64,000 bases of DNA from Gammaproteobacteria bacterium. GTDB taxonomy: Bacteria > Pseudomonadota > Gammaproteobacteria > SURF-13. This document shows positions 1 through 64,000 of the stretch, piece by piece (position 1 is the first letter of the stretch; every line of letters starts with the position of its first letter). Under the pieces are notes generated by a model that searched no databases, was not told where the DNA came from, and saw only the letters and a list, made by a program, of their open reading frames with translations. The DNA lies in the NCBI GenBank assembly GCA_016195665.1, contig JACPZD010000001.1:124001-188000 (forward strand), read 5' to 3'. The position numbers and the translations under genes were made by a program.

Positions 1-2604
1 GGGCAAAACAATCCTCAGGGGGGCGGGGATGGCGACGTCTCATCACAGGCCTACGAAAAGGCGGAAACCGCACTCAATACACTTATTCAACTCAATGTAG
101 AAGCAGCCAACGCGGCCAGCGCCAAGGCCGATAGGGTCTATACCCAGTCGTTAATCTGGCTATTAGCCGCCGTGTCGGTAAGCATCCTGGTGATGGTCCT
201 GCTCAGCGTGGTGATGAACGACCGTATCGGCCGGCCTATCCGGCGGCTCGCCAGGGTAGCGGGTAAAATCAGCATGGGCGATCTTGGGGCGCGCACCCGG
301 CTCAACTACGAGAGGGACGAGTTGGGCGAGCTTGCCCAGGCCTTTGATGAAATGGCCAAGACCTTGCAGCGCCGCAAGCAAGAGGCCGAGCAGGCGGCGC
401 GTGAGTTGCGTAATAGTGAAGAGCGCCTGCAGTTGGTCGCCAAGGCCAGTAACGACGCGATTTGGGATCTCGACTTGATCACCGAGGATCTCATTTGGAA
501 TGAGCACTTTGCGACCATGTTCGGTTATCGTCAGGAAGACATCGAGCCCGGCATGGCGTCCTGGAATAACCGCGTGCACCCGGAAGACAGAGAGCGCGTG
601 CTGAAGAGCATCCACGATTTGCTTAATAGCGGCGGGAGTTATTGGTCTGAAGAATACCGCTTCCGCCGCAGCGACGGCAGCTACGCCTATCTGCTTGATC
701 GGGGTTATGTCGTGCATGACGATACCGGCAAACCGGTGCGTATGATCGGTTCCATGGTGGATCTTACCGAGCGTAAGCAGATCGAGCTGACGCTGAGCAA
801 GAAATACGATCAGTTGCAGGCGATTTATCGTCTGACCGACGCGGTCAATCAGGCCGGCTCGGTTGAAAGTGTGTACCAAGAGGCGCTCAATGCCTTGCAA
901 GACACATTACATGCAGATCGCGCCTCCATCCTGCTGTTTGATGAACAGGGGGTCATGCGCTTCGTCGCCTGGCGCGGGCTTTCCGAACACTACCGGAGAG
1001 TAGCGGAGGGCCATAGTCCGTGGTCCGTCCATGACACCGCTGCCCAGCCGATTCTGGTCGCGGACGCCAAGCAAGAACCCAGCCTGGAAACATTCCGTGA
1101 GACGCTCAAGGAGGAAGGCATCCGCGCCCTGGCATTTATCCCCATACTTTATCAAAAACGGCTGTTGGGTAAGTTCATGGTGTATTACAATCTGCCGCAC
1201 GCCTTTTCCCACGAAGAAACCCAACTGGCTCAGACCGTCGCCAGCCATATCGCCTTCGCCATTGAGCGCGTGCAGCAAACGGCCAAGCTGGAACATCAGG
1301 CCCTCTACGACAGCCTCACCGATATCCCCAACCGCACTTTATTACATGATCGCCTGAGGCAGGCCGTCATCGCCGGTCAGCGCGCAGGCGCCTCGCTGGC
1401 CCTGCTGTTGATAGACCTGGACCGCTTCAAGGAGATCAACGATACCCTGGGTCACGACCGGGGTGATCAGGTCTTGAAACAGATCGGCCCGCGCATTCAG
1501 GGTGTGCTGCGGCTATCCGACAGCGTCGCGCGCCTGGGGGGCGACGAGTTCGCCGTGCTGTTGCCGACGGTGAGCAACGCCGACCATGCCGTGCTCACCG
1601 CAGGCAAGATCCTGCAGGCGTTGCAGACGCCGTTTCCGGTGGAGGGTCTGGAACTTGAGATCGGTGCGAGCATCGGTATCGTGCTCTGCCCCGAACATGG
1701 CGCCGACGCCGAGTTGCTTATGCAGCGCGCTGATGTGGCGATGTATATCGCCAAGCAGCAAGGCAGCGGCTACGCGATCTATGCCCCGGAGCTCGATCAG
1801 CACAGTCCACAAAAGCTCACCCTGATGAGCGAATTGCGCCACGCCATCGAACACGATGAACTGGTGCTCTACTATCAACCCAAGCTCAGTCTCAAGACGC
1901 AAAGCATCATCGGGGTCGAGGCGCTGGTGCGCTGGCGCCATCCGCAGCGCGGTCTGATTTATCCCGACCAGTTCATCCCCTTGGCGGAACAAACGGGTTT
2001 AGTCAAACCGCTTTCGCTGTGGGTGATAGACCATGCCTTACGGCAGCACATCGCTTGGCAGCGCCTGGGTCTGGCCATCAGCGTGGCGGTGAATCTTTCC
2101 GCACGTAATCTGCATGACCAGGAGTTGCCCAGACAGATTGCTGAATTGCTTCGGCTACATCAGATCAAGCCGCATATGCTGGATATCGAGATCACGGAGA
2201 GCGCGATCATGGCCGATCCCGCGCGCGCCCTGGAGGTGCTCACCCGGCTCAGCGATATGGGCGTCAAACTCTCGATAGATGACTTCGGCACCGGTTATTC
2301 CTCGCTCGCCTATCTCAAAAAATTACCGGTGGACGCGGTCAAGATAGACAAATCTTTTGTCATGGATATGGCCAAGGACGCAGACAACGCCATGATCGTG
2401 CGCTCCACCATAGATCTCGCCCACAACCTGGGGGTACAGGTCATCGCCGAAGGGGTGGAGGTGCATGAAGCGTGGATCGAATTATCCATTCTTGGCTGCG
2501 ACGCCGCGCAGGGTTATTACATCAATCGTCCCATCCCCGCTGCTGAATTTATCCCCTGGCTCAACGGCTCACCTTGGGAATTGGCAAGAACGGTACCGGC
2601 GTGA
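1..2604 (+). CDS. HAMP–PAS–GAF–GGDEF–EAL cyclic-di-GMP enzyme, 5' end outside the window
   Basis: Inner-membrane sensor that probably makes and/or breaks cyclic di-GMP. The frame is open from base 1, so the N-terminus and most of the periplasmic sensor lie upstream. What remains is (window codon numbers) the end of a helical periplasmic domain, one membrane helix at about 52–72, HAMP 73–127, PAS 140–255, GAF 265–425, GGDEF 430–600 and EAL 610–855. The cyclase signature GGDEF is at 513–517 and is preceded by an intact RxxD inhibitory site (RLSD). The phosphodiesterase signature EALVRW starts at 640, and the downstream DDFGTGYSSL and KIDKSFV motifs are intact, so both activities look possible. 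A GTG at 172 is only an internal codon. The sensed signal is unknown. Confidence 0.95.
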   Translation, partial: GQNNPQGGGDGDVSSQAYEKAETALNTLIQLNVEAANAASAKADRVYTQSLIWLLAAVSVSILVMVLLSVVMNDRIGRPIRRLARVAGKISMGDLGARTRLNYERDELGELAQAFDEMAKTLQRRKQEAEQAARELRNSEERLQLVAKASNDAIWDLDLITEDLIWNEHFATMFGYRQEDIEPGMASWNNRVHPEDRERVLKSIHDLLNSGGSYWSEEYRFRRSDGSYAYLLDRGYVVHDDTGKPVRMIGSMVDLTERKQIELTLSKKYDQLQAIYRLTDAVNQAGSVESVYQEALNALQDTLHADRASILLFDEQGVMRFVAWRGLSEHYRRVAEGHSPWSVHDTAAQPILVADAKQEPSLETFRETLKEEGIRALAFIPILYQKRLLGKFMVYYNLPHAFSHEETQLAQTVASHIAFAIERVQQTAKLEHQALYDSLTDIPNRTLLHDRLRQAVIAGQRAGASLALLLIDLDRFKEINDTLGHDRGDQVLKQIGPRIQGVLRLSDSVARLGGDEFAVLLPTVSNADHAVLTAGKILQALQTPFPVEGLELEIGASIGIVLCPEHGADAELLMQRADVAMYIAKQQGSGYAIYAPELDQHSPQKLTLMSELRHAIEHDELVLYYQPKLSLKTQSIIGVEALVRWRHPQRGLIYPDQFIPLAEQTGLVKPLSLWVIDHALRQHIAWQRLGLAISVAVNLSARNLHDQELPRQIAELLRLHQIKPHMLDIEITESAIMADPARALEVLTRLSDMGVKLSIDDFGTGYSSLAYLKKLPVDAVKIDKSFVMDMAKDADNAMIVRSTIDLAHNLGVQVIAEGVEVHEAWIELSILGCDAAQGYYINRPIPAAEFIPWLNGSPWELARTVPA

Positions 2605-2630
2605 ACTACTGATGAACTCATAAATCTAAA

Positions 2631-2754
2631 CCGCCAAGACGCCGAGGTCACAAAGAAATTTAAAACGTTGAAAATCAAACTCGTCAACCCGCAGGGTGAC
2701 CACTCAAGCTTGCTCAACTTCTTGTCTAATTTAGCGTTCTTGGCGCCTTGGCGG
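2631..2754. repeat. CCGCCAAG-type palindromic repeat, copy 1
   Basis: The core begins CCGCCAAGACGCCGAGG and ends with the near-complement CTTGGCGCCTTGGCGG. Similar cores recur at 44161, 51464, 54691 and 60280. This copy lacks recognisable TAAGGAA/CTCTGA ends, so it is probably an older copy. It fills the gap between the c-di-GMP gene and the first slp gene. Confidence 0.8.
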
Positions 2755-2824
2755 TTTCAACCGCTTTTTCCAGGATAAACTCAGGCTGCAACTCCCGGCC
2801 GCTACCGGAGTCGAAACCGGTATC

Positions 2825-3373
2825 ATGGTGAAAATAGCTCATAGATCGAATCTTCGTTACGCCGGACCGGCACTCGTCGCGTTGTTAACTGCGTGCGCCA
2901 CCACACCGCCGTCCGCCTTACAGGGCACATTCTCCACCCTCACCCCGCAGCAGTCCCTTACACAGGCCGCGACGGGCCAGTCGGTACGCTGGGGTGGCGA
3001 GATCATCCAAACCCTGCCGGGCAAAGACGAGACCTGCTTCGAGATCATCGCCCGTCCGCTCGACGGCACGGCTCGCCCCATCCTCGGCGACAATGCGCAG
3101 CAGGGCCGCTTTATCGCCTGCAGCCAGGGTTTTTACGACCCCGAGGTATACGCCAAGGGGCGTGAGCTGACGGTAGCCGGCCGGCTCCGCTCGCCCACTC
3201 AGGGCAAAATCGGCGAGTACGAGTACCATTATCCGCGCGTTGAGATAGACAGGCTGCAGCTGTGGCCGCTGCGTGTCAGGGTTTATGACTACCCGCCGTA
3301 TTACTACGACCCCTTCTATGATCCCTTTTATGATCCGTTCTGGCCGTTTGGGCATCCCCGGCGCTGGCGATGA
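2825..3373 (+). CDS. Slp family outer-membrane lipoprotein, first copy
   Basis: 182 residues, resembling the Slp (starvation-inducible outer-membrane lipoprotein) family. The N-terminus has a short hydrophobic stretch ending in the lipobox-like LLTAC at about residue 23, so the mature protein should be lipid-anchored. The family-type WGG.I segment and the YxxG-REL-V-G segment are visible. The C-terminus carries a tyrosine/proline/aspartate-rich tail with a repeated YDPF motif that the second copy lacks. The stop overlaps the start of the next slp gene by four bases (ATGA), so the two are translationally coupled. The molecular function of the family is not established. Confidence 0.85.
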   Translation: MVKIAHRSNLRYAGPALVALLTACATTPPSALQGTFSTLTPQQSLTQAATGQSVRWGGEIIQTLPGKDETCFEIIARPLDGTARPILGDNAQQGRFIACSQGFYDPEVYAKGRELTVAGRLRSPTQGKIGEYEYHYPRVEIDRLQLWPLRVRVYDYPPYYYDPFYDPFYDPFWPFGHPRRWR

Positions 3374-3873
3374 CTGTGACGAAGCACGCCTTGGGTCTAT
3401 TCGCGATGATGCTGACGGCCTGCGCCGCTACATCCCCGTTTGGCAGCGCAAAGCTGTCCGGGACGGACAAGACCCTCTCGTATCAACAGGCCGTAACGGA
3501 TTCCGGGCCGCTGCGCGGCCGGCGCATCGTGTGGGGCGGCAGCATCATCGCCACGCGCAATCTGGCGCAGCACACCGAGGTGGTGGTGCTCGCCTATCCC
3601 TTGGATGCGCAGGCGCAGCCGCTCATCTCGAAATCCGCACTCGGCCGCTTCGTCCTGATCTGGCCCGGCTATCTGGAGTCAGCGGACTATGCGCCCGGCC
3701 GCCGGCTGAGCGTCATCGGTGATCTGGACGGTCTTCGTGACGAGCTGCTGGGGGGATCCCGCCACACCTACCCGGTGATACAGGCTCAATATCTCTATCT
3801 ATGGCCGCTCGAAACCGGACCGGCAGTTTCGCCCCGCTTCCATATTGGCGTGGGAGTAGGTGTCAGATTGTGA
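3370..3873 (+). CDS. Slp family outer-membrane lipoprotein, second copy
   Basis: 167 residues and paralogous to the preceding gene: a lipobox-like MLTAC near residue 18, the same WGGSII segment, and a PG-YLES-DYAPGR-L-V-G segment. It starts inside the last codons of the upstream gene (ATGA overlap), which fixes the start and indicates one mRNA. The C-terminus is glycine/valine-rich and unlike that of the first copy. The tandem arrangement suggests duplication followed by divergence. Function unknown beyond an outer-membrane lipoprotein. Confidence 0.85.
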   Translation: MTVTKHALGLFAMMLTACAATSPFGSAKLSGTDKTLSYQQAVTDSGPLRGRRIVWGGSIIATRNLAQHTEVVVLAYPLDAQAQPLISKSALGRFVLIWPGYLESADYAPGRRLSVIGDLDGLRDELLGGSRHTYPVIQAQYLYLWPLETGPAVSPRFHIGVGVGVRL

Positions 3874-3978
3874 CGTAACTATTTGACTTATATAATAAAG
3901 ATTATAAACACCCTTTTTATCGTATACTAGTAACTCAATATCTTCTTTCCTGACAATACCACTTTGCAGTAAAAGGTC

Positions 3979-5418
3979 ATGAATACCTCCATCGAAATCG
4001 CCCGCAATCTGATCCTGGCGCCCTCCGGCATGGACGAGGCCGCGCTTTATAACGTGCTCGACCAGATCATGCATCACCGCATTGACAGCGCCGACATGTA
4101 TTTTCAATCCAGCCGCCAGGAGTCGTGGCATCTGGAAGACGGCATCGTCAAGGAAGGCAGCCACAATATCGAACAGGGCGTGGGCGTGCGCGCGGTCAGC
4201 GGCGAAAAAACCGGCTTCGCCTATTCCGACGAAATCCTGTTGCCGGCGCTGACCCAGGCCGCCAAGACCGCACGCGCCATTGCGCGCAACGGTCAGCACG
4301 GCAGCGTCAAAAGCTGGCAGGGCAAGGCGGGTCATGCGCTGTATGTGCCCCTCGACCCGGTAGCCACGCTCACCGAAACCGGCAAGGTGCAGCTTTTGCA
4401 CCTGCTGGACAGCGAGGCGCGCCGGCTCGACCCGCGCATCAAGCAGGTGATGGTGAGCCTGGCCGCTGAACAGGACGTGATCTTAGTGGTAGGCAGCGAC
4501 GGCGCATTTGCCGCCGACGTGCGGCCGCTGGTGCGGCTCAACGTGAGCGTGATCGCGGAGCAAGGCGGCCGGCGTGAACAGGGCAGTGCGGGCGGTGGCG
4601 GGCGGGTGAGTTACCAGTACTTTCTCGACAGCGAGCGCGGTCTCGGCTACGCACGCGAAGCCGTGCGGCAGGCCTTGGTGAATTTGGAAGCGGTGGCGGC
4701 GCCCGCCGGCACCATGCAGGTGGTGCTGGGCCCCGGCTGGCCGGGCGTGCTGCTGCACGAGGCCATCGGCCACGGCCTGGAGGGCGACTTCAATCGCAAG
4801 GGCAGCTCCGCCTTCGCGGGACGCATCGGCGAACGGGTGGCCTCGGAACAGTGCACGGTGGTGGACGACGGCACGCTCGAAAACCGGCGCGGCTCGCTAA
4901 ACCTCGACGACGAAGGCACACCGACACAGTGCACCACGCTCATCGAAAACGGCATCCTCAAGGGCTATATCCACGACAAGCTGAATGCACGTCTGATGGG
5001 CGTCAAGCCGACCGGCAACGGGCGGCGTGAATCCTACGCGCATCTACCCATGCCGCGCATGACCAACACCTACATGCTGGCGGGCGGCTATTCGCCGGAT
5101 GAAATCATCCGCTCGGTGGACAAGGGCCTGTACGCCGTCAACTTCGGCGGCGGCCAGGTGGACATCACCTCCGGCAAGTTCGTATTCTCGGCGAGCGAGG
5201 CCTATCTGATTGAGAACGGCAGAATTACAAGACCCGTGAAGGGTGCGACCCTGATTGGCAACGGCCCGGATGTGCTCATGCGCGTGTCCATGGTCGGCAA
5301 CGATCTGGAGCTCGACACCGGCGTCGGCACCTGCGGCAAGGAAGGTCAAAGCGTGCCGGTGGGCGTCGGCCAGCCGACGCTGCGGATTGATGGGTTGACG
5401 GTGGGCGGGACGGCGTAG
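3979..5418 (+). CDS. tldD: TldD metalloprotease subunit
   Basis: 479 residues, full length for TldD. With TldE/PmbA it forms a cytosolic zinc protease that trims leader peptides and degrades unfolded peptides. The metal and catalytic motif [11 protein letters not shown] lies at about residue 258. The C-terminal glycine-rich [17 protein letters not shown] signature is intact. The start is an ATG after AAAAGG. A TTGACT box at 3883–3888 in AT-rich DNA could be part of its promoter, although the −10 is not clear. No tldE/pmbA gene is in the window, so the partner must be elsewhere. Confidence 0.97.
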
Positions 5419-5421
5419 TAC

Positions 5422-5564
5422 TAAGAGCTTATCCACAAATAATTTACCGCAGAGGACGCAGAGGAATACCTTACAAGAAGGGTTTGTTTCTCCTCCGCGC
5501 CCTCCGTGGTGAAGCCTTTTCATCGCAAGGGAGACACAGGGGAGCTATTTATGGATATGCTCTA
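5422..5564. mobile_element. Transposase-less element, CCGCAGAGG core, copy A
   Basis: About 143 bp. The left end reads TAAGAGCTTATCCACAAATA and the right end is its imperfect complement TATTTATGGATATGCTCTA. The interior begins ACCGCAGAGGACGCAGAGG and contains a diverged complement (CTCCGCGCCCTCCGTGG). It is nearly identical to the copy at 50172–50315, including the terminal inverted repeats, and has no coding capacity. It fills the whole gap between the convergent tldD and oxidoreductase genes, and its right end contains the stop codon of the latter. Flanks CTAAG and CTAAA suggest a 5-bp target duplication. Confidence 0.85.
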
Positions 5565-6326
5565 AATCCCCGCATACCACTCGTAGCCTTCATCTTCCCA
5601 GTAGCCGCCATTGCCGTCGGCGATCTTCTCAAAGCTCTCCACCAGCTCGATCTTCATCAGATATTTAGCGTGTTTGTAACCGAGCTGGCGCTCCACGCGC
5701 AGCCGCAGCGGCGCGCCGTTGGCGATGGGCAGCGGCTTATCGTTGAGCTCGTAGGCCAAGATCGTCTGCGGATGATAGGCATCTTCCATGTCTACGCTTT
5801 CGTAATATTTCTTACCGTCCTCATCCATCGGATCGGCGCAATAAAACATCACATAGCGGGCATTGGGCAGCGGCTTGACCCGCTCCAGCACGGTGCCGAG
5901 CCGCACGCCCTTCCACTTGCCGATGGCGCTCCAGCCCTCCACGCAATCGTGGCGGGTGATCTGCGTGCGTGCAGGCAGTGAGTGCAATTCGGCCAAGGAA
6001 AGGCTGCCTGGGTGTTCGACCAGCCCTGTGACCTCCAGACGCCAGTTGATAAACTCATTGGCGGCGAGCGCCCGATACTCGGGACTGTCTGGATTGTCGG
6101 TGCCGTTGCTGCGAAATACCGGGGAGAGATCCGCTGCGCTGAATTCCTTCGCCATCGCGTTGCGCGCCGTGACCAGGCGTTGAACGCGATAGGTAAGTTG
6201 CTCGGCGCTTTCCAGCATCCGTACGAATCCGTCGTTGCGGGACAGCTTGTCGCAGCCTGCCAAAAACAGCGCTGAGATCCCTCCGAGGGCCCTGAAAATA
6301 AAATTGCGGCGATTTATTTTGTTCAT
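5562..6326 (-). CDS. Tat-exported molybdopterin oxidoreductase (sulfite oxidase fold)
   Basis: 254 residues. It matches the molybdopterin-binding domain of the sulfite oxidase/MsrP superfamily, with the molybdenum-ligand cysteine in RHDCVEGWS near residue 141. The N-terminus has a twin-arginine motif (NRRNFIF) followed by a hydrophobic stretch ending LAGC, so the protein is expected to fold in the cytoplasm with cofactor, cross by Tat and perhaps become lipid-anchored. It overlaps the upstream cytochrome b gene by ATGA, which suggests that cytochrome is its electron partner. It is not a clear MsrP, and the substrate is unknown. Its TAG stop is supplied by the neighbouring repeat element. Confidence 0.88.
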   Translation of the reverse strand: MNKINRRNFIFRALGGISALFLAGCDKLSRNDGFVRMLESAEQLTYRVQRLVTARNAMAKEFSAADLSPVFRSNGTDNPDSPEYRALAANEFINWRLEVTGLVEHPGSLSLAELHSLPARTQITRHDCVEGWSAIGKWKGVRLGTVLERVKPLPNARYVMFYCADPMDEDGKKYYESVDMEDAYHPQTILAYELNDKPLPIANGAPLRLRVERQLGYKHAKYLMKIELVESFEKIADGNGGYWEDEGYEWYAGI

Positions 6327-7132
6327 GAGCGCACCGTATACCAGCCGGTAATCATGGAGCGCAGATTATTCCAGACACCGCTGATCAGCACCATGAAGAC
6401 GTGAATCAGCACAAAGGCGATGAAGGCGAAGGCGGTGATAAAATGAATCGTGCGGGCCGATTGCCGGCCGTCGAATAGCGTCAACAATTCGGGAAAGGAG
6501 GCGTTCAGCATCGGCGACATGGACAAGCCGGTGAGTACGATCAGCGGCCCCAGGCCGAAGATCACCAGGATATAGGTGATCTTCTGCAGCACGTTGTAGC
6601 GGCGCGCGGCCTCACCCTTGGGATGGCGGAACAGAAGATGATCGAGCACGGAGCGGCCGATGCCGCGAAGATCCTTCCACCAGGGGATGAGGTCATTGGC
6701 AAGGTGCCGGCTGATGATAGCGTAGAGTACGAACAGCAGGCCGTTTACGACAAACAGCCAGGCGAAAAACAGGTGCCAGCGCCGCCCCATCGCGAGCCAC
6801 TGCGAGCCGGGTAGGGTAGCCCAGTCGGGAAATCCGCGGGCGCGTGTTTGTCCCGCGCCGTTCGTCGAGACGCCGAGGACGCCCGTGGTGTCATACGCGT
6901 AATCGAGGACGCGGGTCATGCCAATCAACTGGCCGCTCTCATCGCGCATGGCCTTCAGGCTGAGCAGGGCCTTGCCCGGATCGGAGCGTTCGCCCCAGTA
7001 GAGAGAGGGATGGGCGTTGAAGATTTGTAGGCCGCTCATCACCAAAATTATGAGGCACAACACATTGACCCAGTGCATCAGACGGACCGGCAGGCTGTGA
7101 CGATAGATCCAGATTGCGGTTTTATTATTCAT
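6323..7132 (-). CDS. Membrane cytochrome b (b561/thiosulfate-reductase type)
   Basis: About 269 residues with four main membrane helices. The histidines in RHSLPVRLMHW, RRWHLFF, TIHFITAF and LIHVFM are the likely haem b ligands, as in dihaem cytochrome b561-type subunits of formate dehydrogenases and hydrogenases. The start is placed at 7132 (MNNKTAIW) with an AGG about ten bases upstream; an in-frame ATG at 7156 is less likely. The stop overlaps the molybdopterin oxidoreductase start, so the two genes form a periplasmic enzyme plus quinone-linked membrane anchor. Confidence 0.88.
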   Translation of the reverse strand: MNNKTAIWIYRHSLPVRLMHWVNVLCLIILVMSGLQIFNAHPSLYWGERSDPGKALLSLKAMRDESGQLIGMTRVLDYAYDTTGVLGVSTNGAGQTRARGFPDWATLPGSQWLAMGRRWHLFFAWLFVVNGLLFVLYAIISRHLANDLIPWWKDLRGIGRSVLDHLLFRHPKGEAARRYNVLQKITYILVIFGLGPLIVLTGLSMSPMLNASFPELLTLFDGRQSARTIHFITAFAFIAFVLIHVFMVLISGVWNNLRSMITGWYTVRS

Positions 7133-7229
7133 TCTGCATACCTGTAGCATGGGCAAACGTTTTTGTTTGCCCGCGCGTAATCACTGTTATTAGCCTACTC
7201 CGATTAAAATCGTACTACAATCCTCGTTT

Positions 7230-8765
7230 ATGTACAGGGCTATTGTCTTTTTATTAGCGCTGTTCAGCGCGGCTGTTGTATTGAACGGCTGCGCCGGATT
7301 GCCCCACGTCAGTGCGCCGGAGGAAGGGCGCGGTGGCCCGGCACGGCCTTGCGAGGAATTTTTTTCAAGTGTTGACCAGGCGGTGATGAATGCGGGCGCG
7401 GCCGATGCGCAGGCTGCCCGTATCCCAGGCTTCCCCTATCTGCGCGCCGATCGTTTTCTTTCCAGTTTCCGCACCGAAGCGGCCTCAAATGCGGTCTTTA
7501 CCGCTTGGGTGGAGAGGATGCAAACCTTGGCGGAAACCGGCTATCGCGTTGAACTCAACAACCTTGGCGAAGCCGAGCGTGTCCGTCTGCTGCGTTTCAT
7601 TCCGGCAGGCATAAACAGCAATGATCTCAACGCGGCGATACGCGAGTGCGGTGGTATGTTGCGCGGCTCCGACATGAACGACCCGCAGCGGCGTGAAGCG
7701 CTTAGAACGATCGTGCGCGCGCCACCCGAATACCGTAGCTGGCAACGTGTGGCGGGCTTGTACCCGCTGACTGCGATGGCCTTCGCCTGGGGCATTGATC
7801 GCTGGCATGAAGATGTGCGCCAGGTGTTTGCGCGCGACGTCGCCGCACTACCCGTAGATGGACAGCTCATTCGTTATGCACCGGCTGTTGCATCCCCGCC
7901 GCTCAGCGCGCACGAGGTTGCGGCAATATTGGAACGCGCCCGCCGCAATCCGCTGCGTATCCCCGAGCCGAGCGCTGCGGAGTTACAGCACCTCTTCGAG
8001 AATTTTGCGCCCATTTTTGAAGTGGATACCCTATCGGAGGACGATCGCCTTGGCGCGCCGATGTGGGCAAACGGCGAAAACCCTGTCGTTGATACCGCTC
8101 GGCCTACCCTCTACACGCTTAGTTCATACACCCGTTACGCAGATGAAATCCTGCTCCAGTTGAATTACGTCGTGTGGTTCCCCGCGCGCCCGCAGAGCGG
8201 CGCATTCGATCTCTTGGGCGGCCATATGGATGGGATCACCTGGCGCGTGACCTTAACGCCCGACGGCCGTCCATGGATGTACGACATCATCCACAATTGC
8301 GGCTGTTACCATCTGTTTATTCCTGCTCTCCGCGCCGTGCCCCGCGGCCAGCCGGAGACCCTGGAAGAAACCGCCTTCGTTCCTCAGCTTGCGCCGGAAT
8401 TGCAGCCGGGAGCACATCTGACACTACGTATTGCGCACACTACGCACTATTTGCAACGGGTGTTAGGGTCTCCCACAGTAACAAGGCACACCCTCGGTTA
8501 TCGGTGGGCCGGCTATGATGACCTGCGCTCGTTGCCCACTTTATACGGTGGAAGGCGCAGCCTGTTTCTAAGCGATGGCATCGTGCCGGGCAGCGAGCGC
8601 GGCGAAAGATATTTTTTCTGGCCGATGGGTATCCCTCAACCCGGCGCGATGCGCCAATGGGGACATCACGCCACCGCCTTTGTGGGGCGCAGGCATTTCG
8701 ATGATCCGGATATTTTAGAAAGGTATTTTGAACTAGTGCCGCAGCCGGCTATGGAAGCTCATTGA
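7230..8765 (+). CDS. Large lipoprotein of unknown function
   Basis: 511 residues. The N-terminus is a signal peptide ending in a lipobox (LNGC at about 18–21), so it is a secreted lipoprotein. I do not recognise a catalytic family. The C-terminal half contains HNCGCYHLFIP (two cysteines between histidines), FDLLGGHMDG and a Trp/Tyr-rich stretch, suggesting a beta-rich periplasmic domain that may bind a ligand. The gene is divergent from the cytochrome b operon across a 97-bp gap and runs into the remains of a C13 peptidase on the opposite strand. Confidence 0.7.
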   Translation: MYRAIVFLLALFSAAVVLNGCAGLPHVSAPEEGRGGPARPCEEFFSSVDQAVMNAGAADAQAARIPGFPYLRADRFLSSFRTEAASNAVFTAWVERMQTLAETGYRVELNNLGEAERVRLLRFIPAGINSNDLNAAIRECGGMLRGSDMNDPQRREALRTIVRAPPEYRSWQRVAGLYPLTAMAFAWGIDRWHEDVRQVFARDVAALPVDGQLIRYAPAVASPPLSAHEVAAILERARRNPLRIPEPSAAELQHLFENFAPIFEVDTLSEDDRLGAPMWANGENPVVDTARPTLYTLSSYTRYADEILLQLNYVVWFPARPQSGAFDLLGGHMDGITWRVTLTPDGRPWMYDIIHNCGCYHLFIPALRAVPRGQPETLEETAFVPQLAPELQPGAHLTLRIAHTTHYLQRVLGSPTVTRHTLGYRWAGYDDLRSLPTLYGGRRSLFLSDGIVPGSERGERYFFWPMGIPQPGAMRQWGHHATAFVGRRHFDDPDILERYFELVPQPAMEAH

Positions 8766-8825
8766 TTCCGCGCCAAGGCGCTCCAGATCTTTAAGCTTGC
8801 CTTCCATTTCCTTGCCCACGTAGAT

Positions 8826-9640
8826 TTGCGCTGTTTTTTCGTTATTGATTAGCGAGACGGAGCGGCCGCGCGTGTCAAACCGTTCATCGAACTGGCGCTG
8901 GATGTAACGCACCTCCTTCATGAAGACGTCTTGCAGAGCATAACTGCCCATGCCGACGAAATACAGGTCACTGATTCCCGGCCGTTCTGGCAATAGCTTG
9001 GCCTTATGCCTCGGCAATCAATTCCGGCTGACGGTAAAATACCTGCTCCGCGTTTACCCACTTGCGCGGGGCTGAAGATGAAACCTCGTCCCTATCGGCC
9101 AGCCAAAAATCGGTGTGTGGCAGATAATATAATGGCAAGACGGAGATCACCCAAAACACAGCAAACACCGGTAGCAGCCGCGGCAGGCGGCGCGCGCTCA
9201 ACAGTTTGAGACTGAGAAAGAAAATCGACGCTTGCCAGACAACGAGGGCGTAATAGCTGTAATAGATCAGTCGTTGTGGCAGGCCTGGCGGAACTTGCGA
9301 ATAGCTGCCCCAGTAACAGGGTTGCGACATAGATGATGGGCATGGCGCTCCCGGTAATCACCAGTACCTCCAGCACCAGATAGGGCATGCGGTACAGCCA
9401 GGCGATGACTACACAGGCGAGCAGCAGGAGGGTTAAACTCAGGCTGTAGGAAGATAATCCCCACAGGTTGAACTGCGCCGGGGCGCCGATTCAAAAATAA
9501 TCGGCGCCGATCGAGAGCAACAGGTCGAGCGCGAACAGCGCAACGACCTGCTCCAGACTGATATGAAAATCAGCGGGACGAACTTTTTTGAATAGAGCGA
9601 GGTTTAGCCCACTGAGTAAATCTCGGTAAAAATTTCTCAT
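8826..9640 (-). pseudogene. Decayed C13 (legumain-like) family peptidase gene
   Basis: Pieces of one protein can be read in successive frames on the minus strand. They are: an N-terminus from 9640 (MRNFYRDLLSGLN), membrane helices at 9490–9300 (LYRMPYLVLEVLVITGS), a third stretch RLIYYSYYALVVW, and VNAEQVFYRQPELIAEA leading into PERPGISDLYFVG and FDTRGRSVSLINN. The last blocks resemble bacterial membrane-bound C13 peptidases. There is an in-frame TGA near 9495, a frameshift near 9310 and another near 9005. The catalytic His and Cys that should follow are missing. The gene is therefore dead. Confidence 0.75.
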
Positions 9641-9669
9641 GAGGCGCTCTTGAGTTTATGTGGCAAAAA

Positions 9670-10575
9670 TCAGCTTCCCATCAATAGTTCCAGCAGCGCC
9701 TTCTGCGCGTGCAGGCGGTTTTCCGCCTCATCCCACACCACACTCTGCGGGCCGTCTATGACTTCGGCGCTCACCTCTTCGCCGCGATGTGCAGGCAGGC
9801 AGTGCATGAACAGTGCGTCCGGTCTGGCGAGCGCCATGAGCTTGGAGTTCACCTGATAATCCGCAAAATCGCGGGCGCGTGTATCCTGCTCCTGTTCCTG
9901 GCCCATGCTCGCCCAGACATCGGTGACGACCAGGTCGGCGTCTTTCACGGCCTCACGCGGATCGCGGACCAGTTTGGCGTTCTTCGCGCCTGCCTTGAGC
10001 AGGGCACGGGCCGGATCGTAGCCCGGCGGTGAGGCGATGCGCAGGTTAAACTCAAACAGCCGCGCCGCCTCGATATAGGAGTGACACATATTGTTGCCGT
10101 CACCCACCCAGGCCACGGTCTTGCCCTTGATGTCGCCGCGCTGCTCGACGTAAGTCTGAATGTCGGCGAGCAACTGACAGGGATGGTAGGTATCGGTGAG
10201 TGCATTGATGACCGGCACCTGCGAGTGCGCCGCGAAGCGCTCCAGCTTTTCGTGGGCGAAGGTGCGCACTACGATGGCGTCCACCATCCGCGACAGTACG
10301 CGCGCGGTATCCTCCACCGGCTCGCCGCGTCCGAGCTGGGTATCCTGCGGTGACAAAAAGATCGCGCCGCCGCCAAACTGGATCATGCCGCTCTCGAAAG
10401 ACACCCGGGTGCGCGTCGAGGATTTCTCGAAGATCAGCGCCAGCACTTTATTTTTCAACGGTTCGTAACGCTCGCCGGCGCGCAGCATGTTCTTGAGCTC
10501 TATCGCGCGCCGAATCAATGTATGCAGTTCGGCGGCGGTGAGGTCCGCCAGGGTCAAAAAGTGACGCACGGCCAT
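9670..10575 (-). CDS. argF: Ornithine carbamoyltransferase
   Basis: 301 residues, usual length. It transfers the carbamoyl group from carbamoyl phosphate to ornithine to give citrulline in arginine synthesis (cytosol). The carbamoyl phosphate loop [10 protein letters not shown] (about 51–60), the HPCQ motif and the ornithine-site motif [10 protein letters not shown] are all intact. It lies 13 bases downstream of argD on the same strand, so the two are very probably cotranscribed. Confidence 0.97.
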
Positions 10576-10588
10576 AGGTCAGACGACG

Positions 10589-11767
10589 CTAGGCGGCTTT
10601 GGCAAAGGCGTGTATCAATGTACTCACACCCTCGATGATCTGGTCGGCCTCACCGTCAGTGAGGATAAGCGGCGGCAACAGCCGCACCACTCTCTCGGCG
10701 GTGACGTTGATGAGCAGACCCTGTGAAAGCGCCTGGCCGACCAGCTCGGCGCAGGGACGATACAATTCGATACCGATCATCAGGCCCTTGCCGCGGATGG
10801 CCCGTACCTGCTGATGACCGGCCAGTGCGCGCGCAAAGCCGTTGAGCATGTGCTCGCCCAAGACAGCGGCGCGCTCCGCGAGATGCCCCTGCTCCAAGCA
10901 GTGAATCACGGCTAGCGCCGCACTGCACGCCAGGGGATTTCCGCCAAAGGTGGTCGCATGACTGCCGGGCTTAAAGGTCTGCGCGGCCTCGCCTAGCGCA
11001 AGGCAGGCGCCGATCGGTACGCCGTTGCCGAGTCCCTTGGCCAGCGTCATGACATCGGGTTTTATATCGCTGTGCTGGAAGGCGAACCACTTGCCGGTGC
11101 GGCACATGCCGGTTTGAATCTCGTCAAGCATCATGAGCCAACCGTATTCATCGCACAAGGCGCGCACGCCGCTGAGATAATGTTCATCGGGGACGTTGAC
11201 GCCGCCCTCGCCCTGTATGGGCTCAATCAGCACCGCGACGATGTTGTGATTGTTTCTGGCGACGGTACGCAGCGCATCGAGATCGTTAAAGGCGACCCGC
11301 ACAAAGCCTTGCACCAGCGGCTCGAAGCCGGCCTGGATGCGGCGGTTGCCGGTGGCGGTGAGGGTGGCCAGGGTGCGGCCATGGAAGCTGTCCTCCGCAA
11401 CCACGATGGTAGGCAACTGGATGCCTTTTTGATGGCCGTAGAGGCGCGCGAGTTTGATGGCGGCCTCGTTGGCCTCCGCGCCGGAGTTGCAGAAAAACAC
11501 CTTATCCATACCGGACAGGCGGATCAGTTCGGCCGCCAATTCTTCTTGTCTCGCAACGCCGTAGTGATTAGAGGTGTGCACCAGGCGTCCGGCCTGTGTA
11601 CAAATCGCCTCGGTCACCGCCGGATGGGCATGACCTAAACCGCACACCGCCACCCCGCTGAGGGCATCGAGATATTTACGGCCGTGGTTGTCCCACAACC
11701 AGGCGCCGGCGCCGTGATCGAAGGTGACCGGCAGCCGGTTATAGGTGGACATTAATGAATCCGTCAT
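10589..11767 (-). CDS. argD: Acetylornithine aminotransferase
   Basis: About 392 residues from the ATG at 11767 (MTDSLMSTYNRLP); an in-frame start at 11788 would add seven residues outside the family consensus. It is a PLP-dependent class III aminotransferase converting N-acetylglutamate semialdehyde to N-acetylornithine, and often also serving lysine synthesis. The PLP lysine is in MTLAKGLGNGVPIGA; the NSGAEANE and DEIQTGMCRTG motifs are present. It is first gene of an argD–argF pair. A minus-strand hairpin with a T-run lies just upstream and probably ends the preceding transcript. Confidence 0.96.
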   Translation of the reverse strand: MTDSLMSTYNRLPVTFDHGAGAWLWDNHGRKYLDALSGVAVCGLGHAHPAVTEAICTQAGRLVHTSNHYGVARQEELAAELIRLSGMDKVFFCNSGAEANEAAIKLARLYGHQKGIQLPTIVVAEDSFHGRTLATLTATGNRRIQAGFEPLVQGFVRVAFNDLDALRTVARNNHNIVAVLIEPIQGEGGVNVPDEHYLSGVRALCDEYGWLMMLDEIQTGMCRTGKWFAFQHSDIKPDVMTLAKGLGNGVPIGACLALGEAAQTFKPGSHATTFGGNPLACSAALAVIHCLEQGHLAERAAVLGEHMLNGFARALAGHQQVRAIRGKGLMIGIELYRPCAELVGQALSQGLLINVTAERVVRLLPPLILTDGEADQIIEGVSTLIHAFAKAA

Positions 11768-11780
11768 GTTCCAGAATCCC

Positions 11781-11814
11781 AAAAACAAAAAGGCAGCCCC
11801 ATGACAGGGCCGCC
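11781..11814 (-). terminator. Rho-independent terminator after the PuuD-like gene
   Basis: On the minus strand the stem GGCGGCCC / GGGGCTGCC is followed by TTTTTGTTTTT. It sits downstream of the PuuD-like gene and upstream of argD, so it separates the two transcripts; a role in argD leader attenuation is possible but not supported by more than position. Confidence 0.75.
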
Positions 11815-11880
11815 AGTTGTAAAATGCGATTTTAACCTAAAAACGCCTAACGGCAAATGTAAGCGGTGTGTAGTACGACA

Positions 11881-12378
11881 TCAGGTAAACAGTGTCACGC
11901 CGTGGCCCGAGGCGCCCATAAAGAACAGCATGGGGATAGAAAGCGCGGTGTTGGTGCGTGAAGCAAGAAAGGCCGCGCGGCGCGCCTTGGCCTTCTCGGC
12001 GTCCGTAGCGGGTTTGAGCCCCAACACCTTTTTCTGGTTCGGCCAAATTATTCCCCATACATTCAACAGCATAATCGTGCCCAGCCAGGCGCCTAAGCCG
12101 ATGATGGCATCGTTGCCCTGAAGCGTGAAGGCAGGCACAAAGCGTGGCCCTAACAACGCAGCGCCCGCGAGCCAGGTGACGAGCGCCGACCAGCGGAACC
12201 AGAGCAGTGCACGCGGCAGCACATATTTGGTAATGCCCGCACCTCCCGGCCCGCCTTGATCGGCAGCGGCCGCCGCCATCGCAGGTGCTTGCACAAAGTT
12301 AAAGTAATATAGCAGGCCGATCCAGACGATGCCTGCGAGAAAATGGACCCAGCGTTCGAGTAGCGGTAACCATTCCAT
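11881..12378 (-). CDS. PuuD-like (urate hydroxylase-type) membrane protein without cytochrome domain
   Basis: About 165 residues with four predicted membrane helices (LERWVHFLAGIVWIGLLYYFNFV is the first). It resembles the membrane domain of PuuD-type urate hydroxylases but is less than half their length and lacks the C-terminal cytochrome c domain, so urate oxidation should not be assumed. The conserved histidine in WVHFLAGI and WGIIWPNQKKVLG are visible. AGAGGA sits seven bases before ATG 12378 and directly against ATG 12384, so 12378 is preferred. A 30-codon membrane peptide gene lies 39 bases upstream on the same strand. Confidence 0.75.
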   Translation of the reverse strand: MEWLPLLERWVHFLAGIVWIGLLYYFNFVQAPAMAAAAADQGGPGGAGITKYVLPRALLWFRWSALVTWLAGAALLGPRFVPAFTLQGNDAIIGLGAWLGTIMLLNVWGIIWPNQKKVLGLKPATDAEKAKARRAAFLASRTNTALSIPMLFFMGASGHGVTLFT

Positions 12379-12417
12379 AATCATTCCTCTGTGTAATGTA
12401 GAAGCTCAGTAAACGGT

Positions 12418-12510
12418 TTATACAATCGCGTTGGCGATCAACGCCAATACAATCGTCAATACCAGCCCTGATATAATGGTTCCTAGAATAGAGTCGAGCG
12501 GATTCTTCAT
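12418..12510 (-). CDS. 30-residue single-helix membrane peptide
   Basis: A 31-codon frame encodes MKNPLDSI followed by one hydrophobic helix (GTIISGLVLTIVLALIANAI) and a stop. A strong ribosome binding site (GGAGG, ten bases before ATG) supports translation. It is on the same strand as the PuuD-like membrane protein and close upstream, so it may be a small subunit or stabiliser of that protein. No known family recognised. Confidence 0.6.
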   Translation of the reverse strand: MKNPLDSILGTIISGLVLTIVLALIANAIV

Positions 12511-12540
12511 CGTTTTTTATCCTCCGTGGTTGGGATAAGG

Positions 12541-12555
12541 CTAGGGAATCTCTGA
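12541..12555. repeat. Solo end of the TAGGGAATCTCTGA element family
   Basis: CTAGGGAATCTCTGA matches the terminal repeat seen at both ends of the elements at 54665–54787 and elsewhere. No second end or core is present here, so this is a remnant or a chance match of about 14 bases. Confidence 0.4.
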
Positions 12556-12636
12556 TTGAGCCGGAGATCTCATAAGATAGCCGCTTAAAGAGTAAAGCAG
12601 CCCGCCTGACAATGCAACAGACAAAGTCCCCAAAAC

Positions 12637-14412
12637 ATGTGCGGAATTAGCGGCGAACTGAGATTTGACGGCCTGGCGCCGGATAGGCGCGCGGTGGAAC
12701 GCATGACCGCGGCGCTTGCCCGGCGCGGTCCGGACGACAGCGGCTATTATCAAGACGGCCCGCTTGCCTTCGGCCATCGCAGGCTCGCGATCATTGATTT
12801 ATCGCAACGCTCGCACCAGCCGATGGGGGATAACGAACTGGGCCTCAACATCGTCTTCAACGGCACTATTTACAATTACAAACTGCTGCGCGCCGAATTA
12901 CAAACCCATGGCTTCCAATTCCTTTCCGACGGCGACACCGAGGTAATACTCAAGGCCTACGCCGCGTGGGGCGAACGCTGCGTAGAACGCCTGCATGGCA
13001 TGTTCGCCTTCGCCATCTGGGACGGCGGCAAGCAAACACTCTTTCTGGCGCGCGACCGCCTGGGCATCAAACCGCTGTATTACACACACAGCCAAAATTA
13101 TTTGCGTTTCGCCTCCACCACCCAGGCCCTGCTCGACGCGGGCGAAGTGGATATGCGCCTAGACCCCATTGCGCTCCATCATCAACTCACGCTGCATGCC
13201 GTAGTGCCCGCGCCGCGCACGATATTGCAAGGCATACGCAAGCTCGCACCCGCCACGACCATGACCGTGGATACGCAAGCCCGCATCACCACACGCCCGT
13301 ATTGGCGGCTCGACGCGCAGCGTCCGCCACAGCCGAAATCCGAACAAGAGTGGATCGAAGCCATCCATCAAAAACTGCGTGAGGCGGTGGAAAAACGCCG
13401 CGTGATTGCCGACGTGCCGGTCGGCGTGTTGCTCTCCGGCGGGCTCGATTCCAGCTTGATCGTGGCGCTGCTCGCCGAGGCCGGGCAAAAAAATCTGCTT
13501 ACATTTTCTATCGGCTTTGAAGATGTGGGCGCAGAAAAGGGCAGCGAGTTTGAGTTTTCGGATCAGGTCGCAGAGCGGTACGCGACACAGCACCATCGTT
13601 TTTTAATCCCCAACCGCGAAGTGCTTGCACGCCTGCCGGAGTGCGTGCGCAACATGTCCGAGCCCATGGTGGGGCAAGACGCGGTGGCGTTTTATCTGCT
13701 GGCCGAGCGCGTGGCGAAGGAAGTGAAGGTGGTGCAGAGCGGACAAGGCGCGGATGAAGTATTCGGCGGCTATTTCTGGTATCCGCTTATGGAGGCGGAG
13801 CGCGGCAGCGATCTGGAACGTTTTCGCAAACATTACTTTGACCGCACACACCAGGAATTTTTAGAAACTGTTGCGCCTGATTATCACGGCGCGGATCACA
13901 GCGCGCGGCTGGTCGAACAACTGCTTGCCGAGCCCGGAGCGGATACGTTTATGGATCGCGTGCTACGCATGGATGTCGCCACGCTGATCGTGGACGATCC
14001 GGTCAAGCGCGTGGACAACATGACCATGGCTTGGGGGCTGGAGGCGCGAGTGCCGTTTCTCGATCACGAATTGGTTGAACTCGCCGCCGGCATGCCGCCG
14101 GAATTAAAACTCAAGAGCGGCGGCAAACACCCGTTGAAGGTGATCGCACGCGGCCTGCTGCCGGACGCCGTGATTGACCGCCCCAAGGGCTATTTCCCCA
14201 TGCCTGCTCTCAAATACGTGCGTGGGGAATTTCTAAATTTCATGCGCGAGGTGTTGCATTCGGAGGCCTGCCGCCAGCGCGGCCTGTTTCAACGCCCCTA
14301 TGTGGAAAAACTGCTCGCCGCGCCCGAGCAACACATGACGCCGCTCAACGGCAGCAAGCTGTGGCAACTGGCGCTGCTGGAATATTGGCTGCAAGTGAAT
14401 GTAGACGGTTGA
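12637..14412 (+). CDS. Glutamine amidotransferase, asparagine synthase family (N-acetylglutaminylglutamine amide type)
   Basis: 591 residues. An N-terminal Ntn glutaminase domain starts with the nucleophile Cys2 (MCGISGELRFDG) and contains RRGPDDSG and the HRRLAIIDLS block. A C-terminal ATP-pyrophosphatase domain contains the SGGLDSS loop at about 268. Sequence details such as LHAVVPAPRTIL resemble the enzymes that amidate N-acetylglutaminylglutamine to the osmoprotectant NAGGN more than housekeeping AsnB, but the usual ngg acetyltransferase partner is not adjacent. Plain asparagine synthesis therefore remains possible. Both active sites look intact. Confidence 0.85.
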   Translation: MCGISGELRFDGLAPDRRAVERMTAALARRGPDDSGYYQDGPLAFGHRRLAIIDLSQRSHQPMGDNELGLNIVFNGTIYNYKLLRAELQTHGFQFLSDGDTEVILKAYAAWGERCVERLHGMFAFAIWDGGKQTLFLARDRLGIKPLYYTHSQNYLRFASTTQALLDAGEVDMRLDPIALHHQLTLHAVVPAPRTILQGIRKLAPATTMTVDTQARITTRPYWRLDAQRPPQPKSEQEWIEAIHQKLREAVEKRRVIADVPVGVLLSGGLDSSLIVALLAEAGQKNLLTFSIGFEDVGAEKGSEFEFSDQVAERYATQHHRFLIPNREVLARLPECVRNMSEPMVGQDAVAFYLLAERVAKEVKVVQSGQGADEVFGGYFWYPLMEAERGSDLERFRKHYFDRTHQEFLETVAPDYHGADHSARLVEQLLAEPGADTFMDRVLRMDVATLIVDDPVKRVDNMTMAWGLEARVPFLDHELVELAAGMPPELKLKSGGKHPLKVIARGLLPDAVIDRPKGYFPMPALKYVRGEFLNFMREVLHSEACRQRGLFQRPYVEKLLAAPEQHMTPLNGSKLWQLALLEYWLQVNVDG

Positions 14413-14445
14413 TCGTCCAGGTCCCAGCAGCCCCCTCGATGCAGT

Positions 14446-14784
14446 TTGTCACCGCAACAAAAACCTTGTAAGGTGTGCGCCACCATGCACGCGCGACTAT
14501 TCGGCAACTGTACCTGTCACGGCAGACTGCTGAGCCTGCTGCTGGCCTTTGCGCTGGTGTTCGCCGCGCTGCATGTCAGCCAGCACGACCTGGTAGAGGG
14601 CGGCGGCCCTGCCGGACACAGCGAATGCCAGCTCAGTCATGTGCCGGGCGCGCTGTGGTGCGCGCCCGCCCCGCCCGCTCTGCTGCTTATTCTGGTCTTT
14701 GTTTTAGCCTTAAACGCCGCTTCACTCTACAGTCAAACCTCCTTGCGCCTGCGGCCTATCCGCGGCCCTCCCTTACCCTCCTGA
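14446..14784 (+). CDS. Small Cys/His-containing membrane protein, unknown function
   Basis: 112 residues. A cysteine-rich start (CKVCATMHARLFGNCTCH), a hydrophobic helix (LLSLLLAFALVFAALHV), a periplasmic-type stretch with HSECQLSH and a second helix near residue 85. Small proteins of this build often sit at the head of metal-regulated outer-membrane or efflux operons; here the next gene is the wreck of such an outer-membrane protein. No family name can be given. The start is uncertain because no clear ribosome site is visible. Confidence 0.5.
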   Translation: MSPQQKPCKVCATMHARLFGNCTCHGRLLSLLLAFALVFAALHVSQHDLVEGGGPAGHSECQLSHVPGALWCAPAPPALLLILVFVLALNAASLYSQTSLRLRPIRGPPLPS

Positions 14785-14883
14785 TCTGTTTCAGTTTTCT
14801 TCTACGGCTCGCCAAGGCATGGCGCGTCGTGGGCCTGGTTTTTTTGACCGGATAGACCGGATAGATATTATTGGGAGTCGTGT

Positions 14884-15240
14884 ATGTTGAATATATTCAC
14901 CCGCTACTCGCGGGCGGCGGCGGCCGCCTGCATGTTTGCCTATTCAGGCGCTCCGTTGGCCGATGATGCCGAAGCAGTGCAGCAACGCCTGCGGCAACTC
15001 GAGCAATAGATGCTGAACACGCAACAGGCCTACGAGCAGGAAATAAAATCTTTGAAGGCGCGCATCAGTGCCATGGAGGGCGCGGCTCAACAGGCCCAGT
15101 CGGCGCCCGCCCCCATCCATACTGCCGCGGCGCCCGGCCATATTCCCGTCCAGGTAGGGCTGAGCGGCCTGTTCACCGCCGGCGGATCGAGCGTGGACAA
15201 CGCGGCCCTGGAGGGGCTGCAGGCCGGCGCGCACGATCCC
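14884..15240 (+). pseudogene. 5' remnant of an outer-membrane (porin/TonB-linked) protein gene
   Basis: The frame starts MLNIFTRYSRAAAAAC with a signal peptide (cleavage after APLADD or nearby) and a coiled-coil of the type common at the start of trimeric porin-like proteins. It is stopped by an in-frame TAG at 15007–15009. The same frame continues with LNTQQAYEQEIKSLKARIS, IPVQVGLSGLFTAGGSS and LEGLQAGAHDPSR, a block reminiscent of zinc-regulated outer-membrane proteins. The reading then breaks off at about 15240, where the sequence becomes the end of a different gene. It is dead twice over: a nonsense codon and loss of the beta-barrel. Confidence 0.7.
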
Positions 15241-15403
15241 AGTCGGCTTCTCCCCGCTGCTGCTGTCGTCACTGACCCCCTATGTCACGGTGGGGACGTT
15301 CTTTGCGACGCTGATGATCGTCGTCGCGGCGGTGACCTTGATCCTGTTGCCCGCCGCAACGCGGCTGCTCGGGCATCGCTATTTGAAGCTCGCTAAAATG
15401 TAG
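15241..15403 (+). pseudogene. 3' remnant of an MMPL/RND-family exporter gene
   Basis: In the frame different from the porin remnant the DNA reads GFSPLLLSSLTPYVTVGT, then a hydrophobic helix (MIVVAAVTLILLPAATRLL), and ends RYLKLAKM-stop at 15401–15403. This is the typical last membrane helix of an MMPL-type RND exporter. Only this 3' end remains; it is joined directly to the porin remnant, which points to a deletion that removed the end of one gene and most of the next. Confidence 0.7.
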
Positions 15404-15440
15404 GGTGGGTTAGGCGCGTTTTTTTGCGCCATAACCCACC
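15404..15440. repeat. Intergenic hairpin, GGTGGGTTAGGCGC type
   Basis: GGTGGGTTAGGCGC at 15404–15417 pairs with GCGCCATAACCCACC at 15426–15440, separated by a T-run. Similar GGTGGGTT...AACCCACC hairpins are common dispersed repeats in proteobacteria. It stands exactly between two truncated genes and could have served as the recombination point. It could also stop transcription. Confidence 0.65.
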
Positions 15441-15483
15441 AATTCGTCGCGAAGCGACTCGTTGCAACACACAAGGTGCGCCT

Positions 15484-16554
15484 AACGGCGCGGCTGTCGA
15501 TCTTTCCAAGTTGCCGATTCAAACCTGTTGGCCGGGCGATGCCGGGCCGTTGATTACCTGGGCATCGGTGATTACCAAAGGGCCGCACAAGGAACGGCAA
15601 AATCTCGGGATTTATCGCCAGCAAGTGATCGGTCGCAATAAAGTGATCATGCGTTGGCTGGCGCATCGCGGCGGCGCATTGGATTTTCGGGATTGGCAAA
15701 AAGCGCATCCGGGCAAGCCATTTCCAGTGGCGGTGGCGCTGGGCGCTGATCCAGCGACGATCCTCGGTGCAGTGACGCCGGTGCCGGATACGTTGTCGGA
15801 ATATGCATTTGCCAGTTTGCTGCGCGGTGGTAAAACCGAAGTGGTGAAGGCGCTGGGCAGTGATTTGCAGGTGCCGGCGTCAGCGGAATTTGTGCTGGAA
15901 GGGCATATTCATCCGGGCGAGATGGCCGACGAAGGGCCGTTTGGCGATCACACCGGTTATTACAATGAAGTCGATAAATTTCCGGTGTTCACCATCGATC
16001 GCATCACCCATCGCGATAATCCGATTTATCACAGCACCTACACCGGCCGGCCGCCGGATGAACCGGCGGTGCTCGGTGTGGCGCTTAACGAAGTGTTCGT
16101 GCCGATTCTGCAAAAGCAGTTTCCGGAGATCGTCGATTTTTATTTGCCGCCGGAAGGGTGTTCCTATCGTGTTGCCTGCGTCAGTATTAAGAAACAATAC
16201 GCCGGTCATGCCAAGCGGGCGATGCTCGGCGTCTGGAGTTTTCTGCGTCAGTTCATGTACACCAAGTTTGTGATTGTCACCGATGACGATGTGAATGTGC
16301 GCGACTGGAAGGATGTGATCTGGGCGATGACCACGCGCATGGACCCGCGCCGCGACATGGTGTTCATCGACAACACGCCGATCGATTATCTCGATTTCGC
16401 CTCGCCAGTTTCAGGCTTGGGTTCGAAGGTGGGGTTCGACGCGACCAACAAGTGGCCGGGGGAAACCACGCGCGAGTGGGGGCAGCCGATTGTGATGGAT
16501 GCGGCGGTGAAACAACGGGTGAACGAGATGTGGGCGGCGCTGGGGATTGATTAA
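15484..16554 (+). pseudogene. ubiD: UbiD decarboxylase lacking its N-terminal third
   Basis: From about 15490 the frame matches UbiD (3-octaprenyl-4-hydroxybenzoate carboxy-lyase, ubiquinone synthesis) closely: [50 protein letters not shown] and [13 protein letters not shown]. The normal protein is about 490 residues; here roughly the first 130 are missing and the frame runs upstream into unrelated repeat DNA. The prenyl-FMN site is largely retained but no proper start or ribosome site is present. Most likely a truncated duplicate, with the working ubiD elsewhere; use from an alternative start cannot be excluded. Confidence 0.8.
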
Positions 16555-16578
16555 CAATCCGCTGGCGCCTGGTTCATG

Positions 16579-16604
16579 TAGGGGCGATTCATGAATCGCC
16601 CCTA
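16579..16604. repeat. Perfect 26-bp palindrome
   Basis: TAGGGGCGATTCA followed by its exact complement, just after the ubiD remnant. It is one of the short dispersed palindromes common between proteobacterial genes; it may act as a terminator-like hairpin. Confidence 0.7.
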
Positions 16605-16772
16605 CCATACCCGTTTGCCAAGCAGGGTCATGACAGAGATGGCCGCTGCTTGTTGTCAGCGTTGGAAAGACGTACAATATTATCGCCTCTGCGCTGGCCC
16701 GGCGGGGATCATTCTGGCCGGTCAGTCTGTTCAACTCGATTCGATCATCGTACACATTGGAGAATAATAGTT

Positions 16773-17552
16773 ATGTTGAAACATCGTTTGATTGTGGCGG
16801 CGCTGGCCGTGGCGCTGGCACCGGCTGCTTACGCGGGCGCTGACAGCAAGGAGCAAGGCAAGGGACATGAAGTGCATTGGGGGTATCAAGGTCATGAAGG
16901 TCCTGAGCATTGGGGCGAGTTGAAGTCAGAGTTTGGCGCCTGCAAACTGGGTCAGACTCAGTCACCTATCGACATTGTCTCCGGCGAAGCCAAGAAGGGC
17001 GACCTGAAGCCCATCGAATTCCACTACGCCAAGATGAGCAACCCTGAAGTGCTCAACAACGGCCACACGATCCAGGTTAATTATGCTCCAGGCAGCTACG
17101 CGGTCATGAATGGCGTCAAGTACGACCTGTTGCAGTTCCACTTCCATGCGCCCAGCGAAGAGACCATCAATGGCAAGCATGGCGACCTGAACGTCCACCT
17201 GGTGCACAAGTCGGCCGAAGGCAAGCTGGCCGTTGTCGGTGTGCTGTTGAATAAGAGTGACAAGGGCAATGCCGTGCTGAACACGATCGCTGACGCCATG
17301 CCCAAGAAGGAAGGCAAGCAGGCGGCCAAGGGCGACATCAACGCCGCCGATCTGCTGCCAGCCGATCAGGCCTACTTCAACTTCCAGGGTTCTCTGACCA
17401 CCCCACCCTGCTCCGAAGGGGTGAACTGGCATGTGATGATGAGTCCGGTCTCCATCACCGAGGCGCAGCTGAAGGCCTACACCAATATCTATCCAAAGAC
17501 CAATCGTCCGATCCAGCCGAAGAACAACCGCCCCATCGCTGCTTCCAAGTAA
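16773..17552 (+). CDS. Periplasmic alpha-type carbonic anhydrase
   Basis: 259 residues. A signal peptide (MLKHRLIVAALAVALAPAAYA) directs export, so it interconverts CO2 and bicarbonate in the periplasm. The zinc histidines are in FHFHAPSEE (two) and LNVHLVH (one). The conserved HWGELKSEF–CKLGQTQSPIDI start, the GSLTTPPCSEGVNW segment and its partner cysteine (CKLG), which forms a disulphide in this family, are all present. The ATG at 16773 follows GGAG at suitable distance; the frame is open further upstream but that part is not family-like. A strong terminator follows, so it is likely a single-gene transcript. Confidence 0.95.
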   Translation: MLKHRLIVAALAVALAPAAYAGADSKEQGKGHEVHWGYQGHEGPEHWGELKSEFGACKLGQTQSPIDIVSGEAKKGDLKPIEFHYAKMSNPEVLNNGHTIQVNYAPGSYAVMNGVKYDLLQFHFHAPSEETINGKHGDLNVHLVHKSAEGKLAVVGVLLNKSDKGNAVLNTIADAMPKKEGKQAAKGDINAADLLPADQAYFNFQGSLTTPPCSEGVNWHVMMSPVSITEAQLKAYTNIYPKTNRPIQPKNNRPIAASK

Positions 17553-17588
17553 GCATCCTGGTCAGCGGGCTGGAGTAGACGCCTGAAC

Positions 17589-17616
17589 AAAAAGGGCCGC
17601 GAATGCGGCCCTTTTT
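17589..17616 (+). terminator. Rho-independent terminator of the carbonic anhydrase gene
   Basis: AAAAAGGGCCGC and GCGGCCCTTTTT form a perfect 12-bp stem with a four-base GAAT loop and a T-run. Confidence 0.92.
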
Positions 17617-17639
17617 CATGTTGATCCAGCCTCTGTATC

Positions 17640-17830
17640 GCCGCTCTTCCACTCGTTGGTGGTGCTTCCGCTGGCGCTGGCCTTGCCGGATGCCTGGATT
17701 CTGGCATCTGCCGTCATCGTGGCCCAAACACTGGTGGAGCTGGCCGGCGAATTGTTTTACATACGCCTGGTGCCATCGGTTATTTTCCGGGACGCAGGCT
17801 GCGGTGGCCCCGCTTCGGCAGGCCCCTGAG
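17640..17830 (+). pseudogene. Possible remnant of a membrane protein gene
   Basis: One frame reads PLFHSLVVLPLALALPDAWI, then ILASAVIVAQTLVELAGELF and YIRLVPSVIFRD before a stop. It has no start, is hydrophobic and protein-like, and faintly resembles the last helices of DmsC-type anchor subunits. It fills most of the 355-base gap before the EamA gene. Identification is tentative. Confidence 0.3.
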
Positions 17831-17907
17831 CGACGCGCTCATCACAGCCGTGCGGAAACGGTGCTTTGCTCCCGCTTGGCAGACGAAAGAAACCGAGGGG
17901 ATTTTCG

Positions 17908-18953
17908 ATGCAGACAGGCATCCACCAGGCGCTGCTCGCCGCCGTGCTGTTCGGAGCGAGCACGCCACTGGCAAAGTCGCTGACCGGCACAACCTCACCC
18001 CTGATTCTGGCGGGCCTGCTCTATCTCGGCAGCGGCCTGGGCTTGTCCGGCTGGCGGGCATGGCGGCGCCTGACCGCCGCGCCTTTGACAGAGGCGCCGC
18101 TGACACGCCCGGACCTGCCCTGGCTGGCGGGGGCGGTCGCCGCGGGCGGGATGGCCGCGCCTGTCCTGCTCATGTGGGCCTGAGTTCCGTGCCCGGCGCC
18201 ACCGCCTCGCTGCTGCTGAATCTCGAAGGGGTGTTCACGGCGCTGCTCGCCTGGTTCGTGTTCCGCGAGAACTTCGATGCGCGGATCGCGCTCGGCATGG
18301 GCTTCATCGTGGCCGCGGGCGCGCTGCTCTCATGGGACCCGTCGGCCGGCTTCACGCTGCCCTTGGGCGCCCTGGCGGTGATCGGCGCGTGCCTGTGCTG
18401 GGCAATAGACAACAACCTGACCCGCAAGGTATCGGCGAGCGACGCGGCACAGATCGCCTCGATCAAGGGACTGGCCGCCGGCGGCAGCAATCTGGCGCTC
18501 GGCATCCTCATGGGGGGAACGCTGCCTTCGCCGCTCCATGCCGCAGGGGCGGCCGCAGTCGGGTTCATCGGCTATGGTGTCAGTCTGGTGCTCTTCGTGT
18601 TGGCGCTGCGCAATCTGGGCACGGCGCGGACCGGCGCCTACTTTTCCGCCGCGCCGTTCACCGGCGCGCTGATCGCCATGCTCTTCTTCGGGGAACGCCC
18701 CGGACCGTGGTTCTGGACGGCGGCGGGGCTGATGGCTGCCGGGGTCTGGCTTCATCTCACCGAACGCCATCGACACGAGCACACCCAGGAGCCGATCCGT
18801 CACGCCCACCGGCATGTCCATGACGAACACCACCGGCACGAGCATGACTTCGAGTGGGACGGGAACGAGCCGCATGCACACGAGCACGTCCATGCGCCGA
18901 TCACGCATTGGCATCCCCATTACCCCGATCTGCATCACCGGCATCGGCACTGA
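17908..18953 (+). pseudogene. EamA/DMT-family transporter with His-rich tail, one-base frameshift
   Basis: The first part (MQTGIHQALLAAVLFGASTP to LLMW) and the second (LSSVPGATASLLLNLEGVF onward) are in different frames. Adding one G to the GGG run at about 18177–18179 joins them as MWGLSSVPG and gives a 349-codon gene with ten helices, the normal EamA size. The C-terminus carries about 60 residues dense in His (HRHEHTQEP, HVHDEHHRHEHD, HWHPHYPDLHHRHRH), expected to bind Ni, Co, Zn or Cu ions in the cytoplasm. The start follows GAGGGG. Either a recent pseudogene or a base-calling error in a working gene. Confidence 0.8.
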
Positions 18954-19039
18954 GTCCTGGATGAAGGCCGCTGATACAATGAGGATCGGTGTCTATCCTG
19001 AGGTTGCTTCGTTGAATATAAACACAGAGGAGAGATGAG

Positions 19040-19279
19040 ATGATGAGCGACTGGGACCACTTCGGCGGATGGGGAATGGGGTTTGGCATCGTGTTCATGG
19101 TGCTGTTCTGGGGGCTGGTCATTCTCGGAATCGCGGCGTTGATCCGCTGGCTGCTGACGCAGTCATCGTCAGACCGTGGCGCGCGCGGCAAGACGCCATT
19201 GGAGATCGTGCAAGAACGCTACGCCCGCGGCGAGATCGACCGGGAGGAATACGAGCAGAAAAAGCGGGATCTCGAATAA
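19040..19279 (+). CDS. SHOCT-domain small membrane protein
   Basis: 79 residues: a Gly/Trp-rich start, one membrane helix (about 13–38) and a C-terminal SHOCT domain (LEIVQERYARGEIDREEYEQKKRDL). SHOCT segments are short oligomerisation modules found at the ends of many bacterial proteins. A paralogue of the same build lies at 25244–25495. The gene follows GAGGAGAG closely, which fixes the start. Function unknown; both copies lie among metal-response genes. Confidence 0.85.
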   Translation: MMSDWDHFGGWGMGFGIVFMVLFWGLVILGIAALIRWLLTQSSSDRGARGKTPLEIVQERYARGEIDREEYEQKKRDLE

Positions 19280-19499
19280 CCAGAAGCAGAGGAGGAGACA
19301 TGCCGCGCGCTGCTCGTGGTGGTGAAGGAGAACAACGAGCCGCTTATGGCCCGGACGAAAGCGGTCACCGGCCATCACTGGATTACGCACGGGCTTGCAA
19401 CGCTCGGAGTGTTCGTGATCCAGGCGTTCATGCTCACGCAGGCCGGCCCGGCCCGCGACGGCCGACCGGCCCCCGCGCCCCTCGCCACGATCATTGCCG

Positions 19500-19733
19500 C
19501 ATGCGTGCCGGATATTGCTCCAAGCGGCGAGTGCCGACGTGGCCGCCTCGCTGGGCTCTGCCTGCCATTCGGAACACGACACAGTGAACGGCGTACTGGC
19601 CAGCCATGGGAGTCGTTCCGTCCGCGCAGCGGGCGCGGTACGGCTCTCGGCGGGGGCAATGACTTCAGAGGAGGGCATCATCCACGTCGCCGCCGTGCTG
19701 ATCAAGGCTTGGCAGCAGTTGGCCCATCAATGA
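19500..19733 (+). pseudogene. 3' remnant of a NifS-like cysteine desulfurase gene
   Basis: One frame reads RILLQAASADVAASLGSACH, SEHDTVNGVLASHG, RAAGAVRLSAGAMTSEEG and AAVLIKAWQQL-stop. This matches the C-terminal catalytic loop (GSAC) and the following GAVR-SLG segment of class V aminotransferase-type cysteine desulfurases. The large PLP domain is missing; upstream DNA (19300–19500) shows protein-like but unidentified sequence (GLATLGVFVIQAFMLTQAG). The last codons run into the methyltransferase wreck. Confidence 0.6.
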
Positions 19734-20361
19734 AACCAGGGCGACTACGACGCTCGGTACGACACGGTGCGCAGCCGCTGGATAGGCGAAACTGAGTTCC
19801 GGCTGCTGTGCCAGCTACTCGATCTCCAGCCGGATGTCAGCCTGCTTGATGTGGGCTGCGGCACCGGCTGGTTCACCCGCCGCTTCGCGGCCCTGCCGGA
19901 ACTGCGCGTGGCCGGGATCGACACGACCCCGAATGGCTCGCCTACGCGACCCGGAGGGCGATGCCCGTGCCCTGCCATTCGCCGACGCGAGCTTCGACCG
20001 CGTGGTGTCCGTGACCACACAGTGTTTCATAAGGGACTGGCCGCGCGCCTTGCAGGAAATCGTACGCGTCACCCCACCCGTTTCGCTATCGGCGTTCTCA
20101 ATCGCACGAGCCTGCTATGGCGCGACAAGGGCCGAGGCGGCGGCACTGGCGTATACCACGGTGCGCACTGGCATACGTACACGGAACTGCGCCCTACCCT
20201 CGCCGTCTTGCCCATGGGCAACATCCGGTTTCGAACCGCGATCTTCTTGCCATCCGGCTCGTGCATCGCACGTGCCACTGAATATGTGCTTCCGAACGCG
20301 CTGCCCTGGGGTGGCTTCCTTGTCGTCTCGGGAGAGGTCACGCGCGCCAACATCACACCGT
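19734..20361 (+). pseudogene. Shattered class I SAM-dependent methyltransferase gene
   Basis: Three frames must be combined. First comes DYDARYDTVRSRW with LLDVGCGTGWFTRRFAALP (SAM-binding motif I). Next, in a second frame, GDARALPFADASFDRVVSV and RDWPRALQEIVRVT (motifs II–III). Then, back in the first frame, FAIGVLNRTSLLWRDKGRGG to LVVSGEVTR. At least two frameshifts, and the link region near 19940 is garbled, so this is real decay rather than one base-calling slip. The substrate is unknown. Confidence 0.72.
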
Positions 20362-20458
20362 GACGGCATCAGCGTGATCAACCTACAAAACAGCGTTTCA
20401 CCCTACCCACCCCCTGGACAAACCCAGGCCGCTGCCGAGTTTGAAATTTCGTACTTCA

Positions 20459-22777
20459 TCAACGATAGGCCAGCAATCTCAGCGCGTTCAGCACCACGAC
20501 GAGCGTCGAGCCCTCGTGGATCAGCACCGCCACGCCGATCCCCGCCCAGCCGAACAGCGTCGCGGGAATCAGCAAGGCCACCACGCCCAGCGACACATAC
20601 AAATTCTGCCGGATGATGCGCCGCGATGCGCGGCTCAGGGCCACGGCAAAGGGCAGCCTGGAGAGATCATCGGCCATCAACGCCACGTCCGCGGTTTCCA
20701 GCGCCACGTCGGTGCCGGCGCCACCCATGGCGATGCCGACCGTGGCGCGCGCCATGGCCGGGGCGTCGTTGACGCCGTCGCCGACCATGGCCACCTGGCC
20801 GTAGCGCTGCCCGAGTTCTTCCATGGCCTTGACCTTGTCTTCCGGCAACAGCCCCGCTTTCACTTCGTCCAGGCCCACCGCGTCGGCGATGGCGCGGCCC
20901 ACGCGTTCGTTGTCGCCGGTGAGCATGATGGTTTTGCGGATGCCGGTCCGGTGCAGGCGTTCCAGTACCTGCTTCACCCCGGCGCGCGGGGTATCGGCCA
21001 GGCCCACGACGCCGAGGAACTGCCCGTCGGCCTGGATGAGCATGATGCTTTTGCCTTTGGTCTGGAGGCGCAATGCGTGCTGCTGAACCACTTTGGGGAT
21101 GGGTTCGCCGTCAAACAGCCTGGCGTTGCCGATGGCGATTTTTTGCCCGTCGAATTCGGCGCGCACGCCTCTTCCGGTCACGGCTTCGATCTCCCCGGCC
21201 TCGCCCCAGCTTAAACCGCGCTCCTTCGCCGCCGTCACCACCGCCTGCGCCAGCGGATGCGCGCTGCGGCTTTCCACGGCGGCGGCAACGGTCAGCAGAC
21301 CTGCCTCGTCTCCGATGACGGCGACGACGTCAGTCACCTTAGGTCTGCCGACGGTCAAGGTGCCGGTCTTGTCGAAGGCGATGGCCGTGAGCACGCCGAG
21401 ATTTTCCAGATGCACGCCGCCCTTGATCAGCACGCCGCCGCGCGCGGCGCGCGCGATGCCGGACAGCACCGCCGACGGCGTGGCGATGGCGAGCGCGCAC
21501 GGCGACGCCGCCACCAGCACCGCCATGGCGCGGTAAAAAGATTCGGCGAACGGAAAGCCGAGCAGCGGCGGCAGCGCGATGAGCAACGCGGCGCCCACCA
21601 GCACGGCCGGCACGAAGATCCGCTCGAAGCGGTCGGTGAAGCGCTGGGTGGGGGATTTCTGCGTCTGCGCCTCGGCCACCATCGTTACCATGCGCGCCAG
21701 CGTGCTCTCCTGCGCCAGCTTGGTCACTTCGATCATCAACACGCCTTCGCCGTTGACCGTGCCGGCGAATACCTTGTCGCCAGGCTGTTTGTCCACCGGC
21801 ATGGATTCGCCGGTGACCGGCGACTGGTCCACCGCCGAGTTGCCAGTCGCCACCTGGCCATCGGCGGGGATGCGCTGACCGGGCTTGACGATCGCCCGGT
21901 CGCCACGCAGCAACTCTTCGACACGTACCTCGATCTCCGCGCCATCGCGCTGCACGACGGCGGTCTTGGGCGCCAGTTCCGCCAGCGCCTCGATGGCCTT
22001 GCGCGCGCGGTCCATGGCCATGTGCTCCAGCACATGGCCCAGGCTGAACAGGAACAGCAGCAGCGCGCCTTCTTCCCAGGCGCCGAGCGCCGCCGCCCCG
22101 GCCGCCGCGACGATCATCAGGGTGTCGATGTCGAAGCGGCGGCTGCGCACACTCTGCCAGGCGTCGCGCAGCGTGTAGAAACCGCCGGCCGCGTACGCGC
22201 CCAGCAATAGCCCAAGCGAGAGGATGCGCGGTGCCTCGGCGCGACCCGCCAGCCAGCCGGCCAGCAACAGCAAGCCGGCTACTCCGCTAAAAATAAGCTC
22301 GCGATGCTCGGCGAACCATCCCGCCTCGCGGCCTTCCTCCAGCACGGCATAGCCGAGCGCCCGGATGCGGCCGACAATCGCCGGGCGCTCAATTTTCTCG
22401 TTGTCGAATTCCAAGCGCAGCCGTTCCGCGGTGTAGCTCACCGACGCTTCCAGCACGCCATCCGTGCGTTGCAGCGCGTGTTCGATCACCGTGGCGCAGG
22501 TGGGGCAATCCATGCCGTCGATGCGCAGGCTCGCATGACGATAGCGGTTGCCGAGCTTGGCTCCGGCCGCTTGCGCCAGCTCGCGCACCCGGCTCACGCT
22601 GAACCGTTCCGGGTCGTAGTGCAAGCACAGGCGGGCGCTGCCGTCTTCGCGGGCCAAGTGCACCTTTTCCAGTCCTTCGGCTTGCAGCAGTTCCGTCAGC
22701 CGCCCCACGCAGGCGTCGCGCTCGTCGGGAACATCCGGCAAGACCAGGGACAAATCCAGTTTAAGTTTTTCGGCCAT
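20459..22777 (-). CDS. P1B-4-like heavy-metal-exporting ATPase (SPC motif)
   Basis: 772 residues. An N-terminal HMA-like domain with MDCPTC is at about 89–94, followed by membrane helices. The actuator has TGES, the transmembrane metal site is SPC rather than CPC (VAASPCALA), and the phosphorylation site is DKTGTLT. HPLA and MVGDGVNDAPA are intact, and helix 8 has HEGST. SPC plus HEGxT is the signature of P1B-4 pumps, which export Co, Zn, Fe or related ions; an N-terminal CxxC metal domain is less usual in that class. GAGGAG seven bases before the ATG supports the start. Not preceded by an obvious regulator. Confidence 0.92.
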   Translation of the reverse strand: MAEKLKLDLSLVLPDVPDERDACVGRLTELLQAEGLEKVHLAREDGSARLCLHYDPERFSVSRVRELAQAAGAKLGNRYRHASLRIDGMDCPTCATVIEHALQRTDGVLEASVSYTAERLRLEFDNEKIERPAIVGRIRALGYAVLEEGREAGWFAEHRELIFSGVAGLLLLAGWLAGRAEAPRILSLGLLLGAYAAGGFYTLRDAWQSVRSRRFDIDTLMIVAAAGAAALGAWEEGALLLFLFSLGHVLEHMAMDRARKAIEALAELAPKTAVVQRDGAEIEVRVEELLRGDRAIVKPGQRIPADGQVATGNSAVDQSPVTGESMPVDKQPGDKVFAGTVNGEGVLMIEVTKLAQESTLARMVTMVAEAQTQKSPTQRFTDRFERIFVPAVLVGAALLIALPPLLGFPFAESFYRAMAVLVAASPCALAIATPSAVLSGIARAARGGVLIKGGVHLENLGVLTAIAFDKTGTLTVGRPKVTDVVAVIGDEAGLLTVAAAVESRSAHPLAQAVVTAAKERGLSWGEAGEIEAVTGRGVRAEFDGQKIAIGNARLFDGEPIPKVVQQHALRLQTKGKSIMLIQADGQFLGVVGLADTPRAGVKQVLERLHRTGIRKTIMLTGDNERVGRAIADAVGLDEVKAGLLPEDKVKAMEELGQRYGQVAMVGDGVNDAPAMARATVGIAMGGAGTDVALETADVALMADDLSRLPFAVALSRASRRIIRQNLYVSLGVVALLIPATLFGWAGIGVAVLIHEGSTLVVVLNALRLLAYR

Positions 22778-22876
22778 GGCGCTACTCCTCGGAATCGAAC
22801 GGTCACAGCGGTGGTATGCGCTGCGTTACTGCTTAAAGGCATCGATCTCTTTCACGGGTGATGTTCCGGGTGCGCG

Positions 22877-23185
22877 TTACTGCTGGGGTTTGCCGCACTG
22901 GCTGCAAAACTTGGTGCCTGCTGGCAGTTCCGCGCCGCAGCCGGAACATTTACCGGGCGACAGGGAAGCGCCGCATTGCTGGCAGAAGCGCGCTTCGTTC
23001 GCATTGGCGCTGCCGCACTTGGGGCAAGGATTGCCGGGATTGCCCCCACCTGGGCCAGTGTCCTGCGGATATCCTTGATAGCCGCCATGTTTGGAACCGC
23101 CACGATGACCGCCCTGATAGCCGCCGTGGTGGCCTCCATATCTGCCGCCCATCAAATTGCCCAACATTCGTTCGAAGAATCCCAT
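22877..23185 (-). CDS. Double zinc-ribbon protein with Gly/His-rich N-terminus
   Basis: 102 residues. Residues 1–50 are rich in Gly, His and Tyr (YGGHHGGYQGGHRGG). Then come two zinc ribbons: CPKCG with FCQQCG, and CSGCG with FCSQCG, each giving four Cys ligands. AAAGGAG before the ATG supports the start. Cytosolic; the function of such double-ribbon proteins is generally unknown. It lies 99 bases upstream of the P1B-4-like ATPase on the same strand, so it may be cotranscribed. Confidence 0.85.
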   Translation of the reverse strand: MGFFERMLGNLMGGRYGGHHGGYQGGHRGGSKHGGYQGYPQDTGPGGGNPGNPCPKCGSANANEARFCQQCGASLSPGKCSGCGAELPAGTKFCSQCGKPQQ

Positions 23186-23250
23186 GGTTTACTCCTTTGC
23201 AGTTGATTTAACGATGACAAAAGTTGTCCCTGCTAATTGACGACACCTGC

Positions 23251-23690
23251 TTATTCGGGATGATTTTGGTTGCCGGGCTTTTGGCTAAGCCGTTTCCAGC
23301 CGGGCAGGTGATGAAGCGCGAGGGTTGCAAAAATCAGCCCTCCCGTGAGGATCGCCAACACATACATCCCGAAAGCGCTGGCCATGCCCACCGCCGCTGT
23401 CGCCCAAAGCGTTGCGGCGGTCGTGAGTCCTGCAATACCCCCTTACCCTGAAAAATGACGCCCGCTCCGATAAAGCCTATGCCGGTGACGACTTGCGCCG
23501 CGATACGGGTCGGATCATTGGCCACATGGGCGGATATCAAACTGAATGCGCAAGCCCCTATAGAGATCGCCATGTAAGTTCGAATGCCCGCGTCGCTCGC
23601 ATGGTGCTCTCTTTCCCAGCCGATCAATCCTCCTATCAGCGCAGCGAGAATCATGCGCGAGGCATAAAGAAGTTCAGTTTCGATATCCAT
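23251..23690 (-). pseudogene. MgtC/SapB-family membrane protein, one-base frameshift
   Basis: The first frame gives MDIETELLYASRMILAALIG, GLIGWEREHH and IRTYMAISIGACAF, a clear MgtC/SapB N-terminus. After FQGKGVLQ the family sequence continues in another frame (LTTAATLWATAAVGMASAF to NQNHPE-stop). One extra G in the GG pair near 23432 would restore GVLQGLTTAATLW and a product of about 146 residues. Members are linked to Mg limitation or acid survival, though the bulk of the family is uncharacterised. Same kind of defect as the EamA and P-II-like genes. Confidence 0.8.
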
Positions 23691-23862
23691 TTTCTTCGTT
23701 CATCTCCGCATGCCTATACAACGGCTACAATCGCCAGCGCTGTGCCGTACCGTACCAAAAAGCCTTGCAGCCAAGGCACGCGGTTCACCGCCCTTGCCAT
23801 GGACCGTGCGGCGTCTCTTCTGCCTTATGCTTTTCCAGCACCTGCCGTCATGGGCGGGCGGT

Positions 23863-24420
23863 TTACAATTCCCGGATTTCCACCTCGGTCATCTCCGCGC
23901 CGAGCCGTGACGTTTTCACGAACTTCAGCGCGAAGCGACGGTTTCCCTTGGCGTAGGCATGGGTCTCTTCAGCGGGGGAGGCGGCGGTCACTTCTTTGGT
24001 GAATCCCAGCGTCGCCATCTCGCGGGCATAGAACGCGATGACCTCGGCGAAACCGGCCGCGCCCTTATAGGCCACGCTCTTTTTCCGCTCATGGACACCG
24101 AAGGCGACTCGCACCATGCCGGGAAAGCGCGGGAGGCCCGCGATGTCCTCGCCGCCCACGTCCTGCCTGGGCAGGGCCGCGCCCGGCGCCCACTCTTCGA
24201 TCGTGCGCGCCAGTCCGGGGTTCGATTCCGCGACTCGCTCCTTGAGTCCAGGCAACGCCTCCTCGGCCTTTTGCACGGACTGCGCGGCGATTTGCTTGCC
24301 GCCGGCGAGCCACTGGGGCAGCCTGTCCGTGACGAGGCCAATGCCGGCGATAACCCCCCAGACGAGGAGCGCCAGTAAAATCACCAAGCCCAGACCGCCG
24401 ATCCAGAGCCATCTGCTCAT
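23863..24420 (-). CDS. Membrane-anchored protein of unknown function
   Basis: 185 residues. One N-terminal membrane helix (WLWIGGLGLVILLALLVW), a polar stalk, and a C-terminal domain of about 80 residues (FPGMVRVAFGVHERKKSVAY to TEVEIREL). The GFAEVIAFYAREMATLGF segment recalls small alpha/beta domains seen in uncharacterised lipoproteins. It starts nine bases after the stop of the zinc-ribbon gene upstream on the same strand, so they are one operon. Confidence 0.65.
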   Translation of the reverse strand: MSRWLWIGGLGLVILLALLVWGVIAGIGLVTDRLPQWLAGGKQIAAQSVQKAEEALPGLKERVAESNPGLARTIEEWAPGAALPRQDVGGEDIAGLPRFPGMVRVAFGVHERKKSVAYKGAAGFAEVIAFYAREMATLGFTKEVTAASPAEETHAYAKGNRRFALKFVKTSRLGAEMTEVEIREL

Positions 24421-24429
24421 GCCTGCCCC

Positions 24430-24681
24430 TCAGTCGAACAAATCGCGCAGGAAGGACTTGCGCGGCTTGCTCCGGTACTCGTCATCACGGGAGTGGCGCT
24501 CGTGCCGCTCGGGGGCATCGCCGCGCGGCCGGTCGCCGGCCAGGCGCTCCGCGTGCTCGATGAACTTGTCCAGCTCGCCGCGATCCAGCCACACGCCGCG
24601 GCATTCGGGGCAGTAGTCGATCTCGATTCCCTGGCGCTCGGTCATCACCAGATTCGCTTCTTTGCATACCGGGCATTTCAT
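24430..24681 (-). CDS. TFIIB-type zinc-ribbon protein
   Basis: 83 residues. MKCPVCKEANL and IDYCPECRGVWLDRGELD form a zf-TFIIB ribbon (CxxC–CxxC) with the conserved GVWLDRGEL segment. The tail is charged and basic. AAGGAG is placed correctly before the ATG. Probably cytosolic; no specific role is known for stand-alone members. Confidence 0.88.
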   Translation of the reverse strand: MKCPVCKEANLVMTERQGIEIDYCPECRGVWLDRGELDKFIEHAERLAGDRPRGDAPERHERHSRDDEYRSKPRKSFLRDLFD

Positions 24682-24764
24682 GGTCTTGCTCCTTCTGTTG
24701 AACGCATTTTACTTCCTCGATTATTCCGTGAAGTCCGCGCCCGTGCTGGACGCGGACGGGATGC

Positions 24765-25187
24765 TTATTTCGGCATTGGCATGGATTCCTGCTGATTCTG
24801 GTGTTCCGTCATTTGGTCCATCATCATCTGCATCATCTCCATGTGTTTTTCCATCATGCCGCCGCCCTCCTCCATGTCGTCACACATACCGCGCATCGTC
24901 TTCATGCCTTCGCGCATGCTTGCCATGTGCTGCTGCATGAGTTTCTGGCGTTCCTTGGGGTCCGTGGTTTTGCGGATCTCTTCCATCTGTGCTTGCATTT
25001 TTTTCATCTGCTCCTGCATCTGGCCCATTTGCATATCGGTTTGTTTGTCTGCGGTACCCGCGGTCTTGCCTGATTTGGCTGGCGCGGCTTTTTTATCCTG
25101 CTCCGGGTGGTGCGCCTCATCGGCAAATGCAAGAGGTGCGGATAGCGCAACTGTGGTGAGTGCGGCAAATAAAATTGATTTTTTCAT
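24765..25187 (-). CDS. Met-rich periplasmic protein
   Basis: 140 residues. A clean signal peptide (MKKSILFAALTTVALSAPLAFA) is followed by a charged, largely helical mature part very rich in methionine and glutamine (MQMGQMQEQMKKMQAQMEE; MMEKHMEMMQMMMDQM). Met-rich periplasmic proteins often bind Cu(I) or Ag(I), so a metal-buffer role is plausible given the neighbours, but no named family was recognised. AAGGAG before ATG supports the start. Confidence 0.75.
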   Translation of the reverse strand: MKKSILFAALTTVALSAPLAFADEAHHPEQDKKAAPAKSGKTAGTADKQTDMQMGQMQEQMKKMQAQMEEIRKTTDPKERQKLMQQHMASMREGMKTMRGMCDDMEEGGGMMEKHMEMMQMMMDQMTEHQNQQESMPMPK

Positions 25188-25243
25188 GATGTATCTCCTT
25201 AAGTTAATGTGAAAAAGTGACTACTGTTTTTAGCGATTACTCT

Positions 25244-25495
25244 TTACTTCTTTTGCAAGTCGTCGCGTTTCTGCAAGTACTCTTCGCGTTCAATTTCTCC
25301 CCGAGCATATCGTTCCTCCAGGACGGCTAGCGCCTCGGGCTTTCTTTCACCGTCCGGGGTATTCGAGCGGCGACCACCCATCAGGTACTTCACCGCCGCC
25401 AGCACCAGCAGTATCGGAATCAGCCAGAAAAACGCCATGCCTAGCCACCCCAACCAATGCCAGCCCATGCCGTAGCCTTCATAATTCATCCACAT
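25244..25495 (-). CDS. SHOCT-domain small membrane protein, second copy
   Basis: 83 residues from the ATG at 25495, which has GAAGGAG six bases upstream; an open frame upstream of it is not protein-like. Gly/Trp-rich start (MWMNYEGYGMGWHW), one membrane helix and a SHOCT segment (LEERYARGEIEREEYLQKRDDL). Clearly a paralogue of 19040–19279. Downstream of it on the same strand lies the Met-rich protein gene. Confidence 0.85.
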   Translation of the reverse strand: MWMNYEGYGMGWHWLGWLGMAFFWLIPILLVLAAVKYLMGGRRSNTPDGERKPEALAVLEERYARGEIEREEYLQKRDDLQKK

Positions 25496-25670
25496 TTCAC
25501 TCTCCTTCAGTTTGGACGTTGAGCAAATACGCGCCTGCCTCGATGAGGCCGCCAGCGTGCAGCGTCTCTCCTGTGTGGCGGCATGCACCTGCATATAACC
25601 CAGAATTGCAACTTTATACATTGATGATGGCCTAACTACTAGCAAGTTGGCTGGAAGAGGAGTAAAGGTC

Positions 25671-25991
25671 ATGCGCATTCGGCTTGGAGTACTTATCGTT
25701 GTCGTCTTTCTTGGCGGCTGTGCCACTGGTTATGATAGGCAGCATAACTATGCGGGAGGCCGGGACTACTACAATAATTCTTTCTATGATCCCGTCTGGA
25801 GTGGAAGCTATGGGTACAGGGGCTATCCCTATCCGGCATACGGGGGCTTTCTTGGTTTTGGAAACTCCCATCATCGTGAACATCTGAGCCCTTATCACGA
25901 TGGGCATGGAGAAGGGTCTCATCATGGGTCTACGGGATCTCATCATGGGTTCGGAGGCTCTCATGGGGCACACGGGGGTAGTCACAGGTGA
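25671..25991 (+). CDS. Gly/His/Tyr-rich lipoprotein
   Basis: 106 residues from ATG 25671, preceded by GAGGAG. The signal peptide ends in the lipobox LGGC. The mature part is low-complexity: Tyr/Gly-rich, then a His/Gly/Ser-rich tail (SHHGSTGSHHGFGGSHG). It may bind metals at the cell surface or periplasm. No family recognised; the low complexity makes homology hard to judge. Confidence 0.7.
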   Translation: MRIRLGVLIVVVFLGGCATGYDRQHNYAGGRDYYNNSFYDPVWSGSYGYRGYPYPAYGGFLGFGNSHHREHLSPYHDGHGEGSHHGSTGSHHGFGGSHGAHGGSHR

Positions 25992-26072
25992 TTATTAGCT
26001 CTTATCTCTATTGCTAGGCTCTGTCCGCCGGCACGCCTCCAATTTTGGCTGCATGGCCAGAGTGGAGACGAA

Positions 26073-26963
26073 TTAATGCTTGGGCGTTGCGCATCGCTCA
26101 CTATCAATCTCTTTCTCAACTTGCAGCGTGGCGTGCGCAATGCCAAAGCGATTGTTTAGAAGCCGATTGACACCGCTGATGACCCGATCCGAGTCGCCGG
26201 TAGGCACTATCTGAATATGCCCGCTTAAGGCGATTTTTCCTGAGGTGATGGTCCAAACGTGGAGATCATGAACGCTCTGAACATCTTCCTGTTCGCGAAT
26301 CGCCTGTTCTATATCTTCCGAATTAAGGTGGCGCGGCATACTTTGCATTAAGATATCCACCGCCTCACGTATGAGTGACCACGTGCGAGGTAAGATAAAA
26401 ACCCCAATGAGCATACTGAAGGCCGGGTCCACCCATTTCCAGCCGGTCAACCATATCAGGCCGGCGGCCACCATCACCCCGAGCGAACTCAGCATGTCGC
26501 TTACTACTTCCAAATAAGCACCTTTGACGTTGAGGCTTTCAGCGGCTCCGGCCTTCAGCAGAAACAGGCCTGTTAAATTGACCGCTAATCCCACGGAAGC
26601 CACGACTAGCATGGGCAGACCGTTAACCTCAACCGGCGCATTGAAACGCTGGTAGGCCTCATAAAGAATATAAAACGCTACGCCAAATAACATCATGCCG
26701 TTCATCAGTGCGGCCAGGATTTCGGCGCGGTAGTAGCCATAAGTTTTACTTGGGTTGGCCGGCTTGCCGGCCAGCCAGATAGCAAACAGGGCCAAGGCTA
26801 AACCGCCCACATCGGTGCCCATATGCGCGGCGTCTGCGAGCAAGGCTAGGCTGCCTGTCAATAACCCGCCGATGATCTCCGCCACCATGTAAGTGGCCGT
26901 AAGCAACAGCGCAAACGATAAGCGGCTGCGCGAGTTACTTGCGGCTGATCGGGTTTCAGTCAT
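26073..26963 (-). CDS. Cation diffusion facilitator (CzcD-like Zn/Co/Cd exporter)
   Basis: About 296 residues with six membrane helices and a C-terminal ferredoxin-like domain. The first metal motif HMGTD is in LLADAAHMGTDVGG (helix 2); the second is EVVSD in helix 5, the Glu-type variant found in part of the CzcD group. It exchanges cytosolic metal for protons. The start at 26963 (MTETRSA) is chosen because the restored P-II-like reading frame ends in ATGACTGA over it, indicating translational coupling; an upstream in-frame start is unlikely. Last gene of the first RND operon. Confidence 0.92.
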   Translation of the reverse strand: MTETRSAASNSRSRLSFALLLTATYMVAEIIGGLLTGSLALLADAAHMGTDVGGLALALFAIWLAGKPANPSKTYGYYRAEILAALMNGMMLFGVAFYILYEAYQRFNAPVEVNGLPMLVVASVGLAVNLTGLFLLKAGAAESLNVKGAYLEVVSDMLSSLGVMVAAGLIWLTGWKWVDPAFSMLIGVFILPRTWSLIREAVDILMQSMPRHLNSEDIEQAIREQEDVQSVHDLHVWTITSGKIALSGHIQIVPTGDSDRVISGVNRLLNNRFGIAHATLQVEKEIDSERCATPKH

Positions 26964-27332
26964 GTGTGTCTTGCAAACTTTTCCGTTCTTCCCTGCCGCC
27001 AATAGGTACCGCATTAAGAATATCGGTTACATAAATCCAACCCGCCTCCGGCTGCCCGTGCGTCCCGTAGACCTAATAATCTCAACCAGGTCGTCTGCCT
27101 GCTGATCTTCACACAACAATTCCAATTTGAATTCGTTAATCATCTCCTGTCCAAGTTCTATTGAATAATGCTGCTCCTGGGCATCAACAGTTTTAAGCAC
27201 CCCCTTTACAGCAAAAACGCTGAGGTTGCGGCAACCTGATTTCTCATCAAGATTGCAGTGGCCAATCTCCTTCAAGGCCGCGATGACGTCAGCGATGCGG
27301 TGACTGCGAATAAAGGCTTTAATCTCCTTCAT
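26956..27332 (-). pseudogene. P-II-like signalling protein, one-base frameshift near the C-terminus
   Basis: The frame begins MKEIKAFIRSHRIADVIAAL with a good ribosome site (CCGGAG). It resembles small P-II-like proteins found in heavy-metal RND operons. After IIRSTGRTG the frame goes astray, but one extra base in the GGG at about 27059 gives GRTGQPEAGWIYVTDI and NAVPIGGRE, the usual P-II-like ending, with a stop at 26956–26958 overlapping the CDF start. The total of 377 bases is one short of a whole number of codons. Probably a working gene with a sequence error, or a very recent mutation. Confidence 0.8.
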
Positions 27333-27381
27333 GATGTGCTCCGGTTTGGTTAAAAGTTGGTATTTTATTCTGACTACAATT

Positions 27382-27421
27382 GCAGGAGGGGGCAAGCGCC
27401 AGCAGCGTATGCCCCTCCTGC
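27382..27421 (-). terminator. GC-rich hairpin between RND and P-II-like genes
   Basis: GCAGGAGGGGGCA pairs with TGCCCCTCCTGC around a 15-base loop. There is no U-run, so it may slow rather than end transcription, or protect the upstream mRNA end within the operon. Confidence 0.5.
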
Positions 27422-27434
27422 GCGCGGTTAATGG

Positions 27435-27524
27435 TCAGCGTGGACGGTCGGAGGAAAACCAAAACTTCTTGAACTCCCAATCGGACACCAACCCATCCTT
27501 ATTCCGATCTATTTTGTCAAATGC
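27435..27524 (-). pseudogene. EF-hand fragment after czcA
   Basis: Out of frame with the end of the RND gene, the DNA reads FDKIDRNKDGLVSDWEF and KKFW before a stop. IDRNKDGLVSDWEF fits a Ca-binding EF-hand loop. There is no start codon, so it looks like the tail of an EF-hand protein gene that once followed the RND pump gene, now cut off. Confidence 0.4.
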
Positions 27525-30500
27525 TTACCCTCCTTGCGCCTTTCCACCCATTCGTACATCAAGGGCAGTAACAATAAGGTCAGCGCCGTGGAGGTGAACA
27601 GCCCGCCCACGACCACGGTCGCCAGCGGCCGCTGCGTCTCCGCGCCGACGCCGCTGGAGAGCAGCATCGGCAGCAGCCCTAAAATCGCCACCGAGGCGGT
27701 CATCAGCACCGGCCGCAAGCGTAAGACAGTGCCTTCCCGCACAGCGTCTCGCACGCTCAGCCCCTGCCTACGCTGGTCATTTAAAAATGAGATCAGCACG
27801 ATACCGTTCAGCATCGCCACGCCGAACACGGCGATAAAGCCGATGGCGGAGGGCACCGAGACATACTGTCCGGTTATGAACAGGCCGAAGATGCCGCCGA
27901 TGATCGCGAACGGTACGTTGGCGATGATCAACGTGGCGTAGGTCAGCGAGTTAAAGGCGGTGTAAAGCAGAATGAAGATCAGCCCGATAGTCAATGGCAC
28001 GATCACGGCAAGGCGCGCCATGGCGCGTTGCTGGTTCTCGAACGCGCCGCCCCACTCGATCCAGTAACCGGTGGGAAGCTTCACCTGCTGTTTGAGCTTG
28101 GCGTCGGCTTCCTGCACAAAGCTGTCTACGTCGCGCCCCTGCACGTCCATCTGGATCACCGCATAGCGTTGCAGTTGCTCGCGCCGCACAAAGGAATAAC
28201 CCTCATTGAGTTCCACGGTGGCCACCTTCGACAAGGGCACCAGCGCCCCCCCTGGGGTGCGGATGGGAAGATCATTGATAGAGGAAACGCTGTCCCGGAA
28301 TTCGGGGGCCAGCCACACTTGAATATCAAAACGCTTGACGCCGTCGATCAGTGTGCTCACCGCCGTGCCGCCGATGCCAGCCTGCACTACCTCCAGAATG
28401 TCGTCGGCGTTAATGGCGTAGCGCGCGGCCGCATCGCGGTTCACCTTGATCACCATCTGCGGCTTACCCTTATTGGCCTCCAGCGACAAATCGGCCACGC
28501 CCGGTATATCTCCCAGCACCGGCTTGATCTGCCCGGCCAAGCGATCCAGGGTGTCTAAATCCTCGCCGTAGAGCTTCAAGGCGAGCGTCGCGCGCACCCC
28601 GGAGATCAACTCCTCCACGCGCATCTGGATCGGCTGCGTCGCAACCAGCACCGAGTTGTTCGCCACTTGCTCCAGGCGTTCCTGCATCTGCGTCGATAAT
28701 TCGCGAAATGATATATGTTCGGGCCACTCGCTTTGCGGCTTCAGATTGAGTAGAATCTCCATGTAACTCACATCAGCCGTTTCGCCTTTTTCGGCACGCC
28801 CGATCATCGCCGTCGAAGACAGTGTTTGCGGAAACTTGAGCAGCGCCTTTCCGATATTTTCCGAAACTCGAATGGATTCATCGAGCGACGTGGACGGAAT
28901 CCCGGTGACGCGAAACATGATGCTGCCCTCTTCCAGGGTGGGCATAAATTCCTTGCCCAAAAATGGAAATAGCGCAAGTGACGCGACAAGTAGTACCAAC
29001 GCCCCGCTGACCACCTTCTTCTTGTTCTCCAGCGCCCAATCCAGCAAGGGCAGGTAGGCCCGCTTAACCCAGCGCACCAAAAAGGTGTCTTTTTCCTCCT
29101 TGGGTTTCATGAGCAGTGACGCTACGACCGGGATCAGTGTCATGGTCAGTATCAGGGAACCGACCATAGCAAAGGTGATGGTCAGCGCCATGGGCTTGAA
29201 CAGCTTGCCCTCCAGGCCGGTGAGCGAGAACAATGGCAGAAACACCACGATGATGATCATGATGGCGAAGGCGATGGGATTGATCACCTCGCGCGCCGCT
29301 TCCAGAATGACGTGGGTTTTGTTCACCGTTTTGCCCACCTGATGGCTGAGCAGGCGGAAGCTGTTCTCCACCATGACGACCGCGCCGTCCACCATCATCC
29401 CGATACCGATGGCGAGCCCCGCGAGCGACATTAGATTGGCCGATAAACCCGCCTGCTGCATCATGATAAAGGCCATCAGCATGGCGAGCGGCAGGGCCAA
29501 GATGACCACCACCGCCGAGCGTAGCTCGCCCAGGAACAGAAACAACACCACGGCGACGAGTATCGAGCCCTCAATCAATGCGTCCTCGGCGGTCTTGACC
29601 GCCTTATCCACGAGTTCGGTGCGGTCGTAAATAGGGTTGATGGTCACACCCTTGGGCAGTGCTTGCCGCGCAATTGCGAGCTTTTCCTTCACCGCCTCCA
29701 CCACACCCTTGGCGTTTTCTCCCAAGCGCGCCAAGGCCATACCCAATACCACCTCTTTGCCGTCCTTGGTGACGGCGCCGGAGCGCAGCGCCGGGCCTTC
29801 CTTCACCTCGGCCACATCGCGCACATAGACCGGCGTGTCTTCACGCTGGGTGATGACAATCGCGCCGATCTCCTTGGCATTCGACACCAGCCCCAGCCCG
29901 CGCACCAGATATTGTTCCTGACCAAGGTCAACGTACTGTCCGCCGACTTGGCGATTGTTGGCCTCCAGGGCCTGCATCACCTCCTTGAAAGTCAGTCCAT
30001 ACTTGATAAGCTGCTGCGGATTGATGAGCACTTGGTACTGTTTCTCATAGCCACCCCACGACGTGACATCGTCCACCCCGGGCGCGGTGCGCAGCAATAA
30101 GCGCACGCTCCAGTCTTGCAGCGTGCGCAAATCCATTTCGGACAGCTTTTTATCGGCGGATTCTATGGTGTACCAGAACACCTGGCCCAGCCCGGAACTG
30201 TTGGGGCCGAGCGCCGGCTCGCCGTAGCCTTGCGGGATGCGCTCCTTGGCCTCGATCAGCTTTTCCCCCACCAGACGGCGCGCGAAATAGATGTCAATGT
30301 CGTCCTTGAAATAAACGCTGACATAGGACAATCCAAACAGCGAGACGGAGCGGATTTCCTCCACCCCGGCCAGTCCTGCCATGGCGGTCTCGATGGGGAA
30401 GGTCAGCAGCTTTTCCACGTCCTCGGCGGCGAGCCCCGGCGATTCGGTGTAGACGTTCACCTGTACCGGCGTAATATCGGGAAAGGCATCCACCGGCACT

Positions 30501-30598
30501 TGTTGGAACGCGCGCACCCCGAAAAAAACCAGCAGGCCGAACGTCACCAATACAAGTACCTTATAACGTAAGGAAATATCGACGATAGCATTAAGCAT
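27509..30598 (-). CDS. Heavy-metal efflux RND pump (CzcA/CusA family), operon 1
   Basis: 1029 residues, the full 12-helix inner-membrane pump of a tripartite exporter, driven by the proton gradient. Family markers include the N-terminal FQQVPVDAFPDITPVQVNV and the helix-4 segment IGIGMMVDGAVVMVENSFR. It has the Asp and Glu of the proton relay but not the DFG of classical CzcA, so the metal (Zn, Co, Ni or Cu) cannot be named. AAGGAA before ATG supports the start. It lies 11 bases after the adaptor gene. Order in the operon: small His/Cys protein, OMF, adaptor, pump, P-II-like, CDF. Confidence 0.95.
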   Translation of the reverse strand: MLNAIVDISLRYKVLVLVTFGLLVFFGVRAFQQVPVDAFPDITPVQVNVYTESPGLAAEDVEKLLTFPIETAMAGLAGVEEIRSVSLFGLSYVSVYFKDDIDIYFARRLVGEKLIEAKERIPQGYGEPALGPNSSGLGQVFWYTIESADKKLSEMDLRTLQDWSVRLLLRTAPGVDDVTSWGGYEKQYQVLINPQQLIKYGLTFKEVMQALEANNRQVGGQYVDLGQEQYLVRGLGLVSNAKEIGAIVITQREDTPVYVRDVAEVKEGPALRSGAVTKDGKEVVLGMALARLGENAKGVVEAVKEKLAIARQALPKGVTINPIYDRTELVDKAVKTAEDALIEGSILVAVVLFLFLGELRSAVVVILALPLAMLMAFIMMQQAGLSANLMSLAGLAIGIGMMVDGAVVMVENSFRLLSHQVGKTVNKTHVILEAAREVINPIAFAIMIIIVVFLPLFSLTGLEGKLFKPMALTITFAMVGSLILTMTLIPVVASLLMKPKEEKDTFLVRWVKRAYLPLLDWALENKKKVVSGALVLLVASLALFPFLGKEFMPTLEEGSIMFRVTGIPSTSLDESIRVSENIGKALLKFPQTLSSTAMIGRAEKGETADVSYMEILLNLKPQSEWPEHISFRELSTQMQERLEQVANNSVLVATQPIQMRVEELISGVRATLALKLYGEDLDTLDRLAGQIKPVLGDIPGVADLSLEANKGKPQMVIKVNRDAAARYAINADDILEVVQAGIGGTAVSTLIDGVKRFDIQVWLAPEFRDSVSSINDLPIRTPGGALVPLSKVATVELNEGYSFVRREQLQRYAVIQMDVQGRDVDSFVQEADAKLKQQVKLPTGYWIEWGGAFENQQRAMARLAVIVPLTIGLIFILLYTAFNSLTYATLIIANVPFAIIGGIFGLFITGQYVSVPSAIGFIAVFGVAMLNGIVLISFLNDQRRQGLSVRDAVREGTVLRLRPVLMTASVAILGLLPMLLSSGVGAETQRPLATVVVGGLFTSTALTLLLLPLMYEWVERRKEGKHLTK

Positions 30599-30609
30599 GG
30601 TGGGTTCCT

Positions 30610-31869
30610 TTAATGGCCTTCGCCAATTTGCGATTTGAGTATCCGGGCTTTTAGGGCGTAGGCGCCGCTCGTCACCACCGTTTCACCATCGGCCACACCG
30701 GATTGGAGTATCACCCGCCCCCCCATCCTCTCACCTGTCTGCACGGGGCGCGGTTCAAAACCGCCATGCTCTGCGATGAACACCGTGGGTTGGCCTTGCA
30801 TGAGCACCACCGCATCATCCGGCACTGACAAAGCAGGTTGGCCCACACCGGTCTCGATCGCCACGTTGGCAAACATGCCCGGTTTCAGCCTGCCGTCGGC
30901 GTTGGCCACCTCCACGCGCGCATTCACGGTACGGGTTTCCTGATTCACCATGCTACCGATGTAGGTGACACGGCCCTGGAAGGTCTCCTTGGGATAAGCC
31001 GCCACACTGACGGCTGCGGGCAAGCCCTCTTGCACTTTGCTCAAATCCTTCTCAAACACATTAGTCTCGATCCACACTGTGGATAAATCGGCGATGGTGA
31101 ACAGAGACTTACCCGGCTCGGCGATATCCCCCAACACGGCGTTTTTTTCAATAACCGTGCCGGCAAAGGGCGATTGCACGGGAAAGGTTAAGGCCGCGCT
31201 ATTGCTCCCTATCTTCGCTGGGTTTACGCCGAATAAAGTGAGCTTGCTTACCGCGGCGCGCTGTGCGGCGCGCGCCTTTTCCAGCTCCGTGCGTGCGCTG
31301 AGAAAGTCTTTTTGCGGAATGATTTTGTCTTTAAACAACTTCTGCGCGCGGTTGAAATTGGCTTTCGCCAAGGTCAAAGTGCTTTGGCTCTGCAGATAGG
31401 CGGCGCCGGCCTCATTCAGTTCTACGCTGTCCAGCATGGCGAGCGTTTGTTCTTTAACAACCTGGTTACCCAAGTTGGCCTCCACACTGACGATTCGTCC
31501 GGTCATACGCGGCTGGATATGCGCAAGGCGATCCTGGTCCGGTAGGATGTTGGCGGTTACGGTGATCTGCTCCGCCTGATTCCGCAGTTCGATTTTCTCG
31601 ACCCGAACGCCCGCCGTCTTCGCCTCTTCCTCGGTAATCTTCAAAACGCCCTCTTCATCGTGGCCTTCCGCGGTCTTGCCCTCACTGGCTTCTTTGCCGG
31701 CCTGATCCTTCTCATGTCCCGCTTCTTCACTGTCCGGTTTCTGGGCAACGGCTTGCTCGTTCTCGGCCATCTGGGCCGCATCGCCGTTTCTGGCGCATGC
31801 CGTCACACTCAAAGCAATGGTCGCCGCGAGTAAGATCGCCGTACATCCCTTCATTACCTTCCAACTCAT
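30610..31869 (-). CDS. Periplasmic adaptor (CzcB/CusB family), operon 1
   Basis: 419 residues. A lipobox-type N-terminus (LSVTAC) and a long acidic Glu/Lys/His linker (about 30–75) are followed by the barrel-sandwich, helical hairpin (about 140–225) and beta-barrel domains typical of heavy-metal membrane-fusion proteins (TVTANILPDQDRLAHIQPRM; VQSPFAGTVIEKNAVLGD). It links the RND pump to the outer-membrane channel. CGGAGA eight bases before the ATG supports the start. Confidence 0.94.
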   Translation of the reverse strand: MSWKVMKGCTAILLAATIALSVTACARNGDAAQMAENEQAVAQKPDSEEAGHEKDQAGKEASEGKTAEGHDEEGVLKITEEEAKTAGVRVEKIELRNQAEQITVTANILPDQDRLAHIQPRMTGRIVSVEANLGNQVVKEQTLAMLDSVELNEAGAAYLQSQSTLTLAKANFNRAQKLFKDKIIPQKDFLSARTELEKARAAQRAAVSKLTLFGVNPAKIGSNSAALTFPVQSPFAGTVIEKNAVLGDIAEPGKSLFTIADLSTVWIETNVFEKDLSKVQEGLPAAVSVAAYPKETFQGRVTYIGSMVNQETRTVNARVEVANADGRLKPGMFANVAIETGVGQPALSVPDDAVVLMQGQPTVFIAEHGGFEPRPVQTGERMGGRVILQSGVADGETVVTSGAYALKARILKSQIGEGH

Positions 31870-31942
31870 TTGGTTTCTCCGATATCTAACGTCATTTGAC
31901 GCACGAACTTATCGTGCTTTAAGCGTAGGGAATCATTTAATT

Positions 31943-33271
31943 TCAACCGGGCCATCCCGCTGCCGTTTCCAATTGGGTTTTAGTCAGCCGCAGCGCAGTA
32001 CGGGCATCCAACAGATCACGCCGGACATCGAGCACTTGGCGATTGACCAGCAGCAATTGTGTCAGGCCGATTTCGCCTTCCTCGTACGATTTCGTGGACA
32101 AGCTTAGATTTTCTTCCAGGCTGGGCAGCACCGATTGCTGAAGCCGCGCCAGACGCGCGCGCAGGTTCTCTAGCTGCTGCCACAAAGCCATGACCTGGGC
32201 GCGGGCGCCGCGGTTGGCGGTCTGCCGCTCGATCTGGGTTTGCGTAAGCTCGGTGACGGCGCGGCCGATGCCGGTCGCGTTGCGGCGGAATAGCGGAAGC
32301 GGAACGTTGACGCTTAAGCCGATAATGTCAGCGGTACTATCGAGCTCTCTCTCCCTGTCGCGCTTTAGGCTCAGCGTCACGTCCGGATAGACCGCACCCC
32401 TCTCCAATTGCAAGCGGCTGCGTGCGGCATTTTCCCGAAACTCCAGGGCGCGCAGTATTGGGCGATTGGCTGCGCGCTCCAATAAGTTCTCCAGCGTGTA
32501 CGTGGCTGGAGTAGGTTCAAGCGACCCGGCAACCTCCGGCAGGTTCTCGGCCGGCAGTTGTAGCAGCGCGGCGAGTTCCGCGCGCGCCTGGGTCAGCCGC
32601 TCACTCAAGAGGGCTACCTGATTTTGCGCTCGCTCGGCCTCCACCTTGGCAAGATTGCCCTCCAAGCGGCTATCCTCGCCGGCAGCAACGCGCTTTTTAA
32701 CGACTTGCGAGGCCTGCTCTATGAGGCGCAGCGTCTCTTGCTCAGACTGGATACGCTGCTGCAAGCTGAGCACATCGACAAACCGCGCTTCAACCTTGGC
32801 GCGGATTTGACGGCGGGTTTCCTGGATGTCTTGTTCCGTGGCGGCCAGATTTTGCTGCGCCGCCGCACGCCGCGCGCGCTGCTGCCCGCCGGTTTCGAAG
32901 GTCTGCGACACACCCAAACCACCTTCCAGATTATTGGCTCCCGCCCCGCCCGCTCCCGAACTGTCGCGCTCCCTCACCTCTCCGAAAATCTCCGGGTTAT
33001 TCCACAGCGGTGCGCGGGCATCCTTAAACTCACCCTGGGCGGCATCCAACCGCGCCTGTGTGGACAGTAGGGTCGGATTCGCCTGCTCGGCCAGTTGCCA
33101 AGCTTGCTCCAAGGTCAGCGGCTCGGCTGTCGCAGAGGCGGCATAGAAGACTGTGCCGATCAATAACAGACCAACACGACGTACGAATTCAATTAGGAAA
33201 ACAAAAACGTAACTCAGCGGTATCGGCCGCCTGTAGCGTCCGCTCGCACATAACGTGCTGAGATAAACCAT
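31943..33271 (-). CDS. Outer-membrane channel (CzcC/TolC family), operon 1
   Basis: 442 residues. AAGGAG seven bases before the ATG at 33271 supports a start with a long N-terminal region, then a hydrophobic signal sequence (VGLLLIGTVFYAASATA) and two outer-membrane-efflux repeats rich in coiled coil (LTLEQAWQLAEQANPTLLS; VLPSLEENLSLSTKSYEEGE). It forms the exit duct of the efflux complex. It is only distantly similar to the second OMF at 37831–39099. Confidence 0.93.
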   Translation of the reverse strand: MVYLSTLCASGRYRRPIPLSYVFVFLIEFVRRVGLLLIGTVFYAASATAEPLTLEQAWQLAEQANPTLLSTQARLDAAQGEFKDARAPLWNNPEIFGEVRERDSSGAGGAGANNLEGGLGVSQTFETGGQQRARRAAAQQNLAATEQDIQETRRQIRAKVEARFVDVLSLQQRIQSEQETLRLIEQASQVVKKRVAAGEDSRLEGNLAKVEAERAQNQVALLSERLTQARAELAALLQLPAENLPEVAGSLEPTPATYTLENLLERAANRPILRALEFRENAARSRLQLERGAVYPDVTLSLKRDRERELDSTADIIGLSVNVPLPLFRRNATGIGRAVTELTQTQIERQTANRGARAQVMALWQQLENLRARLARLQQSVLPSLEENLSLSTKSYEEGEIGLTQLLLVNRQVLDVRRDLLDARTALRLTKTQLETAAGWPG

Positions 33272-33348
33272 GGGATACTCCTTTTCTTCGGAGAGAACGG
33301 GCTCGCTTGCGACGAACGCGTACTCCGGGATTAATCAAAAATTACTGA

Positions 33349-33705
33349 TTAAATCCAAGAAAGGAGTTGAGGGGGGCGAAACTGAGACTCGGGGGAGGAA
33401 GATAAAAGGAAAGATGCTGTTAGGGGAAAAGGCAAGCTTGTCCCGTCTATGGACAGATTGCAGACTTTCATTACCTGTCCTACAACATGGCTAAAAAAAT
33501 GGCAGCCATGGTTACACGTATCATTTGCATGACCAGTGTCTGAATCAACGCTTCCTGATACCAGAGACGAAATATTTGTCTGCGGATGCTTGGAGCCAAG
33601 GTCTGCCCAGACTTCCGGATTAAACGCCCACGCGCCCGTGTTGATCAATAAGGCAATCACCAATGAGGAAGCGATTTGAGGTATCAATCTACGCATACAG
33701 GTCAT
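33349..33705 (-). CDS. Small His/Cys protein at the head of RND operon 1
   Basis: About 118 residues from ATG 33705 (a start at 33696 or upstream at 33750 is also possible; none has a clear ribosome site). A signal sequence (IPQIASSLVIALLINTGAWA) precedes a mature part with DTCNHGCHFFSHVVGQ, a likely metal-binding patch. Similar small periplasmic proteins often precede czc-type genes. No named family. A matching small protein heads the second RND operon. Confidence 0.55.
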   Translation of the reverse strand: MTCMRRLIPQIASSLVIALLINTGAWAFNPEVWADLGSKHPQTNISSLVSGSVDSDTGHANDTCNHGCHFFSHVVGQVMKVCNLSIDGTSLPFPLTASFLLSSSPESQFRPPQLLSWI

Positions 33706-33987
33706 GATAGGTGAGGCTGCAGCGATTGTCCAGTCATCCCTAGAACCCAAAATTCACAAAAAGTTGCCTAAGGCCCTATTAAAAACACCCGGCACCCTCG
33801 CCATGAACAACAATAACGCCACCTGTATACTGCGCCGATCGAGAAGAGCGTTGGCTATATCCGTCAAAATAGCTCGCAATACGTCGTTCCGGCGCCAGTG
33901 CTGAAATATTTTCATAAACCGCTTGTAATAATCCTGCCACATCGCTATGCAACACTTCATGCTCCATTATCAATTAGGAGGCTAATC

Positions 33988-35601
33988 ATGAAGCCGAACT
34001 CGCGTCACAGGCACTCGCTCAAAAAAGCTACTCTGTATGTATCCTTGGCGCTTGCCAGTACAAGCGCACTCGCCGCCGAAAATGCGGCGCAATGGTTTTC
34101 GGATGGACAGCAAGCGCTGGCGGATGCCAAGCACCTGCAACCTAATAAAAAACGCGCCAAGAATGTCATCCTGTTTATTGGCGACGGCATGGGGGTCTCA
34201 ACCGTTACGGCGGCGCGGATTCTCGAAGGCCAGTTACGCGGCCAACCCGGAGAAGAAAATTCACTGAGCTTCGAAAAACTGCCTTATCTTGCACTGTCCA
34301 AAACCTACAGCGTTAACCAGCAAACGCCCGATTCGGCGCCGACCATGACCGCCATGGTGACAGGCGTAAAGACCGAGGACGGCATCCTGTCAGTGAATCA
34401 GAACGTGGTGCGCGGGGATTATAAAACCGTCGCCGGCAACGAACTCAAAACCATTCTCGAACAGGCCGAGAAAAAAGGGCTGTCTACGGGGGTCGTGACG
34501 ACGACACGCGTCACCCACGCCACCCCGGCCGCGACCTATGCCCATAGCCCCGAGCGCAACTGGGAAAGCGATGCCGACTTGCCTGCCGACGCGGCTGCAG
34601 CCGGCTTCCCGGACATCGCGCGCCAGCTGGTCGAGTTTTCCTACGGCGATGGCCTCGAAGTCGCACTCGGCGGCGGACGCCGTAATTTCCTGCCGAATAC
34701 CACGCCGGACCCCGAACTCGTTGGCAAAAAAGGCAGCCGCAAGGACGGCCGCGATCTGACCGCAGAGTGGATGAGCAAGTATCCCAACGCTGCTTACGTC
34801 TGGAATAAAGCGCAATTCGACGCGATCGATCCAACCAGAACCAAGCACTTGCTCGGGCTGTTCAATGCTTCGCACATGGAGTACGAACACGATCGCCCGG
34901 CGGATGTCGGCGGCGAGCCTTCGCTTGCCGAAATGACCTCCAAGGCCATTGATATTCTGTCGCAGAACGACAAAGGATATTTCCTGATGGTCGAAGGCGG
35001 ACGCATAGACCACGGCCATCACGCCAGCAACGCGTTCCGTGCGTTGACGGACACCATCGCCTTCTCGGAAGCGGTTAAGAGCGCGCTGAGCAAAGTAGAA
35101 GACTTGAGCGATACCCTGATCGTCGTCAGCGCAGATCACAGCCACGTCATGACCATCGCCGGGTATCCAACTCGCGGCAATCCGATCCTCGGCAAGGTCA
35201 AAGGTAACGACAAGCAAGGCAATCCGTCTGCTGTCTTCAGCAAGGACATGCTGGGCCTGCCGTACACCACGATCAGCTACGCCAATGGGCCGGGCTACAC
35301 GGGCGTATCGGACAAACAGGCGGAAGGTGCAAAATCCTATCCCCACTTTCCGTCCAAATACAGCGGCATCACCCAGGGTCGTCCCGATCTGACAGCGGTC
35401 GAGACGACTGAACCGGGTTATCTGCAGGAGGCTACGGTTCCGCTTAGCAGTGAAACGCACGCGGGCGAGGATGTCGCGATTTATGCGGGCGGCCCCGGAG
35501 CTCAGTGGTTCCACGGCGTGCAGGAACAGAACTATATTTACCACGTCATGGCGGGAGCGCTTAAGCTGGACAACGGCAAGCATGATCGTGACGACGACTG
35601 A
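33988..35601 (+). CDS. phoA: Alkaline phosphatase
   Basis: 537 residues. A signal peptide with basic start (MKPNSRHRHSLKKATLYVSL) sends it to the periplasm, where it releases phosphate from many monoesters. The metal and nucleophile motifs are present: ILFIGDGMG (Asp), TPDSAPTMTAMVTGVKT (Ser nucleophile), VEGGRIDHGHH (Glu/Asp/His) and VSADHSH (Asp/His), with the final SSETHAGEDV (His). TAGGAGG precedes ATG 33988. A perfect GC-rich hairpin follows the stop. Probably phosphate-regulated in the family; no clear Pho box was identified here. Confidence 0.93.
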   Translation: MKPNSRHRHSLKKATLYVSLALASTSALAAENAAQWFSDGQQALADAKHLQPNKKRAKNVILFIGDGMGVSTVTAARILEGQLRGQPGEENSLSFEKLPYLALSKTYSVNQQTPDSAPTMTAMVTGVKTEDGILSVNQNVVRGDYKTVAGNELKTILEQAEKKGLSTGVVTTTRVTHATPAATYAHSPERNWESDADLPADAAAAGFPDIARQLVEFSYGDGLEVALGGGRRNFLPNTTPDPELVGKKGSRKDGRDLTAEWMSKYPNAAYVWNKAQFDAIDPTRTKHLLGLFNASHMEYEHDRPADVGGEPSLAEMTSKAIDILSQNDKGYFLMVEGGRIDHGHHASNAFRALTDTIAFSEAVKSALSKVEDLSDTLIVVSADHSHVMTIAGYPTRGNPILGKVKGNDKQGNPSAVFSKDMLGLPYTTISYANGPGYTGVSDKQAEGAKSYPHFPSKYSGITQGRPDLTAVETTEPGYLQEATVPLSSETHAGEDVAIYAGGPGAQWFHGVQEQNYIYHVMAGALKLDNGKHDRDDD

Positions 35602-35614
35602 AGTCGAGTCCGTT

Positions 35615-35648
35615 AACCGGCGCGGGCACTGCCCGCGCCGGTTCTCTT
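35615..35648 (+). terminator. Terminator after alkaline phosphatase
   Basis: AACCGGCGCGGGCA and TGCCCGCGCCGGTT form a perfect stem with a one- to three-base loop, followed by CTCTTTC. It is strong enough to end most phoA transcripts, though the next gene begins only 15 bases later. Confidence 0.8.
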
Positions 35649-35662
35649 TCAGGAACAAGCCG

Positions 35663-36343
35663 GTGAAAATCAAAGCATTGCTGGCGGTGCTGGTTTATGT
35701 TTTTTGCGGACAAGCCAGTGCACGCACGCTTGAGGAAAACGCACCGGTTGCCCGCGACGTGAACGCGGTATTCGAGTCCAAAATCATGGTCGCCGGCCGG
35801 CCACAGGTCACTGAGTGGACGCTGCGGCGCACGGCGCACCGCGTCGAGATGCAAGAGGGCAGAAACGGCACAGGAGAGATATGGAGCCGGGATGAAAAAG
35901 GCAATATCTCTTTTGAGCGTGTGTTTCACAAACAGCGTCGAGTACTCGACTACTCGGCTGCCGACCTTCGCTCACTGGGTAGCTACCCGGAATGGGATAA
36001 AATCGCGGATGTGATCGATCCGCAATTGCTCGGCGGCGCCCTTAAACACGTGGGGACGACGCGCGTTATGGGCAAAACGGCGGAGCGCTATCGCGGCCGC
36101 TTGGGAAGCACGAGCATGGAAGTGACATGGCTGCCGCAAGATCGGCTTCCGTACCAAGTGAAGCAATCAGGCCCGAATCAGCGGACGGAACTCAAACTAA
36201 AACAGCTATCTGCGGTCACGCCTACCTCCTCCGACCAAGACTCAACCGCCTCGTATACGCGACTGGACTATGCCGATCTCGGCGATGATCCATCCGACCC
36301 GTTTTTCAAGCGCTTATTCGAGACTGCCGAACACCAGCATTGA
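35663..36343 (+). CDS. Exported protein of unknown function downstream of phoA
   Basis: 226 residues from a GTG at 35663, with CAGGAA eight bases upstream; the frame is open upstream but there it is a shadow of phoA. A short signal peptide (IKALLAVLVYVFCGQASA) is followed by a beta-rich domain (FESKIMVAGRPQVTEWTLRR; STSMEVTWLPQDRLPYQVKQ) reminiscent of periplasmic LolA-like or DUF4412-type folds. It may be co-expressed with phoA through readthrough of the hairpin between them. Function unknown. Confidence 0.75.
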   Translation: MKIKALLAVLVYVFCGQASARTLEENAPVARDVNAVFESKIMVAGRPQVTEWTLRRTAHRVEMQEGRNGTGEIWSRDEKGNISFERVFHKQRRVLDYSAADLRSLGSYPEWDKIADVIDPQLLGGALKHVGTTRVMGKTAERYRGRLGSTSMEVTWLPQDRLPYQVKQSGPNQRTELKLKQLSAVTPTSSDQDSTASYTRLDYADLGDDPSDPFFKRLFETAEHQH

Positions 36344-36373
36344 ACGGTACACAGGAATTGTTTAACTCAATAA

Positions 36374-36404
36374 GGTAAGCCCCGGCTCTGCCGGGGGACT
36401 TACC
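36374..36404. terminator. Hairpin after the phoA-linked gene
   Basis: GGTAAGCCCCGGC pairs with GCCGGGG-GACTTACC around a three-base loop (one bulge). No T-run; it sits between convergent units and may act on both. Confidence 0.6.
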
Positions 36405-36486
36405 CAGGTTTGACCTGTACGATGGTCAAACGTGAATCTCAAATCCCCGCCAAGCAAGGTCAGGATCAGTCTGATCCCGCTTTTTG

Positions 36487-36885
36487 CTAATAATGCGCGT
36501 GGTCGGCGTCGGCTTCGTCCTCGTCTTTGTCCAGCGGCCAGAGTAAAGGGCGTCCAGCATCAGGCGATAGCGCGTCTCGCGGGCGTTGAGTTGAGCGAGG
36601 GCGGCGGCGAGGGAGGTTCCAGGGCCAAGCGGCGGGCGTTGAGCGTCTCGCTCAAACTTGCTTCGCCCAGGCTGTAGGCGCGGGCCATGAGTTCGGCGTT
36701 GTGCTGCATGGCGTCCGCCGCCGTGCGTGCGCTTTGCCAAGACTCATAGGCGCTGGCGGCATTGGCGTAAGTGTTGATGATCTCGGCGTTGAGGCGGCGC
36801 AATGTCAGCGCCTCGTTTTGCGCGGCGATGGAGGATTGCGCGAGCGCGGCGGATTGCGCAGCGGCGCGCGCGTGTAAAAGGGGTC
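36487..36885 (-). pseudogene. C-terminal fragment of a second czcC-type gene
   Basis: The frame carries AALAQSSIAAQNEALTLRRL, INTYANAASAYESWQ, MQHNAELMARAYSLGEASLS and LNARRLALE. After a frameshift it continues AALAQLNARETRYRLMLDA and, after another, WPLDKDEDEADADHAHY-stop at 36487. This parallels almost residue for residue the last 120 residues of the intact OMF at 37831–39099. Everything upstream of about 36885 is missing. It is therefore the 3' relic of a duplicated RND operon. Confidence 0.85.
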
Positions 36886-37066
36886 GTAAAAGGGGTCGCG
36901 TCTTGTATTTTGATATTATGTTTTCCAATAATATGGGGTGGGCACATGGCGCGTACGTCCTCAAGCGCTCAGACCTCAGGATCAGAGCCCTTTCAAAGAG
37001 GGAACTCACCGGCGTCTCACTCTAACCCCTTAATCACGGCTTTGCGCGGCCCGCTTGACTGCGATT

Positions 37067-37294
37067 TTAGGCCGCTTGAAGTACCGCCCGCCGGATGTGC
37101 GGAGGCAGTTCGACAACTGAAAAGAAGCTGGATGGGTAAAGATAGTCTTCGCCGGATTCATCAACGATGCGGACTAGTTTGTGCTTTGCCGCCTCGCCGT
37201 CGGCAAGTGCGACGTAGAGCTTTCGCTTTTCCAACGACGCTTCATAACCCTCGTTATTTAAGCAGACCATCATTTGTTGGCTTGGTTTAGGCAT
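37067..37294 (-). CDS. Conserved small protein of unknown function (second of a pair)
   Basis: 75 residues. MMVCLNNEGYEASLEKRKLY and IVDESGEDYLYPSSFF match a widespread family of small uncharacterised proteins that I recognise by the ESGEDYLYP segment. Its ATG lies two bases after the true stop of the preceding small gene, so the two form a tight pair. A toxin–antitoxin or regulatory pair has been suggested for many such small pairs in general, but nothing here proves it. With the partner gene interrupted, its translation may now be uncoupled. Confidence 0.7.
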   Translation of the reverse strand: MPKPSQQMMVCLNNEGYEASLEKRKLYVALADGEAAKHKLVRIVDESGEDYLYPSSFFSVVELPPHIRRAVLQAA

Positions 37295-37296
37295 TT

Positions 37297-37691
37297 TCAG
37301 AACCCTTCAATGAACCGTTTGATCTTGAACTCTTTCCTTCCGATACCCGATGCTTCGTACCAGTGAACCTCAGCGAGATGAGCGTGCCCGTCTCTAAGGA
37401 AGCTCTGAATAAGTCCATCCTGGACTTCTCAGAGCACGAAAAGCAAAAACGTGGTTTTTGCTTTTCTTCATTTTTCAAACACTTCCGTGTTTGAAAAATG
37501 GCGGTGCGTCCCTGCACCGCTGGAACCTCTGACTTAATCAGAGGTTCCCTAAGCCGAACGCGGGCGATGCCCTTGCGTTTACGCCAACGCCCTTTACCAT
37601 ATAGCTTTCTAAGACGTGCCACTTCACGGATAGAAGATCCGACGGCGAATGTTTCTGCGTGCGAAATTTCGCCGAGGATCTCAAAGTGCAT
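37297..37691 (-). pseudogene. Conserved small gene interrupted by a hairpin element
   Basis: The start MHFEILGEISHAETFAVG and KLYGKGRWRKRKGIARVRL belong to a family of small basic proteins that normally continues HWYEA–GIG–K-KRF. Here the frame is broken after RVRLR by the 151-bp element at 37399–37549 flanked by CTAAG. Deleting 155 bases (element plus one target copy) gives RVRLRDGHAHLAEVHWYEA, then GIGRKEFKIKRFIEGF and a stop at 37297–37299, 79 residues in all. The current frame instead runs to 37287 with nonsense sequence. Confidence 0.88.
37399..37549. mobile_element. Serial-hairpin insertion element with CTAAG target duplication
   Basis: 151 bp made of five consecutive hairpins. They are: GCTCTGA/TCAGAGC with inner GTCC/GGAC (37402–37434); GAAAAGCAAAAAC/GTTTTTGCTTTTC, 13 bp (37438–37466); CATTTTTCAAACAC/GTGTTTGAAAAATG, 14 bp (37469–37500); GCGGTGC/GCACCGC (37501–37520); GGAACCTCTGA/TCAGAGGTTCC, 11 bp (37522–37548). 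The outer ends are also inverted repeats of each other (GAAGCTCTGAATAAGTC against GGAACCTCTGATTAAGTC). CTAAG flanks both sides. It carries no gene. The end sequence is shared with the CCGCCAAG elements. Confidence 0.88.
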
Positions 37692-37830
37692 GGGTTCATG
37701 GTGACAAACCCGACCGCCGTCGTCAATACCATAGCCATCAGAGGTCTAAGCAGTGCGTAGTCTGGGGAATGAAACGAAACCCGGGACAGCACTTCCCGAC
37801 AACACTCAGGCTGGCGCTTCTTCGATAGTT

Positions 37831-39099
37831 TTAATAATGCGCGTGCGTCTCGTCTTCATCCCTATCGAGCGGCCATAGTTGGTGAGAGTCTAATAGCAAG
37901 CGATAGCGGGACTCGCGTGCATTGAGTTGCGCCAGTGCGGCGGCAAGGCCGGTCTCCAAGGCCTGGCGGCGGGCAAGCAGGACTTCCGATAATCCCATCT
38001 CACCGAGGCTATAGGCCCGCGTCATCAGCTCTGCATTGCGTTGCATGCCGTCGGCGGCGGCCTTCGCCTTTTGCCAACCGTCATAAGCGGCCACGGCGTT
38101 GTTGTAAGCATTGGGAATGTCGGCTCCAAGCCTGCGCAAGGTCTTGGCCTCGTTATAAGCCGCTATCTCGGCCTGGGCCAGAGCGCCCGATTCACTAGCG
38201 CGACGCGCCTCACCCGGCAGCGGTATGGATAAGAACAGGCCGGTGATGTGATCCCCACCGTCACGCTCGGAGGAATAGTTAATGCCGACGGTCGGATCGG
38301 GTGTTTTGTCGGCGCTGCTGCGATTCAGGTGTAGTTGCGCGCGCTGTACTTCGCCGTGCACCAGGGCGAGCTCGTGGTTGTGCTCCAGTATCTTCTCGCG
38401 CCAATAATCAAGCCCTTCCTGTAAGGGTTCCGGCTCAACCAGGGCGGGATCGCCGGGAAGCGTTATCCCCACGTAACGCTGGGTGACATCCGTCGCCGCC
38501 GTCTGTTCGCGCAATTTGGCCTGACGCAGCGCGTATTCCGCCTGCGCGAGCGCGGCCCCGCTGAGCGAGACCTCCAACTGGGGCGCGTCCCCTGCCGCCA
38601 CACGCTTGCGTACGATAGCAAGTTGCTCGCCGAGCGCGTCCACCTGATTTTGCCACTGTTTGGCCTGCACGCGCTCTTGCTGCCACGCGAACCAGAGCCG
38701 CAGCAAGTCACGCCCACTCTCATGCAAGGCGTCGCCATAGGAGAGCTTGGCCAGGTTTATGCCTTGCGCTCCGAGCTGTTGGTCAATCGCTGCCTTACCA
38801 GGCAGCCGCAAGCCCCGCTCGAGGGCGGCATCCCATTCGTTGAAGTTACCGCTGTCGCGCACCCGGCGTTGCTTTTCTGTAAGTTTCGCCGTGAACTCAT
38901 AAGGCCCGGCATTGAGCTTGCGGGCATTGGCCTCCCCCAGCTTGATGCCGGCCTGCGCCGCCTGCACCATGGGGCTGTTGTCCATCGCCTCTTTTACGGT
39001 TTGCAGCGGCGGCAAATCGGGATAATCGGTAAAGTTCTCTTGTGCAGCAGAAACGGCGGCAGTGCCCGCCGCGAAGATGAAAAACCAGATGCGCATCAC
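37831..39099 (-). CDS. Outer-membrane channel (CzcC/TolC family), operon 2
   Basis: 422 residues. A signal peptide (MMRIWFFIFAAGTAAVSA) is followed by two outer-membrane-efflux repeats with long coiled coils. The C-terminal WPLDRDEDETHAHY is acidic and His-containing, perhaps a metal-touching tip. It overlaps the DUF3240 gene by ATGA, so translation is coupled. It is last gene of the second RND operon (small protein, adaptor, pump, DUF3240, OMF). A frameshifted copy of its last 120 codons lies at 36487–36885. Confidence 0.92.
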   Translation of the reverse strand: MMRIWFFIFAAGTAAVSAAQENFTDYPDLPPLQTVKEAMDNSPMVQAAQAGIKLGEANARKLNAGPYEFTAKLTEKQRRVRDSGNFNEWDAALERGLRLPGKAAIDQQLGAQGINLAKLSYGDALHESGRDLLRLWFAWQQERVQAKQWQNQVDALGEQLAIVRKRVAAGDAPQLEVSLSGAALAQAEYALRQAKLREQTAATDVTQRYVGITLPGDPALVEPEPLQEGLDYWREKILEHNHELALVHGEVQRAQLHLNRSSADKTPDPTVGINYSSERDGGDHITGLFLSIPLPGEARRASESGALAQAEIAAYNEAKTLRRLGADIPNAYNNAVAAYDGWQKAKAAADGMQRNAELMTRAYSLGEMGLSEVLLARRQALETGLAAALAQLNARESRYRLLLDSHQLWPLDRDEDETHAHY

Positions 39100-39407
39100 A
39101 GGAAACTCCCAAACTCCGTAACTGGAGTCATGTAATAAACGATGTTGGTGCGCGGCAGCGCCTGCTTGATATCCCGCAGCAAGGTTTGCGCATCGGCATG
39201 ATGCATAATGATTTGTATCTCTACCCGGTGTGCACGGCCGCGCACTTTTTCGGCCATGCTCTGATAGGTAACATTGCGCCCGTGACCCTCCACCTCGGAG
39301 GTAATGAAGCCACCGGCAAGCGTTTCATGCTCCAGCAACAAGTCCAGAATATTTTCTTCCAACGCCTTGGGGACAATCAGCGTCAAACAACGATCGGGCG
39401 AGTTCAT
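39096..39407 (-). CDS. DUF3240 family protein of RND operon 2
   Basis: 103 residues from ATG 39407 (MNSPDRCLTLIVPKALEENI), three bases before the pump stop at 39410. The fold of DUF3240 is a small ferredoxin-like (P-II-like) domain: LTLIVPKALEE as strand one, MAEKVRGRAHRVEIQIIMHH as strands two and three. Members nearly always lie beside heavy-metal RND pumps and may sense or tune them. This position mirrors that of the P-II-like protein in operon 1. Confidence 0.9.
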   Translation of the reverse strand: MNSPDRCLTLIVPKALEENILDLLLEHETLAGGFITSEVEGHGRNVTYQSMAEKVRGRAHRVEIQIIMHHADAQTLLRDIKQALPRTNIVYYMTPVTEFGSFL

Positions 39408-39409
39408 TT

Positions 39410-42400
39410 TTAGGCCTCCTTCGGGCTTATGCCAAAGCGGCGATAAAGAATAGGCAGCAAGATCAGCGTCAGCAGGGTGGCGCTCACCAGACCGCCGATC
39501 ACCACGATCGCCAAAGGTTTCTGAATCTCCGATCCGGGGCCGCTGGCAAACAGCAACGGCACCAGGCCGAAGGCGGCGATGCTGGCGGTCATCAACACCG
39601 GGCGCAAACGCCGCTTCGCTCCTTCGATCACCACAGCAGCGAGCGCCATGCCTTGCGCGCGCAACTGGTTGAAGTAACTGACCATCACCACGCCGTTCAA
39701 TACCGCGATGCCAAGCAGGGCGATAAAGCCGACTGAGGCGGGAACGGATAGATATTCCCCCGACAGCCATAGGGCGAACACGCCGCCGACCATGGCGAAT
39801 GGGATGTTGGAAAGCACCAGCACCGCCTGGCGTACCGAGCCGAAGGTGGCGAACAGCAACAGAAAGATCAGCCCCAATGCCACCGGCACCACGATAGCAA
39901 GACGCGCGGCGGCGCGCTGCTGATTTTCAAATTGTCCGCCCCAACTCAACCGGTAGCCATCAGGTAATTTCACGCGCTCGCTCACCGCCCGTCTGGCCTC
40001 TTCCACAAAGCCGACCAGGTCGCGGTTCTGCACATTGGAGAGCGTCACTGACATGCGCGCGGCGTTTTCACGGTCTATCTTGACCGGCCCGTCCACGCGC
40101 TGCAACTTGGCCACGGTGGAAATCGGGACATTCCCGCCATTGGGCAAAGCCAGGGTCAGTTGGGAAAACAGGGTCGGCGAGGTACGCACGTTATCTTCAC
40201 CGCGCAGCAACACCGGCGTGCGCCGCGCCCCTTCCAGCACTACGCCCAAGGTCTTGCCTTCCAGTTGTGAGCGCAACGCCTCGCCGATGTCATCCACGTT
40301 CAAGCCCATGCGCCCGGCGGCGAGCCGGTCGATCCCGACCGTAAGATATTGCACGCCCTCATTCTGCACCGTATATACATCCTGGCTGCCGGGGACGGTC
40401 TTCAGCACCGCCTCGATCTCCGCGGCCAAGCGGTTGAGGGTGGCGAGATCCGGCCCGAACACCTTCACCGCGATATCGCCGCGCACGCCGATAATCATCT
40501 CCTGCACGCGCATGTCTATCGGCTGGGTGAAGCTGTAGGAAATGCCCGGCAATTGATCGAGCACCTTGCGCAGTTCATCTTTCAGCCATTCCTTGTCGGG
40601 TACGCGCCACTCGCTGCGCGGCTTGGTCTTTAGATAGGTGTCGGTCTGATTCAGTCCCATCGGATCGAGACCCAACTCATCCGCCCCGGCGCGCGCCACG
40701 ATGCCGGTTACTTCCGGCACCTGGCTCATTATCGCCTGATGGATTTTCAAATCCAGCGCGGCGGTTTGCTCCAGGCTGATGGAAGGCAGTTTCACGATGC
40801 CGACAATGAGATCACCCTCGTCCATTTCCGGCATGAAGGTCTTGCCGGTTTGCATGTAAACAAAAACGGTCAACAGCAATGCCACTCCGGCTGCCGTCAC
40901 AACGGTTTTTACGTGATTCAAGGACCAGCGCAACAGCGGTTCATACAGCGCGTTTGCCTTACGCACCAGCCAGGGCTCATTATGCGCAACCCGTTTCAGC
41001 AGAAAGGAAGCGAGCACCGGAATAATCGTTAGAGAAAGCGCTAGCGAGCCGGACAGGGCGAACACGATGGTCAATGCCACCGGGATGAACAGTTTGCCCT
41101 CCAGGCCTTGCAGTGTGAGCAGCGGCAGGAACACGATGATGATAATCAGAATACCGGCGGTCACGGGTGTCGCCACCTCGCGCACCGCGCGGTAAATCAC
41201 ATGCAGGTGCGGCACAGACGCGGCGCTCTTGTCGTGCGCGAGATGCGAGACGGTGTTTTCCACTACCACCACCGCCGCGTCCACCAGCATGCCGATGGCA
41301 ATCGCCAGCCCGCCCAGGCTCATCAGATTGGCCGACATGCCGAATAGCCGCATCATGATAAAGGTGACCAGCGCCGCCAACGGCAAGGTCAGCGCCACCA
41401 CCAGCGCGGCGCGCAGATTGCCCAGAAACAGAATGAGCAGAATCACCACCAGCACGATGGCTTCCAATAAAGCCTCAGAGACAGTGCCGACCGCGCGCTC
41501 CACCAGGCTGCCGCGATCATAAAACACTTTTGTTTTCACCCCCTTTGGGAGCGTGGGGGTCAGTTCCGCCAGCTTGTTGCGCACGCCCTCCACCACTTGC
41601 TGTGCGTTCGCGCCGCGCAGGCCCAGCACCAGGCCCTGCACCGCCTCGCCCTTGCCGTCCTTGGTCACCACGCCGTAGCGGGTGAGACTGCCGATGCGCA
41701 CCTCGGCCACATCGCCCACGCGCACCGGCATGCCATCGCGGCTGGTCACGACGATGGCGCGCAAGTCGTCCAGCGTCTTGATCGTGCCCTCGGAACGCAC
41801 CAGCAACACCTCTTCACCGTCGGTGAGACGTCCCGCGCCGTCGTTGCGATTATTGGTCTCCAGCGCCGCCTGCAATTCATCCAGGCCAATGCCGCGCGCG
41901 CGCAAGGCCATGTTGTCCGGCGCCACCTCGAAACTGCGCACCAGCCCGCCCAGCGCGTTGACATCGGCTACGCCCGGCAAGGTACGCAGCGCCGGGCGGA
42001 TCACCCAATCCAACAGGCTCCTGCGCTCCATGAGCGAGAGATCGCCGCCCTCGATGGTGAACATGAACATCTCGCCCAGCGGCGTGGTGATCGGCGCGAG
42101 GCCGCCGGAAATACCGGAAGGAAGATCGCCGGCGATATTGTTGTAGCGCTCCGCGACCTGCTGCCGCGCCCAGTAAATGTCGGTGCCGTCCGTAAAATCG
42201 AGGGTGATGTCGGTCAGCCCGTATTTGGTCACCGAGCGCAGGATTTTCTGGTTCGGGATGCCGAGCATCTCCACCTCGATGGGCGCGGTGATGCGCGCCT
42301 CGATCTCTTCCGGCGTCATGCCGGGGGCCTTGATGATGACCTTGACCTGCGTGGACGAGACATCGGGAAAGGCGTCTATGGGCAAGCCTTTGAAGGCATA

Positions 42401-42487
42401 GCTGCCGCCCGCGATGAGCAGCAACATGAACAGCAACATCAGCAGACGCTGGGTCAGGGCGAATTCAACCAGGCGCGCCAGCATCAT
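39410..42487 (-). CDS. Heavy-metal efflux RND pump (CzcA/CusA family), operon 2
   Basis: 1025 residues from ATG 42487, which overlaps the adaptor stop (ATGATG); ATG 42484 is an equal alternative. Full 12-helix pump: FKGLPIDAFPDVSSTQVKV near the N-terminus, helix-4 IAIGMLVDAAVVVVENTVS with the proton-relay Asp and Glu. DAAVVVVEN differs from the DGAVVMVEN of the first pump and is closer to the helix-4 pattern of CusA-like pumps, but the methionine relay expected for Cu(I) was not established. The two operons probably handle different ions. Confidence 0.95.
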   Translation of the reverse strand: MMLARLVEFALTQRLLMLLFMLLLIAGGSYAFKGLPIDAFPDVSSTQVKVIIKAPGMTPEEIEARITAPIEVEMLGIPNQKILRSVTKYGLTDITLDFTDGTDIYWARQQVAERYNNIAGDLPSGISGGLAPITTPLGEMFMFTIEGGDLSLMERRSLLDWVIRPALRTLPGVADVNALGGLVRSFEVAPDNMALRARGIGLDELQAALETNNRNDGAGRLTDGEEVLLVRSEGTIKTLDDLRAIVVTSRDGMPVRVGDVAEVRIGSLTRYGVVTKDGKGEAVQGLVLGLRGANAQQVVEGVRNKLAELTPTLPKGVKTKVFYDRGSLVERAVGTVSEALLEAIVLVVILLILFLGNLRAALVVALTLPLAALVTFIMMRLFGMSANLMSLGGLAIAIGMLVDAAVVVVENTVSHLAHDKSAASVPHLHVIYRAVREVATPVTAGILIIIIVFLPLLTLQGLEGKLFIPVALTIVFALSGSLALSLTIIPVLASFLLKRVAHNEPWLVRKANALYEPLLRWSLNHVKTVVTAAGVALLLTVFVYMQTGKTFMPEMDEGDLIVGIVKLPSISLEQTAALDLKIHQAIMSQVPEVTGIVARAGADELGLDPMGLNQTDTYLKTKPRSEWRVPDKEWLKDELRKVLDQLPGISYSFTQPIDMRVQEMIIGVRGDIAVKVFGPDLATLNRLAAEIEAVLKTVPGSQDVYTVQNEGVQYLTVGIDRLAAGRMGLNVDDIGEALRSQLEGKTLGVVLEGARRTPVLLRGEDNVRTSPTLFSQLTLALPNGGNVPISTVAKLQRVDGPVKIDRENAARMSVTLSNVQNRDLVGFVEEARRAVSERVKLPDGYRLSWGGQFENQQRAAARLAIVVPVALGLIFLLLFATFGSVRQAVLVLSNIPFAMVGGVFALWLSGEYLSVPASVGFIALLGIAVLNGVVMVSYFNQLRAQGMALAAVVIEGAKRRLRPVLMTASIAAFGLVPLLFASGPGSEIQKPLAIVVIGGLVSATLLTLILLPILYRRFGISPKEA

Positions 42488-43587
42488 TCGCCTCCACCCA
42501 GTCCCTGCCAAGCGCCTTTCAAGGCCACCACGCCACGCACCGCGATACGTTCATCGCCGCGCAATGGAGCTTGAACAGTGCTGGTCTCCGCCTCCGCGCT
42601 CACCACCGTCACCGCTTGCGCCCGAAAACCGCTGGGAGTTTGTACAAACACATACACCTGTCCTTGCTGGCGCACCAAGGCCTGGTTCGGCACGGCCCAC
42701 TGTTGGGTCACGGTGTCGGGTGCGGCAATCATCACCTCAATCTGTTGCCCGGGGCGCAGGCGTTGTGCGCCTTCGGTCACCTCTGCGCGCACCATCACGG
42801 TCTGATTGGCGCTATCCACGCTGCGCCCCACCGACAGCACCTTGCCGACGGCTTGATAAGCGGGCACAGTGATCTTGCTGCCCTCGTTTATCTGCGCCAG
42901 CCGCGACAGCGGCACGGCGACCTCCAGCCACAGAGGCGAGAGGCTGGCCAATTTGTAGAGCGGGGCCGACGCCTCGGTGCGCTGTCCGGCCACGGCCAGT
43001 TGTTCCAGCACCACACCGTCCATAGGGGAGACAATCTCCACGGCGCTGGTCAGGATGCGCTGGTCCCGCAACTGCTGAATGGCCGCTTTACTCATGCCAT
43101 AAAGAGACAGTAACTGCTGGCGCTCGGCCAATTCGGCGGAGGCTTCGGTAAACTCGTTTTTCGTCATTAAATAGCGGCTCCCCGCAATGATGCCATCCTT
43201 GAACAGTTTCTCATCGCGCCCGAGATTCTCGCGCCGTAACGCCGCCCGCGTCACCGCTTGTAAGAATGTCCGTTGCGCTTCGATGAGCGTGGGGCTTTCC
43301 AGGCGTGCCAGAATCTGATCCTGTTTTACCTGCTCATTGACGGCCACCCGCATGCTCTCCACGAAACCGGCCACGGGCGCACTCACAATGTGCATCTGGC
43401 TGTTGGGGATCACCACCTGTGCAGGCAACCCGGCCGCAACCTCTGCCTCTTGCTTCCGGAGGGACGCAGTCGCAATGTCCAGGGATTGCGCCTGTTCAAC
43501 AGACATCGGAATGTCCTCGGCGGCGTACAGCACCGGGAAGGTAAAAACATTACTCAATAGCAGACAAATAGTGCGCAGCTTGCGCAT
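42484..43587 (-). CDS. Periplasmic adaptor (CzcB family), operon 2
   Basis: 367 residues from ATG 43587 (MRKLRTICLLLSNVFTFPVLYA, a signal peptide) with AGGAG eight bases upstream. Barrel-sandwich, hairpin and beta-barrel domains follow (HIVSAPVAGFVESMRVAVNE; VEIVSPMDGVVLEQLAVAGQ). It overlaps the pump gene by ATGA. Unlike the operon-1 adaptor it has no lipobox and no charged linker, so the two adaptors are only remotely related. Confidence 0.92.
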   Translation of the reverse strand: MRKLRTICLLLSNVFTFPVLYAAEDIPMSVEQAQSLDIATASLRKQEAEVAAGLPAQVVIPNSQMHIVSAPVAGFVESMRVAVNEQVKQDQILARLESPTLIEAQRTFLQAVTRAALRRENLGRDEKLFKDGIIAGSRYLMTKNEFTEASAELAERQQLLSLYGMSKAAIQQLRDQRILTSAVEIVSPMDGVVLEQLAVAGQRTEASAPLYKLASLSPLWLEVAVPLSRLAQINEGSKITVPAYQAVGKVLSVGRSVDSANQTVMVRAEVTEGAQRLRPGQQIEVMIAAPDTVTQQWAVPNQALVRQQGQVYVFVQTPSGFRAQAVTVVSAEAETSTVQAPLRGDERIAVRGVVALKGAWQGLGGGE

Positions 43588-43600
43588 GCCCTTTACTCCT

Positions 43601-43640
43601 GTAGCTTGGCGCCAAGCGGCCAAGCCTGCTTAGTAGGTTT
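43601..43640. repeat. Direct repeat, left copy (possible attachment site)
   Basis: GTAGCTTGGCGCCAAGCGG then CCAAGCCTGCTTAGTAGGT. The same sequence, differing at about four positions, is at 50029–50066. The two copies flank the segment that holds an integrase remnant and the arsR metal operon. They could be attachment-site copies or simply two copies of a dispersed repeat. Confidence 0.55.
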
Positions 43641-43693
43641 ACTAATCCGGCGGCCGAATGAATTCGGCCCTACAATCCATGAACTACTGGAGA

Positions 43694-44074
43694 TTAAAGG
43701 ATGTAAGGAGGGGCGTGCGCGGGGGGTAAGGCAAAGTGCCAGCGTGGAACGGCGATGCTGGGCGGTGAAATAGCAGCAAGGCAGGCCTGCGTCTGTCCTG
43801 ACGAGAACCTGAAAGGAGGCAGGCCGGGATCGGCTGAGCCGGAAAGTTTTTTAGAGAGGGTCAGGGCTGCCGTGACGGCCTGCGTATCCAGCGCCTCAAC
43901 CTTGGCTTCAGGGCAGGGCGAAGTATCGAGGCAGTACAACTCCACCACGTCATGCTGATGGACACCGGACAAATCGTGCGTCTTGGCATCAAAATGGGCA
44001 TGCAGCAGCGGCGCAAAGCATTGCAGCAGCGCAAATAAAAAGACCGCAAACAGCCTGCTGTAGTAACTCGCCAT
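43694..44074 (-). CDS. Small exported protein at the head of RND operon 2
   Basis: 126 residues. A signal sequence (LFAVFLFALLQCFAPLLHAHFD) is followed by GVHQHDVVELYCLDTSPCPE, with His and Cys that could bind metal, and a Pro-rich C-terminus. No family recognised; the build resembles the small head protein of RND operon 1. The start lacks a strong ribosome site. Confidence 0.55.
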   Translation of the reverse strand: MASYYSRLFAVFLFALLQCFAPLLHAHFDAKTHDLSGVHQHDVVELYCLDTSPCPEAKVEALDTQAVTAALTLSKKLSGSADPGLPPFRFSSGQTQACLAAISPPSIAVPRWHFALPPAHAPPYIL

Positions 44075-44130
44075 GACTTTATGGTAACTGCAACCTAAAA
44101 AGGTTGCCAGAGAATTTTATTAAAAGATTT

Positions 44131-44264
44131 TTAAGGAAACTCTGAAAAATATATCGCCAACCGCCAAGGCGCCAAGGTCACCAAGAAAAAAGGCTTGAAT
44201 TTGTAAAGAAAAGTCTTGGCGTTCTTGGCGTCTTGGCGGTTCAACATGATCAGAGCTTCCTTAA
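44131..44264. mobile_element. CCGCCAAG element with complete TTAAGGAA–CTCTGA ends
   Basis: The left end is TTAAGGAAACTCTGA and the right end TCAGAGCTTCCTTAA, matching as inverted repeats at 14 of 15 positions. The core begins CCGCCAAGGCGCCAAGG and ends CTTGGCGTCTTGGCGG. It is inverted relative to the copies at 54665 and 60251 (the ATATATCGCCAACC arm is on the left). No coding capacity. Confidence 0.85.
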
Positions 44265-44273
44265 GTTTGACAC

Positions 44274-44400
44274 AGGATGCTGGCCGGGCATGGCTTCCGG
44301 GCGATGGTGTGCGCCATCCTTGATGCAGTGCCGCATGACCGATCTGACTACATCGAACACCAGTTAGCGCATGACGGAGCCGCCGGGAGCATTGCGCAGG
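44274..44400 (+). pseudogene. Remnant of a P4-type tyrosine integrase
   Basis: The frame gives AGHGFRAMVCAILDAVPHD and RSDYIEHQLAHD. HGFRAM is the HxxR active-site block, and D-IEHQLAH the following conserved block, of P4-like integrases. The tyrosine box and all upstream domains are missing, and the reading becomes unrecognisable after about 44390. It lies just before the arsR operon, marking an old island border. Confidence 0.7.
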
Positions 44401-44513
44401 TGGCGGAGGCTGCCTTGTGGCCGGAGACGCCGCGTGATGAGAGGTCGAATCGCGTTGGTCGCCATATCTCACAGACCAATTTGTAACAGCCGCTCCTTTC
44501 CACCCAAGTAATC

Positions 44514-44553
44514 TTGACCGGCAAAGATTATATATGTACACTGGCGCATATAT
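44514..44553 (+). promoter_or_regulatory. Promoter and operator of the arsR operon
   Basis: A −35 TTGACC (44514–44519) and −10 TACACT (44537–44542) are spaced by 17 bases. An inverted repeat ATATATG (44530–44536) / CATATAT (44547–44553) with a ten-base centre straddles the −10. This is the expected layout for an ArsR/SmtB repressor site: bound repressor would block polymerase. Transcription would start near 44549, leaving almost no leader before the ATG at 44552. Confidence 0.65.
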
Positions 44554-44917
44554 GAAAAGCGCTACGGATTTTTTCAGGCTGCTCGGTGAAACCACTCGCT
44601 ACCGCCTCCTGCAAGCCTTGTCCCATGGTGAGTTCTGCGTCTGTGAGTTGGTGGATGCCTTGGACGTTCCTCAATACACCGTGTCACGACATCTCGCTGA
44701 ATTACGTAAGGGAGGATGGGTCACGGAACGCCGCGACGGTACCTGGATTTATTACCGTCTTGCACCGGCGCGCGCGAAGCTCATCCATGACGTGCTGGAG
44801 AGCGTCACACGGAACGGGCTCGCCGACAAGCAACTCGACAAGGACAAGGCGCGCCTCAAGAAGCGTCTCTCGCTACGCGAGAAGGGGCGCTGCGTGCTGG
44901 GCTACGACGAGCTTTGA
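44552..44917 (+). CDS. ArsR/SmtB-family metal-responsive repressor
   Basis: 121 residues from ATG 44552. An ATG at 44534 would lie upstream of the −10 box and is rejected. Winged helix-turn-helix (CELVDALDVPQYTVSRHLAE as recognition region; GTWIYYRL as wing). FCVCEL is the paired-cysteine site of the ArsR (alpha-3) type that senses As(III), Sb(III) or soft divalent ions; further Cys near the C-terminus (GRCVLG) could complete it. It should repress its own operon, with the P1B ATPase 22 bases downstream. Confidence 0.92.
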   Translation: MKSATDFFRLLGETTRYRLLQALSHGEFCVCELVDALDVPQYTVSRHLAELRKGGWVTERRDGTWIYYRLAPARAKLIHDVLESVTRNGLADKQLDKDKARLKKRLSLREKGRCVLGYDEL

Positions 44918-44939
44918 ATTTTTTTACCCCTTTGCATGC

Positions 44940-47102
44940 ATGATTGCGCATATTGACATAGATAAGCCAAGGACCTCGATCTCCCAGACCCTCGAATTGC
45001 ACGTCGAGGGTCTGTGCTGCACCGGGTGTGCCGTAGCGGTGGAGAAGGCGCTCAAGCATCGCGCCGGGGTCGAGGACATCAATATCCTGTCGGCCGCCGA
45101 GAAGGTGCAGATCCGCTACGACGCCGAACGGGTGAGGCCGGAGATGCTCGCCGACGCCATCACCGCGCTCGGCTACAAGACCACCTACTCGCAAGAAGGC
45201 GTAACTACGCCTGCGCTCGAAACCAAGCGCCTGCCGCTTGGCAACGCGATTTCATTCGGCTTCGTCGCCCTGGTCGCAGTCATCATCCTCGCGGAAATCG
45301 GCGCCGAGTCCCTGGGGCTGTTCGAGCGCGCGCAGGCGCGCGTGCCGCTGCCGGTGCTGCTCGCCGCGATTCTGATCGGCGGCTATCCGATCTTCCGCCG
45401 CGCCTTTCTCGGGCTGCGCAGCCGCCAGATCAACGTGGACACGATGATGAGCGTGGGCATCCTGGGCGCGGCGGCCATCGGGCAATTTACTGCCGCAGCG
45501 CTCATCGTCTTTTTCATGAACCTCGCTCATTGGCTGGAAGCGTTCACCATCGGCAAAGCCCGGAAGGCCATCCAAGAGCTGATCCGGCTTGCGCCCAAGA
45601 CCGCGCACATAAAATTCGATGGACGCGAACTCGAAGTGCCGGTGGAAAGGCTCGCGCCCGGCGATGTCGTCGCGGTCCGCCCGGGCGAGCAAATCCCGGC
45701 CGACGGCGTGGTGATTGCTGGAGCGAGTGCCGTCAACCAAGCCTCAATCACCGGGGAGAGCCTGCCGGTGGAGAAACGGCCCGGGGATACGGTCTTCGCC
45801 GCGACGCTGAACGAACGCGGCCATCTCGAAGTGCGCGTAACCCGCGTCGGCGCGGACACGACTTTCGGCAAGATCGTCAAGCTCGTGGAGGAGGCCGAGG
45901 CGGTCAAAGCGCCGGTGCAGAAGTTCGCCGACCGCTTCATGACTTATTTCCTGCCTACCGCGATTGCTGTCGCGGGGCTGACCTATTTTATTTCGGGCGA
46001 GGCGACCTACGCGATCGCCGTGCTGGTCGCCGCTTGTCCGTGCGCCGTCGGGCTCGCCACCCCGCTCTCGGTCGTCGCCGGTGTGGGGCGCGGCGCGCGG
46101 CATGGGCTGCTCATCAAGGGCGGGCTTTATCTCGAACGCCTCGCGCGCGTTGACTGCGTGGTGATGGACAAGACCGGGACGATCACCTTCGGCAGACCGC
46201 AGGTGACCGGCATCGTCGCTCTGAACGAAAGGCCCGCCACCGAACTGCTCGCACTCGCCGCCGCCGTGGAGCAGCGCTCCGAGCACCCGCTCGCCTCGGC
46301 CATCCTCTCGCGTGCACAGGCCGAGGGGATCACAGCGTCCGAAGCGCAGGACTTCGAGTATGCCGTGGGCAAGGGCATCGGCGCGCGCGTCGCGGGCCGT
46401 GCGGTACTGCTCGGCAACGCGCGCTTCCTTGATGAGCGCGGTGTCTCGGTGCCGACTGAAGCGGGAAACCGGATCGAGGCGTTCGAGCGTGAGGGCAAGA
46501 CCGCTCTGCTGCTCGCCGTGGACGGCCGACTCGAAGGTCTGATCGCGGTTGCGGACGTGATCCGCGCCGAGATCCCGGAGGCGGTCGCCGCATTGAAGCG
46601 GCTCGGTATCAAGCGCCTGATACTGCTCACCGGCGACAACGAACGCGTCGCCGCCGCGGTCGCCGCCCAGATCGGCGTCAGCGAGCACCGTGCGAGCCTC
46701 CTGCCCGAGGACAAGATCGCCATTATGCGCGAGTTGCAACGCGCCGGTTACACGGTGGCGATGGTCGGCGATGGCGTGAACGACGCGCCCGCGCTGGCCC
46801 AGGCCGACGTCGGCATCGCCATGGGCGTGGCGGGCAGCGACGTGGCCTTGGAGGCCGCGCACGTCGCGCTCATGCGCGATGACTGGCGCGAGATCCCCGA
46901 GGCCATTCGAACCGGCCGTCGCACCTACCGCACCATCCGCCAGAACATCGCGCTCGGCATCACTTGGGATGTGATCACTATGGGGCTTGCCTCGGCGGGC
47001 ATCCTGAGCCCGGTGATGGCTGCGGCGACCGAGGTGGTGCCGGACGTGCTGGTGTCGCTCAACTCGGCGCGGCTGCTGAAAACGCCGCGTCGCGGGAACT
47101 GA
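44940..47102 (+). CDS. P1B-type heavy-metal ATPase (CPC motif)
   Basis: 720 residues from ATG 44940; the frame is open upstream but overlaps arsR and is not family-like. An N-terminal HMA domain has EGLCCTGCA, the actuator TGES, helix 6 AACPCAVGLATP, then DKTGTIT, HPLA and GDGVNDAPA. Helix 8 reads EVVPDVLVSLNSARLL instead of the D-x-G of ZntA/CadA pumps or the MxxSS of copper pumps, so the ion is uncertain; soft divalent ions (Zn, Cd, Pb) are the best guess with an ArsR regulator. Inner membrane; second gene of the operon. Confidence 0.93.
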   Translation: MIAHIDIDKPRTSISQTLELHVEGLCCTGCAVAVEKALKHRAGVEDINILSAAEKVQIRYDAERVRPEMLADAITALGYKTTYSQEGVTTPALETKRLPLGNAISFGFVALVAVIILAEIGAESLGLFERAQARVPLPVLLAAILIGGYPIFRRAFLGLRSRQINVDTMMSVGILGAAAIGQFTAAALIVFFMNLAHWLEAFTIGKARKAIQELIRLAPKTAHIKFDGRELEVPVERLAPGDVVAVRPGEQIPADGVVIAGASAVNQASITGESLPVEKRPGDTVFAATLNERGHLEVRVTRVGADTTFGKIVKLVEEAEAVKAPVQKFADRFMTYFLPTAIAVAGLTYFISGEATYAIAVLVAACPCAVGLATPLSVVAGVGRGARHGLLIKGGLYLERLARVDCVVMDKTGTITFGRPQVTGIVALNERPATELLALAAAVEQRSEHPLASAILSRAQAEGITASEAQDFEYAVGKGIGARVAGRAVLLGNARFLDERGVSVPTEAGNRIEAFEREGKTALLLAVDGRLEGLIAVADVIRAEIPEAVAALKRLGIKRLILLTGDNERVAAAVAAQIGVSEHRASLLPEDKIAIMRELQRAGYTVAMVGDGVNDAPALAQADVGIAMGVAGSDVALEAAHVALMRDDWREIPEAIRTGRRTYRTIRQNIALGITWDVITMGLASAGILSPVMAAATEVVPDVLVSLNSARLLKTPRRGN

Positions 47103-47129
47103 AAATCATACTGCTAAGGAGGATGAATC

Positions 47130-47594
47130 ATGAGTGATATCGAGAACAAGCGCAGGCCGTGGCGGCGGCGGGGCGTCGTGATCGCCGCGTTGGCGGCACT
47201 CGCAGGCTTTGGATACGTCGCTGTGCAGCAGTTCCCCGCTAACGCGCTGCCCGACCTGCTCGGTGCCGCACAGCGTCCGCTGCAGCCCGGCGAGATCCAC
47301 GTGCAGGACATCGCGGCCGACCCCAAGGGTTATCAGGGCAGCATCCTGGTGCGCGGGGTGGTAGCACGCTATGCATCGAACGATGCCAATTTATTTGCGC
47401 TGGTAGACACGCGCGAGGCGCGGGCTTGCAAGTCCACCGGCTGCGCCAAGTTCTACCTGCCCGTCAGGATCGACGCCGCTGTTCCGAAGCCCAAGGAGTG
47501 GGATGAGCTGGATGTGCGCGGGCAGATTGTCGCCGACGCGCGCATAACCTTCCTCAAAGCCGAGAGCGTCCAGAGCCTCGGCCCGATCCGGTGA
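47130..47594 (+). CDS. Membrane-anchored small periplasmic protein, OB-fold-like
   Basis: 154 residues. Basic start (RRPWRRR) and one membrane helix (VVIAALAALAGFGYVAVQQF) anchor it. The periplasmic part has IHVQDIAADPKGYQGSILV, GVVARYASNDANLFALVD and ACKSTGCAKFYLPVRI. The strand pattern resembles small OB-fold proteins, and the CKSTGC pair could bind metal or be a disulphide reduced by the TlpA-like protein encoded downstream. AAGGAGG precedes the start. Stop to the permease start is seven bases. Confidence 0.7.
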   Translation: MSDIENKRRPWRRRGVVIAALAALAGFGYVAVQQFPANALPDLLGAAQRPLQPGEIHVQDIAADPKGYQGSILVRGVVARYASNDANLFALVDTREARACKSTGCAKFYLPVRIDAAVPKPKEWDELDVRGQIVADARITFLKAESVQSLGPIR

Positions 47595-47601
47595 GGCGCG
47601 C

Positions 47602-48762
47602 ATGAATCTCTGGAAGCTTACTTGGCGTAATCTCACGCGCCGCAAGGGCCGCTTCGTTTTCACCCTCGCCGGTGTGGCCGTCGGCATGGCCGCCTTCGTC
47701 GCGCTCATGACGCTCGGCGAGGCGCTGACCCACGAGGTCAAGAAACAGGCGCAGGGGCTCGGCGGACAACTGGTGGTGACGCCGAAGGGCTGGTGCGCCT
47801 ACGAGCAGATTTCAGTGCTCACCGGCGAGCAACTGCCGGAGGCGATCCCGATGTCCGAGCTCGCCAAGATCCAGGCCTTGCCGGGCCTCAAGGCGGTGCC
47901 CCACCTCAACCAGCGCACGGCGTTCCGCAATCGCCCGGTGCCGGCGATCGGTATCTGGCCGGCGGAGATGCACGCGCTTCAGAAATGGCGGCTCACCGCC
48001 GGGCGCTACTTTAATGATGCGCAGGAACGCGGGGTCGTGATCGGCTCGGCCATCGCCCGGCAGTTCGAGTTGAAGCCCGGCGACAACTTCACCGTCCGCG
48101 GCCAGGCCATGCCGGTGCTCGGCGTGCTCGCCGAAACCGGTACCAAGGACGACATCGCCGCTTTCCTCCCGCTCGCGGTCGCGCAGGCGATCTACGGCGT
48201 GCCGGACAAGGTGTCGTTCATCACGGTGCAGGTGCAGGACATCAGCCAGCTCGACGCCGTGAGCCTGAAGATACAGGAGGTCGCCAATGTCGCGGTGGTC
48301 AGCGACAAGCAGCTCACCGCCTCCATCCTGTCGATCATCGGCACCGTGGGCGCGGCGATGCAGGCGATCGCGGCGGTCGGCGTGCTGATCGCGGCCTTCG
48401 GCATCGTCAACACACTGCTCACGGCGGTATACGAGCGCCGGCGCGAGATCGGCATCTTGCAGGCGATCGGCGGCAATCGTTCGACGCTCTTTGGCGCCTT
48501 CTTACTAGAGTCCGGTCTCTACGGGCTGCTGGGCGGTCTGCTCGGAATCGCCCTGGGCGCGCTCGCCGCGCACACGCTTGGGCCGCGCTTGACGCAAAAC
48601 GCCTTCACCGCTGCGTTGCCGCCGTCGCCCCTGCCGACCGTGGACGGTGCCACCGTGATGCTCACTCTCGCTTTCTCCGTCACGCTCGCGCTGATCGCCG
48701 GGCTCTATCCCGCGTGGCGCGCGGCGCGCCTGTCACCCATGGAGGCGATCCGCCATGTCTGA
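47602..48762 (+). CDS. ABC transporter permease, FtsX/MacB type
   Basis: 386 residues. One N-terminal helix, a large periplasmic domain (about 50–260, with QLVVTPKGWCAYEQISVL), and three C-terminal helices with the FtsX signature (VNTLLTAVYERRREIGILQA). MacB/FtsX-type permeases transmit force rather than form a channel. A permease of this kind with an ATPase and a thioredoxin also ends the P19–FTR1 iron-uptake clusters of Campylobacter and pathogenic E. coli, but P19 and FTR1 are missing here. It overlaps the ATPase gene by eight bases. Confidence 0.88.
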   Translation: MNLWKLTWRNLTRRKGRFVFTLAGVAVGMAAFVALMTLGEALTHEVKKQAQGLGGQLVVTPKGWCAYEQISVLTGEQLPEAIPMSELAKIQALPGLKAVPHLNQRTAFRNRPVPAIGIWPAEMHALQKWRLTAGRYFNDAQERGVVIGSAIARQFELKPGDNFTVRGQAMPVLGVLAETGTKDDIAAFLPLAVAQAIYGVPDKVSFITVQVQDISQLDAVSLKIQEVANVAVVSDKQLTASILSIIGTVGAAMQAIAAVGVLIAAFGIVNTLLTAVYERRREIGILQAIGGNRSTLFGAFLLESGLYGLLGGLLGIALGALAAHTLGPRLTQNAFTAALPPSPLPTVDGATVMLTLAFSVTLALIAGLYPAWRAARLSPMEAIRHV

Positions 48763-49429
48763 AGCATTGATCCAGATGGAGTGCGTCACCAAGGTCTACG
48801 GCCGGGGCGCGGCGCAGACCGCGGCGCTGCGGGACATCTCGCTCGCGATCGCGCGCAACGAGTGGCTCGCGATCATGGGCCCGTCCGGGCACGGCAAGAG
48901 CACGCTCTTACAACTCATGGGCGGGCTCGACCGCCCGACCACGGGCGCGATCCGGCTCGATGGCGCGGAGCTCAGCGCACTCTCGCCGGGACGGCTCGCC
49001 GCGATCCGCGCCCGTCGCATCGGCTTTGTGTTCCAGTTCTTCAACCTGCTGCCGCATCTCACGGCGCTCGAGAACGTGCAGACCGCATTGTGGTTCGGCG
49101 GCACGAGTCGGCAGAATGGCCGCGCCTTGGAACTGCTGGGCCAAGTGGGGCTCGCAGACAAGGCGCGCTCCCTGCCGGGCGAGCTTTCCGGCGGACAGCA
49201 GCAGCGTGTGGCGATCGCCCGCGCCTTGGCGAACGAGCCGGACGTGCTGCTCCTGGACGAGCCGACCGGCAACCTGGACTCGGCTGCCGAGGCGGAGCTG
49301 CTCGCGTTGCTCGATGTGTTGCATGGCTCGGGCCGGACCATCGTGATGGTCACGCACAACCCTGTCGTGGCGAGCCGCGCGAAACGCCTGGTGTCGGTGC
49401 GCGACGGCCGGATCGAGCGGGATGGCTGA
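48755..49429 (+). CDS. ABC transporter ATP-binding protein, LolD/MacB type
   Basis: 224 residues, complete: Walker A GPSGHGKST, Q-loop FVFQFFNLLP, signature LSGGQQQR, Walker B VLLLDEPTGNLD and H-loop VTHN. It energises the FtsX-type permease with which it overlaps. Its last codons overlap the possible TlpA-like start. Confidence 0.94.
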   Translation: MSEALIQMECVTKVYGRGAAQTAALRDISLAIARNEWLAIMGPSGHGKSTLLQLMGGLDRPTTGAIRLDGAELSALSPGRLAAIRARRIGFVFQFFNLLPHLTALENVQTALWFGGTSRQNGRALELLGQVGLADKARSLPGELSGGQQQRVAIARALANEPDVLLLDEPTGNLDSAAEAELLALLDVLHGSGRTIVMVTHNPVVASRAKRLVSVRDGRIERDG

Positions 49430-49937
49430 GATGTTACGCATGAACAAAAGGCTCGCCCTGTTCCTGGGGACCGTGTTGACCCTGACCGCAGCGGGCGCCG
49501 CGGCATACATACTGTCTGCGAAGTCCTCGATGGGTAATGTTGCCTTTACCACCCTCAAGGGCGAGCGCATCCAGCTCCGCGATTTGCGCGGGAAAGTAGT
49601 GCTGGTGAACTTCTGGGCTACCACCTGTCCGACGTGCGTGAAGGAGATGCCCGAACTCGTCAAAACGTATCATCGCTACCATCCGAAGGGTCTCGAGATC
49701 ATCGCGGTGGCCATGTCCTTCGATCCGCCGGTGTTCGTCAAAGAATTCGCCGAGCAGCACGCGCTGCCGTTTCCGGTCGCGTTGGACACTCAAGAGGAAG
49801 CTGCTAGGGCTTTTGGCGGTGTAAAGGCCGTGCCCGCCACGTTGATCCTGGACAAGGAAGGACGGCTGGTGTCGCGCACCCTCGGCTTGATCGAGTTCGA
49901 CAAGCTACACGCGTATCTGGATCAAGCACTCCACTGA
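49422..49937 (+). CDS. TlpA-like membrane-anchored thioredoxin
   Basis: 171 residues (a start at 49431 or 49440 is also possible). N-terminal anchor helix (LALFLGTVLTLTAAGAAAYI), then a thioredoxin fold with NFWATTCPTCVKEMPEL; the CPTC active site points to a periplasmic disulphide reductase. cis-Pro is in AVPATLIL. Likely partners are the cysteines of the small anchored protein or the permease of the same operon. Last gene of the arsR operon. Confidence 0.92.
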   Translation: MAEMLRMNKRLALFLGTVLTLTAAGAAAYILSAKSSMGNVAFTTLKGERIQLRDLRGKVVLVNFWATTCPTCVKEMPELVKTYHRYHPKGLEIIAVAMSFDPPVFVKEFAEQHALPFPVALDTQEEAARAFGGVKAVPATLILDKEGRLVSRTLGLIEFDKLHAYLDQALH

Positions 49938-50028
49938 ATCGGACCGGCAGTGACATGAAAGAGATATTGAACGCCCAACGCCGGTATTGACAAAAAACAT
50001 TTGCCCAACGGCCCGAAATGTTCGGGAC

Positions 50029-50066
50029 GTAGCCTGGCGCTAAGCGGCCAAGCCTGCTTAACAGGT
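50029..50066. repeat. Direct repeat, right copy (possible attachment site)
   Basis: GTAGCCTGGCGCTAAGCGG then CCAAGCCTGCTTAACAGGT; matches 43601–43640. It follows the arsR operon by about 90 bases and directly precedes a hairpin element. Confidence 0.55.
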
Positions 50067-50171
50067 CTAAGGCGCCTCTGACTTAGCCAGAGGCGCCTGC
50101 GATACAGAGAAGAGCGAAGCGAAGGGTTCGTCTCTGAAAAATTCATGGGTGAATTTTTCAGAGATTCCTTC
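50067..50171. mobile_element. Serial-hairpin element, second copy type
   Basis: It contains GGCGCCTCTG/CAGAGGCGCC (50071–50097), a looser CAGAGA/TCTCTG hairpin, and a perfect 15-bp stem TCTCTGAAAAATTCA/TGAATTTTTCAGAGA (50131–50164). The left side is CTAAG and the right CTTAG. The ends (CCTCTGA and TCAGAGATTCC) match the element at 37399–37549 and the CCGCCAAG elements. A second element of the other family abuts it. Confidence 0.75.
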
Positions 50172-50315
50172 TTAGAACTTATCCATAAATAATTTACCGC
50201 AGAGGACGCAGAGGAATACCCTCAAGAAGGGTTTGTTTCTCCTCCGCGTCCTCCGTGGTGAAGCCTTTTCATCGCAAGGGAGACACAGGGGAGCTATTTA
50301 TGGATATGCTCTTAG
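50172..50315. mobile_element. Transposase-less element, CCGCAGAGG core, copy B
   Basis: 144 bp, almost identical to 5422–5564. Ends TTAGAACTTATCCATAAATA and TATTTATGGATATGCTCTTA. CTTAG is present at both borders (50171–50175 and 50311–50315), fitting a 5-bp target duplication. High identity between copies 45 kb apart suggests recent movement, so the mobilising enzyme may still be in the genome. Confidence 0.88.
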
Positions 50316-50387
50316 TTTGGCGCAGTATGCCGTCCCGGCGCGGCGCGCATGCAGGCTGGCTCGCGCAAATTTGCTATCATAGGGCGC

Positions 50388-51437
50388 ATGACCACTCTAC
50401 TTGAACTCAAAAATATCGAGTGCCGCTATGGCGATCTCGTGGCCGTGCGTAATCTTTCCATGCAGGTCGGAGAGGGGGATCTGGTGTGCCTGCTGGGGCC
50501 GAGCGGTTGCGGCAAAAGTACCGCGTTGCGCGCGATTGCCGGTTTTGAGCCCGTGGTCAGCGGCGAGATTACGCTGGGCGGCGTGACGCTGTCGCGCCCG
50601 GGCTTCATGCTTCCGCCCGAGAAACGCCACATGGGGATGGTGTTTCAAGACTACGCCCTTTTCCCCCACCTCAATGTCAGCGATAACATTTGCTTTGGCC
50701 TGCGCGGGCTCACCAAGCAGGCTCACCAGGAAATTGCCACCCGGCTGCTCGGTGTGGTCGGTCTGGCGGGGCTTGAGGAACGCTATCCCCACGAACTCTC
50801 CGGAGGACAGCAACAGCGTGTCGCCCTGGCCCGCGCCCTGGCGCCGAAGCCCGCGCTGATCCTGATGGATGAACCGTTCTCCAATCTTGACGTAGACATG
50901 CGCGAACGGCTCAGCATGGAAGTGCGCGCCATTCTCAAAAGCCAGGGCAGCACCGCAATTCTGGTCACGCATGACCAGCACGAGGCCTTTGCGCTCGGCG
51001 ACCGGATCGGTGTGATGTCGGAAGGCGCCATTCTGCAGTGGGACACGCCGTACAACCTTTATCATGAGCCGGCCAATCGCTTTGTCGCCGACTTTATCGG
51101 ACAGGGCGTTTTTCTACGCGGCCGGCTGCTCAGCGAGAACACCATCCTCACCGAGCTCGGCGTCATACAAGGCAAGCATACCTATGATTGGCCGCGCGGC
51201 GCCACGGTGGAACTGTTGGTCAGGCCGGACGATATCATCCACGACGACGCGGCCGAGATGCGCGCCGAGGTCATCCACAAGGCCTTCAAGGGCGCGGAGA
51301 TCATGTATACGCTGCGTCTGCCCACCGGGAGCCAGGTGCTGTCCCTGTTCCCCAGCCATCACAATCATACCCTCGGTGAGAAGGTAGGTATCAAGCTCGA
51401 CGTGGATCACGTCGTGGCGTTTAAGGGTGAGGGGTGA
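50388..51437 (+). CDS. ABC transporter ATP-binding protein, FbpC/PotA type
   Basis: 349 residues from ATG 50388. Nucleotide-binding domain complete: GPSGCGKST, VFQDYALFPHL, LSGGQQQR, LILMDEPFSNLD, VTHDQHEA. A C-terminal TOBE-like regulatory domain follows (about 240–349). This build is typical of importers of ferric iron, thiamine, sulfate or polyamines. No permease or binding protein is adjacent, so it stands alone; substrate unknown. Confidence 0.88.
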   Translation: MTTLLELKNIECRYGDLVAVRNLSMQVGEGDLVCLLGPSGCGKSTALRAIAGFEPVVSGEITLGGVTLSRPGFMLPPEKRHMGMVFQDYALFPHLNVSDNICFGLRGLTKQAHQEIATRLLGVVGLAGLEERYPHELSGGQQQRVALARALAPKPALILMDEPFSNLDVDMRERLSMEVRAILKSQGSTAILVTHDQHEAFALGDRIGVMSEGAILQWDTPYNLYHEPANRFVADFIGQGVFLRGRLLSENTILTELGVIQGKHTYDWPRGATVELLVRPDDIIHDDAAEMRAEVIHKAFKGAEIMYTLRLPTGSQVLSLFPSHHNHTLGEKVGIKLDVDHVVAFKGEG

Positions 51438-51546
51438 GGGGATCTTTGTTCAATCTATATTGAACCGCCAAGACTTATCTCTATAATTCAAGGATTTTTC
51501 TTGGCGATCTTGGCGGTTGGCGATAGTTTTTTTCGGAGCTTCCTTA
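51438..51546. mobile_element. CCGCCAAG element between convergent genes
   Basis: Core from 51464 (CCGCCAAGACTT) to CTTGGCGATCTTGGCGG, right end TCGGAGCTTCCTTA. It occupies the complete gap between the ABC ATPase stop and hflD. The stop codon of hflD (TAA, read on the minus strand from 51546) is the first part of the element end TAAGGAAGC. Likely also a bidirectional terminator. Confidence 0.8.
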
Positions 51547-52170
51547 GACGTTCAAAGAACGCAAGAGCATTTCAGCTTCCCGCAGGATAGCGCTGCGCGC
51601 AAAGATCAACTGCCAGCGCCGTCCGCCGACCTGCCGCCACAGCACCGCCGAACGGACGGCGGCCAGCAGCAGGGCCCGCACCTTGTTGGTGTTGTCGGGG
51701 CTGGAAAGATAGCCCTGCTCGCCTTGCACCATGATGCGCGGCGTGAGTGTGCTCAGCGTGTCGCTGTAAATCCCCGCCAGACCGGCAATGACATTGGTAT
51801 GAGTGATTTGGAAATGTGCGGTCTGCGCCTGAGTCCTCTCGACGCCTATGCGAATTTTGTCAAGCATGTCCGGGCGTTTCGCCAGTTGACGCTCCAGATG
51901 CATGACGCCGATGACATACTTGGTCATCTCCAGATCTCTGTGCGCAGTTTCTTTACCCAATTGCTCGCGCACCCGTTCGAGACCCAGCGCAACGCCTGCC
52001 GCGCCTCCATAGATAGACGCGGTGGTTTCCGCGTCTATCTTCAGCACGCTGCCGAGGCTCGCCTCCAGCGCCGCGCTGCCGGAGGTGTTTTTGCGCGCCA
52101 CCTGCTGCACCAGATGACAGGCCTGCAAGATACCGGCGAGGGCGAGGGTTCGATCGGTGTAAGAGGTCAT
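51544..52170 (-). CDS. hflD: HflD, high-frequency lysogenisation protein homologue
   Basis: 208 residues, all-helical and full length. In E. coli HflD is a peripheral membrane protein that binds phage lambda CII; its housekeeping role is unclear. MTSYTDRTLALAGILQACHL and DIYSDTLSTL-type segments match the family. It follows mnmA on the same strand after a 174-base gap holding a repeat, keeping the nudJ–mnmA–hflD order seen in many gammaproteobacteria. Confidence 0.93.
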   Translation of the reverse strand: MTSYTDRTLALAGILQACHLVQQVARKNTSGSAALEASLGSVLKIDAETTASIYGGAAGVALGLERVREQLGKETAHRDLEMTKYVIGVMHLERQLAKRPDMLDKIRIGVERTQAQTAHFQITHTNVIAGLAGIYSDTLSTLTPRIMVQGEQGYLSSPDNTNKVRALLLAAVRSAVLWRQVGGRRWQLIFARSAILREAEMLLRSLNV

Positions 52171-52194
52171 GTCGTTATCCTAAAAACGCCGTTT

Positions 52195-52329
52195 CACCGC
52201 AGAGGACGCAGAGAACACAAAGGGATTTAAGTGGTTAGCTTCACAAGCCCGTTCACCCAGCGGGTGATGTGGAGAAACGAGATACACAATTGTTTTTACT
52301 ACAGACTCTCTGCGTCCTCTGCGGTTCAA
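52195..52329. repeat. CCGCAGAGG-type palindrome, diverged copy
   Basis: CACCGCAGAGGACGCAGAG at the left and CTCTGCGTCCTCTGCGGTT at the right form long inverted arms around unrelated DNA. The terminal TATCCATAAATA repeats of copies A and B are missing, so only the core is shared. It lies between mnmA and hflD. Confidence 0.75.
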
Positions 52330-52344
52330 GAGCTTTTTATAGAG

Positions 52345-53451
52345 TTATTCGTTTAGCCGGGATTTCTCGTGGATCACTCCGCCGCCCAGACATTCCGCGT
52401 CGCGATAAAATACCACGGATTGACCGGGTGTGACGGCCCACTGGGGGTTATCAAACGCCACTTCACAGATGCCGTCCTTGATGGCGGTAATGACACAGGA
52501 TTGATCGGCCTGCCGATAGCGGGTCTTGGCCGTGCACGACGCGGGGAACTGCGGTGCGGCGCCGGCCACCCAGTGCAGATCGCCCGCCTGTAGTCGGTTG
52601 CTGAACAGCAACGGGTGGTCATGGCCCTGCGCGACGATCAACGCATTGTGCGCCATGTCTTTATCCACCACATACCAAGGGTCGCCGCTGCCGTTGCGCC
52701 GCCCTCCTATGCCTAAGCCCTGACGCTGGCCGAGCGTGTAATACATCAGCCCGTCGTGCCTGCCGATCAGCGCGCCGTCAACCGTACGGATCTCGCCCGG
52801 TTGCGCGGGCAGATAGCGGCCGAGAAACTTTTTGAAGTTGCGCTCGCCGATGAAACAAATGCCGGTACTGTCCTTCTTGGCATGATTCACAAACCCCTGG
52901 CGGGCGGCGATCTCACGGACTTCGTGTTTGGTAAGCTCTCCAACAGGAAACAATACTTTCGCCAACTGCGCCTGACCGAGGGTGTAGAGAAAATAGGTCT
53001 GATCCTTGTTCCCGTCGCGCGCCTTGAGCAGATGAAATATCCCGTCTCGCTCTTGCACACGCGCATAATGGCCGGTGGCGATCCTGTCCGCGCCGAGTTC
53101 CAGCGCGTGATCCAGAAAGCTTTTGAACTTGATTTCCTTGTTGCAGAGCACGTCCGGATTCGGCGTGCGTCCGGCGCGGTATTCCTCCAGAAAATAACTG
53201 AACACCCGCTGCCAGTATTCGGAAGAAAAATTCGCTGCGTGCAGGGCGATACCGATCTGCGCGCAGACCTGTTTGGCGTCCGCAAAATCCTGCTCGGCGT
53301 TGCACGCGTCGTCGGCGTCGTCGCCCTCCCAGTTTTTCATGAACATCCCGCGCGCATCGAAGCCCTGCCGCAGCAACAGCCAGGCCGCGACGGAAGAATC
53401 CACGCCGCCGGACAGGCCGACGACGATGCGCAGGTTTTGGTTATCAGTCAT
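52345..53451 (-). CDS. mnmA: tRNA-specific 2-thiouridylase MnmA
   Basis: 368 residues from ATG 53451 ([20 protein letters not shown]). It thiolates U34 of Lys, Glu and Gln tRNAs. The PP-loop SGGVDSS, the catalytic Cys pair in NPDVLCNKE and [11 protein letters not shown], and HYARVQE are intact. The frame is open 44 codons upstream but without family similarity. Confidence 0.96.
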
Positions 53452-53491
53452 TTGGTGTTGAAGACGCGAAGCCGCCGAAGACGGGCCAAAG

Positions 53492-54091
53492 CTACTCATC
53501 AAAATCCTTCTTGTCCCGCCAGTCTTCAAGTTTCTGAATATAAGGCGGCTGGCCGTTGTCCAGAAACCACGAGTCCACGGCAAACAACGCGTCGCTGCCG
53601 GCCTCGCGTATCACCGCCGTGGTATGCGGCCAGCCGAAGATAAAAAAACCGCGGGTGGCCCGGTCTTCGACACTGTGCCACTTCAACAGCCCGTCCTTGA
53701 GCAGCATCGTTAAATAGGTCGTCGTGTTGGTGGACTCGTCAATGCAGTCCATCTGGCCTTCAATCCCAACGCCCTGAAAATTTCTGCCCTTATCTTGTTC
53801 CGTGCCGGTGAGCGGTCCGACCATGGCCTCCATAAGAGCTATGGCCTGGGCGATACGCTCCCGCTCCTGTACCGCATCGAGAGGGGGCGGCAGAAACAGC
53901 CGGCGTTCCCGTTGCCACTGTTCGGGTTGCAGGCCCACCACGGTTACACGCTTGCAGGTATGCTCGGAACATACTGAGAAGCGCGCAGGAGTAGGGTCGG
54001 TGATGATATCCGGCCTTACGAAGGTGTCGGCCAGTACCGGCTGCGCCAAGCTGGCGAGGTTGACCAACACGATTCGAGTCACGCCCCGCAT
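53492..54091 (-). CDS. Exported protein of unknown function between nudJ and mnmA
   Basis: 199 residues from ATG 54091 ([21 protein letters not shown], a weak signal peptide). Mature part includes [19 protein letters not shown], an Asp/Glu-rich middle ([20 protein letters not shown]) and [29 protein letters not shown]. Seen as a conserved hypothetical in related bacteria, without known fold. It starts 13 bases after nudJ, so it is part of the same transcript, an insertion into the usual nudJ–mnmA arrangement. Confidence 0.75.
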
Positions 54092-54104
54092 GTCGGCGTG
54101 AGCA

Positions 54105-54551
54105 TCATGGCATGTCCACCAGCAGGTCGAGCGGGTAACGCCGTCCCGCCAGATAATCATCCACGCAGCGCAGCACCAGAGGACTGCGCAACCGGCTGCC
54201 CAGCGCCGTCAGCTCGTCACGGCTCAGCCACACCGCCTGCACGATACCCTCATCCAAGGGCCGACCCGTCTCCTCATCATGACAGGCGCCGGTAAAACAG
54301 ACGCGCAGATAGGTGGTCCCGGTGTGGGTGTTTTTCCAGCGATACACGCCGACCAGTGCCGTAGGCTCGAAATGCCAGGCCGTCTCTTCCAGGGTTTCGC
54401 GCGTGACCGCCTTAATCAGGCTCTCGTCCTCATCGAGGTGACCGGCGGGCTGGTTGTAGACACGCTTGCCGTCGGCGTCCTCCTCCACGATAAGGAATCG
54501 TCCCTGACGTTCCACCACTGCCGCGACGGTGACATTCGGCTTCCAAATCAT
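54105..54551 (-). CDS. nudJ: NudJ-type Nudix hydrolase
   Basis: 148 residues. Nudix box GHLDEDESLIKAVTRETLEE (about 37–56) with the REx-x-EE metal glutamates; the final glycine of the box is replaced by Thr. In E. coli NudJ hydrolyses thiamine-pyrophosphate precursors and nucleoside di/triphosphates. MIWKPNVTVAAVVE is typical of the group. First gene of the nudJ–unknown–mnmA–hflD cluster. Confidence 0.92.
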   Translation of the reverse strand: MIWKPNVTVAAVVERQGRFLIVEEDADGKRVYNQPAGHLDEDESLIKAVTRETLEETAWHFEPTALVGVYRWKNTHTGTTYLRVCFTGACHDEETGRPLDEGIVQAVWLSRDELTALGSRLRSPLVLRCVDDYLAGRRYPLDLLVDMP

Positions 54552-54664
54552 ATTTGCAAATATATCATAAAAAACGCAGACTTAGAGGTTGGGGACGAAA
54601 TGTGCCGCGCGCGAAAACTTGACTCCCTTGGCAACTCTTATCAGAATCTCTGGAAACCGCCTTG

Positions 54665-54787
54665 AGGAATCTCTGATTATTCATGTTAGACCGCCAAGAC
54701 GCCAAGAACCGTCAGGGGATTTTCGAAAACTTTTCTTGGTGAACCTGGCGCCTTGGCGGTTGGCGATGTATTTTTCAGAGATTCCCT
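54665..54787. mobile_element. CCGCCAAG element with matching ends
   Basis: Left end AGGAATCTCTGATTATTCAT, right end TTTTTCAGAGATTCCCT; 11 bases match as inverted repeats. Core CCGCCAAGACGCCAAGAA ... CCTGGCGCCTTGGCGG. It lies in the divergent gap between nudJ and ypjD, where it could affect both promoters. Confidence 0.85.
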
Positions 54788-54835
54788 AACTCACGCCCGC
54801 ACAACCGCCGTGGTCCCTGCACGTTTCTATAAAAT

Positions 54836-55648
54836 ATGAATCTAGCCATTATCAGTTTCCTCGCCGTTACGGCGTATTTGACGGCAGGCGTGGGTCTGGG
54901 GATGCGTCTTTCCCGCGGCCAGGCGGCGCCCTTTGGCAAAACACGGCTGCTGCTCCTGGGGATGGGCGCTGTGATTCTGCACGCCCTGGTGCTGTATCAG
55001 GCGATCATCACTCCGCAGGGGGCCAATCTCGGGTTTTTTAACGCCACCTCACTGCTTACCTGGATGATGGCGCTGTTGCTGCTGCTCGCCGCGCTGGTGA
55101 AGCCGATAGAAAATCTGGGCATAGCCCTGTTGCCGCTGGCCGCGCTTGCGCTGATACTGGCGGCCGTGTTTCCCAGCGACCACGTCATGTCGCTGCACAC
55201 CGGCTTCAGCGGACTGGATGTCCACATTATTATTTCGGTGCTGGCCTACAGCCTCCTAAGCATCGCGGCGGTGCAGGCCGGACTGCTCGCCATCCAGGAC
55301 ATCCACCTGCACGACAAACATCCGGGCGGCTTCATCCGCGCCCTGCCGCCGCTGCAAACCGCTGAGAAACTGCTCTTTCAAGTGCTGACGGTGGGCTTTA
55401 TCCTGCTCACCCTGTCACTGCTGACGGGCGCGATCTTTCTGGAGAATATCTTTGCCCAGCACCTGGTGCACAAGACCAGTCTTTCCATCCTGGCCTGGAT
55501 CGTGTTCGGTATCCTGCTGTGGGGCCGCTGGCGTTCCGGCTGGCGCGGGCGCAGGGCGATACGCTGGACCTTGGGCGGTTTCTTCGTGCTGGTGCTTGCC
55601 TATATCGGCAGTAAACTGGTGTTGGAACTGGTGTTGGGAATCAAATGA
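54836..55648 (+). CDS. ypjD: YpjD, CcsA-like inner-membrane protein
   Basis: 270 residues, eight predicted helices. It belongs to the cytochrome c assembly (CcsA/CcmC-like) superfamily; segment FPSDHVMSLHTGFSGLDVHI with its His pair resembles the haem-handling region of that family. Its exact role is not known. As in many gammaproteobacteria it is followed by corB (34-base gap), with which it is likely cotranscribed. Confidence 0.9.
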   Translation: MNLAIISFLAVTAYLTAGVGLGMRLSRGQAAPFGKTRLLLLGMGAVILHALVLYQAIITPQGANLGFFNATSLLTWMMALLLLLAALVKPIENLGIALLPLAALALILAAVFPSDHVMSLHTGFSGLDVHIIISVLAYSLLSIAAVQAGLLAIQDIHLHDKHPGGFIRALPPLQTAEKLLFQVLTVGFILLTLSLLTGAIFLENIFAQHLVHKTSLSILAWIVFGILLWGRWRSGWRGRRAIRWTLGGFFVLVLAYIGSKLVLELVLGIK

Positions 55649-55681
55649 AAACACTGGCAGGAAGAATGCTGTTGAGAATCT

Positions 55682-56965
55682 ATGAATGATATCCCTCTAG
55701 GTGTGCTGATCGGCGCACTGGTCTTTCTGATTTTTCTGGCCGCATTCTTCGCCGGCTCCGAAACCGGATTGCTGACCCTCAACCGTTACCGCCTGCGGCA
55801 CCTCGTCAAGATCAAACATCGCGGGGCGATACACGCGCAGGCGTTGTTGCAGCGCACCGATCGCCTGATCGGCCTGCTGATTTTGGGCAATAACTTCGCC
55901 AACAATCTGGCCACCGCCGTCGCCACCGTTATCGGTTTGCAACTGTTGGGGGAGGCCGGTGCAGCCATTGCGGTGGGCCTGCTTACCATCGTCGGGACCA
56001 TCTTCACCGACGTGGCGCCCAAGACGCTCGGCGCGCTCTACTCGGAGCGCGTCGCCTTCCCTGCCGCCTATGTGCTGCGCCCCTTGCTTAAGCTGCTTTA
56101 TCCGGTGGTGTGGCTGGTGAGCGCCCTCTCGAACGGCGTGCTGAAATTGCTGGGAGTGTCTATCGGGGCGAGTGAAAAAAACCATCTAAGTCATGAAGAA
56201 CTGCGCACCGTGGTGAACGAGGCCGGCGCCCTGATTCCGCAACGTCACCAGAGAATGCTGCTCAGCATTCTGGATCTGGAAAAGATAACGGTGGAAGACA
56301 TCATGGTGCCGCGCAACGAGATTGTGGGCCTGGATCTCAATGATGACTGGGAACAGATCCTCGCGCAGTTGACATCCAGCCAGCACACCCGCCTGCTGGT
56401 TTACCGCGACGGCATAGACAATGTGGTAGGGATACTGCATCTGCGTGAGGCGCTGCGCCTGATGTCGCGCGAGGATTTCAACAAGGAGGCGCTCAAGGAG
56501 GTCATGAAGGACCCGTATTTCGTCCCCGAGGGCACGCCGCTCAATACCCAGTTACTGAACTTTCAGCGCCAGAAACGCCGCATCGGCCTGGTAGTGAACG
56601 AGTACGGCGACATCCAGGGCCTGGTGACATTGGAGGATATACTGGAGGAGATCGTCGGAGAATTCACCTCCGACCCCTACGCCACCGTCAGCGATGTGTA
56701 TCCGCAGACAGACGGCACCTATCTGGTGGACGGCAGTACCAATATTCGTGATCTTAATAGAATGATGCACTGGGATCTTCCCACCGATGGACCCAAAACG
56801 CTCAACGGTCTGATACTCGAATATCTGGAGACCATTCCCGCGCCCGGCACCAGTCTGCGTCTGGCCGGGTATCCCATAGACATCATCCAGACCACGGAAA
56901 ACGCCGTGAAGATGGTGAAGATCAATCCGGCATTACGTATAAAAGAAGAGCATGAAGAACAGTAG
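55682..56965 (+). CDS. corB: CorB-type transporter (DUF21–CBS–CorC/HlyC domain protein)
   Basis: 427 residues. An N-terminal DUF21 (CNNM) membrane domain (about 1–190, FFAGSETGLLTLNRYRLRHL) is followed by a CBS pair (about 205–330, VEDIMVPRNEIVGLDL; VVNEYGDIQGLVTLEDILEE) and a C-terminal transporter-associated domain. CNNM/CorB proteins move Mg2+ (and Co2+). Position after ypjD is the conserved one. Confidence 0.93.
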   Translation: MNDIPLGVLIGALVFLIFLAAFFAGSETGLLTLNRYRLRHLVKIKHRGAIHAQALLQRTDRLIGLLILGNNFANNLATAVATVIGLQLLGEAGAAIAVGLLTIVGTIFTDVAPKTLGALYSERVAFPAAYVLRPLLKLLYPVVWLVSALSNGVLKLLGVSIGASEKNHLSHEELRTVVNEAGALIPQRHQRMLLSILDLEKITVEDIMVPRNEIVGLDLNDDWEQILAQLTSSQHTRLLVYRDGIDNVVGILHLREALRLMSREDFNKEALKEVMKDPYFVPEGTPLNTQLLNFQRQKRRIGLVVNEYGDIQGLVTLEDILEEIVGEFTSDPYATVSDVYPQTDGTYLVDGSTNIRDLNRMMHWDLPTDGPKTLNGLILEYLETIPAPGTSLRLAGYPIDIIQTTENAVKMVKINPALRIKEEHEEQ

Positions 56966-56970
56966 ATACG

Positions 56971-57348
56971 ATGCAAACGAAGACCGCCATGACAGATGCT
57001 CACACACAAACCGATTTGCAGCCCCTCATCAATGTCACCATCCTGGTCTATGCCTTACAGGCGGCGAGTTTTTTTCTGGGCGTCACCTTCATCGCCGCCG
57101 TCATCATTAATTATGTGAAAAGAGAGGACGTGCAGGGCACCTGGCTGGAGTCGCACTTCCGCTGGCAGATCAGAACCTTCTGGTACGGCCTGCTCTGGTC
57201 AGTGATCGGGGTTATCACCTTTCCTATATTTATAGGAATATTTATCTTCGCTGCGGACTTCATCTGGATTCTGTATCGCATTATAAAAGGCTGGTTGAGG
57301 CTTAATGATAAAAAAGAGATGTACAGCTACTCAGGAGTCACAAAGTAA
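56971..57348 (+). CDS. DUF4870-like membrane protein
   Basis: 125 residues (start 56971 or 56989). Three helices: VTILVYALQAASFFLGVTFI, FWYGLLWSVIGVITFPIF and IFAADFIWILYRIIKG, with the polar FRWQIRTF between the first two, as in the DUF4870 family (TIGR/Tic20-like). Function unknown. Its last codons form one arm of a perfect inverted repeat. Confidence 0.85.
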   Translation: MQTKTAMTDAHTQTDLQPLINVTILVYALQAASFFLGVTFIAAVIINYVKREDVQGTWLESHFRWQIRTFWYGLLWSVIGVITFPIFIGIFIFAADFIWILYRIIKGWLRLNDKKEMYSYSGVTK

Positions 57349-57509
57349 GGTTACAATTCTTTATGATGTGACTCCTGAGTAAATACCCTGTTTTACCTGC
57401 CCCCACCCTGTCTTTTGCGCTGTGCTTCCTGCGCCGCGCAAAAGTCCAGGGTGCACATCCCTGTGCACCCGTTCGGCAGCCTCGCTGCCTCACCCCCCTA
57501 CATAGGGGG
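57328..57509. repeat. Array of five perfect hairpins between DUF4870 and bactofilin genes
   Basis: In order: a 15-bp inverted repeat TACTCAGGAGTCACA (57328–57342) / TGTGACTCCTGAGTA (57367–57381); CTTTTGCGC/GCGCAAAAG (57412–57444); GGGTGCACA/TGTGCACCC with TCCC loop (57449–57470); GGCAGC/GCTGCC (57475–57489); CCCCCTA/TAGGGGG (57494–57509). The layout resembles the serial-hairpin element at 37399–37549, including a GTGC...TCCCT...GCAC hairpin. The rest of the gap to 57693 holds a promoter and no gene. Confidence 0.8.
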
Positions 57510-57630
57510 CGGGGACGCGATGGAAAGTGTAGTCTTACCTACTGACTTATATGAGTAACCCCCCCAGTGCGTCGGTCGCTCCCGGCATCCTGCCTCCCTC
57601 GACACTAGCACATCCCTGTGCGTCGGAATC

Positions 57631-57659
57631 TTGACTTTTCGGTTGTACGCTCCTAGAGT
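57631..57659 (+). promoter_or_regulatory. Likely sigma-70 promoter of the bactofilin gene
   Basis: TTGACT (57631–57636), 17-base spacer, TAGAGT (57654–57659), 35 bases before the bactofilin ATG. Confidence 0.6.
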
Positions 57660-57693
57660 TAGGTTAGTTTTGCCACCTTAGGAGGGTACGACG

Positions 57694-58188
57694 ATGTGGA
57701 AGAAGGCGGAACCGGATCACCCCGAAAGGGCCGACGCTGCACTCCCGGCCCACACCCCCGTGATGACGCGCGAACAGTGCGCGACCATAGGCTCCTCGAT
57801 CACCATCCGCGGCGATCTCAGCGGCGAAGAAGACCTGCTCATTCAGGGCCGCGTCGAGGGTAAGATTGATCTCAAGCAACACAAGGTCACCATTGGGAAG
57901 GACGGCCATATCAAGGCCGACATCTACGCCAAGGCTATCGTGATTGAAGGCGAAGTCAACGGTAATCTTTTTAGCGATGAGCAGCTCATCATCCGCAAGT
58001 CGGGCCAGGTGCGCGGCAATATCGTTTCCCCGCGCGTCACGCTGGAAGACGGCGCCAAGTTCAAGGGCAGCATAGATATGGATCAGAAACCCGCCGAGCA
58101 TCAACGCAGCTTGAGTGAAATGCCGGCTCAAGCAAAACCCGCGGCGTCTTCGATAGATCAGGTCAAGGGTCTCGGCGTAAGAAGCTGA
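57694..58188 (+). CDS. Bactofilin
   Basis: 164 residues. Central bactofilin domain (about 35–125) of repeated short strands (SSITIRGDLSGEEDLLIQG; GKIDLKQHKVTIGKDGHI; AKAIVIEGEVNGNLFSDEQ) forming a right-handed beta-helix that polymerises into cytoskeletal filaments without nucleotide. Unstructured tails at both ends. AGGAGG before ATG is strong. No M23 peptidase neighbour, which often accompanies bactofilins, is present. Confidence 0.94.
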   Translation: MWKKAEPDHPERADAALPAHTPVMTREQCATIGSSITIRGDLSGEEDLLIQGRVEGKIDLKQHKVTIGKDGHIKADIYAKAIVIEGEVNGNLFSDEQLIIRKSGQVRGNIVSPRVTLEDGAKFKGSIDMDQKPAEHQRSLSEMPAQAKPAASSIDQVKGLGVRS

Positions 58189-58213
58189 CGGTCTGGCGCG
58201 GATAGGGGGCTCG

Positions 58214-58849
58214 ATGAATTCGCTTTCAGTGAGGGCGGAGGAGAGCGAGGCGCATGAGGCCTCAACGGAGGAGATTTGTATCACGCACAGGTCCCTCGCC
58301 TTGGCCGCGCTTTGTCAACGCCTGCGTCACGACCGTAAATATCACATCCTCGACCTCGGTCCCGCGCTGGGCGCCAACGTCGAATTCTTTTCGCAGTTTC
58401 GCTGCAAACTCTACATCGAGGCTTTTTATCAAAGCGTCGCCGAAGAACTTGCTGCCACCGAGGCGGAAACTCCATCGCCCGAGCAGCTCTATCAAAAGCT
58501 GTTACCCTACGCTGCAGACATCCGCTTCGATGTGATTCTGTGTTGGGATCTGTTCAATTATTTTCCGCGTCACGAGTTGCAGGCCTTACTCAAACATCTC
58601 ACGCGATTTTGCCAGCGTGGTACCCTGCTGTTCAGTCTTGTTGCGACGCACCATCAAATACCCGCGCGGCCCATCCTGTTCAGGATTTTGGACAAGGAAA
58701 ACCTGGTCTACGAGACGGATTCTTCGGATTTGCGGCCGAGCATAGAGTATAAGCCGCGCGACCTGAAGCTGTTGATGCAGGGATTTCAAATCGCCAACAA
58801 CTTTCAACTCCGCAGCGGCATGCAGGAATTTTTGTTTATACACGGTTAG
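58214..58849 (+). CDS. Methyltransferase-like protein of unknown function
   Basis: 211 residues. HILDLGPALGANVEFFSQF resembles motif I of class I SAM-dependent methyltransferases but with D-G-P-A-L-G rather than D-G-x-G-x-G. IRFDVILCWDLFNYFPRHEL resembles motif IV, and the C-terminus is strand-rich. It may be an active enzyme or a degenerate SAM-binding protein. It lies 25 bases after bactofilin, so the two are probably cotranscribed. Confidence 0.7.
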   Translation: MNSLSVRAEESEAHEASTEEICITHRSLALAALCQRLRHDRKYHILDLGPALGANVEFFSQFRCKLYIEAFYQSVAEELAATEAETPSPEQLYQKLLPYAADIRFDVILCWDLFNYFPRHELQALLKHLTRFCQRGTLLFSLVATHHQIPARPILFRILDKENLVYETDSSDLRPSIEYKPRDLKLLMQGFQIANNFQLRSGMQEFLFIHG

Positions 58850-58909
58850 GTCTGTCCTGAGTAGCCAAGGGCTTAGTGGGATAGATCTGCGAGTCTGGTG
58901 CGTCAATCT

Positions 58910-60253
58910 ATGTCGCGCATATATCTCATGTGGGTTCTGCTGCTTATCACCCATCCGCTGTGGGGTGACGGTGCTGCAACGGGCCAAGCGGTGGTGCTGG
59001 AAATAGACGGCCCGATAGGTCCGGCGACCAGCGATTACGTACACCGCGGTTTGCAAAAGGCCGCGGACATGAATGCAGCGCTGGTGATCTTGCGCATGAA
59101 CACGCCGGGCGGGCTGGACACCGCCATGCGCAAGATTATTGCCGATATCGTAGCGGCGAAGATGCCGGTAGTGTCCTATGTCGCGCCCGGCGGGGCGCGC
59201 GCCGCGAGCGCCGGCACCTATATCCTCTATGCCAGTCACATTGCCGCCATGGCGCCCGCCACCAACCTGGGTGCGGCCACGCCGGTACAGATCGGCGGCG
59301 TGCCCAATCCCGACGATTTCGGTCAGCCGGACAAGAAGGATAAAAAAGACGAGTCCGGCGAGAAGACCGACGACGCCCTCAAGCAAAAACAGGTGAATGA
59401 CGCCATCGCCTACATCCGCAGCCTGGCGCAACTGCGCGGCCGCAATGTCGAATGGGCCGAAAGGGCGGTGCGCGAAGCCGCGAGCTTGTCCGCCGAGGAA
59501 GCCGTGCGGCAAAACGTCGCCGACCTGCTGGCGAAGGATATGAACGATCTCTTCGCCCAACTCGACGGACGCAAGGTGGATGTCCTCGGGGCGGAGATCA
59601 CCTTGCGCACCGTCGGACTTGCCGTCATCACCCTAGAACCCGACTGGCGCAGCCGCTTGCTGGCCGTCATCACCGACCCGAACGTGGCCTACATCCTCAT
59701 GCTGCTCGGCATCTACGGCCTGTTCTTTGAATTATGGAACCCGGGTTATGTCCTGCCCGGCGTGGTCGGCGGCATCTGTTTATTATTGGCCCTGTACGCC
59801 TTTCAGGTTCTGCCGGTGAATTATGCGGGACTGGGGCTGATCATTTTAGGCATTGCCTTCATGGTGGCCGAGGCGTTTGTCGGAGGCTTTGGGATATTGG
59901 GCATCAGCGGCGCGATCGCCTTTGTGATAGGCTCGATCATGCTCTGGGATACCGACACGCCGGGATTTCAAATAGACCCCTGGTTGATAGGCGCCGTCGC
60001 CTTGTTGAGCGCGGGGTTTATCATGCTGGTCGTACAGCTTGCGCTCAAGGCGCGTCAGCGGCCGGTGGTGAGCGGCGCGGAAGAATTGATCGGCAGCCGG
60101 GGCGAGGTGATCGAGGCGTTTGACAGCGTGGTGCGCGTCAGGGTGCACAGCGAGGATTGGCAGGCGCGCAGCGATGTTCCCTTGCGCACCGGTCAAAAGG
60201 TGCGTGTCACCGCTAGAGAGGGCCTTACGCTTATAGTTCGTGCCGAATCCTAA
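58910..60253 (+). CDS. NfeD-type membrane protein with ClpP-like serine protease domain
   Basis: 447 residues from ATG 58910. A signal sequence precedes the protease domain (about 25–230). The catalytic Ser is in ARAASAGTYIL and the general-base Lys is expected a little later; LRMNTPGGLDTAM is the conserved GG turn. Then come four to five helices and a C-terminal OB-fold NfeD domain (GSRGEVIEAFDSVVRVRVHS). Such proteins cut stomatin-like partners, and a slipin gene follows. The TAA stop is the start of an inserted element (TAAG). Confidence 0.92.
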   Translation: MSRIYLMWVLLLITHPLWGDGAATGQAVVLEIDGPIGPATSDYVHRGLQKAADMNAALVILRMNTPGGLDTAMRKIIADIVAAKMPVVSYVAPGGARAASAGTYILYASHIAAMAPATNLGAATPVQIGGVPNPDDFGQPDKKDKKDESGEKTDDALKQKQVNDAIAYIRSLAQLRGRNVEWAERAVREAASLSAEEAVRQNVADLLAKDMNDLFAQLDGRKVDVLGAEITLRTVGLAVITLEPDWRSRLLAVITDPNVAYILMLLGIYGLFFELWNPGYVLPGVVGGICLLLALYAFQVLPVNYAGLGLIILGIAFMVAEAFVGGFGILGISGAIAFVIGSIMLWDTDTPGFQIDPWLIGAVALLSAGFIMLVVQLALKARQRPVVSGAEELIGSRGEVIEAFDSVVRVRVHSEDWQARSDVPLRTGQKVRVTAREGLTLIVRAES

Positions 60254-60389
60254 GCAATTTCTGATTTATTCATGCTGAACCGCCAAGACGCCAAGAACGC
60301 TAAGATTTTTCCTTACAACTCAAGCTTCTTTTTTCTTGGGAACCTTGGCGTCTTGGCGGTTGACGATATATTTTTCAGGGTTTCCCTAA
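60251..60389. mobile_element. CCGCCAAG element between nfeD and slipin genes
   Basis: Left end TAAGCAATTTCTGATTTATT, right end TTTTTCAGGGTTTCCCTAA; core CCGCCAAGACGCCAAGAACG ... CTTGGCGTCTTGGCGG. The TAAG at the left end contains the nfeD stop codon. It separates nfeD from the slipin gene that is normally tightly coupled to it, and its hairpin may reduce read-through. Confidence 0.82.
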
Positions 60390-60404
60390 ATTTGGAGACA
60401 TGAC

Positions 60405-61163
60405 ATGGCCATTCCGACAGGATTTTTAATACTCGTCATCATTGCCCTGCTGGTAAGTTCCTTCCGCATCCTGCGCGAATACCAGCGCGGCGTGGTGTTT
60501 CAACTGGGGCGGTTCTGGAAGGTCAAGGGACCGGGGCTCGTCATCATCATCCCCGGCATCCAGCAGATGGTCAAGGTGGACCTGCGCACCATCGTCATGG
60601 ATGTCCCCGCGCAGGATGTCATCTCGCGCGACAACGTCTCGGTCAAGGTCAACGCGGTGGTCTACTTTCGCGTGATTGACGCGGCGCGCGCCATCATCCA
60701 GGTGGAGGATTATTACATGGCGACCAGCCAGCTCGCGCAGACCACCTTACGCTCGGTATTGGGCAAACACGAACTCGACGAGATGCTGGCCGAACGCGAC
60801 AAACTCAACGCCGATATTCAAAAAATCCTCGACGCCGCCACCGACGCCTGGGGCATCAAGGTCGCCACCGTGGAGATCAAACACGTGGACATTGATCCCA
60901 CCATGGTGCGCGCCATCGCCCGCCAGGCCGAGGCGGAACGGGAACGGCGCGCAAAGGTGATCCACGCCGAGGGTGAATTGCAGGCCGCGGAGAAACTGGT
61001 CCAGGCGGGCCAACTCATCAGTCAGAGCCCGCAGTCTCTGCAACTGCGTTATCTGCAGACGCTCACCGAGATCGCCGGCGAAAGGAGCTCGACTATCATT
61101 TTCCCCTTACCCATGGATCTCATCTCGTCGTTTTTGGATGCGGTAAGAAGGCCTCAGACATAA
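60405..61163 (+). CDS. Slipin (stomatin/prohibitin family, SPFH domain)
   Basis: 252 residues. One N-terminal membrane helix ([17 protein letters not shown]), then the SPFH domain ([40 protein letters not shown]) and a C-terminal coiled coil ([20 protein letters not shown]). It forms membrane rings or microdomains and is the usual partner and substrate of NfeD-type proteases. GGAGA before ATG 60405. Confidence 0.94.
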
Positions 61164-61221
61164 TAGAGAACAGCTTTACAGTCCGAGCGCCTAGTTCAGC
61201 TAGGCGTGCGATGCGGGGGAT

Positions 61222-61258
61222 ACCGAACCGGGTGGATGTTTACCCGCCCGGTTCGGGT
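61222..61258. terminator. Hairpin between slipin and the first lysine-rich gene
   Basis: ACCGAACCGGG pairs with CCCGGTTCGGGT (one bulge). It lies downstream of two convergent genes and can serve both as terminator. Confidence 0.65.
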
Positions 61259-61264
61259 ATTGCC

Positions 61265-61339
61265 TTACTTCTTCTTGGCTTTCGCCTTTTTCACAGCGGG
61301 TTTCTTCTTCATTGCGGTCTTCATTTTACGTACAGGCAT
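61265..61339 (-). CDS. 24-residue lysine-rich protein, copy 1
   Basis: A 25-codon frame encoding MPVRKMKTAMKKKPAV then KKAKAKKK and stop. AAAGGAGATGACA precedes the ATG, a strong ribosome site. The product is about half lysine, with no hydrophobic core, so it must be disordered and would bind nucleic acid or another polyanion. It is similar at both ends (MPV..K, KAKKK) to the next gene, so both descend from one ancestor. Confidence 0.7.
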   Translation of the reverse strand: MPVRKMKTAMKKKPAVKKAKAKKK

Positions 61340-61522
61340 TGTCATCTCCTTTTATCTGGTTTAACAAACACATCAGGATGCCTTACAAAACATCCATGTT
61401 GGTTAATAGCGGCCTGCTTTGGAAAAACTTGAGCGTTCTCAAGGAACTGCTGAGATATCAGGAGATGGATCTGTAAAGTACAACGTCGCAGTAAAACGAC
61501 GCCTCGCGTCTATACCGCACTA

Positions 61523-61545
61523 GCAGGGTGCTTATGACACCCTGC
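61523..61545. terminator. Hairpin after the second lysine-rich gene
   Basis: GCAGGGTG / CACCCTGC with a seven-base loop, about 16 bases beyond the stop of the second lysine-rich gene on the minus strand. Confidence 0.6.
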
Positions 61546-61560
61546 CAGCCGGCAACTACT

Positions 61561-61638
61561 TTACTTCTTCTTAGCCTTTGCTGACTTTTTAGCAGCGGTT
61601 TTTTTCGCAGCAGGCTTTTTTGCTTTCTTCACTGGCAT
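61561..61638 (-). CDS. 25-residue lysine/alanine-rich protein, copy 2
   Basis: A 26-codon frame encoding MPVKKAKKPAAKKTAAKK then SAKAKKK and stop, with GGAAGGAGGTGATT before the ATG (perfect ribosome site). The KKxAAKK pattern resembles tails of histone H1-like and HU-type bacterial DNA-binding proteins (for example Hc1, AlgP), but here it is the complete protein. Separate hairpin and ribosome site suggest its own expression unit, upstream of copy 1. Confidence 0.72.
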   Translation of the reverse strand: MPVKKAKKPAAKKTAAKKSAKAKKK

Positions 61639-61775
61639 AATAATCACCTCCTTCCTTTTAGTTGATGTTAATGACTACTGCTACAGCGACTACAACAGCT
61701 CAAGACGACGAGCTGCCAAAAGGTGCGGACATATCCGTGCAATAGATGCGCCAACATGCACGTTTTCCGCGCACC

Positions 61776-62924
61776 TTAATCCCAATTCAACGCCCCGCCT
61801 GTTTGGTACTCGATCACGCGCGTCTCGAAGAAGTTTTTCTCTTTATTAAGATCCAGCATTTCGCTCATCCACGGAAACGGATTGGCGGCGCCGGGGTATT
61901 GCGCAAGCAAGCCGATCTGCGCGCAGCGGCGATTGGCGATAAAGTGCAGATAGTCGCTGAACATCGCGGCGTTCAAGCCCAGCACCCCGCGCGGCATGGT
62001 GTCCACGGCGTAACGGTACTCGAGGTCCACGGCGGTGCGGATCAGCGCCGCGATTTCTTCGCGGAATTCGGGCGTCCACAAATGAGGATTTTCGAGTTTG
62101 ATCTGGTTGATGACGTCAATGCCGAAATTCATGTGCATGCTTTCATCGCGCAGGATGTACTGGAACTGCTCGGAGGCGCCGACCATCTTGTTGCGCCGCC
62201 CGAAGGAGAGCATCTGCACGAAGCCGACGTAGAAGAAGATGCCCTCGATGATGACGTAAAAGCCGATCAGGTTGCGCAACAGCCGCTGGTCGGCCTCGGC
62301 GGCGCCGGTCTTGAAATTCTGGTCGGCGAGTTCCTGCGTGAAGGGCAGGCTGAAGGCGGCCTTATCATGCACGCTGGGGATCTCGCGGTACATGTTGAAG
62401 ACCTCGGCCTCGTCCAGCCCCAGACTCTCCACGATGTACTGGTAGGCGTGGGTGTGCAGCGCCTCCTCGAAGGCCTGGCGCAGCAGATACTGACGGCACT
62501 CCGGGTTGGTGATGTGGCGGTACACCGCCAGCACCAGGTTATTGGCGACCAGCGAATCGGCGGTGGAGAAAAAACCCATGTTGCGCTTGATGATGCGCCG
62601 CTCATCCTCGGTGAGGCCGTTGGGCGTTTTCCACAGCGCAATGTCGGCCGACATGTTGATCTCTTGCGGCATCCAATGGTTGTTGCAGGCGGCCAGATAT
62701 TTATCCCACGCCCAGGTGTATTTGAAGGGCACCAGTTGATTGAGGTCGGCGTGGCAGTTGATGATCATTTTATCGTCCACGCGGATGCGCGAGGCGCCCA
62801 TCTCCAGGGCTGCCTCCGGCGCTGCGCCCGGAGACATGGCAACAGGCGCGGACTCAGCCATGACGGCATCCATACCGCGCAGCGCAGGTTGCAGGTTTGT
62901 GTTCGGTTCATCCCATCTCAACAT
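61776..62924 (-). CDS. nrdB: Class Ia ribonucleotide reductase, small (radical) subunit
   Basis: 382 residues. Di-iron ligands are visible in SADIALWK (Asp), [13 protein letters not shown] (Glu, His), EGIFFY (Glu) and RDESMHMNF (Glu, His). The radical tyrosine is the Tyr of HAYQYI. A C-terminal tail ([16 protein letters not shown]) docks on NrdA. AGGAG before the ATG 62924. It follows nrdA by 95 bases, in the usual nrdA–nrdB order. An N-terminal extension of about 40 residues (Ala/Pro-rich) is longer than in E. coli. Confidence 0.95.
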
Positions 62925-63019
62925 GATTGTTTCTCCTGAATTTTTGTTGGGTCCGGCACTTGCGTACCCTGACCCAACCTACATTACTTTTCTCTTGTAC
63001 CTTGTCACTTGTATCTGTT

Positions 63020-64000
63020 TTATTGACATGCCTCGCACGTCGGGTCGGTTATCGCACATACGCCGGGAAGCGGCGTGCTCACCGCATTAAGCGCGCCGTC
63101 GCTGATGGTGGACTTCTCGGCGTGGGTGGCGCCCATGGTGCGCAGGTAATAGGTGGTCTTGAGGCCGCGCAACCAGGCGAGCTTGTACGCCTCATCGAGC
63201 TTGCGGCCGGAGGGCTCGGCCATATATAAGTTCAGCGACTGCGCTTGGTCCAGCCACTTCTGGCGGCGGCTAGCGGCCTCAATCAGCCACTGCGGTTCGA
63301 TCTCGAAGGCGGTGGCGTAGAGCACCTTCAGGTCATCGGGAATGCGGCCGATGCGCTGCACGACGCCGTTGAAGTATTTGAGGTCGTGCACCATCACCTC
63401 GTCCCACAGGCCGCGCTCCTTGAGGTCGCGCACCAGATAGGGGTTGGTCACGGTGAACTCGCCCGACAGGTTCGATTTCACGAACAGGTTCTGATAAGTG
63501 GGCTCGATGCTTTGGGTCACGCCGCAGATATTGGAGATCGTGGCGGTCGGCGCGATCGCCAGGCAATTGGAGTTGCGCATGCCGACGGTCGTCACCCGTT
63601 TGCGCAGGGCTTCCCAATCGAGGCCCAGTTCGGCGCTCTGGCTGCGATCCACCTCCAGATAACCGTCGCGCTGTTCCTCGAGCAGGCGGATGCTGTCTAT
63701 CGGCAGGATGCCGCGGCTCCACAAGGAACCCTTGTAACTCTCGTAGCTGCCGCGTTCGGCGGCGAGCTCGGTGGAGGCGTGGATGGCGTAGTAGCTCACC
63801 GCCTCCATGGAGCGGTCGGCGAACTCGACGGCCTGTTGCGAGGCGTAAGGGGTTCGCAGCTTATAGAGGGCGTCGTGGAAACCCATGATGCCGAGCCCCA
63901 CCGGCCGGTGGCGCAGGTTGGAGCGGCGCGCCTGCGGTACGCTGTAATAATTGATGTCTATCACGTTATCCAACATGCGCATCGCAGTGTGCACGGTGCG
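63020..64000 (-). CDS. nrdA: Class Ia ribonucleotide reductase, large subunit, 3' part
   Basis: The last 326 codons; the gene continues beyond base 64000 (frame open: [20 protein letters not shown]). [20 protein letters not shown] is the conserved active-site loop region, and the extreme C-terminus has the CEAC pair (DPTCEACQ) that passes electrons from thioredoxin to the active site. The catalytic and allosteric domains lie outside the window. The regulatory region, including any NrdR boxes, is not visible. Confidence 0.95.

Follow-up and report, generated by a model that had tools for sequence, protein, structure and literature searches.

Short repeats with shared ends and exchanged interiors in a gammaproteobacterial genome are very probably MITEs of the IS5 group

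The palindromic repeats of this gammaproteobacterial genome are, with little doubt, non-autonomous DNA transposons (MITEs) of the IS5 group. This assignment is supported by their matching ends, their 4-bp YTAR duplications, their dispersed identical copies, the pairs of filled and empty sites, and the transposases found in the host. As a kind of element they are ordinary, and it is their modular design that is unusually clear. Our analysis started from a window of DNA, the whole stretch of 64,000 nucleotides, in which a first-pass annotation had described a family of elements with a common palindromic core and common inverted ends.

The repeat at 44131–44264, whose earlier coordinates proved near exact, is composed of a 126-bp element and two flanking 4-bp target duplications, with the following parts (window positions).

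44131..44134, no strand: left target duplication TTAA
44135..44260, plus strand: complete type-A MITE (CGCCAAG core), 126 bp, RNA fold z = -7.8
44135..44145, plus strand: left terminal inverted repeat GGAAACTCTGA, intact
44159..44241, no strand: palindromic core, with arms AACCGCCAAGGCGCCAAGG... and ...CTTGGCGTCTTGGCGGTT
44250..44260, minus strand: right terminal inverted repeat, reading TCAGAGCTTCC on the plus strand, intact
44261..44264, no strand: right target duplication TTAA

The shared ends had been given as TAAGGAA–CTCTGA. The inverted ends are indeed conserved, but the true ends of the element are GGAANCTCTGA, and the first three bases of TAAGGAA belong to the target site, CTAA or TTAA, which is duplicated. 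The centre of this copy forms a strong imperfect hairpin (-54.4 kcal/mol, z = -7.8, RNA fold), the arms of which consist of 8–9 bp units (CCGCCAAG.CGCCAAG..). In the type-A alignment, exactly one 8–9 bp TTCTTGGCG unit is missing from an arm in several copies, and these losses within the palindrome suggest unit-wise slippage. The copies at C24:138269 and C34:27838 have exactly the sequence of 44135–44260 and lie in unrelated flanks.

The palindromic core reported for five copies in the window is present in each of them as an inverted CCGCCAAG pair (44161/44232, 51465/51509, 54691/54752, 60280/60352 and 2631/2747). In total, the window contains 15 occurrences of CCGCCAAG, against 4.2 expected and a shuffle maximum of 9. 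Besides the copy described above, these are:

2629..2756, no strand: CGCCAAG palindrome, core only, without GGAANCTCTGA ends
51438..51543, minus strand: decayed type-A copy; right end GGAAGCTCCGA (minus strand) intact, left end degenerate (GGGGATCTTTG)
54666..54785, minus strand: type-A MITE with both ends intact; flanks TTGA/CTAA, without an exact duplication
60254..60385, minus strand: type-A MITE with diverged ends; CTAA duplicated on both sides

The inverted ends attributed to most of the copies are thus intact at 44131 and 54665 and diverged at 60251, but the left end has decayed at 51438, while the copy at 2631 is a core alone, as had been noted. The MITE at 60254 lies directly 3′ of the stop codon of the open reading frame 58910–60253, and its CTAA duplicate (60250–60253) preserves the stop.

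In the 2.38-Mb genome, TAAGGAAACTCTGA gave 110 matches with at most two mismatches, compared with 3 for the reversed control, and the combination of end and core gave 45 exact matches, compared with 0 for the control. We extracted 32 complete type-A copies of about 130 bases, with about 10 partial copies besides. Their ends are conserved beyond the core, a point that the first-pass annotation had proposed to test by a genome scan, and the opposite pattern, a palindromic core with no conserved ends, was not observed. As several contigs start or stop inside an element, this copy number may be too low. The 32 type-A copies measure 107–134 bp, with a mean pairwise identity of 88% and four groups that are 100% identical; the 12 elements of a second class, type B, measure 98–348 bp, and no transposase gene lies within either type.

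Among the five other genomes of the family, which represent the whole order as sampled and include none of the same genus, no match to end and core was found. Elements with end and core but diverged linkers are present in the Acidiferrobacterales MAGs HyVt-429 and S146_88, and 4 of these 7 elements have exact duplications (CTAG, TTAG, TAAA). A single match to end and core in viral contigs lacked the palindrome and was discarded as a chance match. A literature search on the core sequences returned nothing relevant, and an Rfam search with type A and type B gave no match at the gathering threshold.

A mark of transposition is carried by the flanks. We tested 44 elements with ends on both sides (32 of type A, 12 of type B). 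In 31 of them, including 22 of the 32 type-A copies, an exact 4-bp direct repeat stands just outside GGAA...TTCC, whereas 20,000 trials of random re-pairing of the element flanks gave a mean of 9.1 and a maximum of 23. The length of the duplication peaks sharply at 4 (k=3: 1, k=4: 31, k=5: 1), and the duplicated targets are nearly all CTAA, TTAA or TTAG, that is, YTAR. A YTAR duplication is what IS5 insertion usually produces (PMC10359306). The flanks of 100%-identical copies resemble each other no more than shuffled DNA does, and the occurrence of identical copies in unrelated flanks indicates dispersal, not block duplication.

Two nested insertions are precise pairs of filled and empty sites, of the paralogous kind. 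At C34:27838, a type-A element lies within one end of a type-B element and is bordered left and right by CTAA; when it is removed together with one of the two CTAA, the type-B sequence is restored and shows no gaps in the alignment with other copies. At C34:32064, a MITE with GAACTTATCCATAAATA ends and a TAA duplication is nested in a type-B element, and the empty counterpart is found at C28:88032. Empty insertion sites, which the first-pass annotation had proposed to seek in relatives, occur in this genome with clean duplications. A test for genes interrupted by the elements, based on open reading frames across the joined flanks, yielded no convincing case.

The ends of the MITEs can be assigned to the IS5 group because the IS5 transposases of the host and related ISs share both the ends and the YTAR duplications. 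The transposase fragment at C2:24852, a truncated remnant, is assigned to NCBIfam NF033581 (IS5 family) and lies behind TTAG followed by GGAACCTCTGAATAACCCC; this IS end matches GGAANCTCTGA exactly. The C2 transposase gene continues into a series of CAAGCTCAGGGTCAAGTCTAGCTTAGTA direct repeats (L062 about 4390–4550, corresponding to C2:25390–25550). At C39:28210, an intact 321-aa NF033581 protein is bounded by GRGACCTCTGAA ends (GAGACCTCTGAA and GGGACCTCTGAA) with flanks TATA/TATA; one of these ends departs from GGAANCTCTGA at a single base and the other at two. Related ISs in other Proteobacteria likewise combine GGAANCTCTGA-like ends with YTAR duplications. Two of them, with related transposases and from other genomes, read TTAG, GGAACCTCTGATTAA..., TTAG (L142) and CTAG, GGATACTCTGAAAAACT...GGAAGCTCTGAATAACTC, CTAG (L139). 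In the element-bearing Acidiferrobacterales MAGs, a search run without a positive control found no C2-type transposase or other IS5 relative; MAGs often lack ISs.

Based on these comparisons, the transposase, an IS5-type DDE enzyme acting in trans, would bind the 11–15 bp terminal repeats GGAANCTCTGA(A/T)(A/T)A and would excise or copy whatever stands between them. Insertion at YTAR (CTAA, TTAA, TTAG or CTAG) would then produce the 4-bp duplication. The interior would be cargo, consisting of the CGCCAAG palindrome with its 8–9 bp units in one class and a chain of five hairpins in another. A transposase of the C2 or the C39 type may be the one that mobilises the elements in trans, and the CGCCAAG interior may have arisen by the capture of a pre-existing palindromic repeat.

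The first-pass annotation had also remarked that the ends match those of hairpin elements with unrelated interiors, and this was borne out, since the type-B elements and an IS5 transposase gene share them. The window contains two type-B elements:

37398..37548, minus strand: type-B MITE with a five-hairpin interior and the same ends; CTAA at 37394–37397 and 37549–37552
50071..50168, no strand: degenerate type-B element with the same ends

The same ends bound the CGCCAAG interior, the five-hairpin interior, an IS, and palindromes of 26–27 bp. The last are two ends placed back to back, at C27:64535–64560 (26 bp, TTAA/TTAA), C24:130241 and C35:86458, and they are possibly minimal mobile elements or deletion remnants; in viral contigs, no such tiny double-end palindromes were found. 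On the other side, type-B hairpins lie between unrelated CCAGCAGGTTGTTGAA ends at L208:113–342 (C40, near a Y1_Tnp gene), in the layout of type B, with one end hairpin and one double-end palindrome; here the interior has exchanged its ends. Furthermore, G165, a genome from a different class of the phylum, contains a type-B element of diverged sequence with the same hairpin order. Its ends, GGATACTCTGAAAAACT and GGAATCTCTGAATAACTC, resemble those of the L139 IS, which comes from a genome of the same genus. With several interiors in one set of ends, and one interior in different ends, the modular reading of the family is well supported. The further claim that only the ends are recognised goes beyond this; from the comparison with IS elements, we infer that recognition may be confined to them.

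The CGCCAAG core also occurs without ends. In addition to 2629–2756, core-only copies are located at C1:120538, C39:46653 and C40:84187, and G264, the sole other genome with a match in the 399-genome phylum sample, has three core-only loci. This occurrence without ends, together with the conservation of the core in related elements of other lineages, indicates that the core has its own history. A second palindrome, CCGCAGAGGACGCAGAG, gave 254 matches, compared with 13 for the control, mostly inside the GAACTTATCCATAAATA MITE and also alone; judging from these core matches, the second MITE family probably exceeds 100 copies genome-wide. Members of this family, with GAACTTATCCATAAATA ends, a TAA duplication and a CGCAGAG palindromic core, are found at 5425–5562 and 50175–50311 of the window, and at 52183–52338 a CGCAGAG palindrome stands alone, without recognisable transposon ends. 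The simplest account is that the palindromes existed as separate repeats and were later enclosed by IS5-type ends.

This brings us to the alternative that survives best, which we judge to fall just short of an even chance. It holds that there are two layers, an older CGCCAAG repeat that spread by an unknown route, and IS5-type ends that were added to it once and gave rise to a burst of MITEs. The core-only copies of this genome and G264 agree with it, as does the GAACTTATCCATAAATA MITE, which likewise wraps a similar-looking palindrome that is also found alone. However, the core-only copies could be former MITEs whose ends are gone, which is on record for other MITEs (PMC10969869), and ends and core are already joined in related lineages, so that the joining must be old. 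The two-layer view is compatible with the IS5-group MITE explanation, as it concerns the origin of the interior.

The type-B interior has features of its own. When the elements are read from the double-end side, CANGGANG loops are displayed on hairpin 4, hairpin 1 and an extra GC-rich hairpin; in the window copy at 37398–37548, it is the minus strand that carries the loops resembling CsrA sites. One strand has 29 occurrences of CANGGANG in 2735 nt and the other has 0 (10.6 per kb, vs 0.36 per kb in the surrounding genome), although the count overstates independence, as the copies are related. The CsrA SELEX consensus RUACARGGAUGU usually takes the form of a six-base loop with AC/GU pairing (PMC7652899), and hairpin 4 of C24:133959 (AUACAGGGAUGU), the best of the set, matches it at 12/12 positions. 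Five-hairpin type-B elements with CsrA-consensus loops are also found at C24:133959, L200 and L208. The type-B stems covary (17 of 43 pairs compensatory), while GGA is fixed and the preceding N takes all four bases, although template switching, too, can preserve palindromes. The fixed GGA, the changing stems, the single orientation and the presence in two bacterial classes fit a CsrA-binding role, and at the level of sequence they suggest that type-B elements may be mobile CsrA-binding RNA modules. The broader proposal, that the IS5-type ends would serve as an interchangeable delivery frame and the five-hairpin interior as a mobile CsrA/RsmA-binding RNA module, is a speculative one, to which we give perhaps one chance in a few. 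The csrA gene was not found in the portion of the genome searched, and our literature search found no paper linking CsrA to MITEs. Part of the type-B element at L015:1550–1629 (minus strand) matches part of Rfam BSR0653, a Brucella sRNA (E = 0.00065, with a score far below gathering).

The strong folds (z = -7.8 for type A and -14.4 for type B) and the compensatory changes in type B would also be expected if the elements were kept as functional RNA or DNA hairpins, such as terminators or 3′ UTR structures, with mobility being secondary. We consider this improbable. The target TAA or TAG is the stop of an open frame of at least 100 codons in 13 of the 44 elements, but this excess is weak against a background of about 10% per site and strand, and we do not claim a preference for stop-codon targets. 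Template switching can also keep palindromes perfect, and the recent identical copies with target duplications indicate that the distribution is explained by mobility.

That the core is REP/REPIN-like and was spread by a Y1 (RAYT/TnpA-REP) transposase, with the ends being incidental, is very unlikely. This genome does contain nine Y1_Tnp genes as well as core-only copies, which also occur in 1 of the 398 other Proteobacteria genomes sampled. However, Y1 (HUH/Y1 family) transposition leaves no target duplication, whereas 22 of 32 type-A copies have one of 4 bp, and the ends of type A belong to DDE-type IS5 elements. At the five RAYT loci that were read, neither a type-A element nor a GGAANCTCTGA pair was found around the gene. 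As the criterion for REPs and REPINs, we applied a GTAG/CGTC tag beside a 20–40 bp palindrome, and the elements lack this tag of REPs (PMC3733652). The duplications and the IS5 ends rule out a REP/RAYT origin of the end-bearing copies; a RAYT route could account for the core-only copies. GTAG-tagged REP-like palindromes are present at 43601–43641 and 50029–50069 of the window. Finally, multiplication by segmental duplication or gene conversion instead of transposition, which the 100% identity of several copies might suggest, has practically no chance of being correct and is rejected for the copies tested by their unrelated flanks and by target duplications of exactly 4 bp.

To conclude, the family is best regarded as an IS5-group MITE and is a neat example of the exchange of interiors and ends. 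It is a clear case in nature of otherwise unrelated short elements that have nothing but IS5-type ends in common, and the nested insertions act as internal controls for the empty site. Should the hairpin interior bind CsrA, transposons would be one route to the bulk gain or loss of global-regulator sites across a genome, and a copy inserted into a transcribed region would supply new CsrA sites or a CsrA sponge.

Compared with known systems, the MITEs share with the IS5 group the GGAA-N-CTCTGA-WWA ends, the 4-bp YTAR duplication and matching transposase genes, but they are about 107–350 bp long, non-coding and not autonomous. Like REPs and REPINs, they are palindromic and intergenic, in a genome with RAYT genes, but they are longer and have a 4-bp duplication, IS5 ends and no GTAG/CGTC tag. 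The type-B interior resembles CsrB/RsmZ-type sRNAs in its several ANGGA-loop hairpins closed by AC/GU on one strand; in contrast to these sRNAs, the predicted sites ride on a multicopy transposable element and give no Rfam match at the gathering threshold. We found neither the CGCCAAG unit structure nor CsrA-like loops described in the literature searched. The closest parallels are the bacterial MITEs Chunjie of Geobacter uraniireducens, QMITE1/2 of Coxiella and MITEAba12 of Acinetobacter (PMC10969869), which are likewise shorter than 500 bp, with short TIRs, direct repeats, tens of copies and strong hairpins, a type II relation to ISs (through the ends only), nested insertion, and copies whose ends have been lost. 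The present family differs from them in that several unrelated interiors are enclosed by one set of ends, and in that one interior is also found between different ends (L208).
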